The notes under the pieces: generated by a model
What the model was told of the DNA's origin: nothing
Database searches by the model: none
The model's input: the letters and a program-made list of their open reading frames with translations, nothing else
NCBI GenBank assembly: GCA_900638155.1
Contig: LR134495.1
Coordinates: forward strand, 1,488,001-1,552,000
DNA length: 64,000 nt
Source: Mannheimia haemolytica
GTDB lineage: Bacteria; Pseudomonadota; Gammaproteobacteria; Enterobacterales; Pasteurellaceae
Direction of reading: 5' to 3'
Made by a program: the position numbers and the translations under genes
Part shown: piece after piece, positions 1 to 64,000 of the stretch
How positions within the stretch are numbered: position 1 is the stretch's first letter
How the letters are laid out: every line of letters starts with the position of its first letter

Positions 1-613
1 ATTCATAATCACGCTCAAGCTGATCTTCATAAGCTGAAATCACACTACAAGAGAGTGAATATCGGCTCGACAGGTAACTCTGCAACATTCCGTGCGTATT
101 GCCATAAACACGCACACCACTGTGAGAATTGAAAGTTGCTCCGTCACTATTCACAATTTTTTCGTCTGCATTTAAGGCATAATGCTCCGCCTTGATTGCC
201 AATTCGACCGCTTGCTCAACGGAAATATCTGCTTGGTGGTACAGTTCCAAATCTTTTGCTTCAAAGGCAAGCAACTCTTTATCGGCAAGCCCTGTGCAAT
301 CATCTTCTGAGGTATATTTTGCAATCGCAAGGGCTGCTTCGACCGTTTTTTGAATCGATTCTGGCTGTAGATCGGACGTGGAGGCATTACCTTTGCGTTT
401 ACCTAAATAGACTGAAATACCGAGCGAGCCATCGTTATTGAACTCGATGTTTTCAACTTGCTCTAAACGGCTGGAAACCGAAAGCCCTGCAACTTTGGTC
501 ACACCTACTTCTGCCTCTGCTCCAGCCTGTTTTGCAAAATTTAAGGCAAATTCGACCGCTTGTCGTAGTTCCTGTTCTTGTTGTAACAAGGTTTGTTTAT
601 CTGTAATTGACAT
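1..613 (-). CDS. pmbA: PmbA/TldE metalloprotease subunit, 5' part only (runs off left edge)
   Basis: The minus strand reads openly from an ATG at 613 to the left edge, about 204 residues of N-terminal sequence. It begins MSITDKQTLLQQEQELRQAV and continues with the TldD/PmbA N-terminal domain (AEVGVTKVAGLSVSSR, then SLGISVYLGKRKGNAS). In the family, PmbA (TldE) pairs with TldD to form a Zn protease that degrades unfolded peptides and matures microcin B17 and CcdA. The catalytic partner TldD and the rest of PmbA are outside the window. It is divergent from darP at 712, as in E. coli, where yjgA and pmbA are adjacent. The identification is firm; only the extent is limited. Confidence 0.93.
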   Translation of the reverse strand, partial: MSITDKQTLLQQEQELRQAVEFALNFAKQAGAEAEVGVTKVAGLSVSSRLEQVENIEFNNDGSLGISVYLGKRKGNASTSDLQPESIQKTVEAALAIAKYTSEDDCTGLADKELLAFEAKDLELYHQADISVEQAVELAIKAEHYALNADEKIVNSDGATFNSHSGVRVYGNTHGMLQSYLSSRYSLSCSVISAYEDQLERDYE

Positions 614-711
614 TTTGTTCCATTGATTGATTGCATTGATGAATATATTCTAACTCAAATTTCTGTTAGAATACGGCATTTTTTAGAGTTTATGTAATGA
701 AAGGATAAAGA

Positions 712-1242
712 ATGGCTAAAAAACGGAGCAAAAACGAAATTGACTGGACAGATGAGGAAGAAGAAATCATCTGGGTCAGCAAAAGCGAAATAAAACGAGA
801 TTCCGAACACTTAAAAAAAATTGGGGCTGAATTAATTGAATTAACCCCACAAAATTTGGAAAAGATCCCGCTAGACGATGATTTAAAAGAGGCAATTCGC
901 CAAGCTCAAGACTTTAAAATGGAGGCTCGTCGCCGTCAAATTCAATTTATCGGCAAATTATTACGCAGCCGCGACCCAGAGCCGATTCAAGAAGCCTTAG
1001 ATAAAGTGAAAAATCGCCATAATCAGCAACAAGCCCTATTACATAAATTGGAATTAGTGCGGGATCAACTGATTGCAATGGGCGATGCATCATTAGATAA
1101 TTTATTGACGGAATATCCTCAATTAGACCGCCAACATTTGCGTAATTTAATTCGTGGGGCAATTAAAGAACGTGAAGCCAATAAACCGGCAAAAAATTAC
1201 CGTGAAATTTATCAATATTTAAAAACTGAAATCGTGGAGTGA
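712..1242 (+). CDS. darP: Ribosome biogenesis factor DarP (YjgA, DUF615)
   Basis: This 176-residue protein is highly charged and helical, the usual length for the DUF615 family. Recognisable blocks are the N-terminal acidic stretch ([20 protein letters not shown]), the motif [20 protein letters not shown], and [12 protein letters not shown] followed by a C-terminal helix bundle ending [10 protein letters not shown]. In E. coli the protein binds late 50S precursors and helps peptidyl-transferase-centre maturation. It is divergent from pmbA, and its stop codon overlaps the region just upstream of the SirB2-like gene, so the two are probably cotranscribed. A TAGAAT hexamer near 666 is a plausible -10 element. 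Confidence 0.93.
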
Positions 1243-1247
1243 TTATT

Positions 1248-1619
1248 ATGGAGTACCTATCAACAATCCTTAAAGCTCATATCGGCTTAGCTTATATTAG
1301 TTTAATTTTATTATTAACCCGTGGATTTTTATCATCAAAAATGGTGGATTGGCGACAATATAAAATTTTACGAATCGCACCGCACGCAGTCGATACGCTG
1401 TTATTAGTTACCGGTATTGCAGCAGTGGCTATTTTTCTAGCTTATGACTTTTTCACTTTAGCACAATTTAGCTGGCTATTACCTAAGCTGTTATTCTTAG
1501 TGTTATACATTATTTTTGCCACTAAAGCGTTTAAAAAAGGGCAACCATTCTCGCTCAAATTTTACCTGTTAGCCGTGGTGTCATTCTTATTAGTGATGCT
1601 AACCGCTACTTTTCACTAA
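1248..1619 (+). CDS. SirB2-family inner-membrane protein
   Basis: This is a small four-helix membrane protein of about 123 residues. The hydrophobic segments are around LAYISLILLLTRGF, VDTLLLVTGIAAVAIFL, LLPKLLFLVLYIIF and FYLLAVVSFLLVML. Length and layout fit the SirB2 family (named for a Salmonella invasion-gene regulator; the biochemical role is unknown). A GTG in the same frame at 1239 overlaps the darP stop. I chose the ATG at 1248 because a GGAG sequence lies eight bases upstream of it. It sits 12 bases before yqgA and is likely part of a darP-sirB2-yqgA-ubiX operon. Confidence 0.8.
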   Translation: MEYLSTILKAHIGLAYISLILLLTRGFLSSKMVDWRQYKILRIAPHAVDTLLLVTGIAAVAIFLAYDFFTLAQFSWLLPKLLFLVLYIIFATKAFKKGQPFSLKFYLLAVVSFLLVMLTATFH

Positions 1620-1631
1620 ATAAGGAAAATT

Positions 1632-2345
1632 ATGATCGGACCTTTTGTGAATGCCGGTGCCATTATTTTAGGGGGAGTGATAGGGGCTTATTTAGGTAGC
1701 CGTTTGCCTGAACGTATTCGTACCAGTTTGCCACTTGTGTTTGGGCTATGCTGTTTCGGCTTAGGTATGATGCTGACCGCCTCCGTAAAATATATGTCTG
1801 CGGTTGCATTAGCATTGATTTTAGGCACGATCATCGGTGAGCTGATTTATTTAGAAAAACGAATAGGCAAAGTTGCCGGTTTAGCTCGTGGTTTAATTGA
1901 CCGCCTATTCCCACCGGTGCATAGTCTTTCCCAAGAAGAATTTTTAGAGAAATTTATTGCTCTGCTTGTACTGTTTTGTGTGAGCGGTACCGGCATTTTT
2001 GGTGCAATAAAAGAGGGAATGACGGGTGATCCGAGCATTCTTTACATTAAATCGATTTTAGACTTCTTCACTGCAATGATTTTCGCCGCTTCATTAGGTT
2101 ATGCCATTGCAGCGATCTCAGTACCGTTAATTCTTGTGCAAGGGATTTTAATTCTACTAGCAACGGAAATAATGCCTTTAACTACTGCCAATATGATGGC
2201 AGATTTCTCCGCAACTGGCGGTTTACTGCTATTTGCAACCGGTTTTCGCATTTGTGGAATTAAAAACTTTCCGGTCGCAAATATGCTACCAGCACTACTC
2301 CTTGCGATGCCAATGTCTTATTTCTGGGAATGGTTGGTACATTAA
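1632..2345 (+). CDS. yqgA: DUF554 membrane protein, YqgA orthologue
   Basis: This 237-residue polytopic inner-membrane protein has about seven hydrophobic segments. It matches E. coli YqgA in several blocks I can read: [47 protein letters not shown] [32 protein letters not shown] and [11 protein letters not shown]. The function of the family is unknown, and a transporter role is only an inference from the topology. Its TAA stop overlaps the ATG of ubiX by one base (TAATG), indicating translational coupling. Confidence 0.87.
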
Positions 2346-2911
2346 TGATAAAAAAACGTATTATTGTCGGCATTAGTGGGGCAAGTGGTTTCCAATATGG
2401 CTATAAAGTACTTGAACTGCTGAAACCGTTTTCAGAAATTGAAACCCATCTTGTAATCAGCAAAGGTGCTGAACTCACTCGAACTCTCGAAACGAATTAT
2501 ACCCGAGAGGCTCTGCACGATTTAGCTGATGAAATACATTCGCTAAACAATGTCGGAGCAAGCATTGCCAGTGGTTCATTTAAAACCGAAGGTATGATTG
2601 TTGCCCCTTGTTCTATGCGAACCCTTGCCGCTATAGCCAACGGTTTGAGCGATAATTTGCTGACCCGAGCGGCAGATGTGGTGTTGAAAGAACGGCGTAA
2701 ATTGGTATTAATGGTGAGAGAAGCTCCGCTCAACCTTGCTCATATTGACAATATGCGAAAAGTGACCGAAATGGGCGGCATTATTTTCCCACCCATTCCG
2801 GCGTTTTACCAAAAGCCAACCAGCCTCGATGAAATGGTCACCCACAGCGTAAGCCATGCCCTTTCCCTGTTGGATATTGACATTCCAAATACCCCACATT
2901 GGGGAGAATAA
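2345..2911 (+). CDS. ubiX: UbiX/Pad1-family flavin prenyltransferase
   Basis: This 188-residue protein of the UbiX family makes prenylated FMN, the cofactor of UbiD-type decarboxylases. The N-terminus is the flavoprotein Rossmann start [11 protein letters not shown]. The family blocks [20 protein letters not shown] (Ser/Cys by the flavin), [21 protein letters not shown] and [10 protein letters not shown] are all present. The sequence is closer to the KpdB/EcdB (phenolic acid) branch than to classical UbiX, so its partner decarboxylase may not be UbiD; none is in the window. I start it at the ATG overlapping the yqgA stop rather than at the upstream in-frame codon at 2330. It is followed by a strong hairpin. 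Confidence 0.86.
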
Positions 2912-2943
2912 TTAGGTTTATCTTTTGCTTTTTGAAATGCTAA

Positions 2944-2973
2944 AATACCTGATAAAAATTATCAGGTATTTTT
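2944..2973 (+). terminator. Hairpin after ubiX, abutting the next ATG
   Basis: A perfect 12-bp stem (AATACCTGATAA, loop AAA, TTATCAGGTATT) is followed by TTT and then directly by the ATG of the UPF0306 gene at 2974. It has the form of an intrinsic terminator for the upstream operon. Because the only Shine-Dalgarno-like bases (AGGT, 2964-2967) are inside the stem, it may also control translation of the next gene. Confidence 0.7.
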
Positions 2974-3414
2974 ATGCACAATCCAATCCCGTCCCATATT
3001 TTAGATTTCATTCAAACGAACCACGTTATCAATATTGCAGCTCATACCGAACAGGATTTTTGGGCGGCAAACTGCTTTTATGCTTTTGACCAAGAAAATG
3101 CTCGCTTGATTATCTTAACCGCCAAGAAAACCAGACACGCTAGCTTAATGCTTGAAAACCCACATATTGTCGGCACAATTTGTGGGCAAATTGAGAAGAT
3201 CAACGAGATCGAAGGTATCCAATTCTCCGCTACCGCCGAATGTTTAGAAGATAAACAAGCCGAAAAAGCCGCTTTGCAAATTTATTACCAAAAACACCCG
3301 CTTGCACGGCTTAAGCCTAGTGATGTTTGGGTATTATCATTCAATACCATCAAGCACACCGGTAATAAAATTATGTTTGCGAAAAAGACGATTTGGGAGA
3401 GAAATATAATTTGA
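2974..3414 (+). CDS. UPF0306 family protein (YhbP-like, FMN-binding split-barrel)
   Basis: This 146-residue protein of the YhbP/UPF0306 family has a pyridoxamine-phosphate-oxidase-like split barrel. Typical blocks are NIAAHTEQDFWAANCFYAFD, LIILTAKKTRHASLML, VGTICGQIEKINEIEGIQFS and the C-terminal NKIMFAKKTIWER. The biochemical role of the family is not established; flavin binding is inferred from the fold. The start codon follows immediately after the ubiX hairpin with no free ribosome-binding site, which is unusual. It stands alone between the ubiX operon and the convergent siderophore regulator, four bases from that gene's stop. Confidence 0.85.
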   Translation: MHNPIPSHILDFIQTNHVINIAAHTEQDFWAANCFYAFDQENARLIILTAKKTRHASLMLENPHIVGTICGQIEKINEIEGIQFSATAECLEDKQAEKAALQIYYQKHPLARLKPSDVWVLSFNTIKHTGNKIMFAKKTIWERNII

Positions 3415-3417
3415 AAC

Positions 3418-4290
3418 TCAAATAATACCTTTAACTTTATCCCGTTTGATTTGGCTTGGTGTTATCCCAAAAGTTCGCTTAAATGCCGTTGAAAAATTCT
3501 CCGAATTAGCATATCCGGCAAATTCAGCCGCTTGTGTGACACTCTGTCCTTGTAATAGTAATTTATAAGCTTGTTCTAATTTAGAACGCCTTAAATACGC
3601 AAAAATAGAGGTTTTATGGTAATGCTGAAATTCATTTTGCAATGTAGTTACATTGGTATGGAAATATATTGCAATCTGTTTCAAACCCCAACCGTCAAAT
3701 TTGCCGCTATCTAACGATTCCGTTAATTTCTGTACTCGATCTTTTTTTAACTGGGGAGCATGCGTCAGCTGAGAAAAAGCACTTGCTAATAAAGCTAATA
3801 ATTTGCCTTCTTTCTCAAGCAGCCCAAATGGTTGCATTTGCTGTTCTGACACAATATCGTGAATAAGTTTTAACATACTCTGAGTCAAGATAATTTGGTG
3901 GGCTTTTAAATGCTGTTTAAAATGATGATAACTTGACAAATTCAACTGGCTTTCTATGAGCCATTTAGGGTAGAGAAAGATAACAAGCTCTTTTTGAAGT
4001 TGCCCTTTCCTAAAAATTTTACGCCCCATTTCGGCTCTATTTAGCGGTAAAAATGCGGCTTGAGGTTTTAAGCTTGCATCTAATTCAAATAATCTAGAAT
4101 TAAAATTAATTTCCGAACGCCCACTCAATAATATAACCAATCTTAGCCCGGCTTCAAATTCCGCAGGTTCTTGCTCTACGGTTTCAGTGACTGAAATCTC
4201 TGTATATTTCAGCATAAGATCTGAACGTAGTCGGTATAAATGTGAAAAACCTTTCATTTGGTTAGCTTCATCAATCAAGATTGTTTTCAT
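3418..4290 (-). CDS. AraC-family regulator of the siderophore receptor (PchR-like)
   Basis: This protein of about 290 residues has a variable N-terminal sensor domain and a C-terminal AraC/XylS double helix-turn-helix. The first helix region is LKQIAIYFHTNVTTLQNEFQ and the second SVTQAAEFAGYANSENFSTA, ending FKRTFGITPSQIK. It is divergently transcribed from the TonB-dependent receptor, an arrangement shared with PchR, AlcR and FetR, which activate receptor genes when the ferric siderophore is present. I infer the same role here. Two adjacent ATGs (4293, 4290) precede MKTILIDEANQMKGF and neither has a convincing ribosome-binding site. An in-frame extension to 4371 would run into the receptor promoter, so I rejected it. 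Confidence 0.82.
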   Translation of the reverse strand: MKTILIDEANQMKGFSHLYRLRSDLMLKYTEISVTETVEQEPAEFEAGLRLVILLSGRSEINFNSRLFELDASLKPQAAFLPLNRAEMGRKIFRKGQLQKELVIFLYPKWLIESQLNLSSYHHFKQHLKAHQIILTQSMLKLIHDIVSEQQMQPFGLLEKEGKLLALLASAFSQLTHAPQLKKDRVQKLTESLDSGKFDGWGLKQIAIYFHTNVTTLQNEFQHYHKTSIFAYLRRSKLEQAYKLLLQGQSVTQAAEFAGYANSENFSTAFKRTFGITPSQIKRDKVKGII

Positions 4291-4368
4291 CATTAAAAAT
4301 TTTTTTTCGCACAGTAAAAATTTTATTTTACAAAGGTTTTTTGCATAAAAACAAGATATTATTATATT

Positions 4369-4383
4369 CAATAATCATTCTTA
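4369..4383. promoter_or_regulatory. Candidate Fur box between regulator and receptor
   Basis: The 15-mer CAATAATCATTCTTA matches 10 of the 14 scored positions of the 7-1-7 Fur motif TGATAAT-n-ATTATCA. It lies just upstream of the receptor start in the divergent intergenic region, where iron control would be expected. The match is moderate, and AT-rich DNA gives chance hits. Confidence 0.45.
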
Positions 4384-4398
4384 TTTAAGGAAAAAATA

Positions 4399-6474
4399 AT
4401 GAAAATAAAAAAATATTCACTCTCTTTAATCACTTTAGCGATTGTAGCTCCTCAAGTATTAGCAGAAACAGCCTCTCAAGCAGAACTCACTACTATTGAT
4501 GTCAAAGAAAAGCTAGCGGCTACTACAGGCTATATTCCTGTTTATACGACTGTAGGAACCAAAACATTAACCTCTTTGGCTCGTACACCTTTTAGTATCA
4601 ATGTTGTCTCTGATGATTTAATGAATGACCAAGCTGTTCGTTCTGTTACTGATGCAGTGGCTTATACCTCTGGTATGATGGGTGGCTATCGTGGTAACAA
4701 TTCGCTTATCGAAATCTCCATTCGTGGCATTGGCAATAAAAGTGATGGCGGTACAATTCCGACCTATTTAAACGGTTCTCGCTACCAAACTGCATTTGAA
4801 ATCGATCCGTTCTTCTTAGAAAGCATCAATGTGATTAAAGGCCCAAACTCCATTTTATACGGGCAAGCTAATCCCGGTGGCGTAATGGATATTATCACCA
4901 AAAAAGCCGGCAGTAACCCACATCGCCATTTGCAATTTGTGGTGGGAAACCATCAACGATACCAAGTCGGGCTGGATATTGAAGAAAATCTATCCAATAC
5001 CCTATCTGCTCGTTTAATAGGTCAATTAGAACGAACAAACTGGAATACCCAATTTGTAAAAGAAAAAGGCGGTGCTTTTGCTCCGAGCCTTTTATGGAAA
5101 CCCACTACCAATACAGAACTTAATGTTTACGCTTACTATGCTAAAAAACCGAAAGCCGGCGATCGTAACTTCTTACCAAAAGAAGGGACTATTAATAGCG
5201 TAAACGGGAAGAAACTACCCTATGATATGTTCCTCAGCGATCTGAACTATCACGGTTTGAAAGCCGAGCAAATGCAAGTAGGTTACAATTTCTCACATAA
5301 ATTTACGCCAAACCTAACGTTCCGCCAAAATGCAAGTTACCATAATGGCGAAGAGAATTTCAAAAATCTAGTTTATTGGGGCGATGTTGGTTCGGTTTTA
5401 GAACGTAGAGCTCGCCGTTGGGATGTCAAAACCCAAGAAATCAACTTAGATAACCAATTAGAATGGGCATTTAGCACAGCAAATATAAATCATACCTTGT
5501 TAGCCGGTATTGATTATAAACGGGTGCGTGAAGATCTTGATAACTATATGGGGATTGCCCCTGATTTTGATTGGCAGAACCCTGTTTATGGCGTGACCGT
5601 TACTGAGCCTAGCTTATTTTCAAGTGAAGTGAAGCATTTAAAACAACTCGGGGTTTATTTGCAAGATCAAACAGAAATCGGTAATTTTGACTTCCTGTTA
5701 GGCGGTCGTTACGATCGAGCAAAAAACAGTAACCAAGATCGTTTGAACAGTAAAACAGAGAATAACCAAGAAGGAAAATTTACTTGGCGTACCGGCTTAG
5801 TTTACAACTTTGAAAACGGTATAGCTCCGTATATCAGCTACAGCACTTCTTTTGTGCCATCGGCTGAAAAAGATGCTCAAGGAAATTTCTTAAAACCAAC
5901 AACTGCTGGGCAATGGGAAGTGGGAATGAAATACCAACCAACCCAAGACACCTTACTGACCTTAGCAGGATTTAAAATTACACAAAAAGATTTAGCCAAT
6001 TATCAATGGCAGACCCGCTCTTATGAGCAAATTGGTGAAGTACAAACTAAAGGGATTGAAGTGAGTTTAAATCAGCAATTATCCGATAAATTTTCAATAG
6101 CGGCTTCTTATGCTTACTTGAAAAAAGAGATTACTGCAGATAAAGATGGCTCTACGATTGGAAAAACGCAATGGGGAGTGCCTCGCCATCAAGCATCACT
6201 TTGGGCAAAATATAAATTCTTTGATAAGCTGACCGCCGGTGTAGGTGTACGCTATATGGGAACGACTTTTGGCAATAACCAAAATACTTTTACCGTCCCC
6301 GCATACACACTTTACGATATGCTACTGGCTTATGATTTTACGCCTAACTTAAACTTACAGCTCAATGCACAAAACCTGACGAATAAAAAATATGTCGCAA
6401 GCTGTGCGAATAATTTTTCCTGTTTCTATGGAAAAGATCGCAATTTAAGTGCAACGTTAAACTATCATTTTTAA
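4399..6474 (+). CDS. TonB-dependent siderophore receptor (FhuA/FoxA-like)
   Basis: This 691-residue outer-membrane receptor has a signal peptide (cut after about VLA-ETA, residue 22). A short TonB-box-like stretch (TTIDVKEK) follows, then a plug domain to about residue 180 (SINVVSDDLMNDQ, SILYGQANPGGVMDIITKK). The rest is a 22-strand barrel ending in the aromatic terminus TLNYHF. It resembles the TIGR01783 siderophore receptor group. The C-terminal SCANNFSCFYGKDRN, with two cysteines, is like the FhuA group. Its ligand cannot be read from sequence, but the esterase just downstream points to a catecholate triester such as enterobactin or a relative. A small hairpin separates the two genes. Confidence 0.9.
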   Translation: MKIKKYSLSLITLAIVAPQVLAETASQAELTTIDVKEKLAATTGYIPVYTTVGTKTLTSLARTPFSINVVSDDLMNDQAVRSVTDAVAYTSGMMGGYRGNNSLIEISIRGIGNKSDGGTIPTYLNGSRYQTAFEIDPFFLESINVIKGPNSILYGQANPGGVMDIITKKAGSNPHRHLQFVVGNHQRYQVGLDIEENLSNTLSARLIGQLERTNWNTQFVKEKGGAFAPSLLWKPTTNTELNVYAYYAKKPKAGDRNFLPKEGTINSVNGKKLPYDMFLSDLNYHGLKAEQMQVGYNFSHKFTPNLTFRQNASYHNGEENFKNLVYWGDVGSVLERRARRWDVKTQEINLDNQLEWAFSTANINHTLLAGIDYKRVREDLDNYMGIAPDFDWQNPVYGVTVTEPSLFSSEVKHLKQLGVYLQDQTEIGNFDFLLGGRYDRAKNSNQDRLNSKTENNQEGKFTWRTGLVYNFENGIAPYISYSTSFVPSAEKDAQGNFLKPTTAGQWEVGMKYQPTQDTLLTLAGFKITQKDLANYQWQTRSYEQIGEVQTKGIEVSLNQQLSDKFSIAASYAYLKKEITADKDGSTIGKTQWGVPRHQASLWAKYKFFDKLTAGVGVRYMGTTFGNNQNTFTVPAYTLYDMLLAYDFTPNLNLQLNAQNLTNKKYVASCANNFSCFYGKDRNLSATLNYHF

Positions 6475-6481
6475 TCTCAAC

Positions 6482-6499
6482 AGCCCTCAAATGAGGGCT
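6482..6499 (+). terminator. Weak hairpin between receptor and esterase genes
   Basis: An 8-bp stem AGCCCTCA / TGAGGGCT with a two-base minimal loop follows the receptor stop and lacks a full T-tract (TAAACTTTTGC). It probably attenuates or stabilises, giving more receptor than esterase transcript, rather than ending the operon. Confidence 0.5.
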
Positions 6500-6517
6500 T
6501 AAACTTTTGCAAAAAAT

Positions 6518-8086
6518 ATGAAAAAAACGACCGCTTGTATTCTTACTTTTTTGGTTTCATCTGTGCTTTATGCTGACAATATAACCATTGAGCTTAAGCA
6601 GAATGACTTTGTGCAAGGCAAATTGATTCAGAAAGCTCAACAGCCACTTTCGTTATCGATTATTTTTCCTGACCAAAGCTCTCGCCTACTGGCTCAAAAT
6701 GTCTTTGGTGAACAAGATTTTATGTTTAAATCAGAACAAAACGGCACGGCAACTTTTTCTATTCTAGCGAATGGAGCAACCGTTTCAGACCAAGATTTCA
6801 CCTTAACGATTGAACGGCATATGCCAATCTCGGCACAAATTGCCCTACCTAAAATGATTGAGAATACACAGCTTGAAGAACTCAGCCAGAAAATTGCAAA
6901 AAATCCGGAAAAACAGACCGCTTTAATTAACGATTTTTGGGATAAAGTAAAACAAGCCGGCACACCATTGATTGAACCATTGGACGAACAGCAAAGCCGT
7001 GTCACTTTTTTATGGCGTGGAGCTCAGCACAATGTTCGCATTTGGGGCGGAGTGAGTACTGAACACGATTTTATGCAACGCTTTGGTGAAACGGATATAT
7101 GGTATAAAAGTTATATAGTGCCCAATGACACTTTAGTGGAATACAAATTAGCTCCAGATGTGCCGACATTGCCCGTTGATGAATATACCCAACGTAGAGC
7201 CTTACTTGCAACAGCACAATCCGATCCGCTGAACAAAATGCCCTACTTTGAAAAAAGTGAGCAAAATCTACACAATACAGATAGATTTAACTACTATTCG
7301 CTTGTTAAATTAGCAAAAGCCCCAACTCAGCCTTATCTGCTCGAGGAACTCAATATCTCCAAAGGCACAATGCGAGAATTGATTTTTGATAGTGCGAAAC
7401 TTGGAAATAAACGCCGATTATTTGTCTATTTGCCTGAGAATTTTAGTGCGGAAAACACTTATCCCGTTCTCTACCTGTTTGATGGTGTAGAATATACCGA
7501 ACGTGTGCCGACAAAAACGATTTTAGATAATATGATCGCTCAGAAAGTGATTCCGCCTACTGTAGCGGTGTTTATCGAAAACCCATCGAGTGAATCAAGA
7601 CGAGTTGAGCTCCCTGCGAATCCAATATTTACGCAAGTATTAGCAGAAGAACTCGTGCCTTTTGTTGAAAAACAGCTCAATATAAGTGCAAAGGAGCGAA
7701 TTATTGGCGGCTCTAGCTATGGCGGGTTATCCTCTGCCTATACAGTACTCAACTACCCCAATGTATTTAGTAAAGCATTGATTCTATCCGGCTCATTTTG
7801 GTGGAAACCCAAAGGCACTCCTAGTGAACAAAGCCACTATATTGCTCAACAATTTATCCAAAAAGAAAAATTACCGCTCTGCTTTTTCATCAGTGCGGGT
7901 TTTTATGAAAGCGGGAAATCAACTATTTTAGAAACTTCTCGCCATTTAAAAGATGTTTTACTCGCTAAAGGTTATCCGGTTACTTATATTGAACAATCAA
8001 CCTCTCACGGCTATTTAGCTTGGCAAGGGCTTATTAGTGACGGGTTAAAAGCATTACTGGGTAGCAATAAATGCAGCTCAAATTAA
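6518..8086 (+). CDS. Periplasmic siderophore esterase (Fes/PfeE-like) with extra N-terminal domain
   Basis: This 522-residue protein has a clear signal peptide (MKKTTACILTFLVSSVLYA, cut before DN), so it acts in the periplasm, unlike cytoplasmic E. coli Fes. Residues 20-110 form a beta-rich module resembling pre-peptidase C-terminal domains. Residues about 140-280 look like the Fes N-terminal domain. Residues about 280-515 are an alpha/beta-hydrolase with YPVLYLFDG, the nucleophile elbow GGSSYGG (Ser near 400) and a C-terminal TSHGYLAW histidine near 497. By family it would hydrolyse enterobactin-type lactone siderophores and release iron for reduction or import. Its stop codon overlaps the convergent TusA-like stop by four bases (TTAA). 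Confidence 0.83.
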   Translation: MKKTTACILTFLVSSVLYADNITIELKQNDFVQGKLIQKAQQPLSLSIIFPDQSSRLLAQNVFGEQDFMFKSEQNGTATFSILANGATVSDQDFTLTIERHMPISAQIALPKMIENTQLEELSQKIAKNPEKQTALINDFWDKVKQAGTPLIEPLDEQQSRVTFLWRGAQHNVRIWGGVSTEHDFMQRFGETDIWYKSYIVPNDTLVEYKLAPDVPTLPVDEYTQRRALLATAQSDPLNKMPYFEKSEQNLHNTDRFNYYSLVKLAKAPTQPYLLEELNISKGTMRELIFDSAKLGNKRRLFVYLPENFSAENTYPVLYLFDGVEYTERVPTKTILDNMIAQKVIPPTVAVFIENPSSESRRVELPANPIFTQVLAEELVPFVEKQLNISAKERIIGGSSYGGLSSAYTVLNYPNVFSKALILSGSFWWKPKGTPSEQSHYIAQQFIQKEKLPLCFFISAGFYESGKSTILETSRHLKDVLLAKGYPVTYIEQSTSHGYLAWQGLISDGLKALLGSNKCSSN

Positions 8087-8295
8087 GCAATGGTAAAAAT
8101 CACCCGATTTTCGACCGCTTGTAGCTCACAAAGCCAGCTTTGCTCTGTGGCAAGTAGCTCAAAATCGGTAAGACTGCTCTGCTGATTGAGTAAAATTTCC
8201 AAGCTATCGCCCTTTTTAAGATCGTTCATCGCTTTTTTTGCCATCAATAACGGCAAGGGGCAAGCATAGCCGGTTAAATCTAAAACATATTTCAT
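8083..8295 (-). CDS. TusA-family sulfurtransferase-like protein
   Basis: This 70-residue protein begins MKYVLDLTGYACPLPLLMAK, with the family's CPxP motif and active cysteine near residue 12, followed by the two-layer alpha/beta fold (KKAMNDLKKGDSLEILLNQQ). TusA relatives pass sulfur for tRNA thiolation or molybdenum-cofactor/Fe-S work. The exact acceptor here is unknown, and this is a different protein from the YedF at 20868. I chose the ATG at 8295 since it matches the family N-terminus; the longer in-frame reading adds an implausible hydrophobic leader. It follows the hemerythrin gene by 57 bases, probably in a tgt-hemerythrin-tusA operon. Confidence 0.82.
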   Translation of the reverse strand: MKYVLDLTGYACPLPLLMAKKAMNDLKKGDSLEILLNQQSSLTDFELLATEQSWLCELQAVENRVIFTIA

Positions 8296-8352
8296 CACGA
8301 AACAGGAAATAAAGAAAAGGGCGAATAGTAAAATTCGCCCAATCACGAAAGA

Positions 8353-8865
8353 TTAAAGTTTACGGCGGTCTGCCATTACTTTGCCCATAGCCGATAATTT
8401 ATCTTGAGCTAAATGCTCCCGCCCAAGCTCAAAGAGTGGCTCTTCAATCGCAATATGCACATCATAACCTGCCACAAAACGCTCAATTAAGTCTCTATCC
8501 ACATTTTCACGTTTGCCTGCGAGCAGATCTTCAAGCTGTGCCGACAAATCGTCCCAATTTTTATGTAAATGAACGTGCTGGCGTTCCAGTTCGTCCACCT
8601 CTGCTTGAGCTTGTGGTTGCACCTTAATAAGCTCAGGGAAGAAATCATCTTCTTCATCTTCGTGATGTAAAGGGGCAGAAATGTTGAAGTAGTTCAAAAT
8701 CTGCTGCACATCATTCTTGACCGCTTGGTTTACCCCGTTTTTCTCAAGGTAATCCGGCAAAATTTGTAGCTGTTTGCAGAAACTTTTTACTTTGCTGTGG
8801 CAAGCATAAAGCATATCGATCGGCTCTGCCCAGCTTGCAAAGGTTTGTGGTTCAAGTTGTTGCAT
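8353..8865 (-). CDS. Hemerythrin-domain protein
   Basis: This 170-residue all-helical protein carries the spaced His/Glu ligands of a di-iron hemerythrin/HHE domain: ACHSKV near 22, LHHEDEEDDFFPEL near 67, RQHVHLHKNW near 98 and the C-terminal VHIAIEEPLFEL near 137. Such proteins bind O2 or NO or help repair Fe-S centres (as YtfE/RIC does), but this one is not the YtfE type, so I give no specific role. A strong AGGAG lies upstream of the ATG. It lies between tgt and the TusA-like gene, 12 bases after the tgt stop, so it is likely cotranscribed. Confidence 0.84.
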   Translation of the reverse strand: MQQLEPQTFASWAEPIDMLYACHSKVKSFCKQLQILPDYLEKNGVNQAVKNDVQQILNYFNISAPLHHEDEEDDFFPELIKVQPQAQAEVDELERQHVHLHKNWDDLSAQLEDLLAGKRENVDRDLIERFVAGYDVHIAIEEPLFELGREHLAQDKLSAMGKVMADRRKL

Positions 8866-8877
8866 ATATACTCCTTG

Positions 8878-10065
<1,188 letters not shown>

Positions 10066-10090
10066 TCAAAAACCGCCAAAAATTTACCAA

Positions 10091-10231
10091 TTAGAACCGA
10101 AAGCCGGTGCCGATACCTAAGCCGATCCCAACCCCATTTGAGCCGCCACCGACTCCGACATTACCACCTACACCAGTTGAGGAGCAAGCGACTAACGTTA
10201 AAATGCCTAAGCATAATAAGAATTTTTTCAT
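10091..10231 (-). CDS. Tiny glycine-rich lipoprotein
   Basis: An overlooked 46-codon gene on the minus strand. It begins MKKFLLCLGILTLVACSS, a textbook lipoprotein signal with the lipobox LVAC (Cys16). It continues as STGVGGNVGVGGGSNGVGIG and ends FRF-stop, a glycine/valine repeat tail of about 28 residues. A purine-rich stretch (CAGAAAAAAATG) lies in front of the ATG. The lipobox and the in-frame repeat argue for a real gene. It sits 58 bases upstream of the tgt start and may share that transcript. Function is unknown. The overlapping plus-strand reading frame is proline-rich and merely the complement. Confidence 0.72.
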   Translation of the reverse strand: MKKFLLCLGILTLVACSSTGVGGNVGVGGGSNGVGIGLGIGTGFRF

Positions 10232-10324
10232 TTTTTTCTGTCCTAAACGAAAAAGAGAGTCTATGATAGACCCAATCTATTCTAACCTGTTTAATGGATT
10301 AAACCTAATTTTAAAAGGTAAATT

Positions 10325-10897
10325 ATGAAAATTTTACATAAATTCGCTGCTGTATGCGTTGCCTCAATGGCTATGCTCTCTGCTAACGGTAATTTACTCA
10401 GCATTAGCGAGCAAGAAATCAACGACTATTTAGCCACCAAATTAGCTGAAAAAATCCCTTTACAGGATAAAGTGGGCGTTCCGCATTTATTTGAATTGGA
10501 TTACCATCTGCATTCGCTGACAAGCCAAATTGGTAGAACCGAAGAGAAAAAAGTGGCTATTTCCGGTGTTGTTGATGGGCTTTTAAAAGCGAAAGGCAAG
10601 AAATATGATGCGTCTATCCAGTTAAATATGGATACCACGCCTTATTACGATCCACAAAAAGGGGCATTATTTCTTAAAGATGTCAGATTGTTAAGCTGGT
10701 CTGCGACACCGGCTAAATATCAAGCAGAACTGCAAATGTTTTTGCCGGTATTGGCTGATGGATTAAATAGTTTTTTAAACAGCACGCCTGTTTATACTTT
10801 AGATGAGAATAAAGCAAAAGAAGCAATGGTGAAAAAGTTCGGCAAAGCCATTGTAGTAGAAAATGGTAATATCAAGCTAGAAACTGCTATTTTTTAA
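10325..10897 (+). CDS. YceB-like DUF1439 protein without lipobox
   Basis: This 190-residue exported protein is related to E. coli YceB. Shared blocks are SISEQEINDYLATK, LTSQIGRTEEKKVAISG, PYYDPQKGALFLKDVRL and PVLADGLNSFLNSTPVYTL. The N-terminus has a signal peptide (HKFAAVCVASMAMLSANG). At the place where YceB has its lipobox cysteine there is ANG, so it is probably released into the periplasm rather than lipid-anchored. Family function is unknown. It is monocistronic by context: the small lipoprotein is divergent and cspD follows after 101 bases with its own leader. Confidence 0.8.
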   Translation: MKILHKFAAVCVASMAMLSANGNLLSISEQEINDYLATKLAEKIPLQDKVGVPHLFELDYHLHSLTSQIGRTEEKKVAISGVVDGLLKAKGKKYDASIQLNMDTTPYYDPQKGALFLKDVRLLSWSATPAKYQAELQMFLPVLADGLNSFLNSTPVYTLDENKAKEAMVKKFGKAIVVENGNIKLETAIF

Positions 10898-10998
10898 ATA
10901 ATTTTGTGATCTTCGTCTAATTTTTACACTTTGATAGTTGAGCTTTTACGCGTTTTATTTACAATCCAAATATCGTCATTCATTATTTGGAGAGTTCT

Positions 10999-11217
10999 AT
11001 GGATATCGGTATTGTTAAATGGTTTAACAATGTAAAAGGATTTGGTTTTATTACATCGGATGTATGTGAAGGAGATATTTTTGCTCATTTTTCTGAAATT
11101 CAAGCAGAAGGTTATCGCTCTTTAAAAGTCGGCCAAAAAGTACAGTTTGAATTAGTTCAAGGAGAGCGAGGTGCCTCAGCCTCAAATATCACGCCTATAA
11201 GCGAAAAAACGTTATAA
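10999..11217 (+). CDS. cspD: Cold-shock-domain protein CspD
   Basis: This 72-residue single cold-shock domain has both RNP motifs: GIVKWFNNVKGFGFI (RNP1 KGFGFI) and DIFAHF (RNP2). The sequence after them (EIQAEGYRSLKVGQKVQFEL) matches CspD rather than CspA. In E. coli CspD inhibits replication by binding single-stranded DNA in stationary phase. The ATG at 10999 follows a good GGAGAG. A terminator hairpin follows at 11268. Upstream (10898-10998) I see no CspA-type long leader. Confidence 0.92.
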   Translation: MDIGIVKWFNNVKGFGFITSDVCEGDIFAHFSEIQAEGYRSLKVGQKVQFELVQGERGASASNITPISEKTL

Positions 11218-11267
11218 CCCATCGTTAATAAAATTATTGTTATAACCATACTTTATTAGATTTTAAA

Positions 11268-11302
11268 GCTCAGCTTTTACAGCTGAGCCATTTTTGTTTT
11301 TT
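11268..11302 (+). terminator. Intrinsic terminator of cspD
   Basis: A perfect 8-bp stem GCTCAGCT / AGCTGAGC with loop TTTAC is followed by CATTTTTGTTTTTTTT. It is a classical terminator, and the next gene's ATG (11309) begins only a few bases after its T-tract. Confidence 0.88.
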
Positions 11303-11308
11303 TTGAAT

Positions 11309-12223
11309 ATGCTTTCCCCTTATCAATTAGTCTTAATTAACCTACTTTATATCTTCGGTATTGGTCTAAATATTGTACTGCTTAGGTTTCTCAGTTTGCA
11401 TTTTGATCCATTAAATAATAACGGTGTACGCTTCCTAATTGGTGGACTCACTTTATTGGTTTTTATTTTCTGGAGATTCCGCACATCGCTGTCTCAGCTG
11501 ATTAAAACTCCAAAATTGATTGCGATTTCTCTATTTGTCGGGTTAATGATGTCCGCAAATATGTATTTTTGGCTAAAAGGGGTCAAAATTACAAATGCTG
11601 TTACCGCCTCTATTTTTGGGGTATTGGCGATGCCATTTGGCGTGATTATTGCCGCCATATTCTTTCAAGATGAAAGAGAACGCATTAAAAGCAAAGCTTT
11701 CTGGTTCGGCTCAATTTTAACGATCATCGGTTCACTTGGATTTATCTGGCACGGAAAAACACTCTCAATTAGCGAAGGATTTATTCTTGGTTCTGTGTTC
11801 TTATTTCTGTCAATTATTATCCGTAACATACAAAACCTAGTTGTAAAATTCGCTCGAGAGCTGAACGTATTTACACTAAGTTGTATAACATCTTTGACTA
11901 CTTCACTCTCAAGTCTATTACTTAGCCAACAAGCAGGTAAATTTAATGAGCTTTTTACTGCACCAAACTGGCTACTATTCTCTCTGATGGCTGCTGGTAT
12001 TTATGCGATTATGATCGGAATGGTATTAACCTTTCACATTATCCAAACCCAAGGACTGATAACCTACCAAGTATTGGAACTATTAATGCCGGTTTCAACA
12101 GCCATCATTGCTTATATTTTACTGGACGAACGTATTTCCATTGTTCAAATGGGCTTTGCTTGTATTGTGATTTTAGGCTCAAGTATCGCCTTAAAGTTAG
12201 TAAAATATCCTAAGCACTATTAG
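11309..12223 (+). CDS. DMT-superfamily (EamA) transporter
   Basis: This inner-membrane protein of 304 residues has about ten hydrophobic segments arranged as two EamA repeats (GVRFLIGGLTLLVFIFWRF in the first, LELLMPVSTAIIAYILLDER in the second). The last is the typical EamA signature before the final helix. Members export amino acids, metabolites or drugs; the substrate cannot be told from sequence. The start is uncertain: the ATG at 11309 lies right behind the cspD terminator with no visible Shine-Dalgarno, and a TTG at 11294 is inside the T-tract. It could be leaderless or expressed by read-through. Confidence 0.83.
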   Translation: MLSPYQLVLINLLYIFGIGLNIVLLRFLSLHFDPLNNNGVRFLIGGLTLLVFIFWRFRTSLSQLIKTPKLIAISLFVGLMMSANMYFWLKGVKITNAVTASIFGVLAMPFGVIIAAIFFQDERERIKSKAFWFGSILTIIGSLGFIWHGKTLSISEGFILGSVFLFLSIIIRNIQNLVVKFARELNVFTLSCITSLTTSLSSLLLSQQAGKFNELFTAPNWLLFSLMAAGIYAIMIGMVLTFHIIQTQGLITYQVLELLMPVSTAIIAYILLDERISIVQMGFACIVILGSSIALKLVKYPKHY

Positions 12224-12337
12224 GATCTTTGCTAATTAATATTGGTAAAATTACATTTGGTTTACTAATCTGGGCGTTCATTAGTAATGATAAACAAGCG
12301 GTTATTTTTTATTATTTTTTGGTAAATACTGATAGTC

Positions 12338-13198
12338 ATGTATAAAAACCTTTCTTTGCTTTCACCGACTTATCCATTTGACCTTGAATTCATCGCCGGT
12401 CTTACTCAATGTGAGAAAGGCAACTATCTTGATTCTATTGTCGATAGACAACAAGGGATGCAAGGTTATATGTTGCAATTAACTACTTTTGGGCATGGCT
12501 CTGTTTCTGATGGTAAACACGTCTTTTCAGCCCATCGAGGTCAATTACTCCTATTTACACCCAATGCAGTTCAACACTACCATCGTCACCCAGAAAGCCA
12601 ATATTGGCACTATAAATGGGTCTATTTTCTGCCTAATCCAAAGTGGAATAAATGGCTGAATTGGTCAAATATGGAAGAAAAAATAGGGCGGATCACCATT
12701 AGCGATGACCGTTACTTTCTGGAAATTAGCCAACTTTTCAGTAAAATTGAATTAGAACTTAAATCCAGTAAATTTTTTAAAGAAGATATTGCGACTAGTT
12801 TATTGGAATACTTACTTATGAAATGTATTTCTGCCGAGAAAATTGAGGTTATTCCTGTCATCGATCAACGCATTTTAACAGTTTGTGATTTAATTTTAAC
12901 GAATCTCGCTAAAAATGAGAGCTTAGAAACTATGGCAGAAAAAGTGTTTTTATCGCCATCACGCCTATCCCATCTTTTCAAACAATCTTTGGGGATCAGC
13001 TTAGTACCATGGCGGGAATTACAACGCATTTCTGAATCCAAAAAATTACTTTATTTCTCTAATATCTCTATCTCTAATATTGCGAAATCCTTAGGTTATG
13101 AGGATTCTCTCTATTTCTCCAAAATTTTCAAAAAGCATACTGGACTGTCACCTTCTGAGTTTAGAACCTTAGAACGGCGTAAAGATAGTGAAATGTGA
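12338..13198 (+). CDS. araC: Arabinose-type transcriptional regulator AraC
   Basis: This 286-residue protein aligns over its whole length with E. coli AraC as I recall it. Matching blocks are AGLTQCEKGNYLDSIVDR, GMQGYMLQLTTFGHG, HYHRHPES, WVYFLP, LSPSRLSHLFKQSLGIS and LYFSKIFKKHTGLSPSEFR. Of the arabinose-pocket residues known in E. coli, Thr24, Arg38, Tyr82 and Trp95 have counterparts here, while His93 is replaced by Tyr. The N-terminal half is the cupin sensor and the C-terminal half the two-HTH DNA-binding domain. It lies codirectional with, and directly upstream of, the transport operon it presumably controls, whereas E. coli araC is divergent. Confidence 0.85.
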   Translation: MYKNLSLLSPTYPFDLEFIAGLTQCEKGNYLDSIVDRQQGMQGYMLQLTTFGHGSVSDGKHVFSAHRGQLLLFTPNAVQHYHRHPESQYWHYKWVYFLPNPKWNKWLNWSNMEEKIGRITISDDRYFLEISQLFSKIELELKSSKFFKEDIATSLLEYLLMKCISAEKIEVIPVIDQRILTVCDLILTNLAKNESLETMAEKVFLSPSRLSHLFKQSLGISLVPWRELQRISESKKLLYFSNISISNIAKSLGYEDSLYFSKIFKKHTGLSPSEFRTLERRKDSEM

Positions 13199-13212
13199 TC
13201 TTGATCTCACTT
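13191..13212. promoter_or_regulatory. Near-consensus CRP site
   Basis: The 22-mer here contains TGTGAT-CTTG-ATCTCA, one core mismatch from the symmetrical CRP consensus TGTGAT-N4-ATCACA, with matching AAA at its left edge. It overlaps the araC stop codon and sits about ten bases before the AraC half-site, as in the E. coli araBAD control region. Catabolite control of the transport operon is the inference. Confidence 0.75.
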
Positions 13213-13221
13213 TACTTTGCG

Positions 13222-13259
13222 TAGCAGAATTTTCCATATCGATAACAAAAAGTTACCTG
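13222..13259 (+). promoter_or_regulatory. Tandem AraC half-sites (I1-I2 like)
   Basis: Bases 13222-13238 match TAGC-N7-TCCATA exactly, the form of E. coli araI1. Exactly 21 bases later (13243) begins TAAC, followed by TTACCTG, close to the weaker I2 half-site, though its ACCTG is one base further along. The two direct repeats are separated by four bases, as in E. coli. This is strong evidence that the araC gene just upstream controls the operon starting at 13385. Confidence 0.78.
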
Positions 13260-13286
13260 TTTTTCTCTCACTCAAAAGCATAAGAT
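13258..13286 (+). promoter_or_regulatory. Predicted AraC-dependent promoter
   Basis: TAAGAT at 13281-13286 is a fair -10 element. Seventeen bases upstream lies TGTTTT (13258-13263), a poor -35 that touches the I2-like half-site, as expected of an activator-dependent promoter. The transcript would start near 13293 and have a leader of about 90 bases. Confidence 0.5.
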
Positions 13287-13384
13287 ACAAACAGCTTTAA
13301 TAGTGCTGTTTCTATTAGAGAAGGGATATCAACCTCTGTGAGTGATATTCAGTGAAATAACTTCTTATGTATGAGGGAAGAACA

Positions 13385-14359
13385 ATGAAAAAACCAACGT
13401 TCAAGCACGCATTATTTTCAAGTATTTTAGCTTTAGCCTGTTACGGTTCGGCACTTGCCAATGATGTCGTTAATATCTCCAAAATTGACGGTATGCCGTG
13501 GTTTAACCGTATGGCAGAAGGTGTTGTGCAAGCAGGTAAAGATAACAGTGTCAATGCTTATCAAGTCGGCCCATCCAATACCGATGCACCACAACAAGTG
13601 AAATTAATTGAAGATTTAATTGCGAAAAAAGTCAGTGCTATTTCCATCGTCCCTAACGATGCAAATGCCTTAGAACCGGTGCTGAAAAAAGCGAAACAGA
13701 GCGGCATTGTGGTATTAACTAATGAGTCAGTCGGACAACCTAGTGCCGATTGGGATATTGAAATTATCGATAATGCACAATTTGCGGCAGACTATGTAGA
13801 AGAAGTAGCAAAAGCTATGGGCGGTAAAGGCGGCTATGTGATTTATGTCGGTGGATTAACCGTGCCTCAACATAATCTGTGGGCTGATTTATTTGTGAAA
13901 TATCAAAAAGAGCATTACCCAGATATGTTTGAAGTGACCAGCAGAATGCCTGTCGCTGAAAATATTAATGATGCACGCCGTACCACTATTGATTTAGTGA
14001 AAGCCCATTCCGATCTCAAAGCAGTCGTTTCTTTTGGTTCACAAGGTCCTATCGGTGCAGGGTTGGCGGTGAAAGAAAAACGCTTAAAAAATAAATTAAA
14101 TGTCTTCGGAATGATGATTCCTTCCCAAGCAGCCAATTTAATTAAAAGTGGTGATATTACAATGGGAATTACCTATGACCCAGCCAATGCAGGTTATGCG
14201 TTAGCGGCTGTTGCTGCCAAAGTATTAAAAGGCGAAAAAATTGAGGATGGATTAGAGATCCCAACGGTCGGTAAAGCCAAAGTAGATAGTGAGAAAAAAC
14301 TACTTCAATTCCACAATGTGCTGAAAGTCACCAAGGAAAATATCGATAAATTATATTAA
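13385..14359 (+). CDS. Sugar ABC transporter, periplasmic substrate-binding protein
   Basis: This protein of 324 residues has a signal peptide (MKKPTFKHALFSSILALACYGSALA, 25 residues) and the two-lobed periplasmic-binding-protein-type-1 fold. Recognisable are DGMPWFNRMAEGVVQAGKD, NDANALEPVLKKAKQSGIVV and MGITYDPANAGYALAAVAAK. The pattern is of the rhamnose/autoinducer-2 (RhaS/LsrB-like) subgroup rather than AraF. With araC and the AraC site in front, an aldopentose such as L-arabinose is the best guess for the ligand. The ATG at 13385 is preceded by GAGGGAAGAAC; an upstream ATG at 13367 adds six residues and is less likely. A hairpin separates it from the ATPase gene. Confidence 0.86.
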   Translation: MKKPTFKHALFSSILALACYGSALANDVVNISKIDGMPWFNRMAEGVVQAGKDNSVNAYQVGPSNTDAPQQVKLIEDLIAKKVSAISIVPNDANALEPVLKKAKQSGIVVLTNESVGQPSADWDIEIIDNAQFAADYVEEVAKAMGGKGGYVIYVGGLTVPQHNLWADLFVKYQKEHYPDMFEVTSRMPVAENINDARRTTIDLVKAHSDLKAVVSFGSQGPIGAGLAVKEKRLKNKLNVFGMMIPSQAANLIKSGDITMGITYDPANAGYALAAVAAKVLKGEKIEDGLEIPTVGKAKVDSEKKLLQFHNVLKVTKENIDKLY

Positions 14360-14367
14360 TTTGTTTG

Positions 14368-14396
14368 AAATATGGGCTGATAGCCAGCCCATATTT
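14368..14396 (+). terminator. Intra-operon hairpin after the binding-protein gene
   Basis: A 12-bp stem AAATATGGGCTG / CAGCCCATATTT with a five-base loop is followed by only a short T run and then CCC. In binding-protein operons such hairpins usually stabilise the upstream message or attenuate, so more binding protein than membrane parts is made. Confidence 0.65.
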
Positions 14397-14413
14397 TCCC
14401 TCAGGAGGCACTT

Positions 14414-15904
14414 ATGGCATTTATTTCGATGCGGCATATCAGTAAAACATTCCACGGCATAAAAGCATTAAATCAAGTCAATCTCTCATTAGATTATGGC
14501 GAAGCACTTTGTCTTGCCGGTCAAAATGGCTGTGGAAAATCAACCTTGATCAAAATTCTTTCCGGCGTTTATCAACCGGATAAAGGGGCTGAAATTCAAA
14601 TTGGTGCAACCCAATATACCAAGCTGACACCACAGGAATCGATTGATAAAGGTATTCAAGTGATTTATCAAGATTTAGCCCTCTTCCCCAATTTAACCGT
14701 GGCAGAAAATATTGCCATTAACCTGCACCGAAAATTTGGCTGGGTGAGTCAAGACGAAATTCATCAAGTTGCTCTTAATGCCATTCAAAGCATCAATGCA
14801 AATTTAGACCTAAATGCGGTGTTAGAAGATTTACCGATAGCCCAACAACAGTTGGTCGCCATTTGCCGTGCTTTGGCTCAAAATGCCAGATTATTGATTA
14901 TGGACGAGCCGACTGCCTCACTTACCGCAAAAGAGGTCAAAGATCTGTTAGATGTCGTCATTAAACTTAAAAGCAAAGGTATTAGCATCATCTTTGTCAG
15001 TCATAAATTGCAAGAAGTGATGAGTGTTTCTGATAGTGTATTAGTGCTGAAAGACGGCAATATGGTTGGACAATATCCTATCCGTGAAATGAATGAAAAA
15101 CGCCTCGGCTTCCTAATGACTGGGCTGGAAATCGATTACAAGCGGTTAGATTTACCGGATTTTTTGCAAAGAAAAACGGTATTGGAAGTCCGCAATTTAA
15201 CACTGCCTCATCAGTATGAAGAGATTAACTTTTCGCTACGAGAAGGGGAAATTGTTGCTCTTACAGGGTTGCTCGGTTCGGGGCGTACTGAGCTTTGCCT
15301 AAGTTTATTCGGTATTACTCAGCCACAATCCGGCGATATTTTATTAAACGGTGAAAAAGTGAGATTTAACACTAACCGTGATGCCATTGCCAAAGGGATT
15401 GCTTATGTCTCGGAAGATCGAATGCACACTGGGCTGATTATGGCAGAATCGATTCATCACAATATTATTTCGACCATTTTCCACAAAATCACTGATAAAT
15501 TACAGATTATTCAATCCTCAAAGGCTTATGCAAGTAGCCAAGCCTTGATTGATTCATTAAAGATTAAAGTATCCGATTCAGACTTGCCTGTTAATACCCT
15601 TTCCGGAGGGAACGCACAGCGGGTTTCGATTGCAAAATGGCTGGCAATCGACCCCAAAATTATTATTTTAGATGCCCCGACTATTGGGGTTGATATCGCC
15701 AATAAAGAAGGGATCTTCCAAATTATTAAATCATTGGCTCAGCAAGGCATTGCAGTTATTTTTGTGACTGATGAAGTGGAAGAGGCCTACTACAACAGCC
15801 ATCGGGTGATTGTAATGAAAAAAGGCCGCATTGTTGATGAAATCTTGCCGGCCTATTCCAGCGAAAAATCGATTGCAGAGGTGATTTATGAAAATCAGCA
15901 ATAA
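14414..15904 (+). CDS. Sugar ABC transporter, double ATPase subunit (RbsA/XylG type)
   Basis: This 496-residue cytoplasmic protein carries two ABC domains. The first has Walker A GQNGCGKST near 37 and Walker B LLIMDEPTAS. The second has a degenerate Walker-A region GLLGSGRTE near 288, signature LSGGNAQR and Walker B IIILDAPTIGVD. This asymmetric pair is normal for the CUT2 family (RbsA, AraG, XylG). A full AGGAGG stands before the ATG. Its 3' end overlaps the first permease gene by 17 bases, showing translational coupling. Confidence 0.92.
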   Translation: MAFISMRHISKTFHGIKALNQVNLSLDYGEALCLAGQNGCGKSTLIKILSGVYQPDKGAEIQIGATQYTKLTPQESIDKGIQVIYQDLALFPNLTVAENIAINLHRKFGWVSQDEIHQVALNAIQSINANLDLNAVLEDLPIAQQQLVAICRALAQNARLLIMDEPTASLTAKEVKDLLDVVIKLKSKGISIIFVSHKLQEVMSVSDSVLVLKDGNMVGQYPIREMNEKRLGFLMTGLEIDYKRLDLPDFLQRKTVLEVRNLTLPHQYEEINFSLREGEIVALTGLLGSGRTELCLSLFGITQPQSGDILLNGEKVRFNTNRDAIAKGIAYVSEDRMHTGLIMAESIHHNIISTIFHKITDKLQIIQSSKAYASSQALIDSLKIKVSDSDLPVNTLSGGNAQRVSIAKWLAIDPKIIILDAPTIGVDIANKEGIFQIIKSLAQQGIAVIFVTDEVEEAYYNSHRVIVMKKGRIVDEILPAYSSEKSIAEVIYENQQ

Positions 15905-16847
15905 TCATATTCTTTCCGGTACTTTACTGATTTTAATCCTATTATTAACGCTATTTACCCGCGATTTTGCAACCATTGAGAACCTTTATGATGTTGTAAA
16001 TAATTACGCAATGTTAATGATTTTAGCTTGTGGTTTATTTGTGGTATTGCTGTCAGGTGGTATTGATATTTCTTTCCCTGCTATCACCATTATTTCTCAA
16101 TATATTATGGTTACAGCCATCGGTAAATATGATGTGGGATTTGCCGGCGTTTTTGTTATCTCTTCCACTATCGGCATATTATTAGGTTTTATTAATGCCC
16201 TATTTGTTAATCGGCTTAGTGTTCCTTCCATTATTATTACGATCTCAACACTCAATATTTTTTATGGTGGATTACTCTATTTTACCAAAGGTGTATGGCT
16301 TTATGAGTATCCTGAATGGTTTACCCAAGAAATCGTGTTCTTTAAACAAATCACTGCCGAGGGAGCGGAATTTGGATTATCGTTTCAAGCATTAATGGCT
16401 ATTTTAGCGGTGCTATTAACCGGCTTAATTACCAATAAACTCACTATTGGCAGAAAAATTTATGCCCTTGGCGGTAATCCGGATGCAACCTCCCGTATTG
16501 GATTTAATCTCTTATTTCTCCATCTGTTTGCATACGGTTATATGGGCTTTATGGCAGGTTTGGCAGGTATTGTGCAATCTTATACCGTACAATCTGTCGC
16601 ACCAGATTCATTACTGGGTTATGAATTAACCGTACTCGCAGCAGTGGTATTAGGTGGCGCCAGTTTATCGGGAGGTAGAGGCACCTTACTTGGTACGGTA
16701 ATGGGCGTAATGTTACTGGCGATTATTCAAAATGGGCTAAATTTGATGAATGTTTCGTCTTACTGGCAAACCATTATCACTGGTGTCATCATTATCTTAA
16801 GTATTAGTGCAACAGCATTAAGTCAGCGGAAAAAACAAGGAGCATAA
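15888..16847 (+). CDS. Sugar ABC transporter permease 1 (CUT2)
   Basis: This 319-residue inner-membrane protein of the RbsC/AraH family has about nine hydrophobic helices. The cytoplasmic ATPase-contact region is YALGGNPDATSRIGFN, and the end motif AAVVLGGASLSGGRGTLLGT is diagnostic of CUT2 permeases. It starts inside the last codons of the ATPase gene and is followed after two bases by the second permease. Two different permease genes rather than one (as in RbsC or AraH) is the arrangement of rhamnose- and autoinducer-2-type systems. Confidence 0.91.
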   Translation: MKISNNHILSGTLLILILLLTLFTRDFATIENLYDVVNNYAMLMILACGLFVVLLSGGIDISFPAITIISQYIMVTAIGKYDVGFAGVFVISSTIGILLGFINALFVNRLSVPSIIITISTLNIFYGGLLYFTKGVWLYEYPEWFTQEIVFFKQITAEGAEFGLSFQALMAILAVLLTGLITNKLTIGRKIYALGGNPDATSRIGFNLLFLHLFAYGYMGFMAGLAGIVQSYTVQSVAPDSLLGYELTVLAAVVLGGASLSGGRGTLLGTVMGVMLLAIIQNGLNLMNVSSYWQTIITGVIIILSISATALSQRKKQGA

Positions 16848-16849
16848 CG

Positions 16850-17800
16850 ATGAAAAGTAAACTGGAACCAACGATTTTCTATCTCTTAGCACTCTTTGCA
16901 GTTGCAGTTATCGCCTTTAGTATTTTTATTCCGGACATCTTTTGGTCTGTGAGCAACTTTCAATCTATGGCATCACAAATTCCAGTATTAGGTATTTTAA
17001 CCCTAGCAATGGCATTACCGATGTTAACAGGTGGAATAAATCTTTCCATTATTGCTGGAATGAATGCTTGCTCATTAATTATTGCCTACTTTATTACGCA
17101 ATATACCGGTATTTCTTGGTTATTCATTGCTATTTTATTAAGCCTTTGCTGTGCCTTAGCCATTGGATTACTCAATGGTACATTAATTGCTGTCGTTCGT
17201 GTTTCACCGATTTTGGCAACCTTAGGCACAATGACTTTAATTAACGGCATCAATATTCTAGTCACTAACGGTTCAACTATTGCGAACTTTCCGGAAACGA
17301 TGCTGAGTATCAATGCCTCAACCTTTTTATGGATTCCGCTACCTATTCTGATCTTTCTCTTTCTTGCTGGGCTGATTTGGTTTTTCTTAGAAAAAACCGC
17401 AATGGGTAAAGCAGTTTATTTTATTGGCAACAATGAAAAAGCTACCTATTATTCAGGCATCAATACCAAAAAAGTGCTGATTTGGGTTTATGTTATTTCC
17501 TCAATTCTCTGTGTATTTGCCGCTATTTTGATGATGTCTAAACTCAATTCTTCAAAAGCCTCTTATGGTGATTCCTACTTGTTAATCTCCATTTTAGCCG
17601 CAGTATTAGGCGGTATTAATCCTGATGGAGGTAAAGGGAAACTATTAGGGATTATGCTCGCCTTAGTTTTATTACAAGTGATTGAAAGTGGCTTAAATAT
17701 GCTTGGTATCAGCAGTTACATTACAATGATTTTATGGGGAAGCTTATTGCTATTCTTTATCTTCCTCCAAAAAAATCGCCTTTTCCAACTAACACAGTAA
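16850..17800 (+). CDS. Sugar ABC transporter permease 2 (CUT2)
   Basis: This 316-residue polytopic membrane protein is homologous to the preceding permease. It has the contact loop VYFIGNNEKATYYSGIN and the CUT2 signature LAAVLGGINPDGGKGKLLG near 245. With permease 1 it forms the heterodimeric channel. It begins two bases after permease 1 ends and is followed 12 bases later by the kinase gene with GGTGG in front. No feature reveals the substrate. Confidence 0.91.
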   Translation: MKSKLEPTIFYLLALFAVAVIAFSIFIPDIFWSVSNFQSMASQIPVLGILTLAMALPMLTGGINLSIIAGMNACSLIIAYFITQYTGISWLFIAILLSLCCALAIGLLNGTLIAVVRVSPILATLGTMTLINGINILVTNGSTIANFPETMLSINASTFLWIPLPILIFLFLAGLIWFFLEKTAMGKAVYFIGNNEKATYYSGINTKKVLIWVYVISSILCVFAAILMMSKLNSSKASYGDSYLLISILAAVLGGINPDGGKGKLLGIMLALVLLQVIESGLNMLGISSYITMILWGSLLLFFIFLQKNRLFQLTQ

Positions 17801-17812
17801 TGGTGGTGGATT

Positions 17813-19408
17813 ATGCAAAATGAAAAACAACTCATTGAACAAGGTAATATTGTTATTGGTATTGAATTGGGTTCAACCCGAATTAAGGCGGTGTTAATTA
17901 GCTCAGATGGGACGATTTTAGCAACCGGTGGTGCGGATTGGGAAAATCGACTGATTGACGGTATTTGGACCTATCATCAAGATGAAGTATGGGAAAAACT
18001 ACAAGCTGCTTATATGGATTTAAGCAAGACGGTCAAAGAAAAATATCACACAACGATTCGCACAGCCAAAGCACTGGGAATTAGTGCGATGATGCACGGC
18101 TATTTACCTTTCGACAAATACGGAAATCAACTGGTTGCTTTTAGAACTTGGCGAAACAACATTACCTTAACCTCATCGGAAAAATTGACCGCACTCTTTC
18201 AATACCCAATTCCGCAACGTTGGAGTATTGCTCATTTATACCAAGCATTACTTAACCAAGAGCCTCACTTGCCGGAAATTGATTACCTGACAACGCTTTC
18301 AGGCTATGTGCATTGGCAATTGACCGATTACAAAGTCTTAGGTATTGGTGATGCTTCTGGTATGTTTCCGATAGATACTGAGTCGAAATCCTACAATCCA
18401 ACAATGCTGGCTCAATTTGATCAAGCTATTGCCAACTACCGTATGCCTTGGAAATTGGAAGCGATTTTGCCACAAGTTCGTGTTGCCGGCGAACAAGCGG
18501 GCAAATTAACCGAAAAAGGTGCAAAATTGTTAGATCCAACCGGTAACTTGCAAGCAGGTATTCCACTTTGCCCTCCGGAGGGTGATGCCGGAACAGGTAT
18601 GATTGCTACCAACTGTATCAAAGAAAAAACCGGCAATATTTCGGCTGGCACCTCTGCATTTGCAATGATTGTGTTAGAGAAAGCCCTCTCCAAAGTCTAT
18701 TCAGAGCTGGATATTGTCACGACCCCAGCAGGTAAATTAGTGGCAATGGCTCACGCTAATAATTGCACCTCAGATATTAATGCTTGGGTAAATTTATTTG
18801 GTGAGTGCTTATCCATTTTTGGTGTAAATATCTGTACAGAAGAACTTTATGAAATGTTATTTCTCCACGCCTTACAAGGTGATGCAGATTGTGGAGGACT
18901 ATTATCCTACGGCTTCCACTCCGGTGAACATAATGTCGGTTTATCCGAAGGCTGTCCAGTTTTCTTACACCCAACGAATGCCCATTTTAACTTAGCAAAC
19001 TTTATGCGAACCCATCTCTACACCGCTTTCGGTGCGATGAAATTAGGAATGGACATTCTCATTAATCAAGAAAAAGTGGAAATTTCCCGTATTCTCGGTC
19101 ACGGCGGTATTTTTAAAACAGAAGGCGTTGCGCAAAAAATTCTGTCTTCCGCACTGAATATTCCATTAGCTACCGCAAGTACCGCATCAAATGGCGGTGC
19201 TTGGGGAATTGCCCTACTGGCAGATTTTCTCAGCGTATCAGACCGTTACAGCTTAGAAGAATATTTAGATAATTGCATTTTCAATACCACTAAACTCAAT
19301 CTCGTTCAACCGGATAAAACAATGAGTGACGGTTATGAACGCTTTATGCAACGTTATAAGCAAGGTATTCCCGTGGTAGAAAAAGCGCTGTTTTTAAATA
19401 CAGATTAA
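17813..19408 (+). CDS. FGGY-family carbohydrate kinase
   Basis: This 531-residue sugar kinase has an actin-like ATPase fold: phosphate-1 motif GIELGSTRIKAVLIS (residues 14-28), substrate region SAMMHGYLPFDKYG, phosphate-2 region EKTGNISAGTSAFAMIV and adenosine motif ASTASNGGAWGIALLA near 460. It is unlike E. coli AraB in sequence and belongs to a separate FGGY branch often labelled xylulokinase. The araC-controlled context suggests phosphorylation of a keto-pentose such as L-ribulose, but this is inference. No isomerase or epimerase follows; an inverted uptake-sequence terminator does. Confidence 0.82.
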   Translation: MQNEKQLIEQGNIVIGIELGSTRIKAVLISSDGTILATGGADWENRLIDGIWTYHQDEVWEKLQAAYMDLSKTVKEKYHTTIRTAKALGISAMMHGYLPFDKYGNQLVAFRTWRNNITLTSSEKLTALFQYPIPQRWSIAHLYQALLNQEPHLPEIDYLTTLSGYVHWQLTDYKVLGIGDASGMFPIDTESKSYNPTMLAQFDQAIANYRMPWKLEAILPQVRVAGEQAGKLTEKGAKLLDPTGNLQAGIPLCPPEGDAGTGMIATNCIKEKTGNISAGTSAFAMIVLEKALSKVYSELDIVTTPAGKLVAMAHANNCTSDINAWVNLFGECLSIFGVNICTEELYEMLFLHALQGDADCGGLLSYGFHSGEHNVGLSEGCPVFLHPTNAHFNLANFMRTHLYTAFGAMKLGMDILINQEKVEISRILGHGGIFKTEGVAQKILSSALNIPLATASTASNGGAWGIALLADFLSVSDRYSLEEYLDNCIFNTTKLNLVQPDKTMSDGYERFMQRYKQGIPVVEKALFLNTD

Positions 19409-19422
19409 ATAATTTAAGTATC

Positions 19423-19457
19423 ACAAGCGGTTATTTTTGCTAAAAACGACCGCTTGT
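19423..19457. terminator. Inverted uptake-sequence pair ending the sugar operon
   Basis: ACAAGCGGT (19423-19431) and ACCGCTTGT (19449-19457) are exact inverse copies of the DNA uptake core. The intervening TATTTTTGC-TAAAAAC extends the stem. It lies 15 bases after the kinase stop and before yedE, so it acts as the operon terminator. Confidence 0.78.
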
Positions 19458-19631
19458 TATTTACATCTGTACAAAAAATACCTACTATAAAGACGCATTT
19501 GTAAAATGTACATTGATATATCGCAAGTTTTGTGTATAGGAAATGAACTAATTACTGTGTCATCAGTCCCTTTCTTCATCGTTATACCAGCCTTGCAAAT
19601 CCGATTAATCTATCCTTAGTTAAGGTGTTTT

Positions 19632-20834
19632 ATGTTAGAGATTTGGCAAAGTTTTAAACAAAACTATCTGATCAAATATTGGAATCCGGTTGCAGCGGTC
19701 ATTGCTGCCGGCTTGATTTCTGCTTACTACTTCGGCATCACCGGTACTTATTGGGCGGTAACAGGGGAATTCACCCGTTGGGGAGGACATCTGCTAAACG
19801 CTCTGGGTGTTGATGTTTCAAGCTGGAGCTATTTCCAACTCATCGGCTTAGACGGTACCATCTTTACCCGCATTGACGGTGTGATGATTCTTGGTATGTT
19901 TGCCGGCTGCCTTTCTGCCGCACTATGGGCGAATAACGTTAAATGGCGTAATCAGCCGCATAAAAAACGGATTATTCAAGCCTTGATTGGCGGTGCATTA
20001 GCCGGTTTCGGAGCCCGTTTGGCAATGGGCTGTAACCTCGCTTCTCTTTTTACCGGCATTCCGCAATTCTCCGTCCACGCGTGGTTTTTCACCTTTGCAA
20101 CCGCCATCGGCACTTACTTCGGGGTGAAAGTGACTTTATTGCCGATGTTTCGCGTGAAATTAGAGCTAAAAAAAGGGGCGGCAAAAATCAAAGAAAACGA
20201 TCCGAAACAAGCTAATCGCCGTTTTTGGGTTGGTATGGTTATTTTTATTACTTATCTTTCTGCTTCCCTTTATGTAATGCAATCCTCAATCAAACTCGGC
20301 TTTGCGATGCTCTGTGGCTTAGCATTCGGTTTATTAATTGAGCGAGCTCAAATTTGCTTTACCTCTGCTTTCCGTGACTTATGGATTACCGGGCGAGCTT
20401 ATATGGCAAAAGCGATTATTTTCGGCATTATTGCCGGCACAATCGGTGTGTTCTCTTATATTCAATTAGGCGTTTCACCTAAAATTTTGTGGGCTGGTCC
20501 AAATGCCATTATCGGCGGATTATTATTCGGATTTGGCATTGTGCTTGCCGGCGGCTGTGAAACCGGCTGGATGTACCGTTCAATGGAAGGACAAGTGCAT
20601 TTTATGTGGGTTGGCGTAGGTAATGTAGTCGGCTCAACGCTGCTTGCTTACTACTGGGACGACCTTGCTCCAGTACTTGCCCTCGATTATGAAAAAATCA
20701 ATCTACTCAAAGAATTTGGTCCGGTTGGCGGCTTATTCATGAATTATGGCTTATTAATTCTTTGCTTAATCGCTGTGGTTTGGTGGGAAAAACGCTTCCT
20801 TGCCAAAGCGAAGGCAAAATTGGCAACTGCATAA
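19632..20834 (+). CDS. yedE: YedE (FdhT) selenium/sulfur-related membrane protein
   Basis: This 400-residue YeeE/YedE-family inner-membrane protein has about ten helices and matches E. coli YedE across its length. Blocks read are AAGLISAYYFGITGTYWAVT, EFTRWGGHLL, GFGARLAMGCNLASLFTGIP, RAQICFTSAFRDLWITGR and GFGIVLAGGCETGWMYR. The conserved cysteines in GCN, QICF and GCE are the family hallmarks and are proposed to guide thiosulfate or selenium species. The neighbour yedF is conserved, and the pair is associated with selenium supply for formate dehydrogenase in Enterobacteria. Starts at ATG after TTAAGGTGTTTT. Confidence 0.9.
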   Translation: MLEIWQSFKQNYLIKYWNPVAAVIAAGLISAYYFGITGTYWAVTGEFTRWGGHLLNALGVDVSSWSYFQLIGLDGTIFTRIDGVMILGMFAGCLSAALWANNVKWRNQPHKKRIIQALIGGALAGFGARLAMGCNLASLFTGIPQFSVHAWFFTFATAIGTYFGVKVTLLPMFRVKLELKKGAAKIKENDPKQANRRFWVGMVIFITYLSASLYVMQSSIKLGFAMLCGLAFGLLIERAQICFTSAFRDLWITGRAYMAKAIIFGIIAGTIGVFSYIQLGVSPKILWAGPNAIIGGLLFGFGIVLAGGCETGWMYRSMEGQVHFMWVGVGNVVGSTLLAYYWDDLAPVLALDYEKINLLKEFGPVGGLFMNYGLLILCLIAVVWWEKRFLAKAKAKLATA

Positions 20835-20867
20835 TCTTTTAATTTATTTTCAACCAACAAGAGGAAA

Positions 20868-21143
20868 ATGACTATGGCATTCACCGTTGTGCAAAAACTA
20901 GATAAAGATCCGAAAGACATCACCCCGGATTACACCTTAGATACCTTAGGCGAACCTTGCCCCTACCCTGCGATTACGATGTTAGAAACAATGCCTCAAC
21001 TACAAAAAGGCGAGATATTGGAACTCTTAAGCGATTGTGCCCAATCGATTAATAATATTCCGATTGATACTAAAAATCACGGCTATACCCTATTAAGCGT
21101 GGAACAAGACGGCACTAAATTACGCTATTTAATTCAGCGTTAA
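20868..21143 (+). CDS. yedF: YedF, TusA-family partner of YedE
   Basis: This 91-residue protein matches E. coli YedF from residue 18 on: PDYTLDTLGEPCPYPAITML holds the CPxP active cysteine near 31, followed by LSDCAQSINNIPIDTKNHGY and the C-terminal RYLIQR. The extra 15 N-terminal residues are unlike E. coli. The ATG at 20868 lies three bases after AGAGGAA; a second ATG two codons later (20874) has better spacing and may be the true start. It forms an operon with yedE and ends at a terminator. Confidence 0.9.
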   Translation: MTMAFTVVQKLDKDPKDITPDYTLDTLGEPCPYPAITMLETMPQLQKGEILELLSDCAQSINNIPIDTKNHGYTLLSVEQDGTKLRYLIQR

Positions 21144-21196
21144 TTGCAAAAAATTCGCATAAAACGACCGCTTGTCGTAAAATATCAACTATTCAA

Positions 21197-21226
21197 GAGC
21201 CTTGTAACGCAAGGCTCATTTTATTC
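21197..21226 (+). terminator. Terminator of yedE-yedF
   Basis: Stem GAGCCTTG / CAAGGCTC with loop TAACG, followed by ATTTTATTCT. It lies 53 bases after the yedF stop and just ahead of the VanZ-like gene. Confidence 0.82.
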
Positions 21227-21243
21227 TAAGAGGTAAAAGAAAA

Positions 21244-21588
21244 ATGAATAAATACGCTTTACTTGCAATATTTTGGTTTATTATTGGCATTTATGCTTTA
21301 CTTTTTCGTGAAAGCACCAATGATATACCACCTTTTCCACATTTTGATAAAGCAAGCCATTTTGCCTTATTCTTTATCCAGATTTGGTTATCTGCAAACG
21401 CCTTTATCCGCTCAAAGAAAGGGATACCTTATTTCGGGTTAGTAATTTTTGCCTTACTCTATGCTTTCACCAGCGAATGGGCTCAGGCAACCTTCACCTC
21501 AACCAGAGAAGGATCTTGGCTTGATGGACTGGCAGATATGCTAGGTGCATCACTTGCATTATTGCTAGTAAAATATTGCAAAAAATAA
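21244..21588 (+). CDS. VanZ-like membrane protein
   Basis: This 114-residue protein has four predicted membrane helices (LLAIFWFIIGIYALLF, FALFFIQIWLS, FGLVIFALLYAF, LADMLGASLALLLV). It carries the VanZ-family signatures DKASHFALFF near 36 and SEWAQATFTSTREGSWLDGLAD near 78. Family members include the teicoplanin-resistance protein VanZ, but small stand-alone versions have no known role. It sits between the yedF terminator and an inverted uptake-sequence terminator, so it is probably monocistronic. AAGAGGTAAAAGAAAA precedes the ATG. Confidence 0.82.
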   Translation: MNKYALLAIFWFIIGIYALLFRESTNDIPPFPHFDKASHFALFFIQIWLSANAFIRSKKGIPYFGLVIFALLYAFTSEWAQATFTSTREGSWLDGLADMLGASLALLLVKYCKK

Positions 21589-21597
21589 AGCATAAAA

Positions 21598-21636
21598 GAC
21601 CGCTTGGTATATGAATTAACCATACAACAAGCGGTC
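21598..21636. terminator. Convergent terminator made of inverted uptake sequences
   Basis: GACCGCTTG (21598-21606) pairs with CAAGCGGTC (21628-21636), with a TGGTAT/ATACAA-type inner extension. It separates the convergent VanZ-like gene and the nitronate monooxygenase gene and can serve both strands. Confidence 0.72.
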
Positions 21637-21650
21637 ACTTTTTACCAAAA

Positions 21651-22598
21651 TTATGCCATCAACTCATCAATCAATTCTTTCACCGTTTTAATGCGGTCAA
21701 TCGCTGAAATACCATTGCCCACCGACACATAGCCGTTGTCAAAATCGCCTTCCAGCATACCCAAACGCATTCCTGTGCCAGCGTTCATTACCTTAGCAAT
21801 CTCACTACGAGTTGCTCCATTTTCACTCATTGCAAAGCATTTTTTCGCTAATTCAGTCGGCAGTGAACGGTAGTAATGGGGTTCAGTGCGGAATAACAGC
21901 AGATCATTGGCATTTGCCTCCACAATCCAGTTTTTCACTTTTTCGCTTGCACGGCATTCTTCGGTGGCGATAAATGCCGTGCCAATCCACACACCTTCCG
22001 CCCCAAGCGTTAAGGCAGCCTGCACCGCTTTTTTATCGGCAATGCCACCAGCGAGCATCATCGGCAAATCCACCTTGCCGACAAATTCCGCCAGCACATT
22101 AAAACTGCCTACTTCTTTCATCGGCAGAGTACCACCCTCATCAAAGCCGGTCAGCACCAAAATATCTGCACCGAGCTCTTCGGCTTTAAGTGAGTCCGCC
22201 AAGTTAGGATTAGGCAAACGACAGATGATTTTAATGCCCGCCTGTTTAAATTTGGCGTAAATCTCTTTATCAAGCCAGCCGTTATCCAGCACCACCGGCA
22301 CGCCTTCTTCAATGATAAGATTGACCATCAGCGGTATCATTTCTAAATTATAAGAAATCATAAACGGCACACCAAAAGGCTTATCGGTCAATGCCTTAAC
22401 CTTGCGGATTTCGTTACGCATACGGTTAATCACTTCATCATTGGAAGTCGGATCGGTCGTCTGCCCTGCGTGTGGTGCTAAAAAACCAAGCCCACCAGCT
22501 TCGGCAACGCTTGCCACCAGATGTGCATCGGTCAGCCAAGACATTGGGGCTTGGACGATGGGGTGCTTGATATTTAAGATTTGGGTAATGCGGTTCAT
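21651..22598 (-). CDS. Nitronate monooxygenase (2-nitropropane dioxygenase-like)
   Basis: This FMN-binding TIM-barrel protein of 315 residues begins MNRITQILNIKHPIVQAPMS, the family start. FMN/phosphate-binding blocks MLAGGIADKKAVQAALTLGA and EGVWIGTAFIATEE are near 180-210. The family oxidises alkyl nitronates such as propionate-3-nitronate, a respiratory poison. Related proteins (FabK type) are enoyl-ACP reductases, but the neighbouring LysR gene argues for the detoxification type. The ATG at 22598 has GGAAAA in front. In-frame extension to 22718 is rejected. GC content is visibly higher than that of the gene upstream of it. Confidence 0.86.
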   Translation of the reverse strand: MNRITQILNIKHPIVQAPMSWLTDAHLVASVAEAGGLGFLAPHAGQTTDPTSNDEVINRMRNEIRKVKALTDKPFGVPFMISYNLEMIPLMVNLIIEEGVPVVLDNGWLDKEIYAKFKQAGIKIICRLPNPNLADSLKAEELGADILVLTGFDEGGTLPMKEVGSFNVLAEFVGKVDLPMMLAGGIADKKAVQAALTLGAEGVWIGTAFIATEECRASEKVKNWIVEANANDLLLFRTEPHYYRSLPTELAKKCFAMSENGATRSEIAKVMNAGTGMRLGMLEGDFDNGYVSVGNGISAIDRIKTVKELIDELMA

Positions 22599-22762
22599 TG
22601 GATTTTCCTGTTTGAGTAAAAGAATTAAGTGTATTTTAACGGTTTTGGATTTGGGAGAGAATGAGTGAAAATGGAAAGGTTGTTTTCGGATTTGGAAAAT
22701 TAAACTTGAAAAATTCATAAATAGCCCCCATCTATAACACTTTATTATTCAGGAGAGACTAT

Positions 22763-24538
22763 ATGAATCAAAAATATAATAAATTAGAGTGGCTTTTGCA
22801 AACCAAAGAAACTCGTCAATATTTTGAGAAAAGTACTTGGGTTACTTTACGAGCATCCAATCATCAAGAACAAGGCGAATGCAGAGAGATAGGCTTTGTA
22901 GAAGAATGTTTTGGCTGTTATTCCGTTGCATTTCCTCCTGAGCATAAAGAGGAGGCTTCGGAATTGACTTGGTCTCAATTTGGTGGAATGGAAGTTCTGC
23001 CTTATGCATATGATGATGGTCATTATTCGCCTATTGAAGAATATGAAATTGGCGATAAAGAACCAGTGGGTGTTAATTTGATTTTTAATCATCCTCAACC
23101 TGTAATAGGTGGAAATAAATGGATTATCAACCCAGACCTAATTGTGGCTTTACGCCTAATTAAAGAAGGAAATAATTGGGTAAGACCAGAAGAAAATTTT
23201 GTTATTGTTATTCAAGAAGAGTTGGATTCTGATGGAAATCACATTTCTATCAGAATTAAAAGAGAGTTTTTATTGGATTATCTAGCAGCAAGAAATTTAT
23301 CTTTGCGTTTGTCATATTATAGACGAAGAGTAGAAAATGTTGATGAATTATCAGCAAGCCCATATTTTTCCCTTCAAAATACACAAGAAGAAAGAGATGG
23401 AGGTAGATTTGAAATATTAATTCGTAATTTAAATGATATTTATGGTGGTGATTGGTCTATGTTTCGTGTATGGAGAACCGATATAGATGAAAATGACGAT
23501 GCCCCGCTTATGACAGAAGAAACCGATCAAAATACAGCCTATGAACAAAAGCAAGGCTATGAAAGTGGCTATGTTGGCATTAGAGTTGAAAGTGAGTTTT
23601 GGAGAGATGAATGGATTGAACACAAAAACCAAAGTATTAGAATTAGGGGAGATAAGGATTTAAATTTGCCTTCTTTTATTGTGGAAACAGATGGTTCACG
23701 CCTAGCTTCTGAAAAACTCAATAACGAAAATGTGGGCAGATGGCTTTGGTTTAGAGTAGGTATCATTAATGAGCTTTTGAATTGTCGTGGGTTTAAACTT
23801 GAATGGTACACAGCACAAACTGGGGCTATTCATTCTACTTCGGGATACAAAACACATTTTGGTATTAATAATTCAGATTTAATCACGGTTTATGCCTATG
23901 ACATTGCAAAACTTGATTCTTGGGAACAACATCTTTGGGCTGGTCATAATGTTGTGCCTGATGGTAAAGTATCATCAGAATTATTAGATTCACAAGTAAA
24001 AGCTCAGCCTGCCCAAACTTATGCAGTAGAGGATTTGTTATTTAAGCATTTGGATTTATTGGAGCGAGATTTCTTTAAGAAATACAATAAACCTTTATTT
24101 TCTCATAAGTTAGATGAGCAAATGATTCAAAATATTTCTCGCTTTTCAAGTACAGACAAGGCATCATTATTGAGATTAGCCAAAGATTTAGTGAGGGTTT
24201 TTACTGATAGGCTTAATGTAAAATCTTTAAGAGAAATATCACAACATAAAGATAAGGATAAGCTAGGTTCAAATAAATTACTTCAAGATATTATTTCTCA
24301 GAAAATAGGAGACGATAAAGCTAAATCTTTATTTTCTAATATTTTTGGAATTTATGATATGCGAGTGGGGGACGCACACCCAACAGGTTCAAAAATTGAT
24401 GAGGCAATTAAATTAGCAGGAATTGATGAAAATTTATCATACTTACGACAAGGAGAGCAGCTTATTAGAAATTTTCAAAAATCAATATCTTATATTGGAT
24501 ATGTTTTATTTGTACTTGATGAGAATGTAAAACAATGA
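22763..24538 (+). CDS. Unknown 591-residue protein with HEPN-like C-terminal motif
   Basis: I cannot assign a named family. The protein has no signal peptide or membrane span. Residues 1-200 are mixed and acidic. Residues about 270-410 contain a tryptophan-rich core (RWLWFRVGIINELLNC, LEWYTAQTGAIH, HFGIN, LDSWEQHLWAGHNVVPDGKV) that looks like a conserved domain. The C-terminal 180 residues are helical and contain MRVGDAHPTGSKIDEA; R534-x4-H539 fits the R-x4-6-H motif of HEPN RNases. It is much more AT-rich than its neighbours (13 G+C of 60 at 24301-24360 against 35 of 60 at 24541-24600). It has a strong AGGAGAG before the ATG and overlaps the LysR start by ATGA. It may be a transferred single-gene defence system. 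Confidence 0.8.
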   Translation: MNQKYNKLEWLLQTKETRQYFEKSTWVTLRASNHQEQGECREIGFVEECFGCYSVAFPPEHKEEASELTWSQFGGMEVLPYAYDDGHYSPIEEYEIGDKEPVGVNLIFNHPQPVIGGNKWIINPDLIVALRLIKEGNNWVRPEENFVIVIQEELDSDGNHISIRIKREFLLDYLAARNLSLRLSYYRRRVENVDELSASPYFSLQNTQEERDGGRFEILIRNLNDIYGGDWSMFRVWRTDIDENDDAPLMTEETDQNTAYEQKQGYESGYVGIRVESEFWRDEWIEHKNQSIRIRGDKDLNLPSFIVETDGSRLASEKLNNENVGRWLWFRVGIINELLNCRGFKLEWYTAQTGAIHSTSGYKTHFGINNSDLITVYAYDIAKLDSWEQHLWAGHNVVPDGKVSSELLDSQVKAQPAQTYAVEDLLFKHLDLLERDFFKKYNKPLFSHKLDEQMIQNISRFSSTDKASLLRLAKDLVRVFTDRLNVKSLREISQHKDKDKLGSNKLLQDIISQKIGDDKAKSLFSNIFGIYDMRVGDAHPTGSKIDEAIKLAGIDENLSYLRQGEQLIRNFQKSISYIGYVLFVLDENVKQ

Positions 24539-25404
24539 ACCTCAACACCCTCCGCCTTTTCGTTGCCGTTATCCAGCACGGCAGTCTCTCCAAAGCCTCC
24601 GAGCGATTAAATGTGCCGATTGCGACCATTAGCCGTCAAATTGCCGATTTGGAAAAAGAGCTGAATATTCAACTCTTTGACCGCCAAAAATCAGGCGTTA
24701 AACCCACAATGGCAGGGCAACGCCTGTATGAACAGGTGCATTTATCCATTGAACAGCTTGCCACTGCCAAAGAAGTGCTCTTTGAAGAGCAAGGCAATTT
24801 AAAGGGTAAATTACGCCTGTCCGCAAGCCCCGCCTGCGAGCCTGTTTTGGCGTGGATAGCTGATTTTCAGGTAGCCTACCCACAGGTACAGGTGCATTGC
24901 ACGCTGACCGACCGTCTTTTGGATTTGTCGGCAGATGGCATTGATGTGGCGTTTCGGATTGGGCAGTTACACGGCGAACAGTTTATCGCCAAAAAAGTGG
25001 GGCAAATCGGCAGTAAATGGGTGGCACACCCTGATTTATTGGCACGATTCGGCACACCCAATACCATCAAGGATTTAAAAAATTTCCCCATTGCCGCTTG
25101 GGCAAAAAATGAAGCCAGCGTCATTACACTTGGCACCGGCAGACAAGCGGTAGAAATTCCCTATCTTTTTGCCAGCAATGACAGCTATGCCATTGAATAT
25201 ATGGCAAAACAGGGCAAAGCAGTGGCTCTGCTTGCCGACAGCACGGTGGATAGATTGGTGGCAGAAAATGGCTTGGTGGAAGTCTTGGGCGAAACGGAAA
25301 ACCCTAAATTTGATTTGACGATGATTTATGCCTCCCATCGTTATCCGTCTAGCATTGTGCGGGCGTTTGTAGGGTTTGTGTTGGAACAAGTAAAAGCTAA
25401 TTGA
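24535..25404 (+). CDS. LysR-family transcriptional regulator
   Basis: This 289-residue protein has an N-terminal winged HTH (MNLNTLRLFVAVIQHGSLSK, then ASERLNVPIATISRQIADLE) and a periplasmic-binding-like effector domain (LRLSASPACEPVLAWIADFQ onwards), ending at usual LysR length. Most LysR genes stand divergent from their target. Here the nitronate monooxygenase would be the divergent partner had the 591-codon gene not come between them, so that enzyme is the likely target. The GC content is high like the monooxygenase and unlike the gene overlapping its start codon. No other target is evident. Confidence 0.87.
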   Translation: MNLNTLRLFVAVIQHGSLSKASERLNVPIATISRQIADLEKELNIQLFDRQKSGVKPTMAGQRLYEQVHLSIEQLATAKEVLFEEQGNLKGKLRLSASPACEPVLAWIADFQVAYPQVQVHCTLTDRLLDLSADGIDVAFRIGQLHGEQFIAKKVGQIGSKWVAHPDLLARFGTPNTIKDLKNFPIAAWAKNEASVITLGTGRQAVEIPYLFASNDSYAIEYMAKQGKAVALLADSTVDRLVAENGLVEVLGETENPKFDLTMIYASHRYPSSIVRAFVGFVLEQVKAN

Positions 25405-25416
25405 GTATTTTTAAAG

Positions 25417-25460
25417 AAAAATGACCGCTTGTGGATTTTAAACTCACAAGCGGTCATTTT
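25417..25460. terminator. 17-bp perfect hairpin built on inverted uptake sequences
   Basis: AAAAATGACCGCTTGTG and its exact inverse complement (25444-25460) enclose a ten-base loop and end in T/A tracts on both sides. It terminates the LysR gene on the plus strand and nrdR on the minus strand. Confidence 0.9.
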
Positions 25461-25477
25461 TTTATGTTTTTTTGCAA

Positions 25478-25927
25478 CTACTCTTTTAATTTTTCAATTT
25501 CTTTAATGAACTCTTCAATATCACTAAAGCTTAAATAAATAGAGGCAAAGCGGATATATGCTACTTTGTCTAATTGTTTAAGTGCGTTCATTGCCAATGT
25601 GCCGATATGGCGACTTGGCACTTCTCGTTCGCCCATCGCCTGTAACTGAATAATGATCTGGCTAATGGCTTTTTCGACATCATCAGCACTGACAGGGCGT
25701 TTATTTAACGCACGTCTTAACCCTGTTCTTAATTTTTCGGCATTAAATGGCTCTCGGCTTCCATTATTTTTGATCACATAAGGCACAACTAATTCAGCCG
25801 ATTCAAAGGTAGTAAAACGTTCTTTACAGCTTATACATTCACGGCGGCGGCGAATTTGATAACCGCTTGCTGCAAGCCGTGAATCGATCACTTTAGTTTC
25901 TTCAGTGGAACAAAATGGGCAGCGCAT
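25478..25927 (-). CDS. nrdR: Transcriptional repressor NrdR
   Basis: This 149-residue protein has an N-terminal zinc ribbon ([18 protein letters not shown] and [12 protein letters not shown] supply four cysteines) and an ATP-cone domain ([20 protein letters not shown]). NrdR senses (d)ATP levels and represses ribonucleotide reductase genes through NrdR boxes. Length is normal (about 150). It follows ycgL with a one-base overlap of stop and start, so dnaB-ycgL-nrdR looks like one transcript. The nrd targets are not in the window. Confidence 0.97.
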
Positions 25928-26238
25928 TATTTTTCCCCTTTCTGTTGTGCGATAAAGGCTTTATGCAAATTCTCCGGCGGAGGTGGCATTTGCAAATAGT
26001 AGCCTTGCTCTATAAGTAATTGTAACACTTCTTCGTTTTTAGCACGCACCAATGGCTTTTCACCGGTTAAATTAAACATCATCACAAATTCAGGCTTACC
26101 AAATAACTGGCGTAATGTTTCCGGCACTTGCTCAAATTGGTCACGCTTAGGCACATATAAATACATTCCTTCTTTTGCCTTACTGCGATAAATCGCACAA
26201 AGTGTGATTGGCTGGGTTGGTTTAGTATTCATCATCAT
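25927..26238 (-). CDS. ycgL: YcgL-domain protein
   Basis: This protein of about 103 residues belongs to the YcgL family. Family motifs [33 protein letters not shown] and [15 protein letters not shown] are clear. The structure of the family is known but the function is not. Three in-frame ATGs follow a strong AGGAGGG; I use the first (26238). The gene begins inside the final codons of dnaB, overlapping it by 17 bases, and ends at the nrdR start, so its translation is likely coupled to both. Confidence 0.9.
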
Positions 26239-27685
26239 AATGCCCTCCTGTGTAATTATCAAAACGGGAATACTGCCCTTGGAACGTTAAACGCACCCGA
26301 CCAATCGGGCCGTTACGTTGTTTTCCGATAATAATTTCCGCAATGCCTTTCAGATCGGAATTGTCGTTATAGACCTCATCACGATAAATAAACATAATTA
26401 AGTCTGCATCTTGCTCAATAGAACCTGACTCACGCAAATCCGAGTTTACCGGACGTTTATCGGCACGTTGTTCCAAACTCCGGTTTAGCTGAGAAAGAGC
26501 GACTACTGGCACTTCTAATTCTTTCGCTAGTGCCTTTAAAGAACGGGAAATTTCTGCGATTTCTAAAGTACGATTATCTGCAAATCCCGGCGCTCGCATT
26601 AATTGGAGATAGTCCACCATAATCAAGCTTAATCCGCCATTTTCACGATAAATCCGTCTCGCTCGAGAACGTAATTCGGTCGGTGTTAAACCGGAGCTAT
26701 CATCAATATAGATATTATTACGTTCTTGTAAAATTGCCATTGTGCTGGAGATTTTAGCAGTGTCTTCATCATCTGAAATCTGACCGGTTCGGATCTTGGT
26801 TTGATCGACCCGAGAAAGTGAGGCAAGCATACGCATCATAATTTGGTCTGCCGGCATCTCCAGGCTGAAAATTAGCACTGGCTTTGCCGGTTTTTTCTTC
26901 GGATTACCCTGTTCGTCTAAATCATCTTTATCTTCAATATCCACTAATGAGGCATTTTCACATAAGTTCATTGCAAAAGTAGTTTTCCCCATTGAAGGAC
27001 GGGCTGCCACAATGATTAAATCCGAAGGCTGTAACCCTGCGGTTTTTTTATTGAGATCAACAAACCCGGTAGAAACACCAGTAACTCCGCCGTTATGGCG
27101 ATTTTTAGATAGCGTATCCATTCGAGCGAGTGTTTTAAGCAAAATATCGTCAATACGTTGTGGACCTTCATTGGCGTTATTGCGTTTTTCTGCAATTTCA
27201 AACACAATTCGCTCTGCCTCGTCTAACACTTCTTTGGAGTTACGCCCTTTCGTTTTGTAGCCCATTTCCGCAATTTGATTGCCGGCACTGATTACACTTC
27301 TTAAATCGGAACGATCTCGCACAATATCCGCATAGGCTAAAATATTTGCTGCACTCGGGGTATTTTTAGAAAGCTCGGCTAAATAGGCAAAACCTCCTAC
27401 ATCTTGCAGCACCCCTTTGTCTTTTAAGGCTTGATCCAGCGTAATAATATCAATCGGTTTATTGTGGCGCACCAACTCCGCCATTTGTTCAAAAATAATT
27501 CGATGCGCATAGTTGTAAAAATCGTGCGGTTGTACACGCTCAGCAACATTATCCCAGTGATCATTACTGAGCATAATGCCACCAAGCACCGCTTGCTCTG
27601 CCTCAATCGAATGTGGTGAGATATTAATTTGCTCAACCTGCTTATCTTTCATCTTCTCTTGGGTTGTTCCGCTATATTCTGCCAT
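26222..27685 (-). CDS. dnaB: Replicative DNA helicase DnaB
   Basis: This 487-residue hexameric helicase unwinds DNA at the replication fork. The N-terminal domain covers about residues 20-125 ([16 protein letters not shown]). The RecA-like domain has Walker [10 protein letters not shown] at 228-236, Walker [11 protein letters not shown], the [15 protein letters not shown] loop and the C-terminal end. Compared with E. coli it carries about 18 extra, charged residues after ENASL ([20 protein letters not shown]), an insertion I recall also from Haemophilus. It is 45% longer in that loop region only; the rest aligns without gaps. It heads the dnaB-ycgL-nrdR unit. Confidence 0.98.
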
Positions 27686-27824
27686 ATTTTTCTCTTGCTA
27701 TAATGACGTATTGATGTACATAGTGTATCGGAATTTTAATTAAATTGAAATTTGCAAATTTTAGGCAAAATTCGCCCGCTTGTTATTTTCCGCTTTACTT
27801 AAAATCAATTTTCGTTAAAATCTT

Positions 27825-27839
27825 TGAGAATTATTTTCA
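27825..27839. promoter_or_regulatory. Fur box before the siderophore ABC operon
   Basis: TGAGAATTATTTTCA matches 12 of the 14 scored positions of the 7-1-7 Fur motif TGATAAT-n-ATTATCA and is nearly palindromic. It ends 19 bases before the start codon of the binding-protein gene, so iron-replete repression by Fur is expected. Confidence 0.75.
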
Positions 27840-27858
27840 ATATAAATGGAGTTATCCA

Positions 27859-28758
27859 ATGATTAAAAAAGCCTTGTTTGCATTGACCGCAACTGCTGTG
27901 TTTGCTGCGTCTGCATTTGCCAAAGATGTTACTATTCCAACTGCACGTGGAGAGGTTACTTTCAAAGAAACCCCTTCTAAAATTGCCGTGTTTGATACCG
28001 GAAGTTTGGATACTTTACAAGCCTTAGGTGTAAAAATTGACGGTATGCCTGAATTTAAGGTGCTTTCTTATCTTAAGCCGAGTGCAGACAAAGCGGTAAA
28101 TGTCGGCACAGTGTTTGAACCGAATTTAGAAGCATTAAATGCGTTAAATCCAGACTTAATCATTGTTGGCACACGCACAGCAAAAAAATTTGATGAAGTC
28201 AGCCAGCTAGCTAAAACCATCGACATGACGGATAATGGCGATAAATTAATCGAAAGCGGATTACAGCGTCTTGATTCTTTCGGCAAATTATTTAATAAAG
28301 AAGCGGAAGCTGGAAAACTAAAAGCAGAAATTAATACCTTATTAGACCAAACCAAAGCGGCAGTAAAAGGTAAAGGGAACGGACTGATTATTTTAGTCAA
28401 TGGCGGCAAAATTTCCGCATTTGGTTCAGGCTATCGTTTAAGTTGGATTCACGATAATTTAGGGATCCCAATGGCAGATCCGAGCATTAAAAATACCGGA
28501 CACGGTCAGCCAGTTTCGTTTGAATTTATCCAAAAGCTCAATCCAGATTGGTTATTTGTGCTAGACCGTATTGCGGCTATCGGGCAAGAAGGTCAATCAG
28601 CCCAACAAGTGTTGAATAATGAATTAGTTCGTCAAACCAAAGCTTGGAAAAACGGTAATATCGTCTATCTAAGTGCTGCCTCATATTTAGCGCCGGGTGG
28701 TTATGAGCAGATGAAAACCGACCTAACTAATATTAAAACAGCATTTGAGAAAAAATAA
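27859..28758 (+). CDS. Ferric-siderophore ABC transporter, binding protein (CeuE/FatB/YclQ-like)
   Basis: This 299-residue periplasmic protein has signal peptide MIKKALFALTATAVFAASAFA and a class III binding-protein fold with a long backbone helix. Blocks seen are PSKIAVFDTGSLDTLQALGV, LNPDLIIVGTRTAKKFDEV and INPDW-like LNPDWLFVLDRIAAIGQEG. This resembles the catecholate-binding CeuE, FatB and VctP group. There is no lipobox, so it is soluble in the periplasm. The ATG at 27859 has TGGAG in front; the longer in-frame start at 27745 would lie over the Fur box. Together with the esterase at 6518 it suggests use of hydrolysed catechol siderophores. Confidence 0.86.
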   Translation: MIKKALFALTATAVFAASAFAKDVTIPTARGEVTFKETPSKIAVFDTGSLDTLQALGVKIDGMPEFKVLSYLKPSADKAVNVGTVFEPNLEALNALNPDLIIVGTRTAKKFDEVSQLAKTIDMTDNGDKLIESGLQRLDSFGKLFNKEAEAGKLKAEINTLLDQTKAAVKGKGNGLIILVNGGKISAFGSGYRLSWIHDNLGIPMADPSIKNTGHGQPVSFEFIQKLNPDWLFVLDRIAAIGQEGQSAQQVLNNELVRQTKAWKNGNIVYLSAASYLAPGGYEQMKTDLTNIKTAFEKK

Positions 28759-28852
28759 TTAACCTTACAAGCGGTCAAATTTCCTCATATTTTTGCAAGT
28801 CCTCTGTCTTTGCAAAAAAGAGAGAGAATATGACCGCTTGCTATTTATCGCT

Positions 28853-29821
28853 ATGTTCTCTTTTTTTAGATTAAATCTGTTTCTTTTAATATTACTCATT
28901 CCAATCAGTGCCAGTGTGGGCGTGGCAGATTTTCATTGGAGTGAAATTTTTCATTCTTCCGAACAAAGTCAGATCTTTTTTATCAGCCGTTTGCCAAGAA
29001 CGCTTGCGGTGATCTTAGTCGGTGCAACATTAGCTGTTGCAGGTATGGTGCTACAAATTGTGCTGAAAAACCGTTTTATTGAACCCAGTATGATTGGTGC
29101 CAGCCAAAGTGCAGCGATTGGTATTTTGCTTGCAAGTTTACTTTTCCCAACATCAGCATTACTGTTGAAAATGTCTATTGCGACATTAAGTGCATTAATG
29201 GGAATAGGGCTTTTTATGTTACTCATTCGCCAATTACCGCCTCATCAACAATTAATGCTGCCATTAATCGGGATCGTTTTTGGTAATGTTATTGAAGCTA
29301 TCAGCACTTTTATTGCTTATGAAACTGACAGCCTACAAGTGCTTTCGATTTGGTTTTCGGGGGATTTCTCCGGTATTTTGGCAGGTCGGTATGAACTGCT
29401 TTGGATTACCGCTATTCTGGCTGTTGTGGTTTATGTGATGGCAGATCAATTAACCATTGCAGGCCTTGGTGAAAATATTAGTACCAACTTAGGCATTAAC
29501 TACAAACAAATGACTTGGCTTGCCTTAATTGTGGTGGCGATGATTACCGCTATTGTCGTGGTGACGGTTGGACAGATTCCGTTTATCGGCTTGGTCGTCC
29601 CTAATATTGTCTCTCGCATAGCAGGTGACCGATTGCGTAAAAATCTGCCTGCGGTCGTGGTGTTAGGTGCGAATTTAGTCCTGATTTGTGACATTTTAGG
29701 GCGAGCCATCAATGCCCCTTATGAAGTGCCGATTTCTACTATTTTTGGGATTATTGGGACAGTGATTTTCCTCTATTTATTGCTCAAAGGGAAACGGGCT
29801 GAGGAGAAGGCTCGTGGTTAG
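28853..29821 (+). CDS. Ferric-siderophore ABC transporter, permease 1 (FecCD family)
   Basis: This 322-residue inner-membrane protein of the FecCD/BtuC family has about nine helices. The family motif RLPRTLAVILVGATLAVAGM is near residue 45, and GQIPFIGLVVPNIVSRIAGD near 235 is the ATPase-contact region. The ATG at 28853 has no good ribosome-binding site. A 14-codon open frame with a purine-rich leader (AGAGAGAAT, ATG 28830, stop 28874) overlaps it in another frame and could couple its translation. It overlaps the next permease start by eight bases. The gap after the binding-protein gene carries two inverted uptake cores. Confidence 0.88.
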   Translation: MFSFFRLNLFLLILLIPISASVGVADFHWSEIFHSSEQSQIFFISRLPRTLAVILVGATLAVAGMVLQIVLKNRFIEPSMIGASQSAAIGILLASLLFPTSALLLKMSIATLSALMGIGLFMLLIRQLPPHQQLMLPLIGIVFGNVIEAISTFIAYETDSLQVLSIWFSGDFSGILAGRYELLWITAILAVVVYVMADQLTIAGLGENISTNLGINYKQMTWLALIVVAMITAIVVVTVGQIPFIGLVVPNIVSRIAGDRLRKNLPAVVVLGANLVLICDILGRAINAPYEVPISTIFGIIGTVIFLYLLLKGKRAEEKARG

Positions 29822-30752
29822 ATCACGCTTTATAGTTTTAAGCTTAATCTTATTAGCAAGCATTCTGTTTTATATGACCTATAATGCGAAAGGTAATTGG
29901 GACTTTATATTGCAACTGCGTGGCAAAAAGCTTATTTTGCTCTGTACTATTGCTTATACGATTGGTATTTCGACCCTGTTATTCCAAACACTCACACATA
30001 ATCCTATTTTAACCCCAAGTATTTTGGGGTTCGATTCGCTCTACTTGTTATTGCAAACCTCGTTAGTATTTTTATTTGGCGGTTTAGGCTTTACTCAGTT
30101 AGACCCAAGCTATAAGTTTTTCTTTGAAACCTTGTTAATGCTAGGAGCATCAATATTATTGTTTAGCTCACTGAATAAAAATAGATCCGATTTAACCCGA
30201 ATGATTTTAATTGGGGTCATCTTTGGCGTCTTATTTAGGAGCCTAAATAATTTGTTGCAACGTATGATCGACCCAACAGAGTTTGCCGTTGCTCAAGGCT
30301 CTTCTTTTGCCTCATTTAACCTGACTACCCCCTCATTACTTTGGATTGGTGCTATTATCGCCCTTCTCTCTGCCATTTGGATCTGGTTACAACGGCATAA
30401 ATTAGATATTTTGTTACTCGGCAAAGATAAGGCGATTGGGCTTGGATTAGAATATCATCAATTTTCACGTCAATTACTAATCTGTTGTGGGTTGTTGGTA
30501 TCTGTTTCAACCGCACTTGTCGGCCCGATTCTATTTCTTGGGCTACTTGTTTGTGCCATTGTGAATGCCATTAGCCCGACCGTTTGCCATAGCGTACGAA
30601 TGCCAATGACTTTTTTAATCTCTGCCATCACCTTAATTTTAGGGCAAGCAATCTTCGAGCAAGTGCTGAAAATGCAAGGGGTTCTGAGTGTCGTTATTGA
30701 ATTTATTGGCGGTATAGTCTTTATTTATCTCATCTTAAAACGGAAAAAATAA
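29814..30752 (+). CDS. Ferric-siderophore ABC transporter, permease 2 (FecCD family)
   Basis: This FecCD-type permease of 312 residues is probably started by GTG at 29814, which overlaps the end of permease 1 and has GAGGAGAAGG in front. Membrane spans are frequent (IVLSLILLASILFYM, LILLCTIAYTIGIS, LLICCGLLVSVSTALVGP). The second permease in this operon type (CeuC, YclP, FatC) is more divergent from FecC, and this one fits that. It forms a heterodimer with permease 1. Confidence 0.87.
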   Translation: MVRSRFIVLSLILLASILFYMTYNAKGNWDFILQLRGKKLILLCTIAYTIGISTLLFQTLTHNPILTPSILGFDSLYLLLQTSLVFLFGGLGFTQLDPSYKFFFETLLMLGASILLFSSLNKNRSDLTRMILIGVIFGVLFRSLNNLLQRMIDPTEFAVAQGSSFASFNLTTPSLLWIGAIIALLSAIWIWLQRHKLDILLLGKDKAIGLGLEYHQFSRQLLICCGLLVSVSTALVGPILFLGLLVCAIVNAISPTVCHSVRMPMTFLISAITLILGQAIFEQVLKMQGVLSVVIEFIGGIVFIYLILKRKK

Positions 30753-30771
30753 CCATAAATTAAGGAAGAAA

Positions 30772-31530
30772 ATGATAACGGTTAAAAATCTTCACTACAA
30801 AATCGGCAATGCAAAAATTCTGAATAATATCAATTTAACCATTCCAAATGGCGGCATTACCGCTTTAATCGGAGCAAATGGTGCGGGCAAATCCACCCTG
30901 CTCTCTTTAATTGCACGCTTGCAACCTATCCAACAGGGTGAAATCCACTTAAATGAGCTGAATATAGCCAACACAGCTTCTCAAACTATCGCTCGACAAC
31001 TGGCTATCTTGACCCAAGATAATGTGATTCATAGCCGTATTACCGTCAAAGATCTGCTGTTATTTGGGCGTTACCCTCATCATCAAGGCAGAATCACTTC
31101 GCACGATAATGCCATTGTAGAAGAAGCTCTGGTACGATTTGATTTATCGACTTTCTCCCACCGATTCTTAAATGAATTATCCGGAGGGCAACGCCAGCGG
31201 GCATTAATTGCAATGACCTTCTGTCAGCAAACCGATCATATCTTATTAGATGAACCACTGAATAATTTAGATATGTTCCATGCTCGGGAATTAATGAAAT
31301 TATTACGAAAATTAACCGATGAACTCGCCTTAACTACTATAATGGTGGTACACGACATCAACATTGCTGCTGCTTACGCAGATACTATTATTGCAATGAA
31401 AGATGGTGGAATTAAGATGATCGGCACCCCAAAAGAGATTATCACCACTGAAAATTTAAAAACAGTGTTTAATCTTGATGCCGAAGTGTTAGAATGCCAA
31501 GGCAAACCTTTAGTTATTCATCATATTTAA
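30772..31530 (+). CDS. Ferric-siderophore ABC transporter, ATPase
   Basis: This 252-residue ABC ATPase has Walker A GANGAGKST near 36, Q-loop ILTQDN, signature [13 protein letters not shown] near 136, Walker B ILLDEPLNNLD and the H-loop VVHDIN. It is of the FepC/FecE family. It completes a binding protein - permease - permease - ATPase operon in the order of ceu and yclNOPQ-like systems. It is convergent with glnD and separated from it by an uptake-sequence hairpin. Confidence 0.93.
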   Translation: MITVKNLHYKIGNAKILNNINLTIPNGGITALIGANGAGKSTLLSLIARLQPIQQGEIHLNELNIANTASQTIARQLAILTQDNVIHSRITVKDLLLFGRYPHHQGRITSHDNAIVEEALVRFDLSTFSHRFLNELSGGQRQRALIAMTFCQQTDHILLDEPLNNLDMFHARELMKLLRKLTDELALTTIMVVHDINIAAAYADTIIAMKDGGIKMIGTPKEIITTENLKTVFNLDAEVLECQGKPLVIHHI

Positions 31531-31673
31531 CGTTTGAAGATCATGGTAATTAATAAAAATTGCGTCTTAATTTATTAATCTAAACGATAGAAACTTATAT
31601 TTAGTTTCTAATTTCTTGAATTCTCAACCTCTCTTAACTCGTGATTTAATTTACCTAAAACGTTGAAAAATTT

Positions 31674-31701
31674 ACCGCTTGCAGTCTTCACTCCAAGCGG
31701 T
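31674..31701. terminator. Convergent terminator of inverted uptake sequences
   Basis: ACCGCTTG (31674-31681) and CAAGCGGT (31694-31701) form an 8-bp perfect stem with a 12-base loop. T-rich sequence follows on both strands. It lies between the siderophore ATPase gene and the glnD stop. Confidence 0.75.
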
Positions 31702-31706
31702 TGTTT

Positions 31707-34271
31707 TCATTCACTATCTAGTTCGGTAATTAGAATGGCTTTTAGTTCTAACTGTTCTTGTTCCGATAAAGCTTTTCCTTGATCATTACTGACCACAAAG
31801 AAATCCTCTACCCTTTCACCAATAGTCGTAATTTTCGCATTAATTAAATTTAATCGGAGCCGGTTAAAAATATAGCCTATTTGTGCCAACAACCCTTCTC
31901 TATCCAAGGTAAAAAGTTCAAATTCGGTTTGTTGCTTTGATGACGGAGGAAGAAAACGCAGCCGAGTTTTACGCTTAAATGACAAATGTTTCACCGGTTT
32001 TTTGGTAAATTTTATGCCTGTTTCAGTTAAGCTTAACATTTTCATCATCGCCTGCTGAATTTGCATACATCTCTCATCGATTAAATCATCACCATCACGC
32101 TCGCTCACAATAAAGCTGTCTAATACTACGCCATTTTCAGTAGTAATAATTTGTGCATCGTGAATGCTAATGCGTTTTTGGCTGAGTAATTGGGCGATTC
32201 GAGCAAACAGTTGAGGTTGATCTTGGCAACATACAAAAATTTCTGTACCACCACGGGCATATTCATTACTGATTAAAACCATCGGCAACCGGCGAGTTTT
32301 TACATAATGCAGAGCGTGCCATACCAACTGAGTCGGTGTATGGTGAAGAAAATAACGCTCCGGGCAAGGTTGCCAAAATGCGTTTAATGCTACTCGCTCA
32401 TCAGCTGAAAGCACGAACTTCATCAGTTCTAATGCTTGCAAGCGATGCTCTTGTGCCACTGCTTGATAATTCAAATTTTGAGCCAGTTGCTGTAGCGTAA
32501 ATTGATATAATTGGGTAAACAGCGAGGCTTTCCAATCATTCCAGAGGCTCTCACTGGTTGCACAAATATCTGCAACCGTTAAACAAAGTAGTGAAGATAA
32601 AGCGGTCTGATTTTGCACTTTTTTTGCAAATTCGCTGATGATTTGCGGATCGTGGATATCTCGTCTTTGTGCGGTGATCGACATTGTCAAATGCTCTGCC
32701 ACCAGCCAAACCATATCATTGATTTGTGCTTGAGAAAAACCGTGTAGTTCCGCAAATTCTCGCATATCCACCGCACCAACTTGAGCGTGTTCGCCCTCTC
32801 TACCCTTGCCAATATCGTGGAAAAGAGCCGCAAGATAGAGCAACGGTTTCTCAGAAAGCGTTGCAAATAGCTGATGACATAGTGGGAAAAACGCCCGACT
32901 TGGATCTTCGCTAAAATTTTCTAAATTTAACATGACTCTGACCGTATGCTCATCGACTGTATAAATATGGAATAGGTCGAATTGCATTAGTCCTTCGATC
33001 CCCTTCCATTGCGGTAGATAAGCACTCAAAAAACCCAGTTGGTGCATTGGAAGTATTGCTCGGCTTATGACTTTCGGTTGAGCAAAAAGCTGTACAAATT
33101 TCGCTCGCATTTCAGGCAAAAAGCACATAGGCTCGTGTTGTTGCTGTAAACACAGTCTCAACTGACGTAAGGTGTCGGCATTCGCTATCAACGTAGGATC
33201 GTTTGTAAGATGAAAAAAGAGATCCAACATTGTTGTGGGTTGGGTTTTAAATATTTTACGTTCGACCACAAATAATTGCTGTTCTTGCCGATAAAAATAC
33301 TGATCAAGCGGTTGTTTTTGTGCATTTTTTTGCAACTCGTTTACATAGGCTTGTTCAAAACTGTTTAACAATAATTGGCTCAGTTGCGAAATGGATTTTG
33401 TGGCTTGAAAATAATCTCGCATCATTAATTCCACCGCTTGATTTGCTTCGCCTTGGTAGCCTAATATTTCACTCAGTTGTAATTGTCTGTCAAACCGAAG
33501 GCGATTATCGTAACGTTTCAGTTGCAAATGAAGTGCAAAACGCATCCGAAAAAGTACCGCTTGTGCTGCGATCAGCTCCTTATATTCTTCCGGGTAAAGT
33601 AGCCCTTTATTGAGGAGATCGACAAAAGAAGATACACCATAATGCCGTAGCATAATCCAAGAGATTAAATGCAGATCTCGCAATCCTCCCGGGCTATGCT
33701 TGAGATCTGGCTCAAGGTTATAGCTAGTATTATGATAACGTGCATAACGCTCATTTTTTTCAGCCATTTTCGCTCTAAAAAACGCTTTAATATCCCAGAA
33801 ATCCGGCTGATAAAGTGCTTCTTTTAATCTTAGCCAAAGCGATTTATTACCTAATAAAAATCGCCCTTCCAACATATTAGTGGCAACCGAAATTTCTGCT
33901 TTCCCAATCTGAATACATTCTTCGAGCGTACGCACACTGGTGCCAAGTTGCAGTTTACTGTCCCAAAGCAAGGCAAATAGTTCGTTTAAACGCTGCTGAA
34001 TAGCCTCTTCTAGCGGTTTTTCGGTTAACACTAAGATATCCAGATCCGAAAGCGGAAACATCTCCTCACGCCCATACCCCCCTACCGCTAATAGGGTAAT
34101 ATGTTCATATTGGGTCAGTTCAAAATCTTGCCAAAGTGCTTGCAATAGTTGGTCATAAAATTGGCTACGTTGTGCAAGTAAGCTGAGTACATTTTCGGAT
34201 TGAAATGCTTGCCGCTGTTGCTCCGTAAATGCTGATAAAAGCGTTTTTAATTCGTTGCTGTTTTTCATCAT
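31707..34271 (-). CDS. glnD: Bifunctional PII uridylyltransferase/uridylyl-removing enzyme
   Basis: This 854-residue nitrogen sensor adds UMP to, and removes it from, the PII protein according to glutamine level. Domains in order are the nucleotidyltransferase (GGYGREEMFPLSDLDILVLT near 62), a helical linker, the HD domain (AALFHDIGKGREGEHAQVG near 460) and two C-terminal ACT domains (EIFVCCQDQPQLFARIAQLL; EFELFTLDREGLLAQIGYIF). It is slightly shorter than E. coli GlnD (890). Start codons at 34271 and 34268 are equivalent, with GGAAGAG in front. It is divergent from yrbG. The PII gene is not in the window. Confidence 0.96.
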   Translation of the reverse strand: MMKNSNELKTLLSAFTEQQRQAFQSENVLSLLAQRSQFYDQLLQALWQDFELTQYEHITLLAVGGYGREEMFPLSDLDILVLTEKPLEEAIQQRLNELFALLWDSKLQLGTSVRTLEECIQIGKAEISVATNMLEGRFLLGNKSLWLRLKEALYQPDFWDIKAFFRAKMAEKNERYARYHNTSYNLEPDLKHSPGGLRDLHLISWIMLRHYGVSSFVDLLNKGLLYPEEYKELIAAQAVLFRMRFALHLQLKRYDNRLRFDRQLQLSEILGYQGEANQAVELMMRDYFQATKSISQLSQLLLNSFEQAYVNELQKNAQKQPLDQYFYRQEQQLFVVERKIFKTQPTTMLDLFFHLTNDPTLIANADTLRQLRLCLQQQHEPMCFLPEMRAKFVQLFAQPKVISRAILPMHQLGFLSAYLPQWKGIEGLMQFDLFHIYTVDEHTVRVMLNLENFSEDPSRAFFPLCHQLFATLSEKPLLYLAALFHDIGKGREGEHAQVGAVDMREFAELHGFSQAQINDMVWLVAEHLTMSITAQRRDIHDPQIISEFAKKVQNQTALSSLLCLTVADICATSESLWNDWKASLFTQLYQFTLQQLAQNLNYQAVAQEHRLQALELMKFVLSADERVALNAFWQPCPERYFLHHTPTQLVWHALHYVKTRRLPMVLISNEYARGGTEIFVCCQDQPQLFARIAQLLSQKRISIHDAQIITTENGVVLDSFIVSERDGDDLIDERCMQIQQAMMKMLSLTETGIKFTKKPVKHLSFKRKTRLRFLPPSSKQQTEFELFTLDREGLLAQIGYIFNRLRLNLINAKITTIGERVEDFFVVSNDQGKALSEQEQLELKAILITELDSE

Positions 34272-34382
34272 AATCTCTTCCTAAACTGGCAAAATAATAG
34301 GTCATTTATTTTCGTTTGCCTATATTTATTTTGGCTAAAATGCTTATAATGCCTTTATGTTTTTCATCTAAAAGGATAGTTT

Positions 34383-35360
34383 ATGACACTTGCTGTTGCC
34401 GCTATTATCGGCGGCTTAATGATATTAGTTTGGAGTGCGGATCGTTTTGTGGAAGGGGCAGCATCTACGGCTCGCCATTTTGGTATGACACCCTTGTTAA
34501 TCGGTATTGTGGTCATTGGTTTTGGTACATCTGCACCGGAGATGATCGTATCTGCCTCTTCTGCATTAAGCGGATCGCCGGGTATCGCTCTCGGTAATGC
34601 CTACGGTTCTAACATTACCAATATTGCGCTGATTTTAGGTTTAACCGCAATAATTAAACCGCTATCAGTTAATTCTGATGTGTTAAAAAAAGAATTACCG
34701 ATTTTAATGGCTGTCACCCTGCTTTCTGCTTATTTGGTTTATGATGCAAACGTCACTCAACTTGATGCGATTATTTTACTTGCTGTGTTTTTTGTATATA
34801 TGGCGTGGACAATTATTACCGCAATGAAAAGTAAAAATGATGCATTAAGCTTAGATGTTGATGCAGAATTAACCAATAGTGCTGAGATGGGATTAGGAAA
34901 ATCCATTCTTTGGCTAATTATTGGTTTAGTATTGCTAGTAATTAGTTCCCAATTCTTAGTCTGGGGAGCAGTTGAAGTGGCTAAATTTTTTGGCGTCAGT
35001 GATTTGGTAATAGGGCTTACTATTGTAGCGGTAGGCACCTCACTACCTGAATTAGCCTCTTCTATTGCAGCTGCTCGTAAAGGAGAAGTGGATTTAGCTT
35101 TAGGTAACATTATCGGTTCTAACTTATTTAATACGTTAGCCGTGGTGGGAATTGCCGGTGCTATAGAACCAATGCAAGTTTCAACGGAAGTGTTTTCTCG
35201 CGATGTCTTGATAATGTCGGCTCTCACCTTCTTATTATTCATTTTCGGGATCAACCTCTATCGTCGGACAGAAGGTGGCAGAATTAATCGGTTAGAGGGC
35301 TTATTACTCTTTGCCGCTTATGTAGGCTATAATTTCTATTTGTTTAAAACTGCGGTCTAG
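34383..35360 (+). CDS. yrbG: Calcium/sodium antiporter YrbG
   Basis: This 325-residue cation antiporter of the CaCA superfamily has ten helices with two inverted alpha-repeats: GFGTSAPEMIVSASSALSGS near 46 and AVGTSLPELASSIAAARKGE near 219. These repeats carry the acidic ion-binding residues. Each is followed by the GN-x-x-GSN motif (LGNAYGSNITNIALILG, LGNIIGSNLFNTLAVVG). It is monocistronic; a consensus -10 TATAAT lies at 34345-34350, and a 10-bp terminator hairpin follows. Confidence 0.92.
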   Translation: MTLAVAAIIGGLMILVWSADRFVEGAASTARHFGMTPLLIGIVVIGFGTSAPEMIVSASSALSGSPGIALGNAYGSNITNIALILGLTAIIKPLSVNSDVLKKELPILMAVTLLSAYLVYDANVTQLDAIILLAVFFVYMAWTIITAMKSKNDALSLDVDAELTNSAEMGLGKSILWLIIGLVLLVISSQFLVWGAVEVAKFFGVSDLVIGLTIVAVGTSLPELASSIAAARKGEVDLALGNIIGSNLFNTLAVVGIAGAIEPMQVSTEVFSRDVLIMSALTFLLFIFGINLYRRTEGGRINRLEGLLLFAAYVGYNFYLFKTAV

Positions 35361-35370
35361 TGCCAAATTC

Positions 35371-35394
35371 AAAGAGCCACAAACGTGGCTCTTT
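35371..35394. terminator. Bidirectional terminator between yrbG and serC
   Basis: Perfect 10-bp stem AAAGAGCCAC / GTGGCTCTTT with loop AAAC. A-rich and T-rich flanks make it usable on both strands of the convergent pair. Confidence 0.88.
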
Positions 35395-35416
35395 AATTTA
35401 TATGCTTAAGCTTGAA

Positions 35417-36499
35417 TTAAGCATTACGTTGTTCAAATGCCTTCATAAATTCAATGAGTGCTTTTACCCCATCAATCGGCATTGCGTTATAAATTGAGGC
35501 ACGCATTCCACCTAATACTTTATGGCCTTTCAAGGCCTGTAAACCACAAGCGGTCGCTTCTGCCACAAATTTTGCATTTAGCTCGTCATTACCCGTGGTA
35601 AAGGTTACATTCATTAAGGAACGGTTTTCATGTGCTACCGTATTGTAATAGAATGTTGAACTATCCAAATACTCATAAAGCAACGTAGCTTTAGCAAGAT
35701 TACGTTCTTCAGTAGCTTTCAAACCACCCTCTGCCAGTAAATGTTGGAACACTAAAGAACATAAATACCAAGCGAAAGTTGGCGGGGTATTAATCATCGA
35801 ATCAGCATCTCGCTGAGTTGCATAATTCCAAATAGATGGGGTATCTTTGCGTGCATTGCCAATTAAATCATCACGAATAATCACAATCGTAATGCCAGCA
35901 GGCCCTAGATTTTTTTGCGCTCCGGCATAAATCACGCCAAATTTACTGATATCAATCCCACGGGCTAAGATATTAGACGACATATCTGCCACTAACGGGG
36001 TGTTTCCGACATTTGGAATATCGAAAATTTCTACCCCACTGATGGTTTCATTGGTGCAATAATGGACATAATCATATTGCTCTGCAATATCGCTGAAATC
36101 TAAACGACTCACTTTAAGTTGCGGTTCAGTCTCTAAAATATTGATTTCATCAATTTCCGCAAAGTTACGTGCCTCTTTTGCTGCTGTTGCCGACCAATGC
36201 CCTGAATTAAGGTAAAGCGCTTTGCCTTTTTTACCGATTAAATTCATTGGAATGGCTGCAAATTGCCCCCTTGCACCACCTTGAAGAAATAGAATACGAT
36301 AATTGTCCGGCACATTATACAGCTTGCGTAAATCTGCCTCCGATTGTGCCGCCAGCTCCATAAATAGCTTTCCACGGTGGCTCACTTCCATCACCGATGT
36401 GCCTTGGTCTAGCCAATTTAATAATTCCTGTTGTGCTTTTTCGAGTACTTTCTTCGGCATCATTGCCGGGCCTGCACTGAAGTTATATACGTCTGTCAT
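35417..36499 (-). CDS. serC: Phosphoserine aminotransferase
   Basis: This 360-residue PLP enzyme makes phosphoserine, and 4-phosphohydroxythreonine for pyridoxine synthesis. The start VYNFSAGPAMMPKKVLEKAQ, the region VMEVSHRGK, the catalytic lysine in YAGAQKNLGPAGITIV near 197 and the end GMRASIYNAMPIDGVKALIE are canonical. A GAGGTGA lies in front of the ATG. It is followed only by the bidirectional terminator. Upstream is a 334-base non-coding stretch before the phosphate transporter pair. Confidence 0.97.
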   Translation of the reverse strand: MTDVYNFSAGPAMMPKKVLEKAQQELLNWLDQGTSVMEVSHRGKLFMELAAQSEADLRKLYNVPDNYRILFLQGGARGQFAAIPMNLIGKKGKALYLNSGHWSATAAKEARNFAEIDEINILETEPQLKVSRLDFSDIAEQYDYVHYCTNETISGVEIFDIPNVGNTPLVADMSSNILARGIDISKFGVIYAGAQKNLGPAGITIVIIRDDLIGNARKDTPSIWNYATQRDADSMINTPPTFAWYLCSLVFQHLLAEGGLKATEERNLAKATLLYEYLDSSTFYYNTVAHENRSLMNVTFTTGNDELNAKFVAEATACGLQALKGHKVLGGMRASIYNAMPIDGVKALIEFMKAFEQRNA

Positions 36500-36833
36500 T
36501 TTTCACCTCATATAGTCATAATATTGATGGTATTCTATCTGAAAAAAAGCGTAATGGTAGAATAAAAACAGAAAAAATTATTTTGGCAAACTTGCATAAG
36601 ATGCTATTTTTAAAAGCATAATATTCTTTCTTAAGATCGCTCAAATAAGATAATAAGCAATAATAAAAAAACAAGCATAAATTTCTTCCATTTTTTGCAA
36701 AAAAATTATTAAAACAAACCGCTTGCCCTAAAAACATAATTTAATTTCGTGATCTTTACTAATACATCAAGTAAAATACGCCAGACTTTACAGTAAGAAG
36801 TCATTATAAACATTATCACTATGGAGATATTTT
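36500..36833. other. Non-coding region between divergent serC and DUF47 genes
   Basis: A very AT-rich 334-base interval must hold the divergent promoters of serC and of the phosphate transporter pair. I see one uptake-core copy (ACCGCTTGCCC near 36718). An open frame of 73 codons on the minus strand has no ribosome-binding site or recognisable product. No Pho box is evident to the eye. Confidence 0.6.
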
Positions 36834-37514
36834 ATGGCATTGAATAACATTTTAGGTTTATTCGCCCAGTCCCCACTTAAGCCATTACAAAAACATTCAA
36901 ATAAAGTGACAGAATGTAGTGAGTTATTAGAACCTTTTTTTGAGGCAACTTTTGAACATGATTGGGAAAAAGCAGCCGAAGTGCGCGGTAAAATTGTTGA
37001 TTTAGAACGCCGCGCGGATGCCCTTAAACGTGAAATCCGCTTAAAACTTCCGCGTGGACTATTTATGCCTGTGGAAAGAAGTGATTTATTAGAATTAGTT
37101 ACACAATTAGATAAATTAGCAAACTATTCAAGAGATATTTCCGGTCGCATTATTGGGCGTAAATTAATTATTCCTGCCGAAATGCAGCCACTTTTCCAAA
37201 AATTCCTTTCTCGTAGTATTGATGCCAGCCGTCAAGTACGCAAAGTTTTAGATGAAATGGATCAGTTATTAGAAACTGGTTTTAGAGGGCGAGAGCTTGA
37301 TTTCGTCAATAAAATGATTATGGAACTCGACCAAATCGAAGATGATACGGATCAATATCAAATTACCCTACGTCATACGTTGCTTGAGTTAGAAAAAACA
37401 CTCAATCCTATTGATGTGATGTTTTTATACAAATGTATCGAACGTATCAGTATTTTAGCCGACCAAGCCCAACGAATTGGTTCTCGTATTGAGCTGATGC
37501 TGGCAAAATCCTAG
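36834..37514 (+). CDS. DUF47 (TIGR00153) PhoU-like protein, partner of the PiT transporter
   Basis: This 226-residue all-alpha protein has the DUF47 pattern: a core with FFEATFEHDWEKAAEVRGKI, DLERRADALKREIRLKLPRG and IELDQIEDDTDQYQ-like MELDQIEDDTDQYQITLRHT. Members resemble PhoU and are almost always encoded next to a PiT phosphate permease, as here (ten bases upstream). They are presumed to gate or regulate that permease. A strong GGAG precedes the ATG. Confidence 0.9.
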   Translation: MALNNILGLFAQSPLKPLQKHSNKVTECSELLEPFFEATFEHDWEKAAEVRGKIVDLERRADALKREIRLKLPRGLFMPVERSDLLELVTQLDKLANYSRDISGRIIGRKLIIPAEMQPLFQKFLSRSIDASRQVRKVLDEMDQLLETGFRGRELDFVNKMIMELDQIEDDTDQYQITLRHTLLELEKTLNPIDVMFLYKCIERISILADQAQRIGSRIELMLAKS

Positions 37515-37524
37515 GAGATCATCA

Positions 37525-38793
37525 ATGGAATTTCTCAACCAATATGGCACAATCTTGGTGATTGTGACGGCTGTTTTAGGTTTTTTGATGGCATTCGGGA
37601 TTGGGGCAAACGATGTATCTAACGCAATGGGAACATCAGTCGGCTCCGGTACTATTACGATTAAACAAGCCATTTTAATTGCAATGGTGTTTGAAGTAGC
37701 GGGAGCTTACCTTGCCGGTGGTGAAGTAGCAGATACCATTAAAAGCGGTATTATTGAGCCAGCCCAGTTTACACACCGTCCGGATACTTTAGTGCTGGGT
37801 ATGATGTCTTCACTTTGTGCTTCAGGCGTGTGGTTAATTGTGGCAACCAAAATGGGTTGGCCGGTTTCAGGCACGCATACTATTATCGGTGCGGTTATCG
37901 GTTTTGCCCTTGTTACTGTCGGTGCTGATGCTATTCAATGGGATGCTTTAGGCGGTATTGTTGGCAGCTGGTTTATTACGCCGTTAATTGCCGGTATTGT
38001 AGCGTATTTAATTTTTATTAACTCACAAAAATTAATTTTCAACCGCTCAAATCCGTTTAAACAAGCGAAAAAATATGGCCCGATGTATATGGGCATTACT
38101 ATTTTTATTCTAGTGATTGTAACGGTATCAAAGGGTTTAAAACACGTTGGATTACATTTAAATACGGTGGAAACCTTAGGTATTTCACTCGCTCTTGCCT
38201 TAGTTGCGGTGGTAATCGGCTTTTTCTACTTCCGTAGTAAAAGTTTTGCGATGAAAGCGCGTGCTGAAGGTAGAGGCTTTGCCGGTGTAGAGAAAATTTT
38301 TAGTATTTTAATGCTATTAACTGCTTGTGCTATGGCATTTGCTCACGGTTCAAATGATGTAGCTAATGCCATCGGGCCTTTAGCTGCGGTTGAATCTATT
38401 GTGCGTAGCGGTGGTCTAATTGAAGGAAAAACCGCTATTGCCCCTTGGATTCTACCACTCGGTGCAGTAGGTATGATGGTTGGCTTAGCCGTTATGGGCA
38501 AAGCTGTAATGGCAACCGTAGGTTCAGGGATTACCGAACTCACCCCAAGCCGTGGCTTTGCTGCTCAATTTGCCTGTGCAGTCACCGTTGTAATTGCTTC
38601 TGGAACAGGACTTCCAATTTCAACCACCCAAACCCTAGTGGGTGCGGTGTTAGGGGTTGGATTCGCACGCGGTATTGCTGCTTTAAATTTAGGGGTGATT
38701 CGCAATATCGTCATTTCGTGGGTGATTACCCTTCCTGCCGGAGCGGTGCTTTCTATCATCATTTACTATATTTTAAGTGCTATTTTCTATTAA
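37525..38793 (+). CDS. pit: PiT-family inorganic phosphate transporter
   Basis: This 422-residue membrane protein has about ten to twelve helices. The duplicated PiT signature is GANDVSNAMGTSVGSGTIT near 26 and HGSNDVANAIGPLAAVESIV near 274. After the halves come WPVSGTHTIIGAVIGF and PISTTQTLVGAVLGVG, the second pair of duplicated motifs. It imports metal-phosphate driven by protons or sodium. It is cotranscribed with the DUF47 gene and followed by a short hairpin. Confidence 0.94.
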   Translation: MEFLNQYGTILVIVTAVLGFLMAFGIGANDVSNAMGTSVGSGTITIKQAILIAMVFEVAGAYLAGGEVADTIKSGIIEPAQFTHRPDTLVLGMMSSLCASGVWLIVATKMGWPVSGTHTIIGAVIGFALVTVGADAIQWDALGGIVGSWFITPLIAGIVAYLIFINSQKLIFNRSNPFKQAKKYGPMYMGITIFILVIVTVSKGLKHVGLHLNTVETLGISLALALVAVVIGFFYFRSKSFAMKARAEGRGFAGVEKIFSILMLLTACAMAFAHGSNDVANAIGPLAAVESIVRSGGLIEGKTAIAPWILPLGAVGMMVGLAVMGKAVMATVGSGITELTPSRGFAAQFACAVTVVIASGTGLPISTTQTLVGAVLGVGFARGIAALNLGVIRNIVISWVITLPAGAVLSIIIYYILSAIFY

Positions 38794-38800
38794 TTAATAT

Positions 38801-38824
38801 AAGAATGCAGCTCGCTGCATTCTT
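38801..38824 (+). terminator. Hairpin after pit
   Basis: AAGAATGCAG / CTGCATTCTT, a perfect 10-bp stem with loop CTCG. No strong T-tract follows (ACTAGC), so it may be a weak terminator or a 3' stabiliser. The next gene starts 20 bases later. Confidence 0.6.
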
Positions 38825-38844
38825 ACTAGCTTTGAGGAATCAAT

Positions 38845-39456
38845 ATGAAGAAATTATCATCAGCTCTACTCTCTTGTCTTTTACTCGGTCTATCTAGCCC
38901 AGCCTTTGCGGCAGATACATACATTACTGAAAATCTGAGTACATTTATGCGTAAAGGTGCTGGTGATCAATTCCGTATTTCAGGTGCAATCCAAGCAGGC
39001 GAAAAAGTCACGGTTTTAGACCGCAAAGAGCGTTATAGCCTGATTCGAGACAGCCGTAACCGTGAAGGTTGGGTGCTGAATTCTGAATTAAGCGAGACCG
39101 CCAGCCCGAAAGACCTCATTCCTCAATTAAAACAACAGGTGCAAGATTTAACCAATCGCCTGAGCAAAATTGACACCGACTGGCAACAACGTACCGCAGA
39201 AATGCAACGTAGAACCCAAGATTCGGTGCAAAAAAGCAGTGATTTAGTAGAAGAAAACGCACAACTCAAACGTGAACTGGAAATTCTGAAAAACAAAAAT
39301 CGTGATTTAGAAACAATGCACGATTCCGAGAAACGTGAAATCGTGATTCAGTGGTTTATTTATGGTGGTGCCGTATTGGGAGCAGGGTTATTACTCGGCT
39401 TAATTATCCCATTACTGATTCCTCGCCGCAGACGTAACAATAGCGGTTGGGCATAA
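38845..39456 (+). CDS. SH3-domain membrane protein (YgiM-like, TIGR04211)
   Basis: This 203-residue protein has a signal peptide (KKLSSALLSCLLLGLSSPAFA), then a bacterial SH3 domain at about 24-90 (YITENLSTFMRKGAGDQFRI, EGWVLNSELSE). A coiled coil follows at about 95-155 (heptad-rich QQVQDLTNRLSKIDTDWQQR). Then comes one membrane helix (WFIYGGAVLGAGLLLGLIIP) and a basic cytoplasmic tail (RRRRNN). It is thus anchored by its C-terminus with SH3 and coiled coil in the periplasm. Function in the cell envelope is not established. Confidence 0.87.
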   Translation: MKKLSSALLSCLLLGLSSPAFAADTYITENLSTFMRKGAGDQFRISGAIQAGEKVTVLDRKERYSLIRDSRNREGWVLNSELSETASPKDLIPQLKQQVQDLTNRLSKIDTDWQQRTAEMQRRTQDSVQKSSDLVEENAQLKRELEILKNKNRDLETMHDSEKREIVIQWFIYGGAVLGAGLLLGLIIPLLIPRRRRNNSGWA

Positions 39457-39471
39457 TAAAGTGTAGAAAGT

Positions 39472-39501
39472 AAAAAGGATTCAGTTTTCTGAATCCTTTT
39501 T
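39472..39501. terminator. Convergent terminator between ygiM-like gene and aroA
   Basis: A 13-bp perfect stem AAAAAGGATTCAG / CTGAATCCTTTTT with loop TTTT; T-tract on the plus strand and on the minus strand. It ends both convergent transcripts. Confidence 0.92.
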
Positions 39502-39506
39502 TGCTT

Positions 39507-40805
39507 TTATCTAACCGATAATTTTTCCAATTCACTAAAGTAAGTTGGGAACGTTTTTGCCGTACAGTTTGGATCTAGAATGGTTACTTCCGTATTGGAT
39601 AACGCAATCAACGAAAAACACATTGCCATACGGTGATCATTGTAGGTCTCAATTTCAGCGTGTTGAAATTGTTCTAACGCAAGCGGTTGAATCCGAATAA
39701 AATCTTCCCCTTCTTCAATTACCGCCCCGATTTTACTCAATTCGGTTGCCATTGCGTTCAAACGGTCGGTTTCTTTTACCCGCCAGTTATAAATATTGCG
39801 GATAACGGTTTCCCCTTCAGCAAATAAAGCGGTTGTTGCAATCGTCATTGCGGCATCAGGAATATGGTTCATATCCATATCTACGCCTTTTAACGGAGCT
39901 TGCTCGGCTTGAATGAAATCCTCTCCCCAAGTGATTTTTGCCCCCATTTTTTCCAACACATCAGCAAACAAGCGGTCGCCTTGGATCGATTTTTTACCAA
40001 TCCCTGTTACTTTCACATTGCCCTTAATCGCTCCGGCGGCTAAGAAATAAGAGGCAGAAGAGGCATCACCTTCCACCAAATAATTACCTTGTGGGGCAAC
40101 ATAGCCTTGTTTACCTTTAACTAAAAAGGTTTTGTAATCACGATTTTCAACCATAATACCAAAATCTTTCATCATCGAAAGGGTAATATCGATATAAGGT
40201 TTTGATACCAGATCACCAATAATCTCAATTTCCATATCGCTTTCCGCTAGTGGAGCAGACATCAGTAATGCGGTTAGAAATTGGCTTGAAATTGAGCCAT
40301 CAATTTGTACTTTTCCACCCTGCAAACCGCTATTAGTAATTACCAACGGCGGATAACCTTCATTTTCTAAGTATTGCACCTCAGCACCGACTTGGCGTAA
40401 AGCATCGACTAAGTGTTTAATCGGGCGTTCTTTCATTCTTGGCTCACCGGTAAGAATGACTTGAGCCTTTTCCTCACCTTTTAAACACAATGCTGCTGCA
40501 AGCGGCCGCATTGCCGTGCCTGCATTACCGAGAAACAATGATAATCCGTTTTGAACCTTAAAAGCTCCGCCAATCCCTTCAACTACGCAGACGGTTTTAT
40601 CCTCCGATAGCTCATATTTCACGCCTAACGCTTTTAGAGCATTAAGCATATGGCGAATATCATCACTATCTAATAAATTGGTCACACGGGTCGTACCGGT
40701 GGCTAAGGCGGCTAATAATAAGGCTCGGTTAGACAGGCTTTTGGAGCCGGGTAAATTGATCTCCCCTTCTACACGGGAAATCGGAGTTAAAGTTAGTTTT
40801 TCCAT
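39507..40805 (-). CDS. aroA: EPSP synthase (3-phosphoshikimate 1-carboxyvinyltransferase)
   Basis: This 432-residue enzyme is the sixth step of the shikimate pathway and joins PEP to shikimate-3-phosphate. Two-domain beta-prism landmarks are [20 protein letters not shown] near 20, the PEP/glyphosate loop [18 protein letters not shown] near 90, [23 protein letters not shown] near 245 and [15 protein letters not shown] near 385. The class-I form (Gly and Pro of NAGTAMRP intact) is glyphosate-sensitive by family. hisC lies 44 bases upstream on the same strand. Confidence 0.97.
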
Positions 40806-40849
40806 TTTCTCTTTAAATTTGTAAAATTTTCATAAAAGGTAACCGCTTG

Positions 40850-41944
40850 TTAAGCTAACACTTTCAATAAGGCAGTAAAAAATCTCTCGTTTTCTTGCGG
40901 TAAACCGATACTAATGCGTAAATGATTCGGCATTCCATAACCTGCTATCGGGCGAACAATCACGCCTTCACGCAATAGTGCCTCATAAATCGCAGCAGCA
41001 GGACGTTTGAAATCGATAGTAATGAAATTACCTTTAGACGGAATATATTCCAAGCCGTTTGCTTGGCAGAAAGCCTCATAACGAGCCATTTCCAAGCGGT
41101 TATTTTCTGCCACTTTTTTGACAAATTCATCATCATTCATCACCGCAATCGCTGAAGCTAAAGCAAGGCTGTTGCAATTAAATGGCTGGCGAACACGGTT
41201 TAATAAATCTGCAATTTCAGGGTTTGACACCGCATAGCCAATCCGAAGCCCTGCTAAACCATAAGCCTTAGAGAGCGAACGTGACACAATTAAATTCGGG
41301 TATTTTGCCAATAAGCCAAACGAATCCACCCGCTCTTGAGGCGCAGTAAACTCAGTATAGGCTTCGTCCAGTACCACGATCACATTCGCCGGCACCTTGG
41401 CTAAAAAGCCCTCAATTTCCGCTTGGGTTAAAAAATTACCGGTCGGATTATTCGGGTTGGCAATAAAAATTAATTTAGTTTTGTCGGTGATTGCAGCTAA
41501 AAAGGCATCTAAATCGTGTCCCCAATTTTTAGCCGGAATTTCACGGGCAACGGCATTAATCGCTTTCGTCACCAACGGATACACAATAAACGCATACTGA
41601 GAATAGATAATTTCATCTTGCTCACCAGCGAAGGTGTGGGCAAACAGTTCCAATAAATCATTTGAGCCATTGCCTAAGGTGATTTGATTAGCTTGTACGC
41701 CAAATTTTTGGGCAATCGTGGTTTTTAATTCAAAACCGTTTGAATCCGGATAACGGGTTAAATCGTCAAGCTGGTTCAGAATCGCCTTTTTTGCACTTTC
41801 AGGAAAACCAAACGGGTTTTCATTCGAAGCTAGTTTAATGATATTTTGAATCCCTAATTCACGCTCTAACTCCTCAATCGGCTTTCCGGCTTGGTAAGGC
41901 GAAAGCGATTTCACGCCCTCATTTGCGATGTTGATAAATTGCAT
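40850..41944 (-). CDS. hisC: Histidinol-phosphate aminotransferase
   Basis: This 364-residue fold-type-I PLP enzyme interconverts imidazole-acetol phosphate and histidinol phosphate. Signature regions are LASNENPFGFPESAKKAI near 38, LGNGSNDLLEL near 88, FIANPNNPTGN, VLDEAYTEF and the PLP lysine in SLSKAYGLAGLRIGYA near 228. It is a HisC2-type gene away from a his operon and adjoining aroA, so it may also act on aromatic amino acids. The ATG at 41944 starts the family N-terminus; extension to 42046 is rejected. Confidence 0.93.
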   Translation of the reverse strand: MQFINIANEGVKSLSPYQAGKPIEELERELGIQNIIKLASNENPFGFPESAKKAILNQLDDLTRYPDSNGFELKTTIAQKFGVQANQITLGNGSNDLLELFAHTFAGEQDEIIYSQYAFIVYPLVTKAINAVAREIPAKNWGHDLDAFLAAITDKTKLIFIANPNNPTGNFLTQAEIEGFLAKVPANVIVVLDEAYTEFTAPQERVDSFGLLAKYPNLIVSRSLSKAYGLAGLRIGYAVSNPEIADLLNRVRQPFNCNSLALASAIAVMNDDEFVKKVAENNRLEMARYEAFCQANGLEYIPSKGNFITIDFKRPAAAIYEALLREGVIVRPIAGYGMPNHLRISIGLPQENERFFTALLKVLA

Positions 41945-42100
41945 AATAACCTCTGTTGTTCTTATTAAAATATCAAGTGATTTTAGTGGAGAAAGTCCCT
42001 TTTTGCCAGTAAAAATTTTGTTACAAATGGCAAGAAATAAGTACAATCTAATCCTTTTGTCATTTGCAAAAAATCGGCAGAAAACAACCGCTTGTACACA

Positions 42101-42128
42101 AAAAAACCGAGAACAAAATTGTTCTCGG
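42101..42128 (-). terminator. Terminator of ftsH
   Basis: Read on the minus strand, CCGAGAACA-ATTT-TGTTCTCGG is a 9-bp GC-rich stem followed by TTTTTT. It lies 15 bases after the ftsH stop; a DNA uptake core follows it. Confidence 0.9.
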
Positions 42129-42142
42129 TTTCAGTCTTATGA

Positions 42143-44089
<1,947 letters not shown>

Positions 44090-44209
44090 ATCGTTCAAGG
44101 TTAATCCCCTATCTGCTGAATAAAAAACTGTTCAAGATTACTATAAAAGCGGTCGAATTTTCCAATTTTTTTGCAAAATGTTAATAAAAAATGACCGCCT
44201 GCTTGTTTT

Positions 44210-44836
44210 CTAGCCTTTATAACCTGTCGCTACAATATAAACTTCTCGAGACCGATCTCGAGACGCCTCCGGTTTTCTGACTTTTACCACACTAAAGAGC
44301 GAGCGGATTTCTCGAAGGTATTCATCAAATCCTTCGCCTTGGAATACCTTAACCACAAAACTGCCTTTGGTTGCTAATACTTGGCGACACATATCCAATG
44401 CCAATTCCACTAAATACATTGCACGAGGAATATCAACCGACGGCATACCGCTGAAATTGGGAGCCATATCCGACATCACCACATCCACTTTGTCTTCGCC
44501 TACTCGCTCAAGTAACGCATTCAGCACCGATTTTTCACGGAAGTCGCCTTGTAAGAAATCCACGCCTACAATCGGGTTCATATCTAAAATATCACAAGCG
44601 ATTACTCTGCCCTTACTGCCGATTTGCGTCACCACATATTGTGACCAACCGCCCGGTGCGGCACCGAGATCCACCACCGTCATTCCCGGTTTGAATAAAC
44701 GGTCGGTTTGTTGAATTTCATCTAACTTAAAATACGCCCGTGAACGCAATTTTTGTTTATGTGCTTTTTGCACAAATTGATCTTTAAAATGTTCTGCAAG
44801 CCAACGTGATGAACTCGCACTTCGTTTTCTACCCAT
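44210..44836 (-). CDS. rlmE: 23S rRNA (uridine-2552-2'-O)-methyltransferase
   Basis: This 208-residue RlmE (RrmJ/FtsJ) methylates U2552 of 23S rRNA during late 50S assembly. N-terminal RNA-binding residues [20 protein letters not shown] and [13 protein letters not shown] are followed by the SAM motif [13 protein letters not shown] near 58. Then come catalytic D in [11 protein letters not shown] near 124 and K in [12 protein letters not shown] near 164. It precedes ftsH as in E. coli, with an interval of 120 bases between them. The yhbY gene usually found divergent to it is absent here. Confidence 0.96.
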
Positions 44837-45181
44837 TTGTTCTTCTATCTTAATTAATTCAACGATTTATAATAAGGGTTAAATTAGCAAATTCAAGAGA
44901 TGTTCTAAAATTTAGCTCGGCTTATTATGCTTAATTAATTTAATATTTTAGCAAAGATATACACTATTGTAGAGAGATAGCACAAATAAGTGCTACCTAT
45001 TTATACCAGTTTTCCACAAGATAAGAATCGACATAATAGAAAAAGGTAACAAACAGACAAATTTCTTTTGCTTGTCGATGAAATCCACTTATAAAAAGGT
45101 TAAAATATTACAAAAATATCACTTATAGCAATTTACACGTTACTATAAGCCTTCATCTATTTAGTCAAATAAGGATTCTAT
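44837..45181. other. Non-coding region between divergent rlmE and glmU
   Basis: A 345-base AT-rich interval with no plausible gene. It should hold the promoters of rlmE and glmU; TTAAAATATT near 45100 could be a -10 for glmU. E. coli places yhbY next to rlmE, but no such gene is here. Confidence 0.55.
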
Positions 45182-46546
45182 ATGACTCAACTGAGCGTTG
45201 TTATTTTAGCTGCCGGTAAAGGCACTCGTATGTATTCAGATTTACCCAAAGTGTTACACCCAGTTGCCGGTAAACCCATGGTAAAACACGTTATTGATAC
45301 TGCCAAACAGCTAGATGCCCAGCAAATTCATTTAATTTACGGACACGGTGCAGACTTATTAAAAGCACGTTTAAGCGAAGAGCCGGTAAACTGGGTGTTC
45401 CAAGCCGAGCAATTAGGCACAGGTCACGCAATGCAACAAGCTGCTCCTTTTTTCGCTGATGATGAAAACATTGTAATGCTTTATGGTGATGCACCTTTAA
45501 TCACAAAAGCTACCTTAGAACGTTTAATCGCAGCTAAACCGGAAAATGGTATTGCGTTATTAACCGTTGAATTGGAAAACCCGACCGGCTACGGACGAAT
45601 TATTCGTGAAAACGGCTCTGTAGTGGCAATTGTGGAGCAAAAAGATGCTAATGAAGCACAACTCAAGGTTAAAGAAGTAAATACCGGCGTGATGGTCGCA
45701 AGCGGAGCAAGTTTCAAAAAATGGCTGAAAAACCTAAATAACAACAATGCTCAAGGCGAATATTACATCACTGATGTAATCGCAATGGCAAACCAAGAAG
45801 GTTTTAAAGTACAGGCGGTTCAAGCTACCGAATTTATGGAAGTGGAAGGAGCAAACAACCGTTTGCAACTTGCCGCACTTGAACGTTTCTACCAAAAACG
45901 TGAGGCTGAAAAACTGTTATTGGCAGGCGTGACTATTATCGACCCAAGCCGTTTTGATCTTCGTGGCACGGTCACCCACGGAAAAGATGTTCATATTGAT
46001 GTGAATGTCATTCTAGAAGGTGACATCAAACTCGGTAACAATGTCAAAATTGGTGCAGGTTGCGTACTGAAAAACTGCGAAATTGGCGATAATGTTGAAA
46101 TTAAACCATATTCTGTGCTTGAAGATTCGATTGTCGGGGCAAAATCCGCTATCGGTCCATTCTCTCGCTTACGCCCTGGGGCTGAATTAGCGGAAGAAAC
46201 CCATATCGGTAACTTTGTGGAAATCAAAAAAGCGGCCATCGGCAAAGGTTCAAAAATAAATCATCTCACTTATGTCGGTGATGCAGAAATCGGCAAAGAG
46301 TGTAACATCGGTGCAGGTGTCATAACTTGTAACTATGATGGTGCGAATAAATTCAAAACCATTATCGGCGATAATGTATTTGTCGGCTCAGACAGCCAAC
46401 TCATTGCCCCGGTTACTATTGCCAGTGGCTCAACCATTGGTGCCGGAGCAACCGTTACCAAAGACGTTGCAGAAAATGAACTGGTGATTAGCCGTGTGCC
46501 ACAACGCCACATTCAAGGCTGGCAACGCCCGACTAAAAAGAAATAA
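45182..46546 (+). CDS. glmU: Bifunctional GlmU (GlcN-1-P acetyltransferase / UDP-GlcNAc pyrophosphorylase)
   Basis: This 454-residue enzyme performs the last two steps of UDP-GlcNAc synthesis for peptidoglycan and LPS. The N-terminal uridylyltransferase has [20 protein letters not shown] near 9 and MLYGDAPLI near 98. The C-terminal left-handed beta-helix (residues about 250-440) shows hexapeptide repeats such as [20 protein letters not shown] and the catalytic His region [10 protein letters not shown]. Length matches E. coli (456). It is monocistronic, followed by a hairpin shared with the porin gene. Confidence 0.97.
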
Positions 46547-46647
46547 TGCCTGTGGTCAAAAGTTATTATATTTAAAAATTGGCTTTGCCAATAACAGCAA
46601 AGCCATACACTTTAAAAAGGATAATGAACAATATATTTAAAACAAAA

Positions 46648-46673
46648 CCCCTAACAATAAATATTGTTAGGGG
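46648..46673. terminator. Bidirectional terminator between glmU and porin gene
   Basis: CCCCTAACAATA / TATTGTTAGGGG is a perfect 12-bp stem with a two-base nominal loop. The minus strand continues with TTTTG-TTTT, giving a good terminator for the porin; the plus strand has GGGGTTTATC. Confidence 0.87.
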
Positions 46674-46698
46674 TTTATCAATTTAGGAAATCAATTGA

Positions 46699-47763
46699 TT
46701 ACCAGTATACACGCATACCAACACCGATAGCTTTGTTAGTTGATTTGCCTGTGTATTCATAACCATTAGTTACTTTATTGTAACCCTTAGTACGAGTATA
46801 AGAACCCTCAACAAAAGCAACTACTTGTTTATGGAATTGGTAGTCAACACCTAGTAAGAAGCCATGAGTTTTTTCTTTACTTACGTTTTTCACTTTTTCA
46901 CGCTCATATAGGTAGTTACCATATACTTTAGATGCTGGTACTACTTGGTATTCAAAGTTTGGAGATACATAGAAAGCATTTCCTTTCTCATTTTCTACTT
47001 TTTCATGACGATAGCCAGAGTCAACACTTAATTTTAAGTCACCAAATTTATAACCAACAGAACCTAATACACCATCTTTACGGTGCTTAGTGCTATCAGT
47101 AGCTGTTTTGTAGTTTGTATGACCATAAGCTGCACGTAAATCCCAGTTATCTACAGTATATAATGCACCAATGCCGTATGCATTTTGAAGTGAATTTACT
47201 AATACTTCACCAGCTGCATCACGATCTTGTGCAAAGTTATAGTTTGCACTTACATGTAAGTTTTCAACACCACGGTAGTCATAACGAATAACTTGGTTAC
47301 CATCGGTTTGAATATAATCACCTTTTGGATTAATACCGTAGTTGTAATCTACTGATTGACTTAAATCATCAGCAATCGTTAATTGACGACCAAAAGTTAA
47401 TTCACCATATTGCTTACTACCTAAACCAACATAAGCACGTTTAGTATATAAATCACCAAAACCATCATCACTGGTATTTTTGTTAAAACGGAACTCAACA
47501 CGACCTAATGCATAGAAATCTTGAGCTAAATCATGTTTTACTCTCACACCAAAACGTGAACCAGCATTACGGATTCCTGTGTGTGCATCTTTTTTAGTTT
47601 TAACAACATTATGATTGTCTAGCTCTTTAGAATTAGTTCTATCAAGAACAATACGTAAAGAACCATCAAAATCTACCTTTGAACCTTCTGCATCGTAAAC
47701 GGTGGTTGCTGATGCTGACGCTGCGAACGCGGTTACTGCTAATGCAACTAATGTTTTTTTCAT
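46699..47763 (-). CDS. General porin, OmpP2/OmpC-like
   Basis: This 354-residue outer-membrane protein has signal peptide MKKTLVALAVTAFAASASAT and a 16-strand trimeric porin barrel of the Gram-negative porin family (Pasteurellaceae P2/OmpC group). Evidence is the start TTVYDAEGSKVDFDGSLRIV, the L3-adjacent strand GLGSKQYGELTFGRQ, repeated alternating strands and the terminal aromatic VGMRVYW. It is a major surface antigen and diffusion pore. The longer reading from 47772 is rejected in favour of ATG 47763, which has AAGGTG in front. Its leader region is long and contains a CRP site. Confidence 0.92.
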   Translation of the reverse strand: MKKTLVALAVTAFAASASATTVYDAEGSKVDFDGSLRIVLDRTNSKELDNHNVVKTKKDAHTGIRNAGSRFGVRVKHDLAQDFYALGRVEFRFNKNTSDDGFGDLYTKRAYVGLGSKQYGELTFGRQLTIADDLSQSVDYNYGINPKGDYIQTDGNQVIRYDYRGVENLHVSANYNFAQDRDAAGEVLVNSLQNAYGIGALYTVDNWDLRAAYGHTNYKTATDSTKHRKDGVLGSVGYKFGDLKLSVDSGYRHEKVENEKGNAFYVSPNFEYQVVPASKVYGNYLYEREKVKNVSKEKTHGFLLGVDYQFHKQVVAFVEGSYTRTKGYNKVTNGYEYTGKSTNKAIGVGMRVYW

Positions 47764-48267
47764 AATTTTCACCTTAGATTTTATATGTTATATGATAAGT
47801 AATTACCCTCATTAAGGTGTAAGAGTAATTATCCAAGATACAATGTATTAGCAAATACGCCTAACATTGTTTTCGCAAGAATAATTGCAAAAAGAAAACT
47901 CAATGTCAATAGTTCAAACTCCAAAACAAAGACACCATTTTTTCTTTTAAAATCAATAGATTACATTCATAGCATTTCATTTGGAGAAATTTTGCTCATT
48001 TTTAGCAGAAAAAATGAAGTACATAACACATTGATAAATAAGCGTTTTTTATATTTAATTTGATATAGTTCAAACTTATCAGAAAGTTCATTTATTTTGT
48101 GACATAGTTCACATTTTTGATATTTAATTTCTTTTTTGCCTGTTTTTCACACACAAATTGTAAGAAATTAGTAAAAATCAACCACTTGTACGCAAGGTGT
48201 TTTGCTTTAAAATAGAAGTTATATGAAATAAAATTCACTTAAATTTTCTTTATTGATAACATCAACC
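47764..48267. other. 504-base non-coding region between divergent porin and priC
   Basis: A long AT-rich intergenic region, as is usual before an abundant porin. It holds the porin promoter (near 47900-48060 by position), the priC promoter and one excellent CRP site. No open reading frame with a ribosome-binding site is visible. A single variant uptake core (AACCACTTGTACG) lies near 48180. Confidence 0.55.
48098..48113. promoter_or_regulatory. Consensus CRP site
   Basis: TGTGA-CATAGT-TCACA is a perfect CRP core (TGTGA-N6-TCACA), flanked by TTT on both sides. It is 335 bases from the porin start and 155 from priC, so either could be the target; carbon control of the porin is the likelier biological guess. 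Confidence 0.8.
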
Positions 48268-48786
48268 ATGCAAAAAAAACTTTTTATCGCCCAAATAAAA
48301 CAAAACCTCTCTGAATTAAGCGTATTTTCAACGGATAATATTTTTCTGAATTCACCCTATTTCTCACAGCAAACCGGTTTGGTGAGTGTGTTCATTGCTG
48401 AAATTGAAAAAACAGTTGAGCTATTACTGAACCAAACTGAGGTGCTATACAGTGAATTTTACGCTGAAAAATTGGTTAAACAATTTGATGCATTAAAGAA
48501 TGCCGTAGAAAAAATCCAAAGTAAGCCAGAATCAGCTCAATTCCATTCTTCCTATCAATTTTCTCCAAATATTCATCGTTTAGCGCCCAACAAACGCTTA
48601 CAAGAATACCGTAAAGCGTTACGTGCATTAAATGAGAAAATTAGCTGGCTAGTTGAACAAAATTTAAACACGCAAAATGAAGCAACTAAACAAACCCTGC
48701 AAAATCAAATTACAGAGACAGAATATCGCAAAATGAAATGTTTAAAAGCAATTGAAGATTTAGAACAAGAGTTGCTATTTAAATAG
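48268..48786 (+). CDS. priC: Primosomal replication protein PriC
   Basis: This 172-residue helical protein is the replication-restart factor PriC, which loads DnaB at stalled forks with SSB and Rep. Family traits are the C-terminal RLQEYRKALRALNEKISWLV and two long helical hairpins (residues 1-60 and 110-170). It is slightly basic and the length is typical. The ATG at 48268 starts MQKKLFIAQIKQNL; an upstream ATT-type codon at 48253 is not credible. Its stop codon is four bases from the 3' end of the convergent tRNA-Cys gene, so there is no room for a terminator. Confidence 0.86.
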   Translation: MQKKLFIAQIKQNLSELSVFSTDNIFLNSPYFSQQTGLVSVFIAEIEKTVELLLNQTEVLYSEFYAEKLVKQFDALKNAVEKIQSKPESAQFHSSYQFSPNIHRLAPNKRLQEYRKALRALNEKISWLVEQNLNTQNEATKQTLQNQITETEYRKMKCLKAIEDLEQELLFK

Positions 48787-48789
48787 TTA

Positions 48790-48863
48790 TGGAGGCGTGT
48801 CCCGGAGTCGAACCGAGCTACATGGATTTGCAATCCAGTGCATAACCGCTTTGCTAACACGCC
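48790..48863 (-). tRNA. tRNA-Cys (anticodon GCA)
   Basis: Read on the minus strand, GGCGTGT pairs with ACACGCC in the acceptor stem. A D-loop AGCAAAGCGGTTATGC, anticodon arm with GCA (loop TTGCAAA), variable region and TTCGACTCC T-loop follow, and CCA is encoded at the 3' end. 74 bases with the CCA. It lies 15 bases downstream of tRNA-Gly, making a Gly-Cys tRNA pair. priC converges within a few bases. Confidence 0.96.
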
Positions 48864-48878
48864 ATAAGATTTGAAAAT

Positions 48879-48954
<76 letters not shown>

Positions 48955-49094
48955 ATCTGAATTCTCACAACATTGCGCTGTGGAACGAGGTGCATTTTAC
49001 GGATTTATCATTTTATGTCAATGCTAAATTTAACATTCTAGATTCAAATGCTGAAAAAAAACTCACTATTCAATAGTTTAGTTTTAAAAATAAT

Positions 49095-49139
49095 CAAGCG
49101 GTTGATTTTTACAAAAATTTCGCAAAACTCAACCGCTTG
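49095..49139. terminator. Terminator of the pdh operon made of inverted uptake sequences
   Basis: CAAGCGGTTGA (49095-49105) and TCAACCGCTTG (49129-49139) are exact inverse copies, an 11-bp stem. The minus strand continues ATTATTTTT. It follows the lpdA stop by 26 bases. Confidence 0.78.
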
Positions 49140-49164
49140 TTTTTTTAGATATTAAATAATCTGA

Positions 49165-50589
49165 TTAACGTTTTTTCGCTTTCGCATTTGGTAAGTCTGT
49201 AATCGAACCTTCAAATACTTCTGCTGCTAATCCCACCGATTCGTGTAATGTTGGGTGGGCGTGAATAGTTAATGCGATATCTTCAGCATCGCAACCCATT
49301 TCGATTGCAAGTCCGATTTCGCCTAATAATTCGCCACCATTGCTACCAACAATCGCACCACCTAATACACGGTGAGTGTCTTTGTCGAAGATTAACTTGG
49401 TCATACCTTCTGAACATTCAGAGGCAATCGCACGACCTGAAGCAGCCCAAGGGAATTTCGCTACTTCGTAGTTCAAGCCTTCTTGCTTACATTCTTTCTC
49501 GGTTTTACCAACCCAAGCTACTTCCGGCTCGGTATAAGCAATTGATGGAATGACTTTCGGGTCAAAGTAATGTTTCATTCCTGCAATCACTTCTGCTGCT
49601 ACGTGTCCCTCGTGTACACCTTTGTGAGCTAACATCGGCTGGCCGACAATATCACCAATAGCAAAGATGTGCGGCACATTGGTACGCATTTGTTTATCTA
49701 CACGAATAAAGCCACGCTCATCTACTTCCACTCCAGCTTTACCGGCATCAATTAATTTACCGTTTGGCACACGTCCGATAGCGACTAATACCGCATCATA
49801 ACGTTTAGTATCGTTGCAAGCCTTACCTTCCATTGATACATAGATACCGTCATCTTTAGCTTCTACTGCGGTTACTTTGGTTTCAAGCATTAGCTTGAAT
49901 TTTTTCTCGATTTGTTTGGTGTAAATCGCTACAACATCTTTATCTGCAGCAGGAATCACTTGGTCGAACATTTCAACCACTTCCACTTCTGAACCAAGCG
50001 CGTTATATACAGTTCCCATTTCTAAACCAATGATACCACCACCCATAATAAGGAGTTTTTTCGGTACTTCTTTTAACTTAAGCGCATCGGTTGAATCCCA
50101 AACACGTGGATCTTCGTGTGGAATAAATGGCAGTTGAATCGGGCGAGAGCCTGCTGCGATAATCGCATTATCAAACGTGATAGTTGTCGGATTACCGTCA
50201 CGATCACGAGCGACTAACGTATTCGGACCGGTAAATGCGGCTAAGCCTTCTACCACTGTCACTTTACGTGCTTTAGCCATTCCTGCCAAGCCACCGGTTA
50301 ATTTTGAAACAACGGCTTCTTTACCAGCACGCACCTGATCTAAATCAATGGTTGGCTCACCAAAAGTCACACCGTTGTGTACTGCATTTTTAGCTTCTTC
50401 AATTACTTTTGCAACGTGTAATAGTGCTTTAGAAGGGATACAACCCACGTTTAAGCACACACCACCTAAGGTTGAATAACGTTCAACAATTACTGTTTCT
50501 AAGCCTAAGTCGGCACAACGGAATGCTGCTGAGTAACCTGCTGGACCTGCACCAAGCACAACAACTTGGGTTTTAATTTCTTTGCTCAT
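49165..50589 (-). CDS. lpdA: Dihydrolipoyl dehydrogenase
   Basis: This 474-residue flavoprotein is the E3 component shared by the pyruvate and 2-oxoglutarate dehydrogenase complexes. It has a FAD motif VVVLGAGPAGYSAAF near 10, the redox disulfide GGVCLNVGCIPSK (Cys45/Cys50), NAD motif MGGGIIGLEMGTVYNALG near 185, FAIGDIVGQPMLAHK near 320 and the catalytic His-Glu end TIHAHPTLHES. Start ATG at 50589. It is the last gene of aceE-aceF-lpdA and is separated from aceF by a palindromic repeat element. Confidence 0.97.
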   Translation of the reverse strand: MSKEIKTQVVVLGAGPAGYSAAFRCADLGLETVIVERYSTLGGVCLNVGCIPSKALLHVAKVIEEAKNAVHNGVTFGEPTIDLDQVRAGKEAVVSKLTGGLAGMAKARKVTVVEGLAAFTGPNTLVARDRDGNPTTITFDNAIIAAGSRPIQLPFIPHEDPRVWDSTDALKLKEVPKKLLIMGGGIIGLEMGTVYNALGSEVEVVEMFDQVIPAADKDVVAIYTKQIEKKFKLMLETKVTAVEAKDDGIYVSMEGKACNDTKRYDAVLVAIGRVPNGKLIDAGKAGVEVDERGFIRVDKQMRTNVPHIFAIGDIVGQPMLAHKGVHEGHVAAEVIAGMKHYFDPKVIPSIAYTEPEVAWVGKTEKECKQEGLNYEVAKFPWAASGRAIASECSEGMTKLIFDKDTHRVLGGAIVGSNGGELLGEIGLAIEMGCDAEDIALTIHAHPTLHESVGLAAEVFEGSITDLPNAKAKKR

Positions 50590-50608
50590 GGTTTTTCCTC
50601 TTTTTATT

Positions 50609-50763
50609 CCCCTCTTTAGCAAAGAGGGGGTAGGGGAGATTTGGCAGAATATAAAGCGAAGTGAGAGAGCAATCAGTCAAACACAAATTTCTACCAAATA
50701 ATTTATTTTCTTCGTAAATTACGTCTATCAAATCTCCCCCTACCCCTCTTTTCTAAAGAGGGG
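50609..50763. repeat. Inverted-repeat element between aceF and lpdA
   Basis: Two opposed copies of a unit of about 35 bases lie at 50609-50643 and 50730-50763. Each has the local hairpin CCCCTCTTT-nnn-AAAGAGGGG joined to TAGGGGAGATTT (or its complement). They enclose about 85 bases of AT-rich DNA. The whole 155-base piece is a palindrome of palindromes, the form of a non-autonomous MITE-like element. Its message would fold into a strong double hairpin within the operon. Confidence 0.8.
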
Positions 50764-50787
50764 CTTTTTAGGAGGAGCTTTACCGAA

Positions 50788-52692
50788 TTACATCACTAAA
50801 CGACGAATATCTGCCAACACGCTATTAATGTAGCTTAAGAATCTCGCACCATCTGCACCATCGATTACACGGTGGTCGAATGATAATGACAATGGAAGCA
50901 TTAAGCGAGGTTCAAACTCTTTGCCGTTCCAAATCGGCTGCATTTCAGATTTAGACACACCTAAAATTGCTACTTCAGGAGCATTTACAATCGGTGTAAA
51001 GTGAGTTGTACCAATACCGCCTAAACTTGAAATAGTGAAACAACCGCCTTGCATATCTGAAGCCGTTAATTTACCTTCACGGGCTTTTTTCGAAACTTCC
51101 ATTAATTCACGAGAAAGCTCGATAATGCCTTTTTTGTTCACATTTTTAAATACCGGAACAACTAAGCCGTTTGGTGTATCAACCGCAACGCCGATGTTGA
51201 TGTATTTTTTCAATGTTAAACGTTGTGCATCTTCAGAAATTGAGCTATTGAAACGTGGGAACGCTTCTAATGCACTTGCTACTGCTTTCATAATGAACAC
51301 TACAGGTGTGATCTTCACATCTAATTTACGTTTTTCCGCTTCTTTATTTTGCTCTTTACGGAAGTTTTCTAACTCGGTAATGTCGGTACGGTCGAAGTGT
51401 GTAACGTGCGGAATCATTACCCAGTTACGGTGTAAGTTTGCACCCGAAATCTTATTGATACGGCTTAATTCAACTTCTTCTACTTCACCGAATTTGCTGA
51501 AGTCCACTTTCGGCCATGGTAATAAGCCTAAGCCGGCACCATTTGCCGCACCGGTCGCAGCAGCGGCTGTACCACCTTGTTTTTCAAATACTTGAACCGC
51601 AGTTTTTACATAGGCTTGAATATCTTCTTTTACGATACGACCTTTACGACCTGTACCTTTCACTTTGTCTAAGTTTACACCAAACTCACGAGCTAAACGG
51701 CGGATAACCGGTGTTGCATGTGCATAGCCGGCTGAAGCCACCACTTGCTCTTGGCTTAAACCTGATTGGTTTTGGCCTGCTGGTGCTACATCAGCTTTCG
51801 CCGGAGCAGCTGCTTGTGGAGCAGGAGCTGAAGCCGCTTGAGCAGCTACAGGAGCCGGTGCCGCACCCGCTACTTCAAATTTCATAATTAATGAACCGGT
51901 TAAAACTTTATCACCTGATTTCACTAAAATTTCTTTCACCACACCGGCAAATGGAGCCGGAACTTCCATTGAAGCTTTATCACCTTCAACCGTGATTAAA
52001 GATTGTTCTTCTGAAACAGAATCACCCACTTTAACCATAATTTCAGTTACGTTTACTTCATCGCCGCCGATATCAGGTACATTTACATCTTTAATCGCTG
52101 ATGCCGAAGCTTGAGCTGGAGCAGCTTCCGCAACCGGTGCAGATTGTGCTGTAGCCGCTGAAGCAGTTTCAAATTTCATAATCAATTTACCGGTTGAAAC
52201 TTTGTCACCCACATTGATTAAGATTTCTTTTACTACGCCGGCAACCGGTGCAGGTACTTCCATTGACGCTTTATCGCCTTCAACATTGATGATAGATTGA
52301 TCCACTTCAACACTATCGCCTACCTTAACCATAATTTCGGTTACGTTAACTTCATCGCTACCAATATCAGGTACATTTACTTCAACAACGGCTGAAGTTG
52401 TTGCTACTGGAGCAGCAGGAGCTGCTTCTGCTTTTGGTGCTTCTTGAGCAGGAGCAGCATCTGCTGACTCTAAAATTAACATTGGTGAACCGGTTGAAAC
52501 TTTATCACCCACTTTCACTAAAACTTCTTTTACCACACCTGCTTCAGGAGCCGGCACTTCCATAGAGGCTTTATCGCCTTCTACATTAATAATTGATTGA
52601 TCTACTGAAATAGTATCACCAACTTTTACCATCACTTCAGTCACGCTGACTTCATCAGAACCGATGTCCGGTACATTAATTTGTTTTGACAT
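50788..52692 (-). CDS. aceF: Pyruvate dehydrogenase E2, dihydrolipoyl acetyltransferase, three lipoyl domains
   Basis: This 634-residue E2 core of the pyruvate dehydrogenase complex has three tandem lipoyl domains about 100 residues apart. The lipoylated lysines in [11 protein letters not shown] are near residues 41, 141 and 239, linked by Ala/Pro swinging arms. A peripheral E1/E3-binding domain ([20 protein letters not shown]) lies near 330. The catalytic domain ends with the acetyltransferase motif [15 protein letters not shown]. It transfers acetyl groups to CoA. E. coli AceF has the same three-domain plan (630 residues). Confidence 0.97.
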
Positions 52693-52714
52693 TTTGAAAT
52701 CCTTCTTGAGTTAC

Positions 52715-52776
52715 CCCCTCTCCCATTGTGGGAGGGACAGATTTTTCTTTGTAAGAAGAAAAATCAGGGAGAGGGG
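52715..52776. repeat. Compact palindromic element upstream of aceF
   Basis: CCCCTCTCCC (52715-52724) and GGGAGAGGGG (52767-52776) bracket an inner palindrome GATTTTTCTT / AAGAAAAATC and a small CTCCCA-TTG-TGGGAG hairpin. A 62-base nested inverted repeat lies just upstream of aceF, in the aceE-aceF junction. Confidence 0.78.
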
Positions 52777-52818
52777 AATGCAAGCGGTTGATTTTCTCAA
52801 CATTTTTGCAAATAAAAC

Positions 52819-52891
52819 TAATACCCTCTCTGCTAAAAGTTTCTAAACGAAACCTTTAGCTGTCTCTCTCCCATCAAGGGAGAGAGTATTA
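52819..52891. repeat. Second palindromic element in the aceE-aceF junction
   Basis: TAATACCCTCTC at 52819 mirrors GAGAGTATTA (52882-52891). Inside, GCTAAAAGTTT pairs with AAACCTTTAGC (one mismatch) and CTCTCTCCC with GGGAGAGAG (loop ATCAA). A 73-base nested inverted repeat ends four bases from the aceE stop codon. An uptake-core copy (CAAGCGGTTGA) lies between it and the other element. Confidence 0.76.
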
Positions 52892-52895
52892 GAAA

Positions 52896-55553
52896 TTACG
52901 CATATAATGGGTTAATACGATCTACATTTAAGCCGAATTTAGTAATAGCTTCCGCAACCACTTTGTTTTCAACTGTACCTTCTTTCGCTAATTGAGCGAG
53001 GGCTGCAACTACTACATAACGCTCATCAACTTCGAAGTGTTCACGTAAGTTTGCACGGCTGTCTGAACGACCGAAACCGTCTGTACCTAACACGTGATAG
53101 TGTTTGCTTGGTACATAAGCACGGATTTGCTCTGCGTACATTTTCATGTAGTCGGTTGAAGCAACAGTTGGTAAATCTTTTAACACTTGAGCAACGTACG
53201 GTACACGTGGTGTTTCAGTTGGGTGTAATAAGTTCCAACGAGCCACATCTGCTCCATCACGACCTAATTCATTGAATGATGGTGCGGAGAATACATCTGC
53301 TGTAATGCCGTAGTCATTCGCTAGAATTTGTGCTGCTGCACGTACATGACGCATAATTGCACCTGAGCTTAATAATTGTACGTGGCCTTTACCTTTACCC
53401 TCAACGGTTTCAAATTTATATAAACCTTTACGGATACCTTCTTCCGCACCTGCTGGCATTGCCGGCTGTTCGGTAATTTCATTTAAGGTAGTAATGTAGT
53501 AGAAGATATCTTCTTGGTTTTCACCATACATACGACGAATACCGTCTTGAACAATTACCGCAACCTCAAAGGCAAATGCAGGGTCATAAGTGACGCAGTT
53601 CGGGATTACACCTGCTTGAATATGGCTATGACCATCTTCGTGTTGTAAACCTTCGCCGTTTAATGTTGTACGACCTGAAGTACCACCGATCATAAAGCCA
53701 CGGGCTAATTGGTCACCGGCTAACCACATCATATCGCCTACACGTTGGAAACCAAACATTGAGTAATAGATGAAGAATGGGATCATCGGTAAGTTGCTGA
53801 CAGAATAAGAAGTTGCAGCAGCAACCCAAGATGCTGTTGCACCTAACTCATTGATACCTTCTTGTAATACTTGACCATCTTTTGCTTCACGGTAGTAAGC
53901 CACTAAATCACGGTCTGACGGCACATAGTTTTGACCGTGTGGGTTGTAAATACCGATTTGACGGAATAAGCCTTCCATACCGAAAGTACGGGCTTCGTCT
54001 GCAATAATAGGCACGATTTGCTGACCGATATTTTTATCTTTCAATAAAGTATTCAACACGCGAGAGAACGCCATTGTGGTTGAAATACCACGTGGTTGCT
54101 CATCCAATAATGCTTGGAATTCGCTTAATTCAGGCACTTTGAAATCAACCGTAAATTTCGGTTTACGTACAGGCACATAACCGTTTAAGGCTTTACGTTG
54201 TCCGTGTAAGTAGTTGTACTCTTCAGAGCCTTCCGGGAATTGTACATATTCTAAGCTTTCTACTTGCTCATCGGTTAATGGTAGCTCGAAGTAGTCACGG
54301 AAGCCTTTTAAGCTATCTAATGACATTTTTTTCGATTGGTGAGCAGTATTTTTACTTTCCGCTTCAGGAATACGGTAGCCTTTCACTTGGTGAGCTAAAA
54401 TGACAACCGGTTTGTCCGATTTTTGTGCTTTTGCATAAGCAGCATAAAGTTTTTCAGAATCGTGCGCACCACGGCGTAATGCCCAAATTTCATCGTCTGT
54501 CATATCGGCAACTAATGCTGCAGTTTCAGGGTAACGACCGAAGAAGTGTTCACGTACGTAAGCACCATTTTTGGATTTGAAGGTTAAATAGTCACCATCA
54601 AGTACTTCCATCATTAACTGTTTAAGTTTACCTGAGGTATCTTTTTCAAGCAGTTTATCCCAACCGCTGCCCCATAACACTTTAATCACTTCCCAGCCAC
54701 AACCGGTAAAGAGAGCTTCTAATTCTTGTACGATTTTACCGTTACCGTTAACCGGACCGTCTAAACGTTGTAAGTTACAGCTAATAGTAAAGATTAAGTT
54801 ATTTAATTTTTCACGACCGGCGAATGATAATGCACCTTTAGATTCGATTTCATCCATTTCGCCATCGCCTAAGAATGCATATACTTTTTGAGCCGAAGTA
54901 TCTTTTAGGCCACGGTTTTCTAAATATTTTAAGAAACGAGCTTGGTAAATAGCATTTACCGGTCCTAAACCCATAGATACGGTAGAGAATTGCCAAAATT
55001 CAGGCATTAATTTAGGGTGTGGGTAAGAAGATAAACCGTCTGTAAATGCTTCTTGACGGAAGTTATCCATTTGTTCTGCAGTAATACGACCTTCTAAGAA
55101 CGCACGACCATACATACCCGGTGCTGCGTGACCTTGGAAGAAGACTAAATCACCGCCATTTTTTTCGGTTGGTGCTTTGAAAAAATGGTTAAAACACACT
55201 TCATACATCGTTGCCGCAGATTGGAAAGTTGAAATATGACCACCTAAGTCAAGATCTTTCTTCTGGCTACGAAGTACTGCCGCAATCGCATTCCAACGTA
55301 CCGCAGAACGAATACGACGTTCGATTTTATGATCACCCGGATAAGCTGGCTGCTCGGAAACAGGGATAGTATTGACATAATCTGTTGTTACGCCTGTTGG
55401 TAATGCCACGCCACCTGCACGAGCTTGGCTAATAACTTGTTCAATGATAAATTGAGCGCGCTCTAAACCTTCTTCACGAATTAATGAATCGAGTGATGCT
55501 AACCAATCCTGAGTTTCGATTGGATCTACGTCATTTCTTAAGTTCTCTGACAT
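52896..55553 (-). CDS. aceE: Pyruvate dehydrogenase E1 component
   Basis: This 885-residue homodimeric E1 decarboxylates pyruvate with thiamine diphosphate and acetylates the E2 lipoyl groups. Landmarks are RNDVDPIETQDWLASLDSLI near 5, the GHISTFQSAATMYEVCFNHF region, the ThDP/Mg motif FLGDGEMDEIESKGAL near 228, and HEDGHSHIQAGVIPNCV near 640. The C-terminal third GTDGFGRSDSRANLREHFEV is also typical. Length matches E. coli AceE (887). The ATG has AAGGAAG in front. No pdhR gene precedes it, unlike E. coli. Confidence 0.98.
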   Translation of the reverse strand: MSENLRNDVDPIETQDWLASLDSLIREEGLERAQFIIEQVISQARAGGVALPTGVTTDYVNTIPVSEQPAYPGDHKIERRIRSAVRWNAIAAVLRSQKKDLDLGGHISTFQSAATMYEVCFNHFFKAPTEKNGGDLVFFQGHAAPGMYGRAFLEGRITAEQMDNFRQEAFTDGLSSYPHPKLMPEFWQFSTVSMGLGPVNAIYQARFLKYLENRGLKDTSAQKVYAFLGDGEMDEIESKGALSFAGREKLNNLIFTISCNLQRLDGPVNGNGKIVQELEALFTGCGWEVIKVLWGSGWDKLLEKDTSGKLKQLMMEVLDGDYLTFKSKNGAYVREHFFGRYPETAALVADMTDDEIWALRRGAHDSEKLYAAYAKAQKSDKPVVILAHQVKGYRIPEAESKNTAHQSKKMSLDSLKGFRDYFELPLTDEQVESLEYVQFPEGSEEYNYLHGQRKALNGYVPVRKPKFTVDFKVPELSEFQALLDEQPRGISTTMAFSRVLNTLLKDKNIGQQIVPIIADEARTFGMEGLFRQIGIYNPHGQNYVPSDRDLVAYYREAKDGQVLQEGINELGATASWVAAATSYSVSNLPMIPFFIYYSMFGFQRVGDMMWLAGDQLARGFMIGGTSGRTTLNGEGLQHEDGHSHIQAGVIPNCVTYDPAFAFEVAVIVQDGIRRMYGENQEDIFYYITTLNEITEQPAMPAGAEEGIRKGLYKFETVEGKGKGHVQLLSSGAIMRHVRAAAQILANDYGITADVFSAPSFNELGRDGADVARWNLLHPTETPRVPYVAQVLKDLPTVASTDYMKMYAEQIRAYVPSKHYHVLGTDGFGRSDSRANLREHFEVDERYVVVAALAQLAKEGTVENKVVAEAITKFGLNVDRINPLYA

Positions 55554-55917
55554 AGTATTCTTCCTTATAAATTAACGATTGAGGTGATAAATAACAAAAT
55601 TTTAACAAATTTTGTTTGTTTGGTGATTTTTAGACCAATTATTATCGAAAAAATTTCAGTAAAACAACAATTTCCGAATTAAACCTCTCTTGAGGCATAT
55701 ACTAAAAATCATAATTAAAACTTATTATCTATTTGATTTTAAACGATTTTTATATAATTTTATAAAATTTGTTTAAATTTTGTAGATAAATTTGCAGTGC
55801 AAGATAGCAAAAATAGGCAATTTTGTCTATTTTTGATAGATAGCTAATACCGCCATCATGTTCCGCTAAGATGAAAGAAATAAACCTAACCAATCATTTT
55901 TAACTAGAAATCTATCC
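55554..55917. other. Non-coding leader region of aceE
   Basis: A 364-base AT-rich interval between pyrD and aceE (both minus) that must carry the pdh promoter. It contains the palindrome AACAAAATTT-TAAC-AAATTTTGTT at 55593-55616 and TTGGT / ACCAA half-sites at 55620 and 55634. The latter are too far apart for an E. coli PdhR box. No gene is seen. Confidence 0.55.
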
Positions 55918-56928
55918 CTAGCTGTTCAGCTTAAGGTGTTTAGCTAAGGTTTGAATTAATGATGGTCCTTGGTAAATCATTGCGGAATAGACTTGCAATA
56001 AACTAGCACCTGCATTCACTTTCTCCTGTCCACTCTCTAACGAATGGACTCCCCCACAACCTATAATTGGTATTCTCCCGCCCAACTCGGCAGATAATTT
56101 TGAAATTAACCTTGTACTTAATGAGTGTAATGGCTTGCCACTTAATCCACCCAGTTGTTCCGAATACGGTAATCCGGCAATACTTTCACGAGACAAGGTA
56201 GTATTGCCGGCAACCACCCCATCAATTTGGTAGCGAACAAGGCTATCGGCCACGGAAGCTATTTCTTCATCAGTTAAATCAGGCGCAATTTTTAAGACAA
56301 GCGGTCGATATTTCCCCATTTTTTGCGCAAGTTGTGCCTGCTCATTTTTGAGGTTTCGTAGTAAATCATCTAATGCCTCACCATATTGTAAACTGCGCAA
56401 ATTTTTGGTATTAGGTGATGAAATATTTACCGCCACATAATCCGCATATTGATAAACCTTACGCAAACAAATTTGGTAGTCATCAAAGCTATGCTCAATT
56501 GGTGTAACCGCATTTTTTCCAATATTAATACCTAAAATACCACTATAGGTTGCATTTTTTACATTTTCGACTAAAACATCAACGCCTTTATTATTAAATC
56601 CATTGCGGTTAATAATTCCCTCTGCATCTACAATACGAAATTGCCTTGGTTTAGGGTTTCCGTCTTGAGCGAGAGGGGTGACAGTCCCAACCTCAATAAA
56701 CCCAAATCCTAATTTCCCAAAACCATCTATCGCTTCACCGTTTTTATCTGCTCCGGCTGCAAGCCCTATTGGATTTTTAAACGTGAGTCCCATTACTTGG
56801 GTCGGATTATCGGGTGTTGGCAGAATCGAAAAAGGCGATTTTCCGGCTAAAGCAAGTGCCTGAATAGAGAATTGATGTGCTTTTTCCGCATCTAGTGCAA
56901 AAAGTAATTTACGAATCAGGGAATACAT
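55918..56928 (-). CDS. pyrD: Dihydroorotate dehydrogenase (quinone), class 2
   Basis: This 336-residue membrane-associated FMN enzyme oxidises dihydroorotate with quinone in pyrimidine synthesis. Class 2 markers are the N-terminal amphipathic helices ([20 protein letters not shown]), the core [20 protein letters not shown] near 60, the active-site serine region [14 protein letters not shown] near 170 and the FMN-phosphate motif [20 protein letters not shown] near 288. It is transcribed alone upstream of aceE. A small gap of 78 bases separates it from prs. Confidence 0.96.
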
Positions 56929-56971
56929 ACAAATTATCTTAAACTAAATATAGTAGTGAACAGATATGAAA

Positions 56972-56993
56972 AACCCAATCTTTCGACTGGGTT
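56972..56993. terminator. Terminator of prs
   Basis: AACCCAATC-TTTC-GACTGGGTT: nine-base arms with one mismatch, followed on the minus strand by TTTTTC. It lies 13 bases after the prs stop and before the pyrD start region. Confidence 0.85.
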
Positions 56994-57006
56994 TTTATCT
57001 CATAAA

Positions 57007-57957
57007 TTAGGCATCAAACATTGCTGAAATGGATTCTTCATTGCTAATACGGCGAATTGCTTCTGCTAACATACCGGATAATGTTAAAACACGTACTTTA
57101 TTTAATGCTTTAATCTCATTACTCAGTGGAATAGTATCAGTTACCACAATTTCATCTAAAGCTGGATTCGCTAAATTTTGTGCTGCAGTGCCTGAAAAAA
57201 CTGCATGTGTGGCATAAGCAAAGACACGACGGGCGCCACGTTCTTTCAGCGCTTCAGCCGCTTTGACTAAAGTACCACCAGTATCAATCATATCATCAAC
57301 CAAAATACAGTCACGATCAGCCACATCACCGATAATGTGCATTACTTGTGATACATTCGCTTTTGGACGGCGTTTATCAATAATTGCCATATCAGTATCA
57401 TTTAATAATTTTGCCACCGCTCTTGCACGAACAACCCCGCCAATATCTGGAGAAACCACGATAGGGTTGACCAAATCGGATTTTTTCAAAATATCATCGA
57501 TTAACACAGGGGAACCAAATACGTTATCTACCGGCACATCAAAGAAACCTTGAATTTGCTCTGCGTGTAAGTCGCAGGTTAAGACTCTATCTACCCCTAC
57601 GCTGGATAAGAAATCAGCAATCACTTTTGCGGTAATTGGCACACGGGCTGAACGCACGCGTCTGTCTTGGCGTGCATAACCGAAATACGGAATCACTGCG
57701 GTAATACGACCAGCTGATGCACGGCGAAGCGCATCTACCATCACGATCAATTCCATTAAATTATCATTAGTTGGTGCACAAGTGGATTGCACAATAAAAA
57801 TATCGCCTCCACGCACATTTTCATTGATTTGTACTTGAATTTCACCATCGCTAAAACGACCAACTGTTGCATTACCTAATGAGGTATAAAGATGTTTTGC
57901 AATACGATTAGCAAGTTCCGGAGTTGCGTTGCCCGCAAACAGTTTAATATCTGTCAT
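57007..57957 (-). CDS. prs: Ribose-phosphate pyrophosphokinase
   Basis: This 316-residue PRPP synthetase supplies PRPP for nucleotides, His and Trp. Family features are [20 protein letters not shown] at the start, the regulatory flexible loop [20 protein letters not shown] near 100 and the Mg motif [12 protein letters not shown] near 128. The PRPP-binding signature [19 protein letters not shown] is near 212. Length is standard. The ATG at 57957 gives the family N-terminus. It lies 26 bases downstream of ispE; lolB-ispE-prs is the gene order of E. coli too. Confidence 0.97.
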
Positions 57958-57982
57958 GGATTGATCCTTAAGGTTAAGATGG

Positions 57983-58825
57983 TTAGATTTGGAATAACAT
58001 TTGATGTAATGGCGAAATATTTTGCCCTTTCGCCACAAAACCGAAGACGGCTTCCGGTTTATGTGCAAAAACCTGCTCGGCTTCTGCTTTTGTTTCAAAT
58101 TCGGCGAAAATACAAGCACCTGTGCCTGTTAGCCTAAACTGGGCATATTGTAACAATTCTTGTATAAGATCTTCAACCGCAGAATACTTTTCTCGTACAA
58201 CTTTTTCGCAATCGTTTTCCCACGGTAAAGATAATAATTCGGCTAAGGGGCGTTTTGGCGTATTTCTAGGTAAATTCGGGTCGGTAAACACCGCTGCGGT
58301 TGAAATCGACACTTCTGGTTTTAGCACTACATACCATTTTTCTTGTGGATCACAAGGGGTTAACACCTCCCCCACGCCTTCGGCAAAAGCAGCCATACCT
58401 CTAACAAATATCGGCACATCAGCCCCTAAACTTAAGCCTAATTCTGCCAATTTTTCCAATGAAAGCTCGGTATTCCACAAGTGATTTAAACCGACTAATA
58501 CTGTTGCAGCATTAGAAGATCCACCACCAACACCTCCGCCCATCGGTAGGTTTTTTTTGATTCCAATACGGCAGCCTTGCCTACAAGCGGTCGTTTTTTG
58601 CAAAAGTTTTGCTGCTCGGTAGATGAGATTGTCTTCATTGGCAACTCCCTCTATCGGATTGAGCAACGCAATCTCCGGACTATCCGTAACCTCAATCTCA
58701 ATTTCATCGCCAAAATCTAAAAACTGAAACAGCGTTTGTAGCTCGTGATAACCGTCTGCCCGCTTATTGGTAATGTATAAAAACAGATTTAATTTTGCCG
58801 GGCTGGGTAAGGTGACTTTCTTCAT
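57983..58825 (-). CDS. ispE: 4-diphosphocytidyl-2-C-methyl-D-erythritol kinase
   Basis: This 280-residue GHMP-superfamily kinase performs the fourth enzymatic step of the MEP isoprenoid pathway. Motif 1 is [20 protein letters not shown] near 8, the glycine-rich ATP motif [20 protein letters not shown] near 93, and motif 3 [14 protein letters not shown] near 245. The ATG at 58825 shares one base with the lolB stop (TAATG), so translation is coupled. The longer in-frame start at 58837 is rejected for that reason. Confidence 0.95.
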
Positions 58826-59457
58826 TAATACGCCCATTTTTCAATGCGGATCTTCAATGTTTGAGTGCCGTTTTCAAGCACAATCAGCTTCGGTAAGTTT
58901 GGTACACGATCTTCGTGATACTCCACATAGCTTGCTTTCCAAAGCGTGCCATTAAGCGGATAACTAAATTGCGACAGCTGGCGTTTTTCATTCACAATAT
59001 AGTTGCCATCTTTTTCAGGCAAGCCTTTTACCCAATAGGCAAATTGATCGATAGGAAACGAAACACCAATAATCTCTTGCATTAACGCATCAATATCACG
59101 ATCAGAACGGCTATTACCCTCACTGTCTGAAACAGTTAAGCCTCGTTTATTACGCTCTAATTTTAGCGATTTAGTCGAGAGATTAGAGGAAAGTTCTAAC
59201 CCAAATTGGGTTGGGTTGGTATAACGCCAGTTGAAATGAGAAGAAAAACGCTCTTCAGGCGAAATATAGCCAAATTGCCCCGTTGCAGTATAGCCTTGAA
59301 TTTGGCTCAGTTTCGCTAAATGCTGCTGCCATTGTGGATCGTTATGCGGAATTTGTACTGTTGGTTGTTGCACCTCTGTTGGTGCATTTAACACCGAATT
59401 ACAGGCAGTTAAAACCAGCAAAGCACTGAGAGATAAAAGTTTTGTCAGTTTTTTCAT
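58825..59457 (-). CDS. lolB: Outer-membrane lipoprotein receptor LolB
   Basis: This 210-residue lipoprotein has signal [17 protein letters not shown] and lipobox LTAC (Cys19). It receives lipoproteins from LolA at the outer membrane. Mature-protein marks are the segments [40 protein letters not shown] and [13 protein letters not shown]. An exposed Leu loop expected in LolB is not checkable by eye. Order lolB-ispE-prs as in E. coli. A 70-base inverted repeat separates it from msbA. Confidence 0.9.
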
Positions 59458-59472
59458 AGTGTCTAAATATTA

Positions 59473-59542
59473 TTGTAGGGGCGAAAAATCTTTCGCCCTG
59501 TTTTTATCATTAATTGGGGAGAAACATATTTCTCCCCTACAA
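59473..59542. repeat. MITE-like double-hairpin repeat between msbA and lolB
   Basis: Terminal inverted repeats TTGTAGGGG (59473-59481) and CCCCTACAA (59534-59542) frame two perfect hairpins: GGGCGAAA-AATC-TTTCGCCC and GGGGAGAAA-CATA-TTTCTCCCC. The element ends two bases from the msbA stop. It could act as the msbA terminator. I read it as a dispersed repeat; other copies are not in the window. Confidence 0.82.
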
Positions 59543-59543
59543 A

Positions 59544-61307
59544 TTAGGCTCCGAATTGTAAACTATGGAGTTGTTTATAAGCCCCACCTTGTGCTAACAA
59601 TTCCGTATGGCTGCCACGCTCGATGATATTTCCGTGATCGACCACCAAAATTTCATCGGCTTTTTCAATCGTTGATAACCGGTGTGCTATGACCAACACC
59701 GTACGATCTTTCTGTAGCACTTCAAGTGCAGATTGGATCGCTCTTTCTGACTCCGTATCTAATGCAGAGGTAGCTTCATCCAGCACAAGCACAGGAGAAT
59801 TTCGCAGTAATGCACGAGCGATTGCCAAGCGTTGGCGTTGCCCACCAGAAAGACTTGCTCCGTTTTCACCGATCACCGTGTCTAAACCATTTTCCAGTTT
59901 TTCGATAAATTCCATTGCGTGTGCAGCTTTTGCAGCGGCAATAATTTCTTCTCGAGTGTATTTATCGGTGGCCGCATAGGCTATATTGTTGGCAACAGTG
60001 TCGTTAAATAAATGCACCTGCTGCGAAACCACTGAACATTGTTCTCTTAAGTTTTTTAAGCGGTAATCTTGAATGTTAATTCCATCAAGCAAAATTTGAC
60101 CGTCAGTCACATCATAAAAACGGGTAAGCAAATTGGCAATAGTTGATTTACCCGAGCCGGAACGCCCAACCAATGCTACTGTTTTGCCTTTAGGAATGGT
60201 GAAAGAAATATTATCGAGTGCTTTTTCCTCTTTACCTTCATAACTAAAGCTTACCTTTTTAAATTCCACATTGCCTTCAGCTTTAGCAACGGAGATTAAG
60301 CCGTGATCTTTTTCAGTTTTTAAATCTAGAAATTCAAATAACGTTTGGCAGGCTGCCATTCCACGTTGGAATTGCGAGTTCACATTGGTGAGTGATTTTA
60401 GAGGACGTAACATTGCCATCATCGAAGAAAACACTACTGTGAATGAACCTGCGGTTAAATTCTCACTCATCACCTCGGGGAAGGTCGCAACATAAAGCAC
60501 AGCAGATAACGCAAAAGAGGCGATAAGCTGTACCACACCATCAGAAATGCCATCAGCAGAAACGACTTTCATCCCTTTACGACGCATATCATTACTGACT
60601 CGATCAAAACGCGCTTTCTCAATTTCCTGCCCACCAAAGGAAAGTACAACCTTATGCCCTTTAAGCATTTGTTCTGTCGTGACAGTAAGCTCCCCCATTG
60701 AACTTTGGATATTGCGACTTAATTGACGAAAATATTTTGAAACGAAACTGATCAGTACCCCAATGATAGGAGCCATCACAAATAACACAATAGAAAGCTG
60801 CCAACTGGTATAGATCATCACCACAAACAATGACAGCAGATAAGCCCCTTCTCGCACAATAGTCACTAAAGAATGAGAAGCAGAACTTGCCACCATTTCG
60901 GTATCGTAAGTCACTCGTGAGAGCAAACGCCCGGTCGGGTTGTTATCAAAATAGCTTACCGGCATATACATTAAATGTTGAAAAATATGGCGGCGTAATG
61001 TCATTACCACCTTGCCTGACACCCAAGCTAAACAGTAACTAGCAATATAATTGGTAATACCGCGCACTAAAATAAAAACTACTACAAGCACCGCCATCAA
61101 TTTCAGAAAATCATTATTAGCTTGCCCAAAGCCTTCATCTAGCAAGGGTTTGAGGAGATAGATAAGACTAGAATCCACTAATGCATTTAATACTAAAGCG
61201 ACAGCACCTGTAATCAGACCTACTTTAAACGGGCTGATAGTCGGCCATAAACGCTTAAAGGTTTTAAGCGTAGAAAGATCTTTTTCTTGTGTTATTTGTT
61301 CTTGCAT
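59544..61307 (-). CDS. msbA: Lipid A export ATP-binding/permease protein MsbA
   Basis: This 587-residue homodimeric ABC exporter flips lipid A-core across the inner membrane. The N-terminal six-helix domain spans residues about 20-320 ([41 protein letters not shown]-like helices). The ABC domain has Walker [11 protein letters not shown] near 380, signature [17 protein letters not shown] near 483 and Walker [17 protein letters not shown]. Length matches E. coli MsbA (582). lpxK, which usually follows it, is replaced here by the repeat and lolB. Confidence 0.95.
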
Positions 61308-61390
61308 AATTCTCTATTTTCATTGAAAAATCACGGTATTGTACCTTGATTTCAGCCAGTTACCAAATAAGGTTTGAGATTTCACTGTTT

Positions 61391-62077
61391 TTAGTAACAT
61401 AACGTGACGATAACGTTAAATATTAAAGGTGCAAATATAGAAGACAGCACACCACAAGCCACTAATGCGATAGAACTATAGCTACCGGCTTTCATACTAT
61501 GCTCTAAGCATCTTGCCGTGCCTAATGCGTGGGAAGCAGCTCCCATACTTAACCCAATCGCCATCACATTTCTTACTTTTGCCAGGCGCAGAAGCGTAAA
61601 GCCTAAAATAGATCCCACTAAGCCTGCGATCATCACCCCAACCGCTGCGATTGCAACATTTCCATTAATTTCATTCGTAATAATAATTGCCATTGGCATT
61701 GATACCGATTTAGGCAAAATGGCGGCTAAGATCTCTTGGCTTGCCCCAAATAATAATGAAAACCCAAGCCCAGTTATCATCGTAATGATAGTACTAAACA
61801 GCAAAATCACGACAATCTGCCGCCATTTTTTACGGATATGGGGTAATTGTTCATAAAAAGGGTAAGCAAGTGCCACAACAGAAACGCCAAGTAAGTTATT
61901 CAAGGGGGAATTACCTTGATAATAGTCTTGGTAAGGGATATTAAAAATCAGTAATACACCAATTAGCAAAGCGAGTGCAATTAAGAAAGGGTTCAGAAAA
62001 CTGCTCTTGAGTTTTTGGCTGATTTTCAAACCGGCAATAAACATGATTACCGTCAACACAGTGTAAAGATAGTTCAT
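61391..62077 (-). CDS. yohK: LrgB/YohK-family membrane protein
   Basis: This 228-residue inner-membrane protein of the LrgB family (E. coli YohK) has about seven helices. Family core is KSVSMPMAIIITNEINGNVA near 130 and IGLSMGAASHALGTARCLEH near 185. With its LrgA-like partner it may form a holin-like or small-molecule export channel; in plants and Bacillus relatives carry glycolate or pyruvate. The ATG at 62077 follows GAGAGGGT and lies one base after the LrgA-like gene's stop codon (62079), so the two are coupled. The longer start at 62122 is rejected. Confidence 0.88.
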   Translation of the reverse strand: MNYLYTVLTVIMFIAGLKISQKLKSSFLNPFLIALALLIGVLLIFNIPYQDYYQGNSPLNNLLGVSVVALAYPFYEQLPHIRKKWRQIVVILLFSTIITMITGLGFSLLFGASQEILAAILPKSVSMPMAIIITNEINGNVAIAAVGVMIAGLVGSILGFTLLRLAKVRNVMAIGLSMGAASHALGTARCLEHSMKAGSYSSIALVACGVLSSIFAPLIFNVIVTLCY

Positions 62078-62078
62078 T

Positions 62079-62444
62079 TTACCCTCTCTTGTAATGAAAA
62101 ATCCACTGTGCAAACACGCCAATCGCGACCACAGAAACTAAGGTGCTTAATGCCGTTGCCAATACAAAAGTGTTCAGATTTTGGCGTAACAGCTCAAGAT
62201 GTTCGATGAGTTCGACACAAATCGGCAGGAAAAATAGTGTCATATAACGTGTGAGCGGTTTCGCGCTCGGTATCACCCATTCCACTTTAACAATGCCGAT
62301 AACCAAGCAGCCGAATAAGATAAGCATACCTAAAATACTATCCGGGATCCCGATGGGGAATAGATAAACGATTAACTTGCCTAAATAAAGCATCACAAAT
62401 AACAATGCCAAAGAAGCAACCATACGCAGCAATGTAGACAACAT
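62079..62444 (-). CDS. yohJ: CidA/LrgA-family (YohJ) membrane protein
   Basis: This 121-residue protein has four helices, and its family motif IGIPDSILGMLILFGCLVIG is near 35. It is the YohJ/LrgA holin-like partner of the following LrgB-type protein. The start is the ATG at 62444, with GAGGAG in front; a TTG at 62459 would overlap that ribosome-binding site. It stands first in a yohJ-yohK operon. Confidence 0.88.
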   Translation of the reverse strand: MLSTLLRMVASLALLFVMLYLGKLIVYLFPIGIPDSILGMLILFGCLVIGIVKVEWVIPSAKPLTRYMTLFFLPICVELIEHLELLRQNLNTFVLATALSTLVSVVAIGVFAQWIFHYKRG

Positions 62445-62455
62445 ATAACTCCTCA

Positions 62456-62513
62456 ACAAGCGGTTATTTTTATCCGTTTTTTTGCAAAAATCTGCAGAAA
62501 TCTGACCGCTTGT
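62456..62513. terminator. Inverted uptake sequences between yoaA and yohJ
   Basis: ACAAGCGGT (62456-62464) and ACCGCTTGT (62505-62513) are exact inverse copies enclosing 40 bases. They follow the yoaA stop by five bases and precede yohJ, so they can act as the yoaA terminator. Confidence 0.65.
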
Positions 62514-62517
62514 AACC

Positions 62518-64000
62518 CTATTTTTGTTTCAAAAATTGAATAACATTCCCCAAATCTCTGGTGCGTCTAGACGGCGGTAAACTTTTCAAGAAAGTTTGCC
62601 CATAATTTCGCATCACCAAACGGGAATCGCAAATAATCACTACACCTCTATCGGTCACATCACGAATTAAACGCCCTACGCCTTGTTTGAGGGTAATCAC
62701 CGCTTCCGGAATTTGAATATCGTTAAACGGATCGCCGCCCTGTATTTTACAATCTTCCATTCGGGCTTTGAGTAACGGTTCGTCTGGTGAAGTGAAAGGC
62801 AATTTATCAATAATCACCAACGATAAATCATCGCCCCGCACATCAATCCCCTCCCAAAAACTTTGGGTTGCCACCAATACGCTGTGATCTTCTTTCACAA
62901 ATTTTTCCAATAACCGGCTTTTGCTGGTTTCGCCTTGCAACAATACATTTAGCGAACTGTGTTCGCGTAAAAAGTCGGCTAAACCCCGCATCATATAATA
63001 GGAAGTACAAAGCAAGAAACAACGTCCTTTATTTGCTTCAATCACCGGTTTTAATAATTGCCCGAGAGCAGTTAAGGTATTGGATTTATTAGTATCCGGC
63101 AAGTAGCGAGGCACACAGAGTAAAGATTGATTTTGGTAATCAAACGGGCTTTGTAACACCAACTGCTCCGCATTTTCGATGCCTAGCCGTTGGCAAAAAT
63201 GATCGAATTTGCCACCAACTTCGAGTGTGGCTGAGGTAAACACCCAACCAATTTGCTGGTTCTTCAACTGCTCGCCAAATTTATCTGCCACCGTAAGCGG
63301 CGTAATATGCAGCCCAAAGGATCGCCCATTCGCCTCATACCAATAACAATAGCCGGTCACACCGGTATCCATTAATTTTTTAAGTTGAATTTTGACTTCT
63401 GCCAACCGCTCGAAAATTTTATCCAAGGTTTCCGACCGACCCAGCGATTTTTTTACCACTTCACTCAAAAAGTCAATATTTTCAGCCACTTTTACCAAGC
63501 CATCAACCACTTTTTTATCGCGAAATAACTCTCGCAAATTGCCACGAATCTGACCTTCTCCGCCCATCAATAATCGGAAATCTTGTACCACTTTCGTCAA
63601 GTGATCAGCTGCTTTGCCTAATTGAGCCAGATCTTTGAGTTCGGTGCGGTAAACAATATTGGTATCCTTACAAATATCAAATAATTGGCGGGAAGAAAGC
63701 GATTGCCCAAAATATTGGCTGGCAATATCCGGCAGTTGGTGGGCTTCATCAAAAATCACCAGTTCAGCTTCAGGGATCAACTCACCAAAACCGGTCTCTT
63801 TTACTGCCATATCGGCACAAAATAGGTGATGGTTTACCACGACTACATCCGCATCCATTGCTTTACGGCGGGCTTGTACCACATAACAATCTTTAAAATG
63901 CGGGCAATCCGAGCCTAAGCAACTCTCGGTGGTGCTGACTAACTGCGGTATAATCGGGCTATCTTCGGCAATGGTAATACATTCACTTAAATCCCCTGTT
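62518..64000 (-). CDS. yoaA: YoaA (DinG-like) helicase, 3' part; 5' end beyond window
   Basis: The minus strand reads openly from the right edge (64000) to the stop at 62518, giving about 493 residues. The part closest to the edge contains the Fe-S cluster region CLGSDCPHFKDC, with more cysteine upstream (SECITIAEDS). Helicase motifs follow: DEAHQLPDIASQYFG (DEAH box), SATLEVGGKFDHF, CTSYYMMRGLADF, QSFWEGIDVRGDDL and QGVGRLIRD. The match is to E. coli YoaA rather than DinG. YoaA is an XPD-like helicase that works with HolC in repairing stalled replication. A shorter start at 63882 is only an internal GTG and must not be used. Confidence 0.94.
   Translation of the reverse strand, partial: TGDLSECITIAEDSPIIPQLVSTTESCLGSDCPHFKDCYVVQARRKAMDADVVVVNHHLFCADMAVKETGFGELIPEAELVIFDEAHQLPDIASQYFGQSLSSRQLFDICKDTNIVYRTELKDLAQLGKAADHLTKVVQDFRLLMGGEGQIRGNLRELFRDKKVVDGLVKVAENIDFLSEVVKKSLGRSETLDKIFERLAEVKIQLKKLMDTGVTGYCYWYEANGRSFGLHITPLTVADKFGEQLKNQQIGWVFTSATLEVGGKFDHFCQRLGIENAEQLVLQSPFDYQNQSLLCVPRYLPDTNKSNTLTALGQLLKPVIEANKGRCFLLCTSYYMMRGLADFLREHSSLNVLLQGETSKSRLLEKFVKEDHSVLVATQSFWEGIDVRGDDLSLVIIDKLPFTSPDEPLLKARMEDCKIQGGDPFNDIQIPEAVITLKQGVGRLIRDVTDRGVVIICDSRLVMRNYGQTFLKSLPPSRRTRDLGNVIQFLKQK

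Follow-up and report, generated by a model that had tools for sequence, protein, structure and literature searches.

In Mannheimia haemolytica, a single gene separates a nitronate-monooxygenase-family gene from a LysR-family regulator. What does this gene encode, and how did it come to lie there? The evidence below suggests that it is probably an undescribed bacterial means of stopping viruses. Coordinates refer to the window, which is the whole stretch of DNA that was analysed (64,000 nucleotides), unless another locus is named.

An AT-rich gene between divergent neighbours

The features of the locus are as follows.

21651..22718, minus strand: left flank, nitronate-monooxygenase-family gene (extent from the ORF caller; the start that matches sister genome G001 is near 22598)
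22703..24528, no strand: variable segment (from blastn ends and junction letters)
22751..22757, plus strand: ribosome-binding site AGGAGAG, read from the sequence, with the ATG 5 bases downstream
22763..24538, plus strand: the inserted gene, an ORF with ATG start and TGA stop, 591 amino acids
22769..23629, plus strand: N-terminal beta-rich domain, predicted to be Avs3-like (model residues 3-289; resembles residues 1849-2076 of 8dgc)
24005..24535, plus strand: C-terminal all-helical domain, putative HEPN RNase (residues 415-591; from models and weak matches to HEPN entries)
24362..24379, plus strand: R534-x4-H539 motif (RVGDAH), from the alignment of 302 family proteins
24535..25404, plus strand: right flank, LysR-family regulator native to the locus (from a Pfam match and blastn against sister genomes)

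The 591-codon reading frame and its good ribosome-binding site are as the preliminary description gave them. The flanking genes are oriented divergently, and their proposed identities hold: the left-neighbour protein matches PF03060 (2.8e-59) and the LysR protein matches PF03466 and PF00126 (Pfam). The inserted gene stands out in composition. Its G+C content of 0.336 is the second lowest among 54 non-overlapping ORFs in the window (median 0.409), and its GC3 is 0.211 against a window median of 0.361. Local counts made earlier were reproduced (13 of 60 bases G+C at 24301-24360; 35 of 60 at 24541-24600). Codon usage is also atypical, with a distance ranking third from the top among the 33 window ORFs longer than 900 nt. 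Two other AT-rich ORFs in the window, 46699-47772 and 48253-48786, lie near a tRNA-Cys/tRNA-Gly pair and encode ordinary products, a porin and a PriC-like protein.

A small hotspot in sister genomes

The gene is absent from the same locus in three related genomes, and is thus not universally conserved there. In G003 and G007 (loci L090 and L091), the flanking genes adjoin, with a short intergenic spacer in place of the inserted gene. In G001 (L089), a gene of 1378 amino acids and pieces of an IS1595-type transposase replace the segment between 22702 and 24529. This gene is Avs2 (PADLOC, 2423 bits), and a partial Avs2, 99% identical over the region searched, also occurs in M. haemolytica (P0241). 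The window gene is therefore an insertion between the flanking genes, and the locus is a small hotspot, for which at least three states were seen: empty, occupied by Avs2, and occupied by the inserted gene.

The preliminary description had proposed that the gene is coupled to LysR through an ATGA overlap. The overlap does exist, at 24535-24538. However, AAAACAATGAAC, before and at the LysR start, is common to the window, G001 and the gene-free G007, and differs in G003. The ATGA overlap, like the final codons of the inserted gene, thus derives from the older flank, and functional coupling to LysR is ruled out, as the overlap bases also precede LysR in G001 and G007.

The LysR of G001 is 98% identical to that of the window. 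Within L089 (G001:C19:26000-34500, positions 1257-6075), Avs2 is accompanied by two IS1595-type transposase pieces, and the adjoining LysR has an in-frame stop, so that this copy, judged from its sequence, is apparently broken. In the window, inverted ACAAGCGGT-like repeats bracket the block of nitronate monooxygenase, inserted gene and LysR on both sides (about 21597-21638 and 25423-25460). These repeats, which we take to be the DNA-uptake signal of some Pasteurellaceae, would suit cassette exchange by natural transformation.

Size and distribution of the family

A search with the window protein returned at least 1377 matches at E<=1e-3; this is a lower bound, as scoring was confined to the 7996 best candidates. 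The 120 matches listed share 64-95% identity with the query over 97-100% of its length and carry no precomputed Pfam domain; the closest homologue among them is from M. haemolytica (95% identity). Searching from divergent family members gave at least 888 matches, again a lower bound. Carriage is sparse: the gene is present in one of 61 relatives (its own genome), in five of 140 Pasteurellaceae genomes (counting its own genome and one weak match at 25%), in 20 of 5426 E. coli genomes, and in 14 of 72,556 plasmid records, where coverage reaches at least 80% in 12. The 65 loci drawn from a collection of bacterial and archaeal species are labelled in the records as Proteobacteria, Nitrospira-type, Chlorobi-type, Planctomycetota and others. 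A prophage gene was considered and rejected: neither a protein search with the gene nor megablast with 21651-25404 found a match in 50,697 phage records.

Library searches gave the protein no name: at E<=1 nothing matches it in Pfam, in NCBIfam, among PDB sequences or in any family of PADLOC-DB 2.0.0. A 96-member family profile found nothing convincing in the PDB; its top match, to an ATP synthase chain, has an E of 0.034. As judged from sequence, the family is widespread, patchily distributed and accessory, and it is unnamed in the libraries searched.

The copies in L099 (E. coli A31), L064 and L072 are each divided between two ORFs, which suggests recurrent loss. A 531-aa protein in L097 (G142, 1303-2898) shares 25% similarity with the query, confined to query residues 368-517. 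It carries a C-terminal RSSSSAH (R-x5-H), matches neither Pfam nor PADLOC at E<=0.001, and may represent a distantly related sister family that shares the layout.

Relatives inside and beside defence operons

Homologues and their neighbours were inspected for the defence setting that the preliminary description had proposed, and several lie inside or beside CRISPR-Cas and restriction operons. In Actinobacillus vicugnae (L024, 8287-13174), a relative splits a type I-C CRISPR-Cas operon, with cas7 and cas4 ahead of it and cas1 and cas2 behind. Another lies downstream of a type I-C cas3 (L063), and a partial copy lies downstream of a type I-F cas3 (L075). On a fusobacterial plasmid (L005), a relative, preceded by one other gene, separates hsdR from hsdM-hsdS in a type I restriction system.

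Nine regions were viewed among the 14 plasmid matches. Restriction or other defence-type genes are present in four (L001, L002, L005 and L008). In L003, an HTH gene lies directly upstream of the relative and a BrnTA pair is also present. No clear defence genes were seen in L004, L006, L007 and L009, the last of which matches only 24% of the query. Three of the 20 E. coli loci were viewed, and in these a MobQ-bearing element at tRNA-Asn carries the gene in first place behind its integrase; in the third it is broken into two ORFs. At other sites the surroundings look like ordinary chromosome. In L071 (9140-13752), a 36%-identical relative stands alone as a single-gene insertion in a biosynthetic cluster, between genes that are presumably ilvH (acetolactate synthase small subunit) and ilvC (ketol-acid reductoisomerase). 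In L048, a relative is one ORF from rpoB.

Neighbours were scanned at those loci that have at least 9 kb of sequence on either side, which holds for 33 of 65. No constant partner emerged: among 131 near-neighbour proteins of at least 100 aa, the commonest family occurs in five (Pfam) or four (PADLOC). The gene therefore looks like a one-gene module. PADLOC found defence matches among both near (131 of 132 proteins, one having been dropped for length) and far (124) neighbours; these come from the 25 commonest families listed and are not convertible to rates.

A conserved core and a putative HEPN domain

The C-terminal domain is all-helical in two predicted structures (pLDDT 92.3 and 93.3), and R-x4-H lies at the end of a helix. 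The two motif residues occupy the positions reported earlier (codons 24362-24364 and 24377-24379), and they are identical in 301 of 302 aligned family proteins, duplicates retained; the exception, L065, lacks the region. In the same alignment, K474 is identical in all 302 and D537 in 296. When the most divergent relatives are included (63 members), K474, R534 and H539 are the only invariant residues of the C-terminal domain. The conserved-looking tryptophans also bore scrutiny, with W26, W70, W139, W327, W387 and W392 each at least 99% conserved across the 302 proteins. Positions of any residue type conserved to this degree number 49, 21 of them in the middle part (residues 290-414), where W327, G354, F366, N369, D380, W392 and E406 are among the conserved residues.

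HEPN RNases are marked by an Rx4-6H motif in which the residue after R is usually, though not obligatorily, polar, according to the consulted part of PMC3710099. The window family has this motif, and its invariant R-x4-H in an all-helical C-terminal domain is its likeness to HEPN RNase effectors. It differs from them in that the residue after R534 is mostly hydrophobic (246 of the 302 proteins have V, L, I, M or G there, and 55 have H, N or Q) and in that the fold match is weak: the C-domain model matches HEPN entries weakly in a structure search, and the family belongs to no recognised HEPN sequence family. The top VIA structural matches are aspartase/fumarase bundles, which are read as generic, and the lack of a clear HEPN match does not count against the fold. 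A viral structure library gave no match at E<=1e-3.

One structural match of the C-domain is HepS of the Salmonella prophage Gifsy-1 (9oij, 9oik), which we take to be a HEPN protein; its Z is not above background. HepS is a prophage gene product of about 200 residues, and only the window C-domain was matched. The title of 9oik gives HepS with lambda J, which by analogy would be a precedent for the binding of a phage tail protein by a HEPN protein. A Gifsy-1 HEPN gene, not equated here with HepS, is treated in the part of PMC9879122 consulted.

The N-terminal domain and Avs proteins

In structure comparison, the N-domain, which is modelled with confidence, matches the fold of the C-terminal region of Avs3, and the N-terminal domain is accordingly predicted to resemble that region. 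Avs2 itself is present at this chromosomal site in sister genome G001. The differences are substantial. Avs2 and Avs3 are STAND NTPase proteins of about 1400-2000 aa, whereas the 591-aa window protein matches no STAND NTPase model, has no significant sequence similarity to them, and shows the reversed domain order, with the recognition-like domain first and the effector-like domain last. At E<=0.1, the 63 members scanned match six families between them, none of which is an NTPase model; a weak match of one member is to NNH7, a NACHT-associated helical domain (E 0.013).

None of the profile comparisons with Avs is significant, so the link is structural and by locus, and does not come from sequence statistics. 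With hhalign, the best probability against single Avs sequences is 0.9%, with five of six aligning segments other than those expected. Against a six-sequence Avs set it is 0.5% (residues 139-226 on the Avs2 end), and against 121 Avs2 C-termini, for which 120 homologues were collected, about 0.1% (residues 157-186). A 96-member N-domain HMM searched against Avs with reversed decoys has a decoy as its top match; with a 63-member HMM the two best are real, but at E 0.44 and 0.85. In the opposite direction, an Avs2 C-terminus HMM reaches a best E of 0.1, and the 25 matches listed are all real and nearly all at residues 127-177. Our own profile aligner gave, at one gap setting, a short unrelated-looking alignment reached by 45 of 60 null runs and, at the other, a co-linear alignment of residues 9-185 on Avs2 1167-1338 reached by 8 of 40 shuffles. 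Some of the best Avs alignments thus fall on the segment expected from the layout (about residues 130-226) and others elsewhere.

Competing explanations

With moderate confidence, we regard the gene as a mobile one-gene cassette whose product defends against phage on its own, its N-domain a phage sensor and its C-terminal domain a HEPN-type RNase. The observations behind this are that the gene is accessory, alternates with Avs2 at one locus, has relatives beside or inside defence operons, and encodes an invariant R-x4-H in a C-terminal helical bundle together with an N-terminal domain predicted to be like the Avs3 C-terminal region. The defence module first proposed from the sequence is upheld in part. 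The protein might instead act in defence with a non-catalytic C-terminal bundle, R-x4-H being structural or the activity lying in the conserved 290-414 region. We consider this rather unlikely, as the invariants of the C-domain are reduced to K474, R534 and H539 among the most divergent relatives, as expected of a catalytic motif in a fast-evolving domain. It is less probable still that the product is a toxin or stress-response RNase of mobile elements, an addiction or genome-stabilising module with no role in sensing phage. Carriage on plasmids (14 records) and integrative elements would fit such a toxin, as would the HTH gene upstream in L003, but the lack of a constant partner, the large and strongly conserved N-terminal half, and the alternation with Avs2 argue against it.

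Membership of the ApeA defence family, which combines an aromatic-rich beta N-terminal domain with HEPN, is very improbable. The general layout is the same, including Rx4-6H (ApeA-NTD1 is about 300 aa, mostly beta, with conserved aromatics, in the excerpt of PMC3710099), and one source labels the relative P0219 'ApeA N-terminal domain-containing'. However, the window family has no profile similarity to ApeA in either domain. No match to PF18862 (ApeA_NTD1) or PF18739 (HEPN_Apea) was found at E<=0.1 in 63 members, P0219 included; hhalign against 10 ApeA proteins gives a probability of 0.03%; and shuffles reach our own profile score in 10 of 25 runs for the C-domain and 16 of 25 for the N-domain. 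By sequence, membership is largely ruled out.

A possible mechanism

STAND proteins generally carry a C-terminal sensor (PMC12931631, in part). Such a sensor is described for Avs2, as is recognition of the large terminase for Avs1-3 (PMC12724215, likewise in part). If the single-chain defence protein works by analogy, its N-terminal domain would recognise a protein made by the phage, in the manner of the C-terminal sensor of Avs. Binding would release the C-terminal HEPN-type RNase, and H539 and R534 could then cleave host RNA, either tRNA or mRNA. Growth and phage production would halt, amounting to abortive infection. Neither an ATPase nor a partner gene appears to be needed.

A bolder version, which we advance tentatively as possible but doubtful, is an 'Avs without the ATPase'. 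Here, a recognition module like the Avs C-terminus would be joined straight to a HEPN RNase, with the order of the two reversed. This minimal one-chain immune receptor would sense a conserved phage protein, with the large terminase as first candidate, and kill by RNA cleavage without NTP-driven oligomerisation, having spread as a single-gene cassette through many phyla.

Significance

A one-gene HEPN defence protein is a known kind. The family, and its reversed pairing of Avs-like and RNase-like domains, are unnamed in the libraries used and in the titles and abstract openings of the literature searched. Since supplements and the four HEPN systems of DefensePredictor (PMC13092281, seen in part) lay outside this comparison, an earlier description is possible. 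Nevertheless, a large family that spans many phyla, is unnamed in the libraries used, alternates with Avs2, and enters CRISPR and restriction operons as a single gene is a strong candidate for an undescribed immune protein. If its N-domain does sense phage proteins as the Avs C-terminus does, the recognition module would work without the STAND ATPase, and the function of an Avs-like recognition module would become directly testable in a protein of 591 residues.
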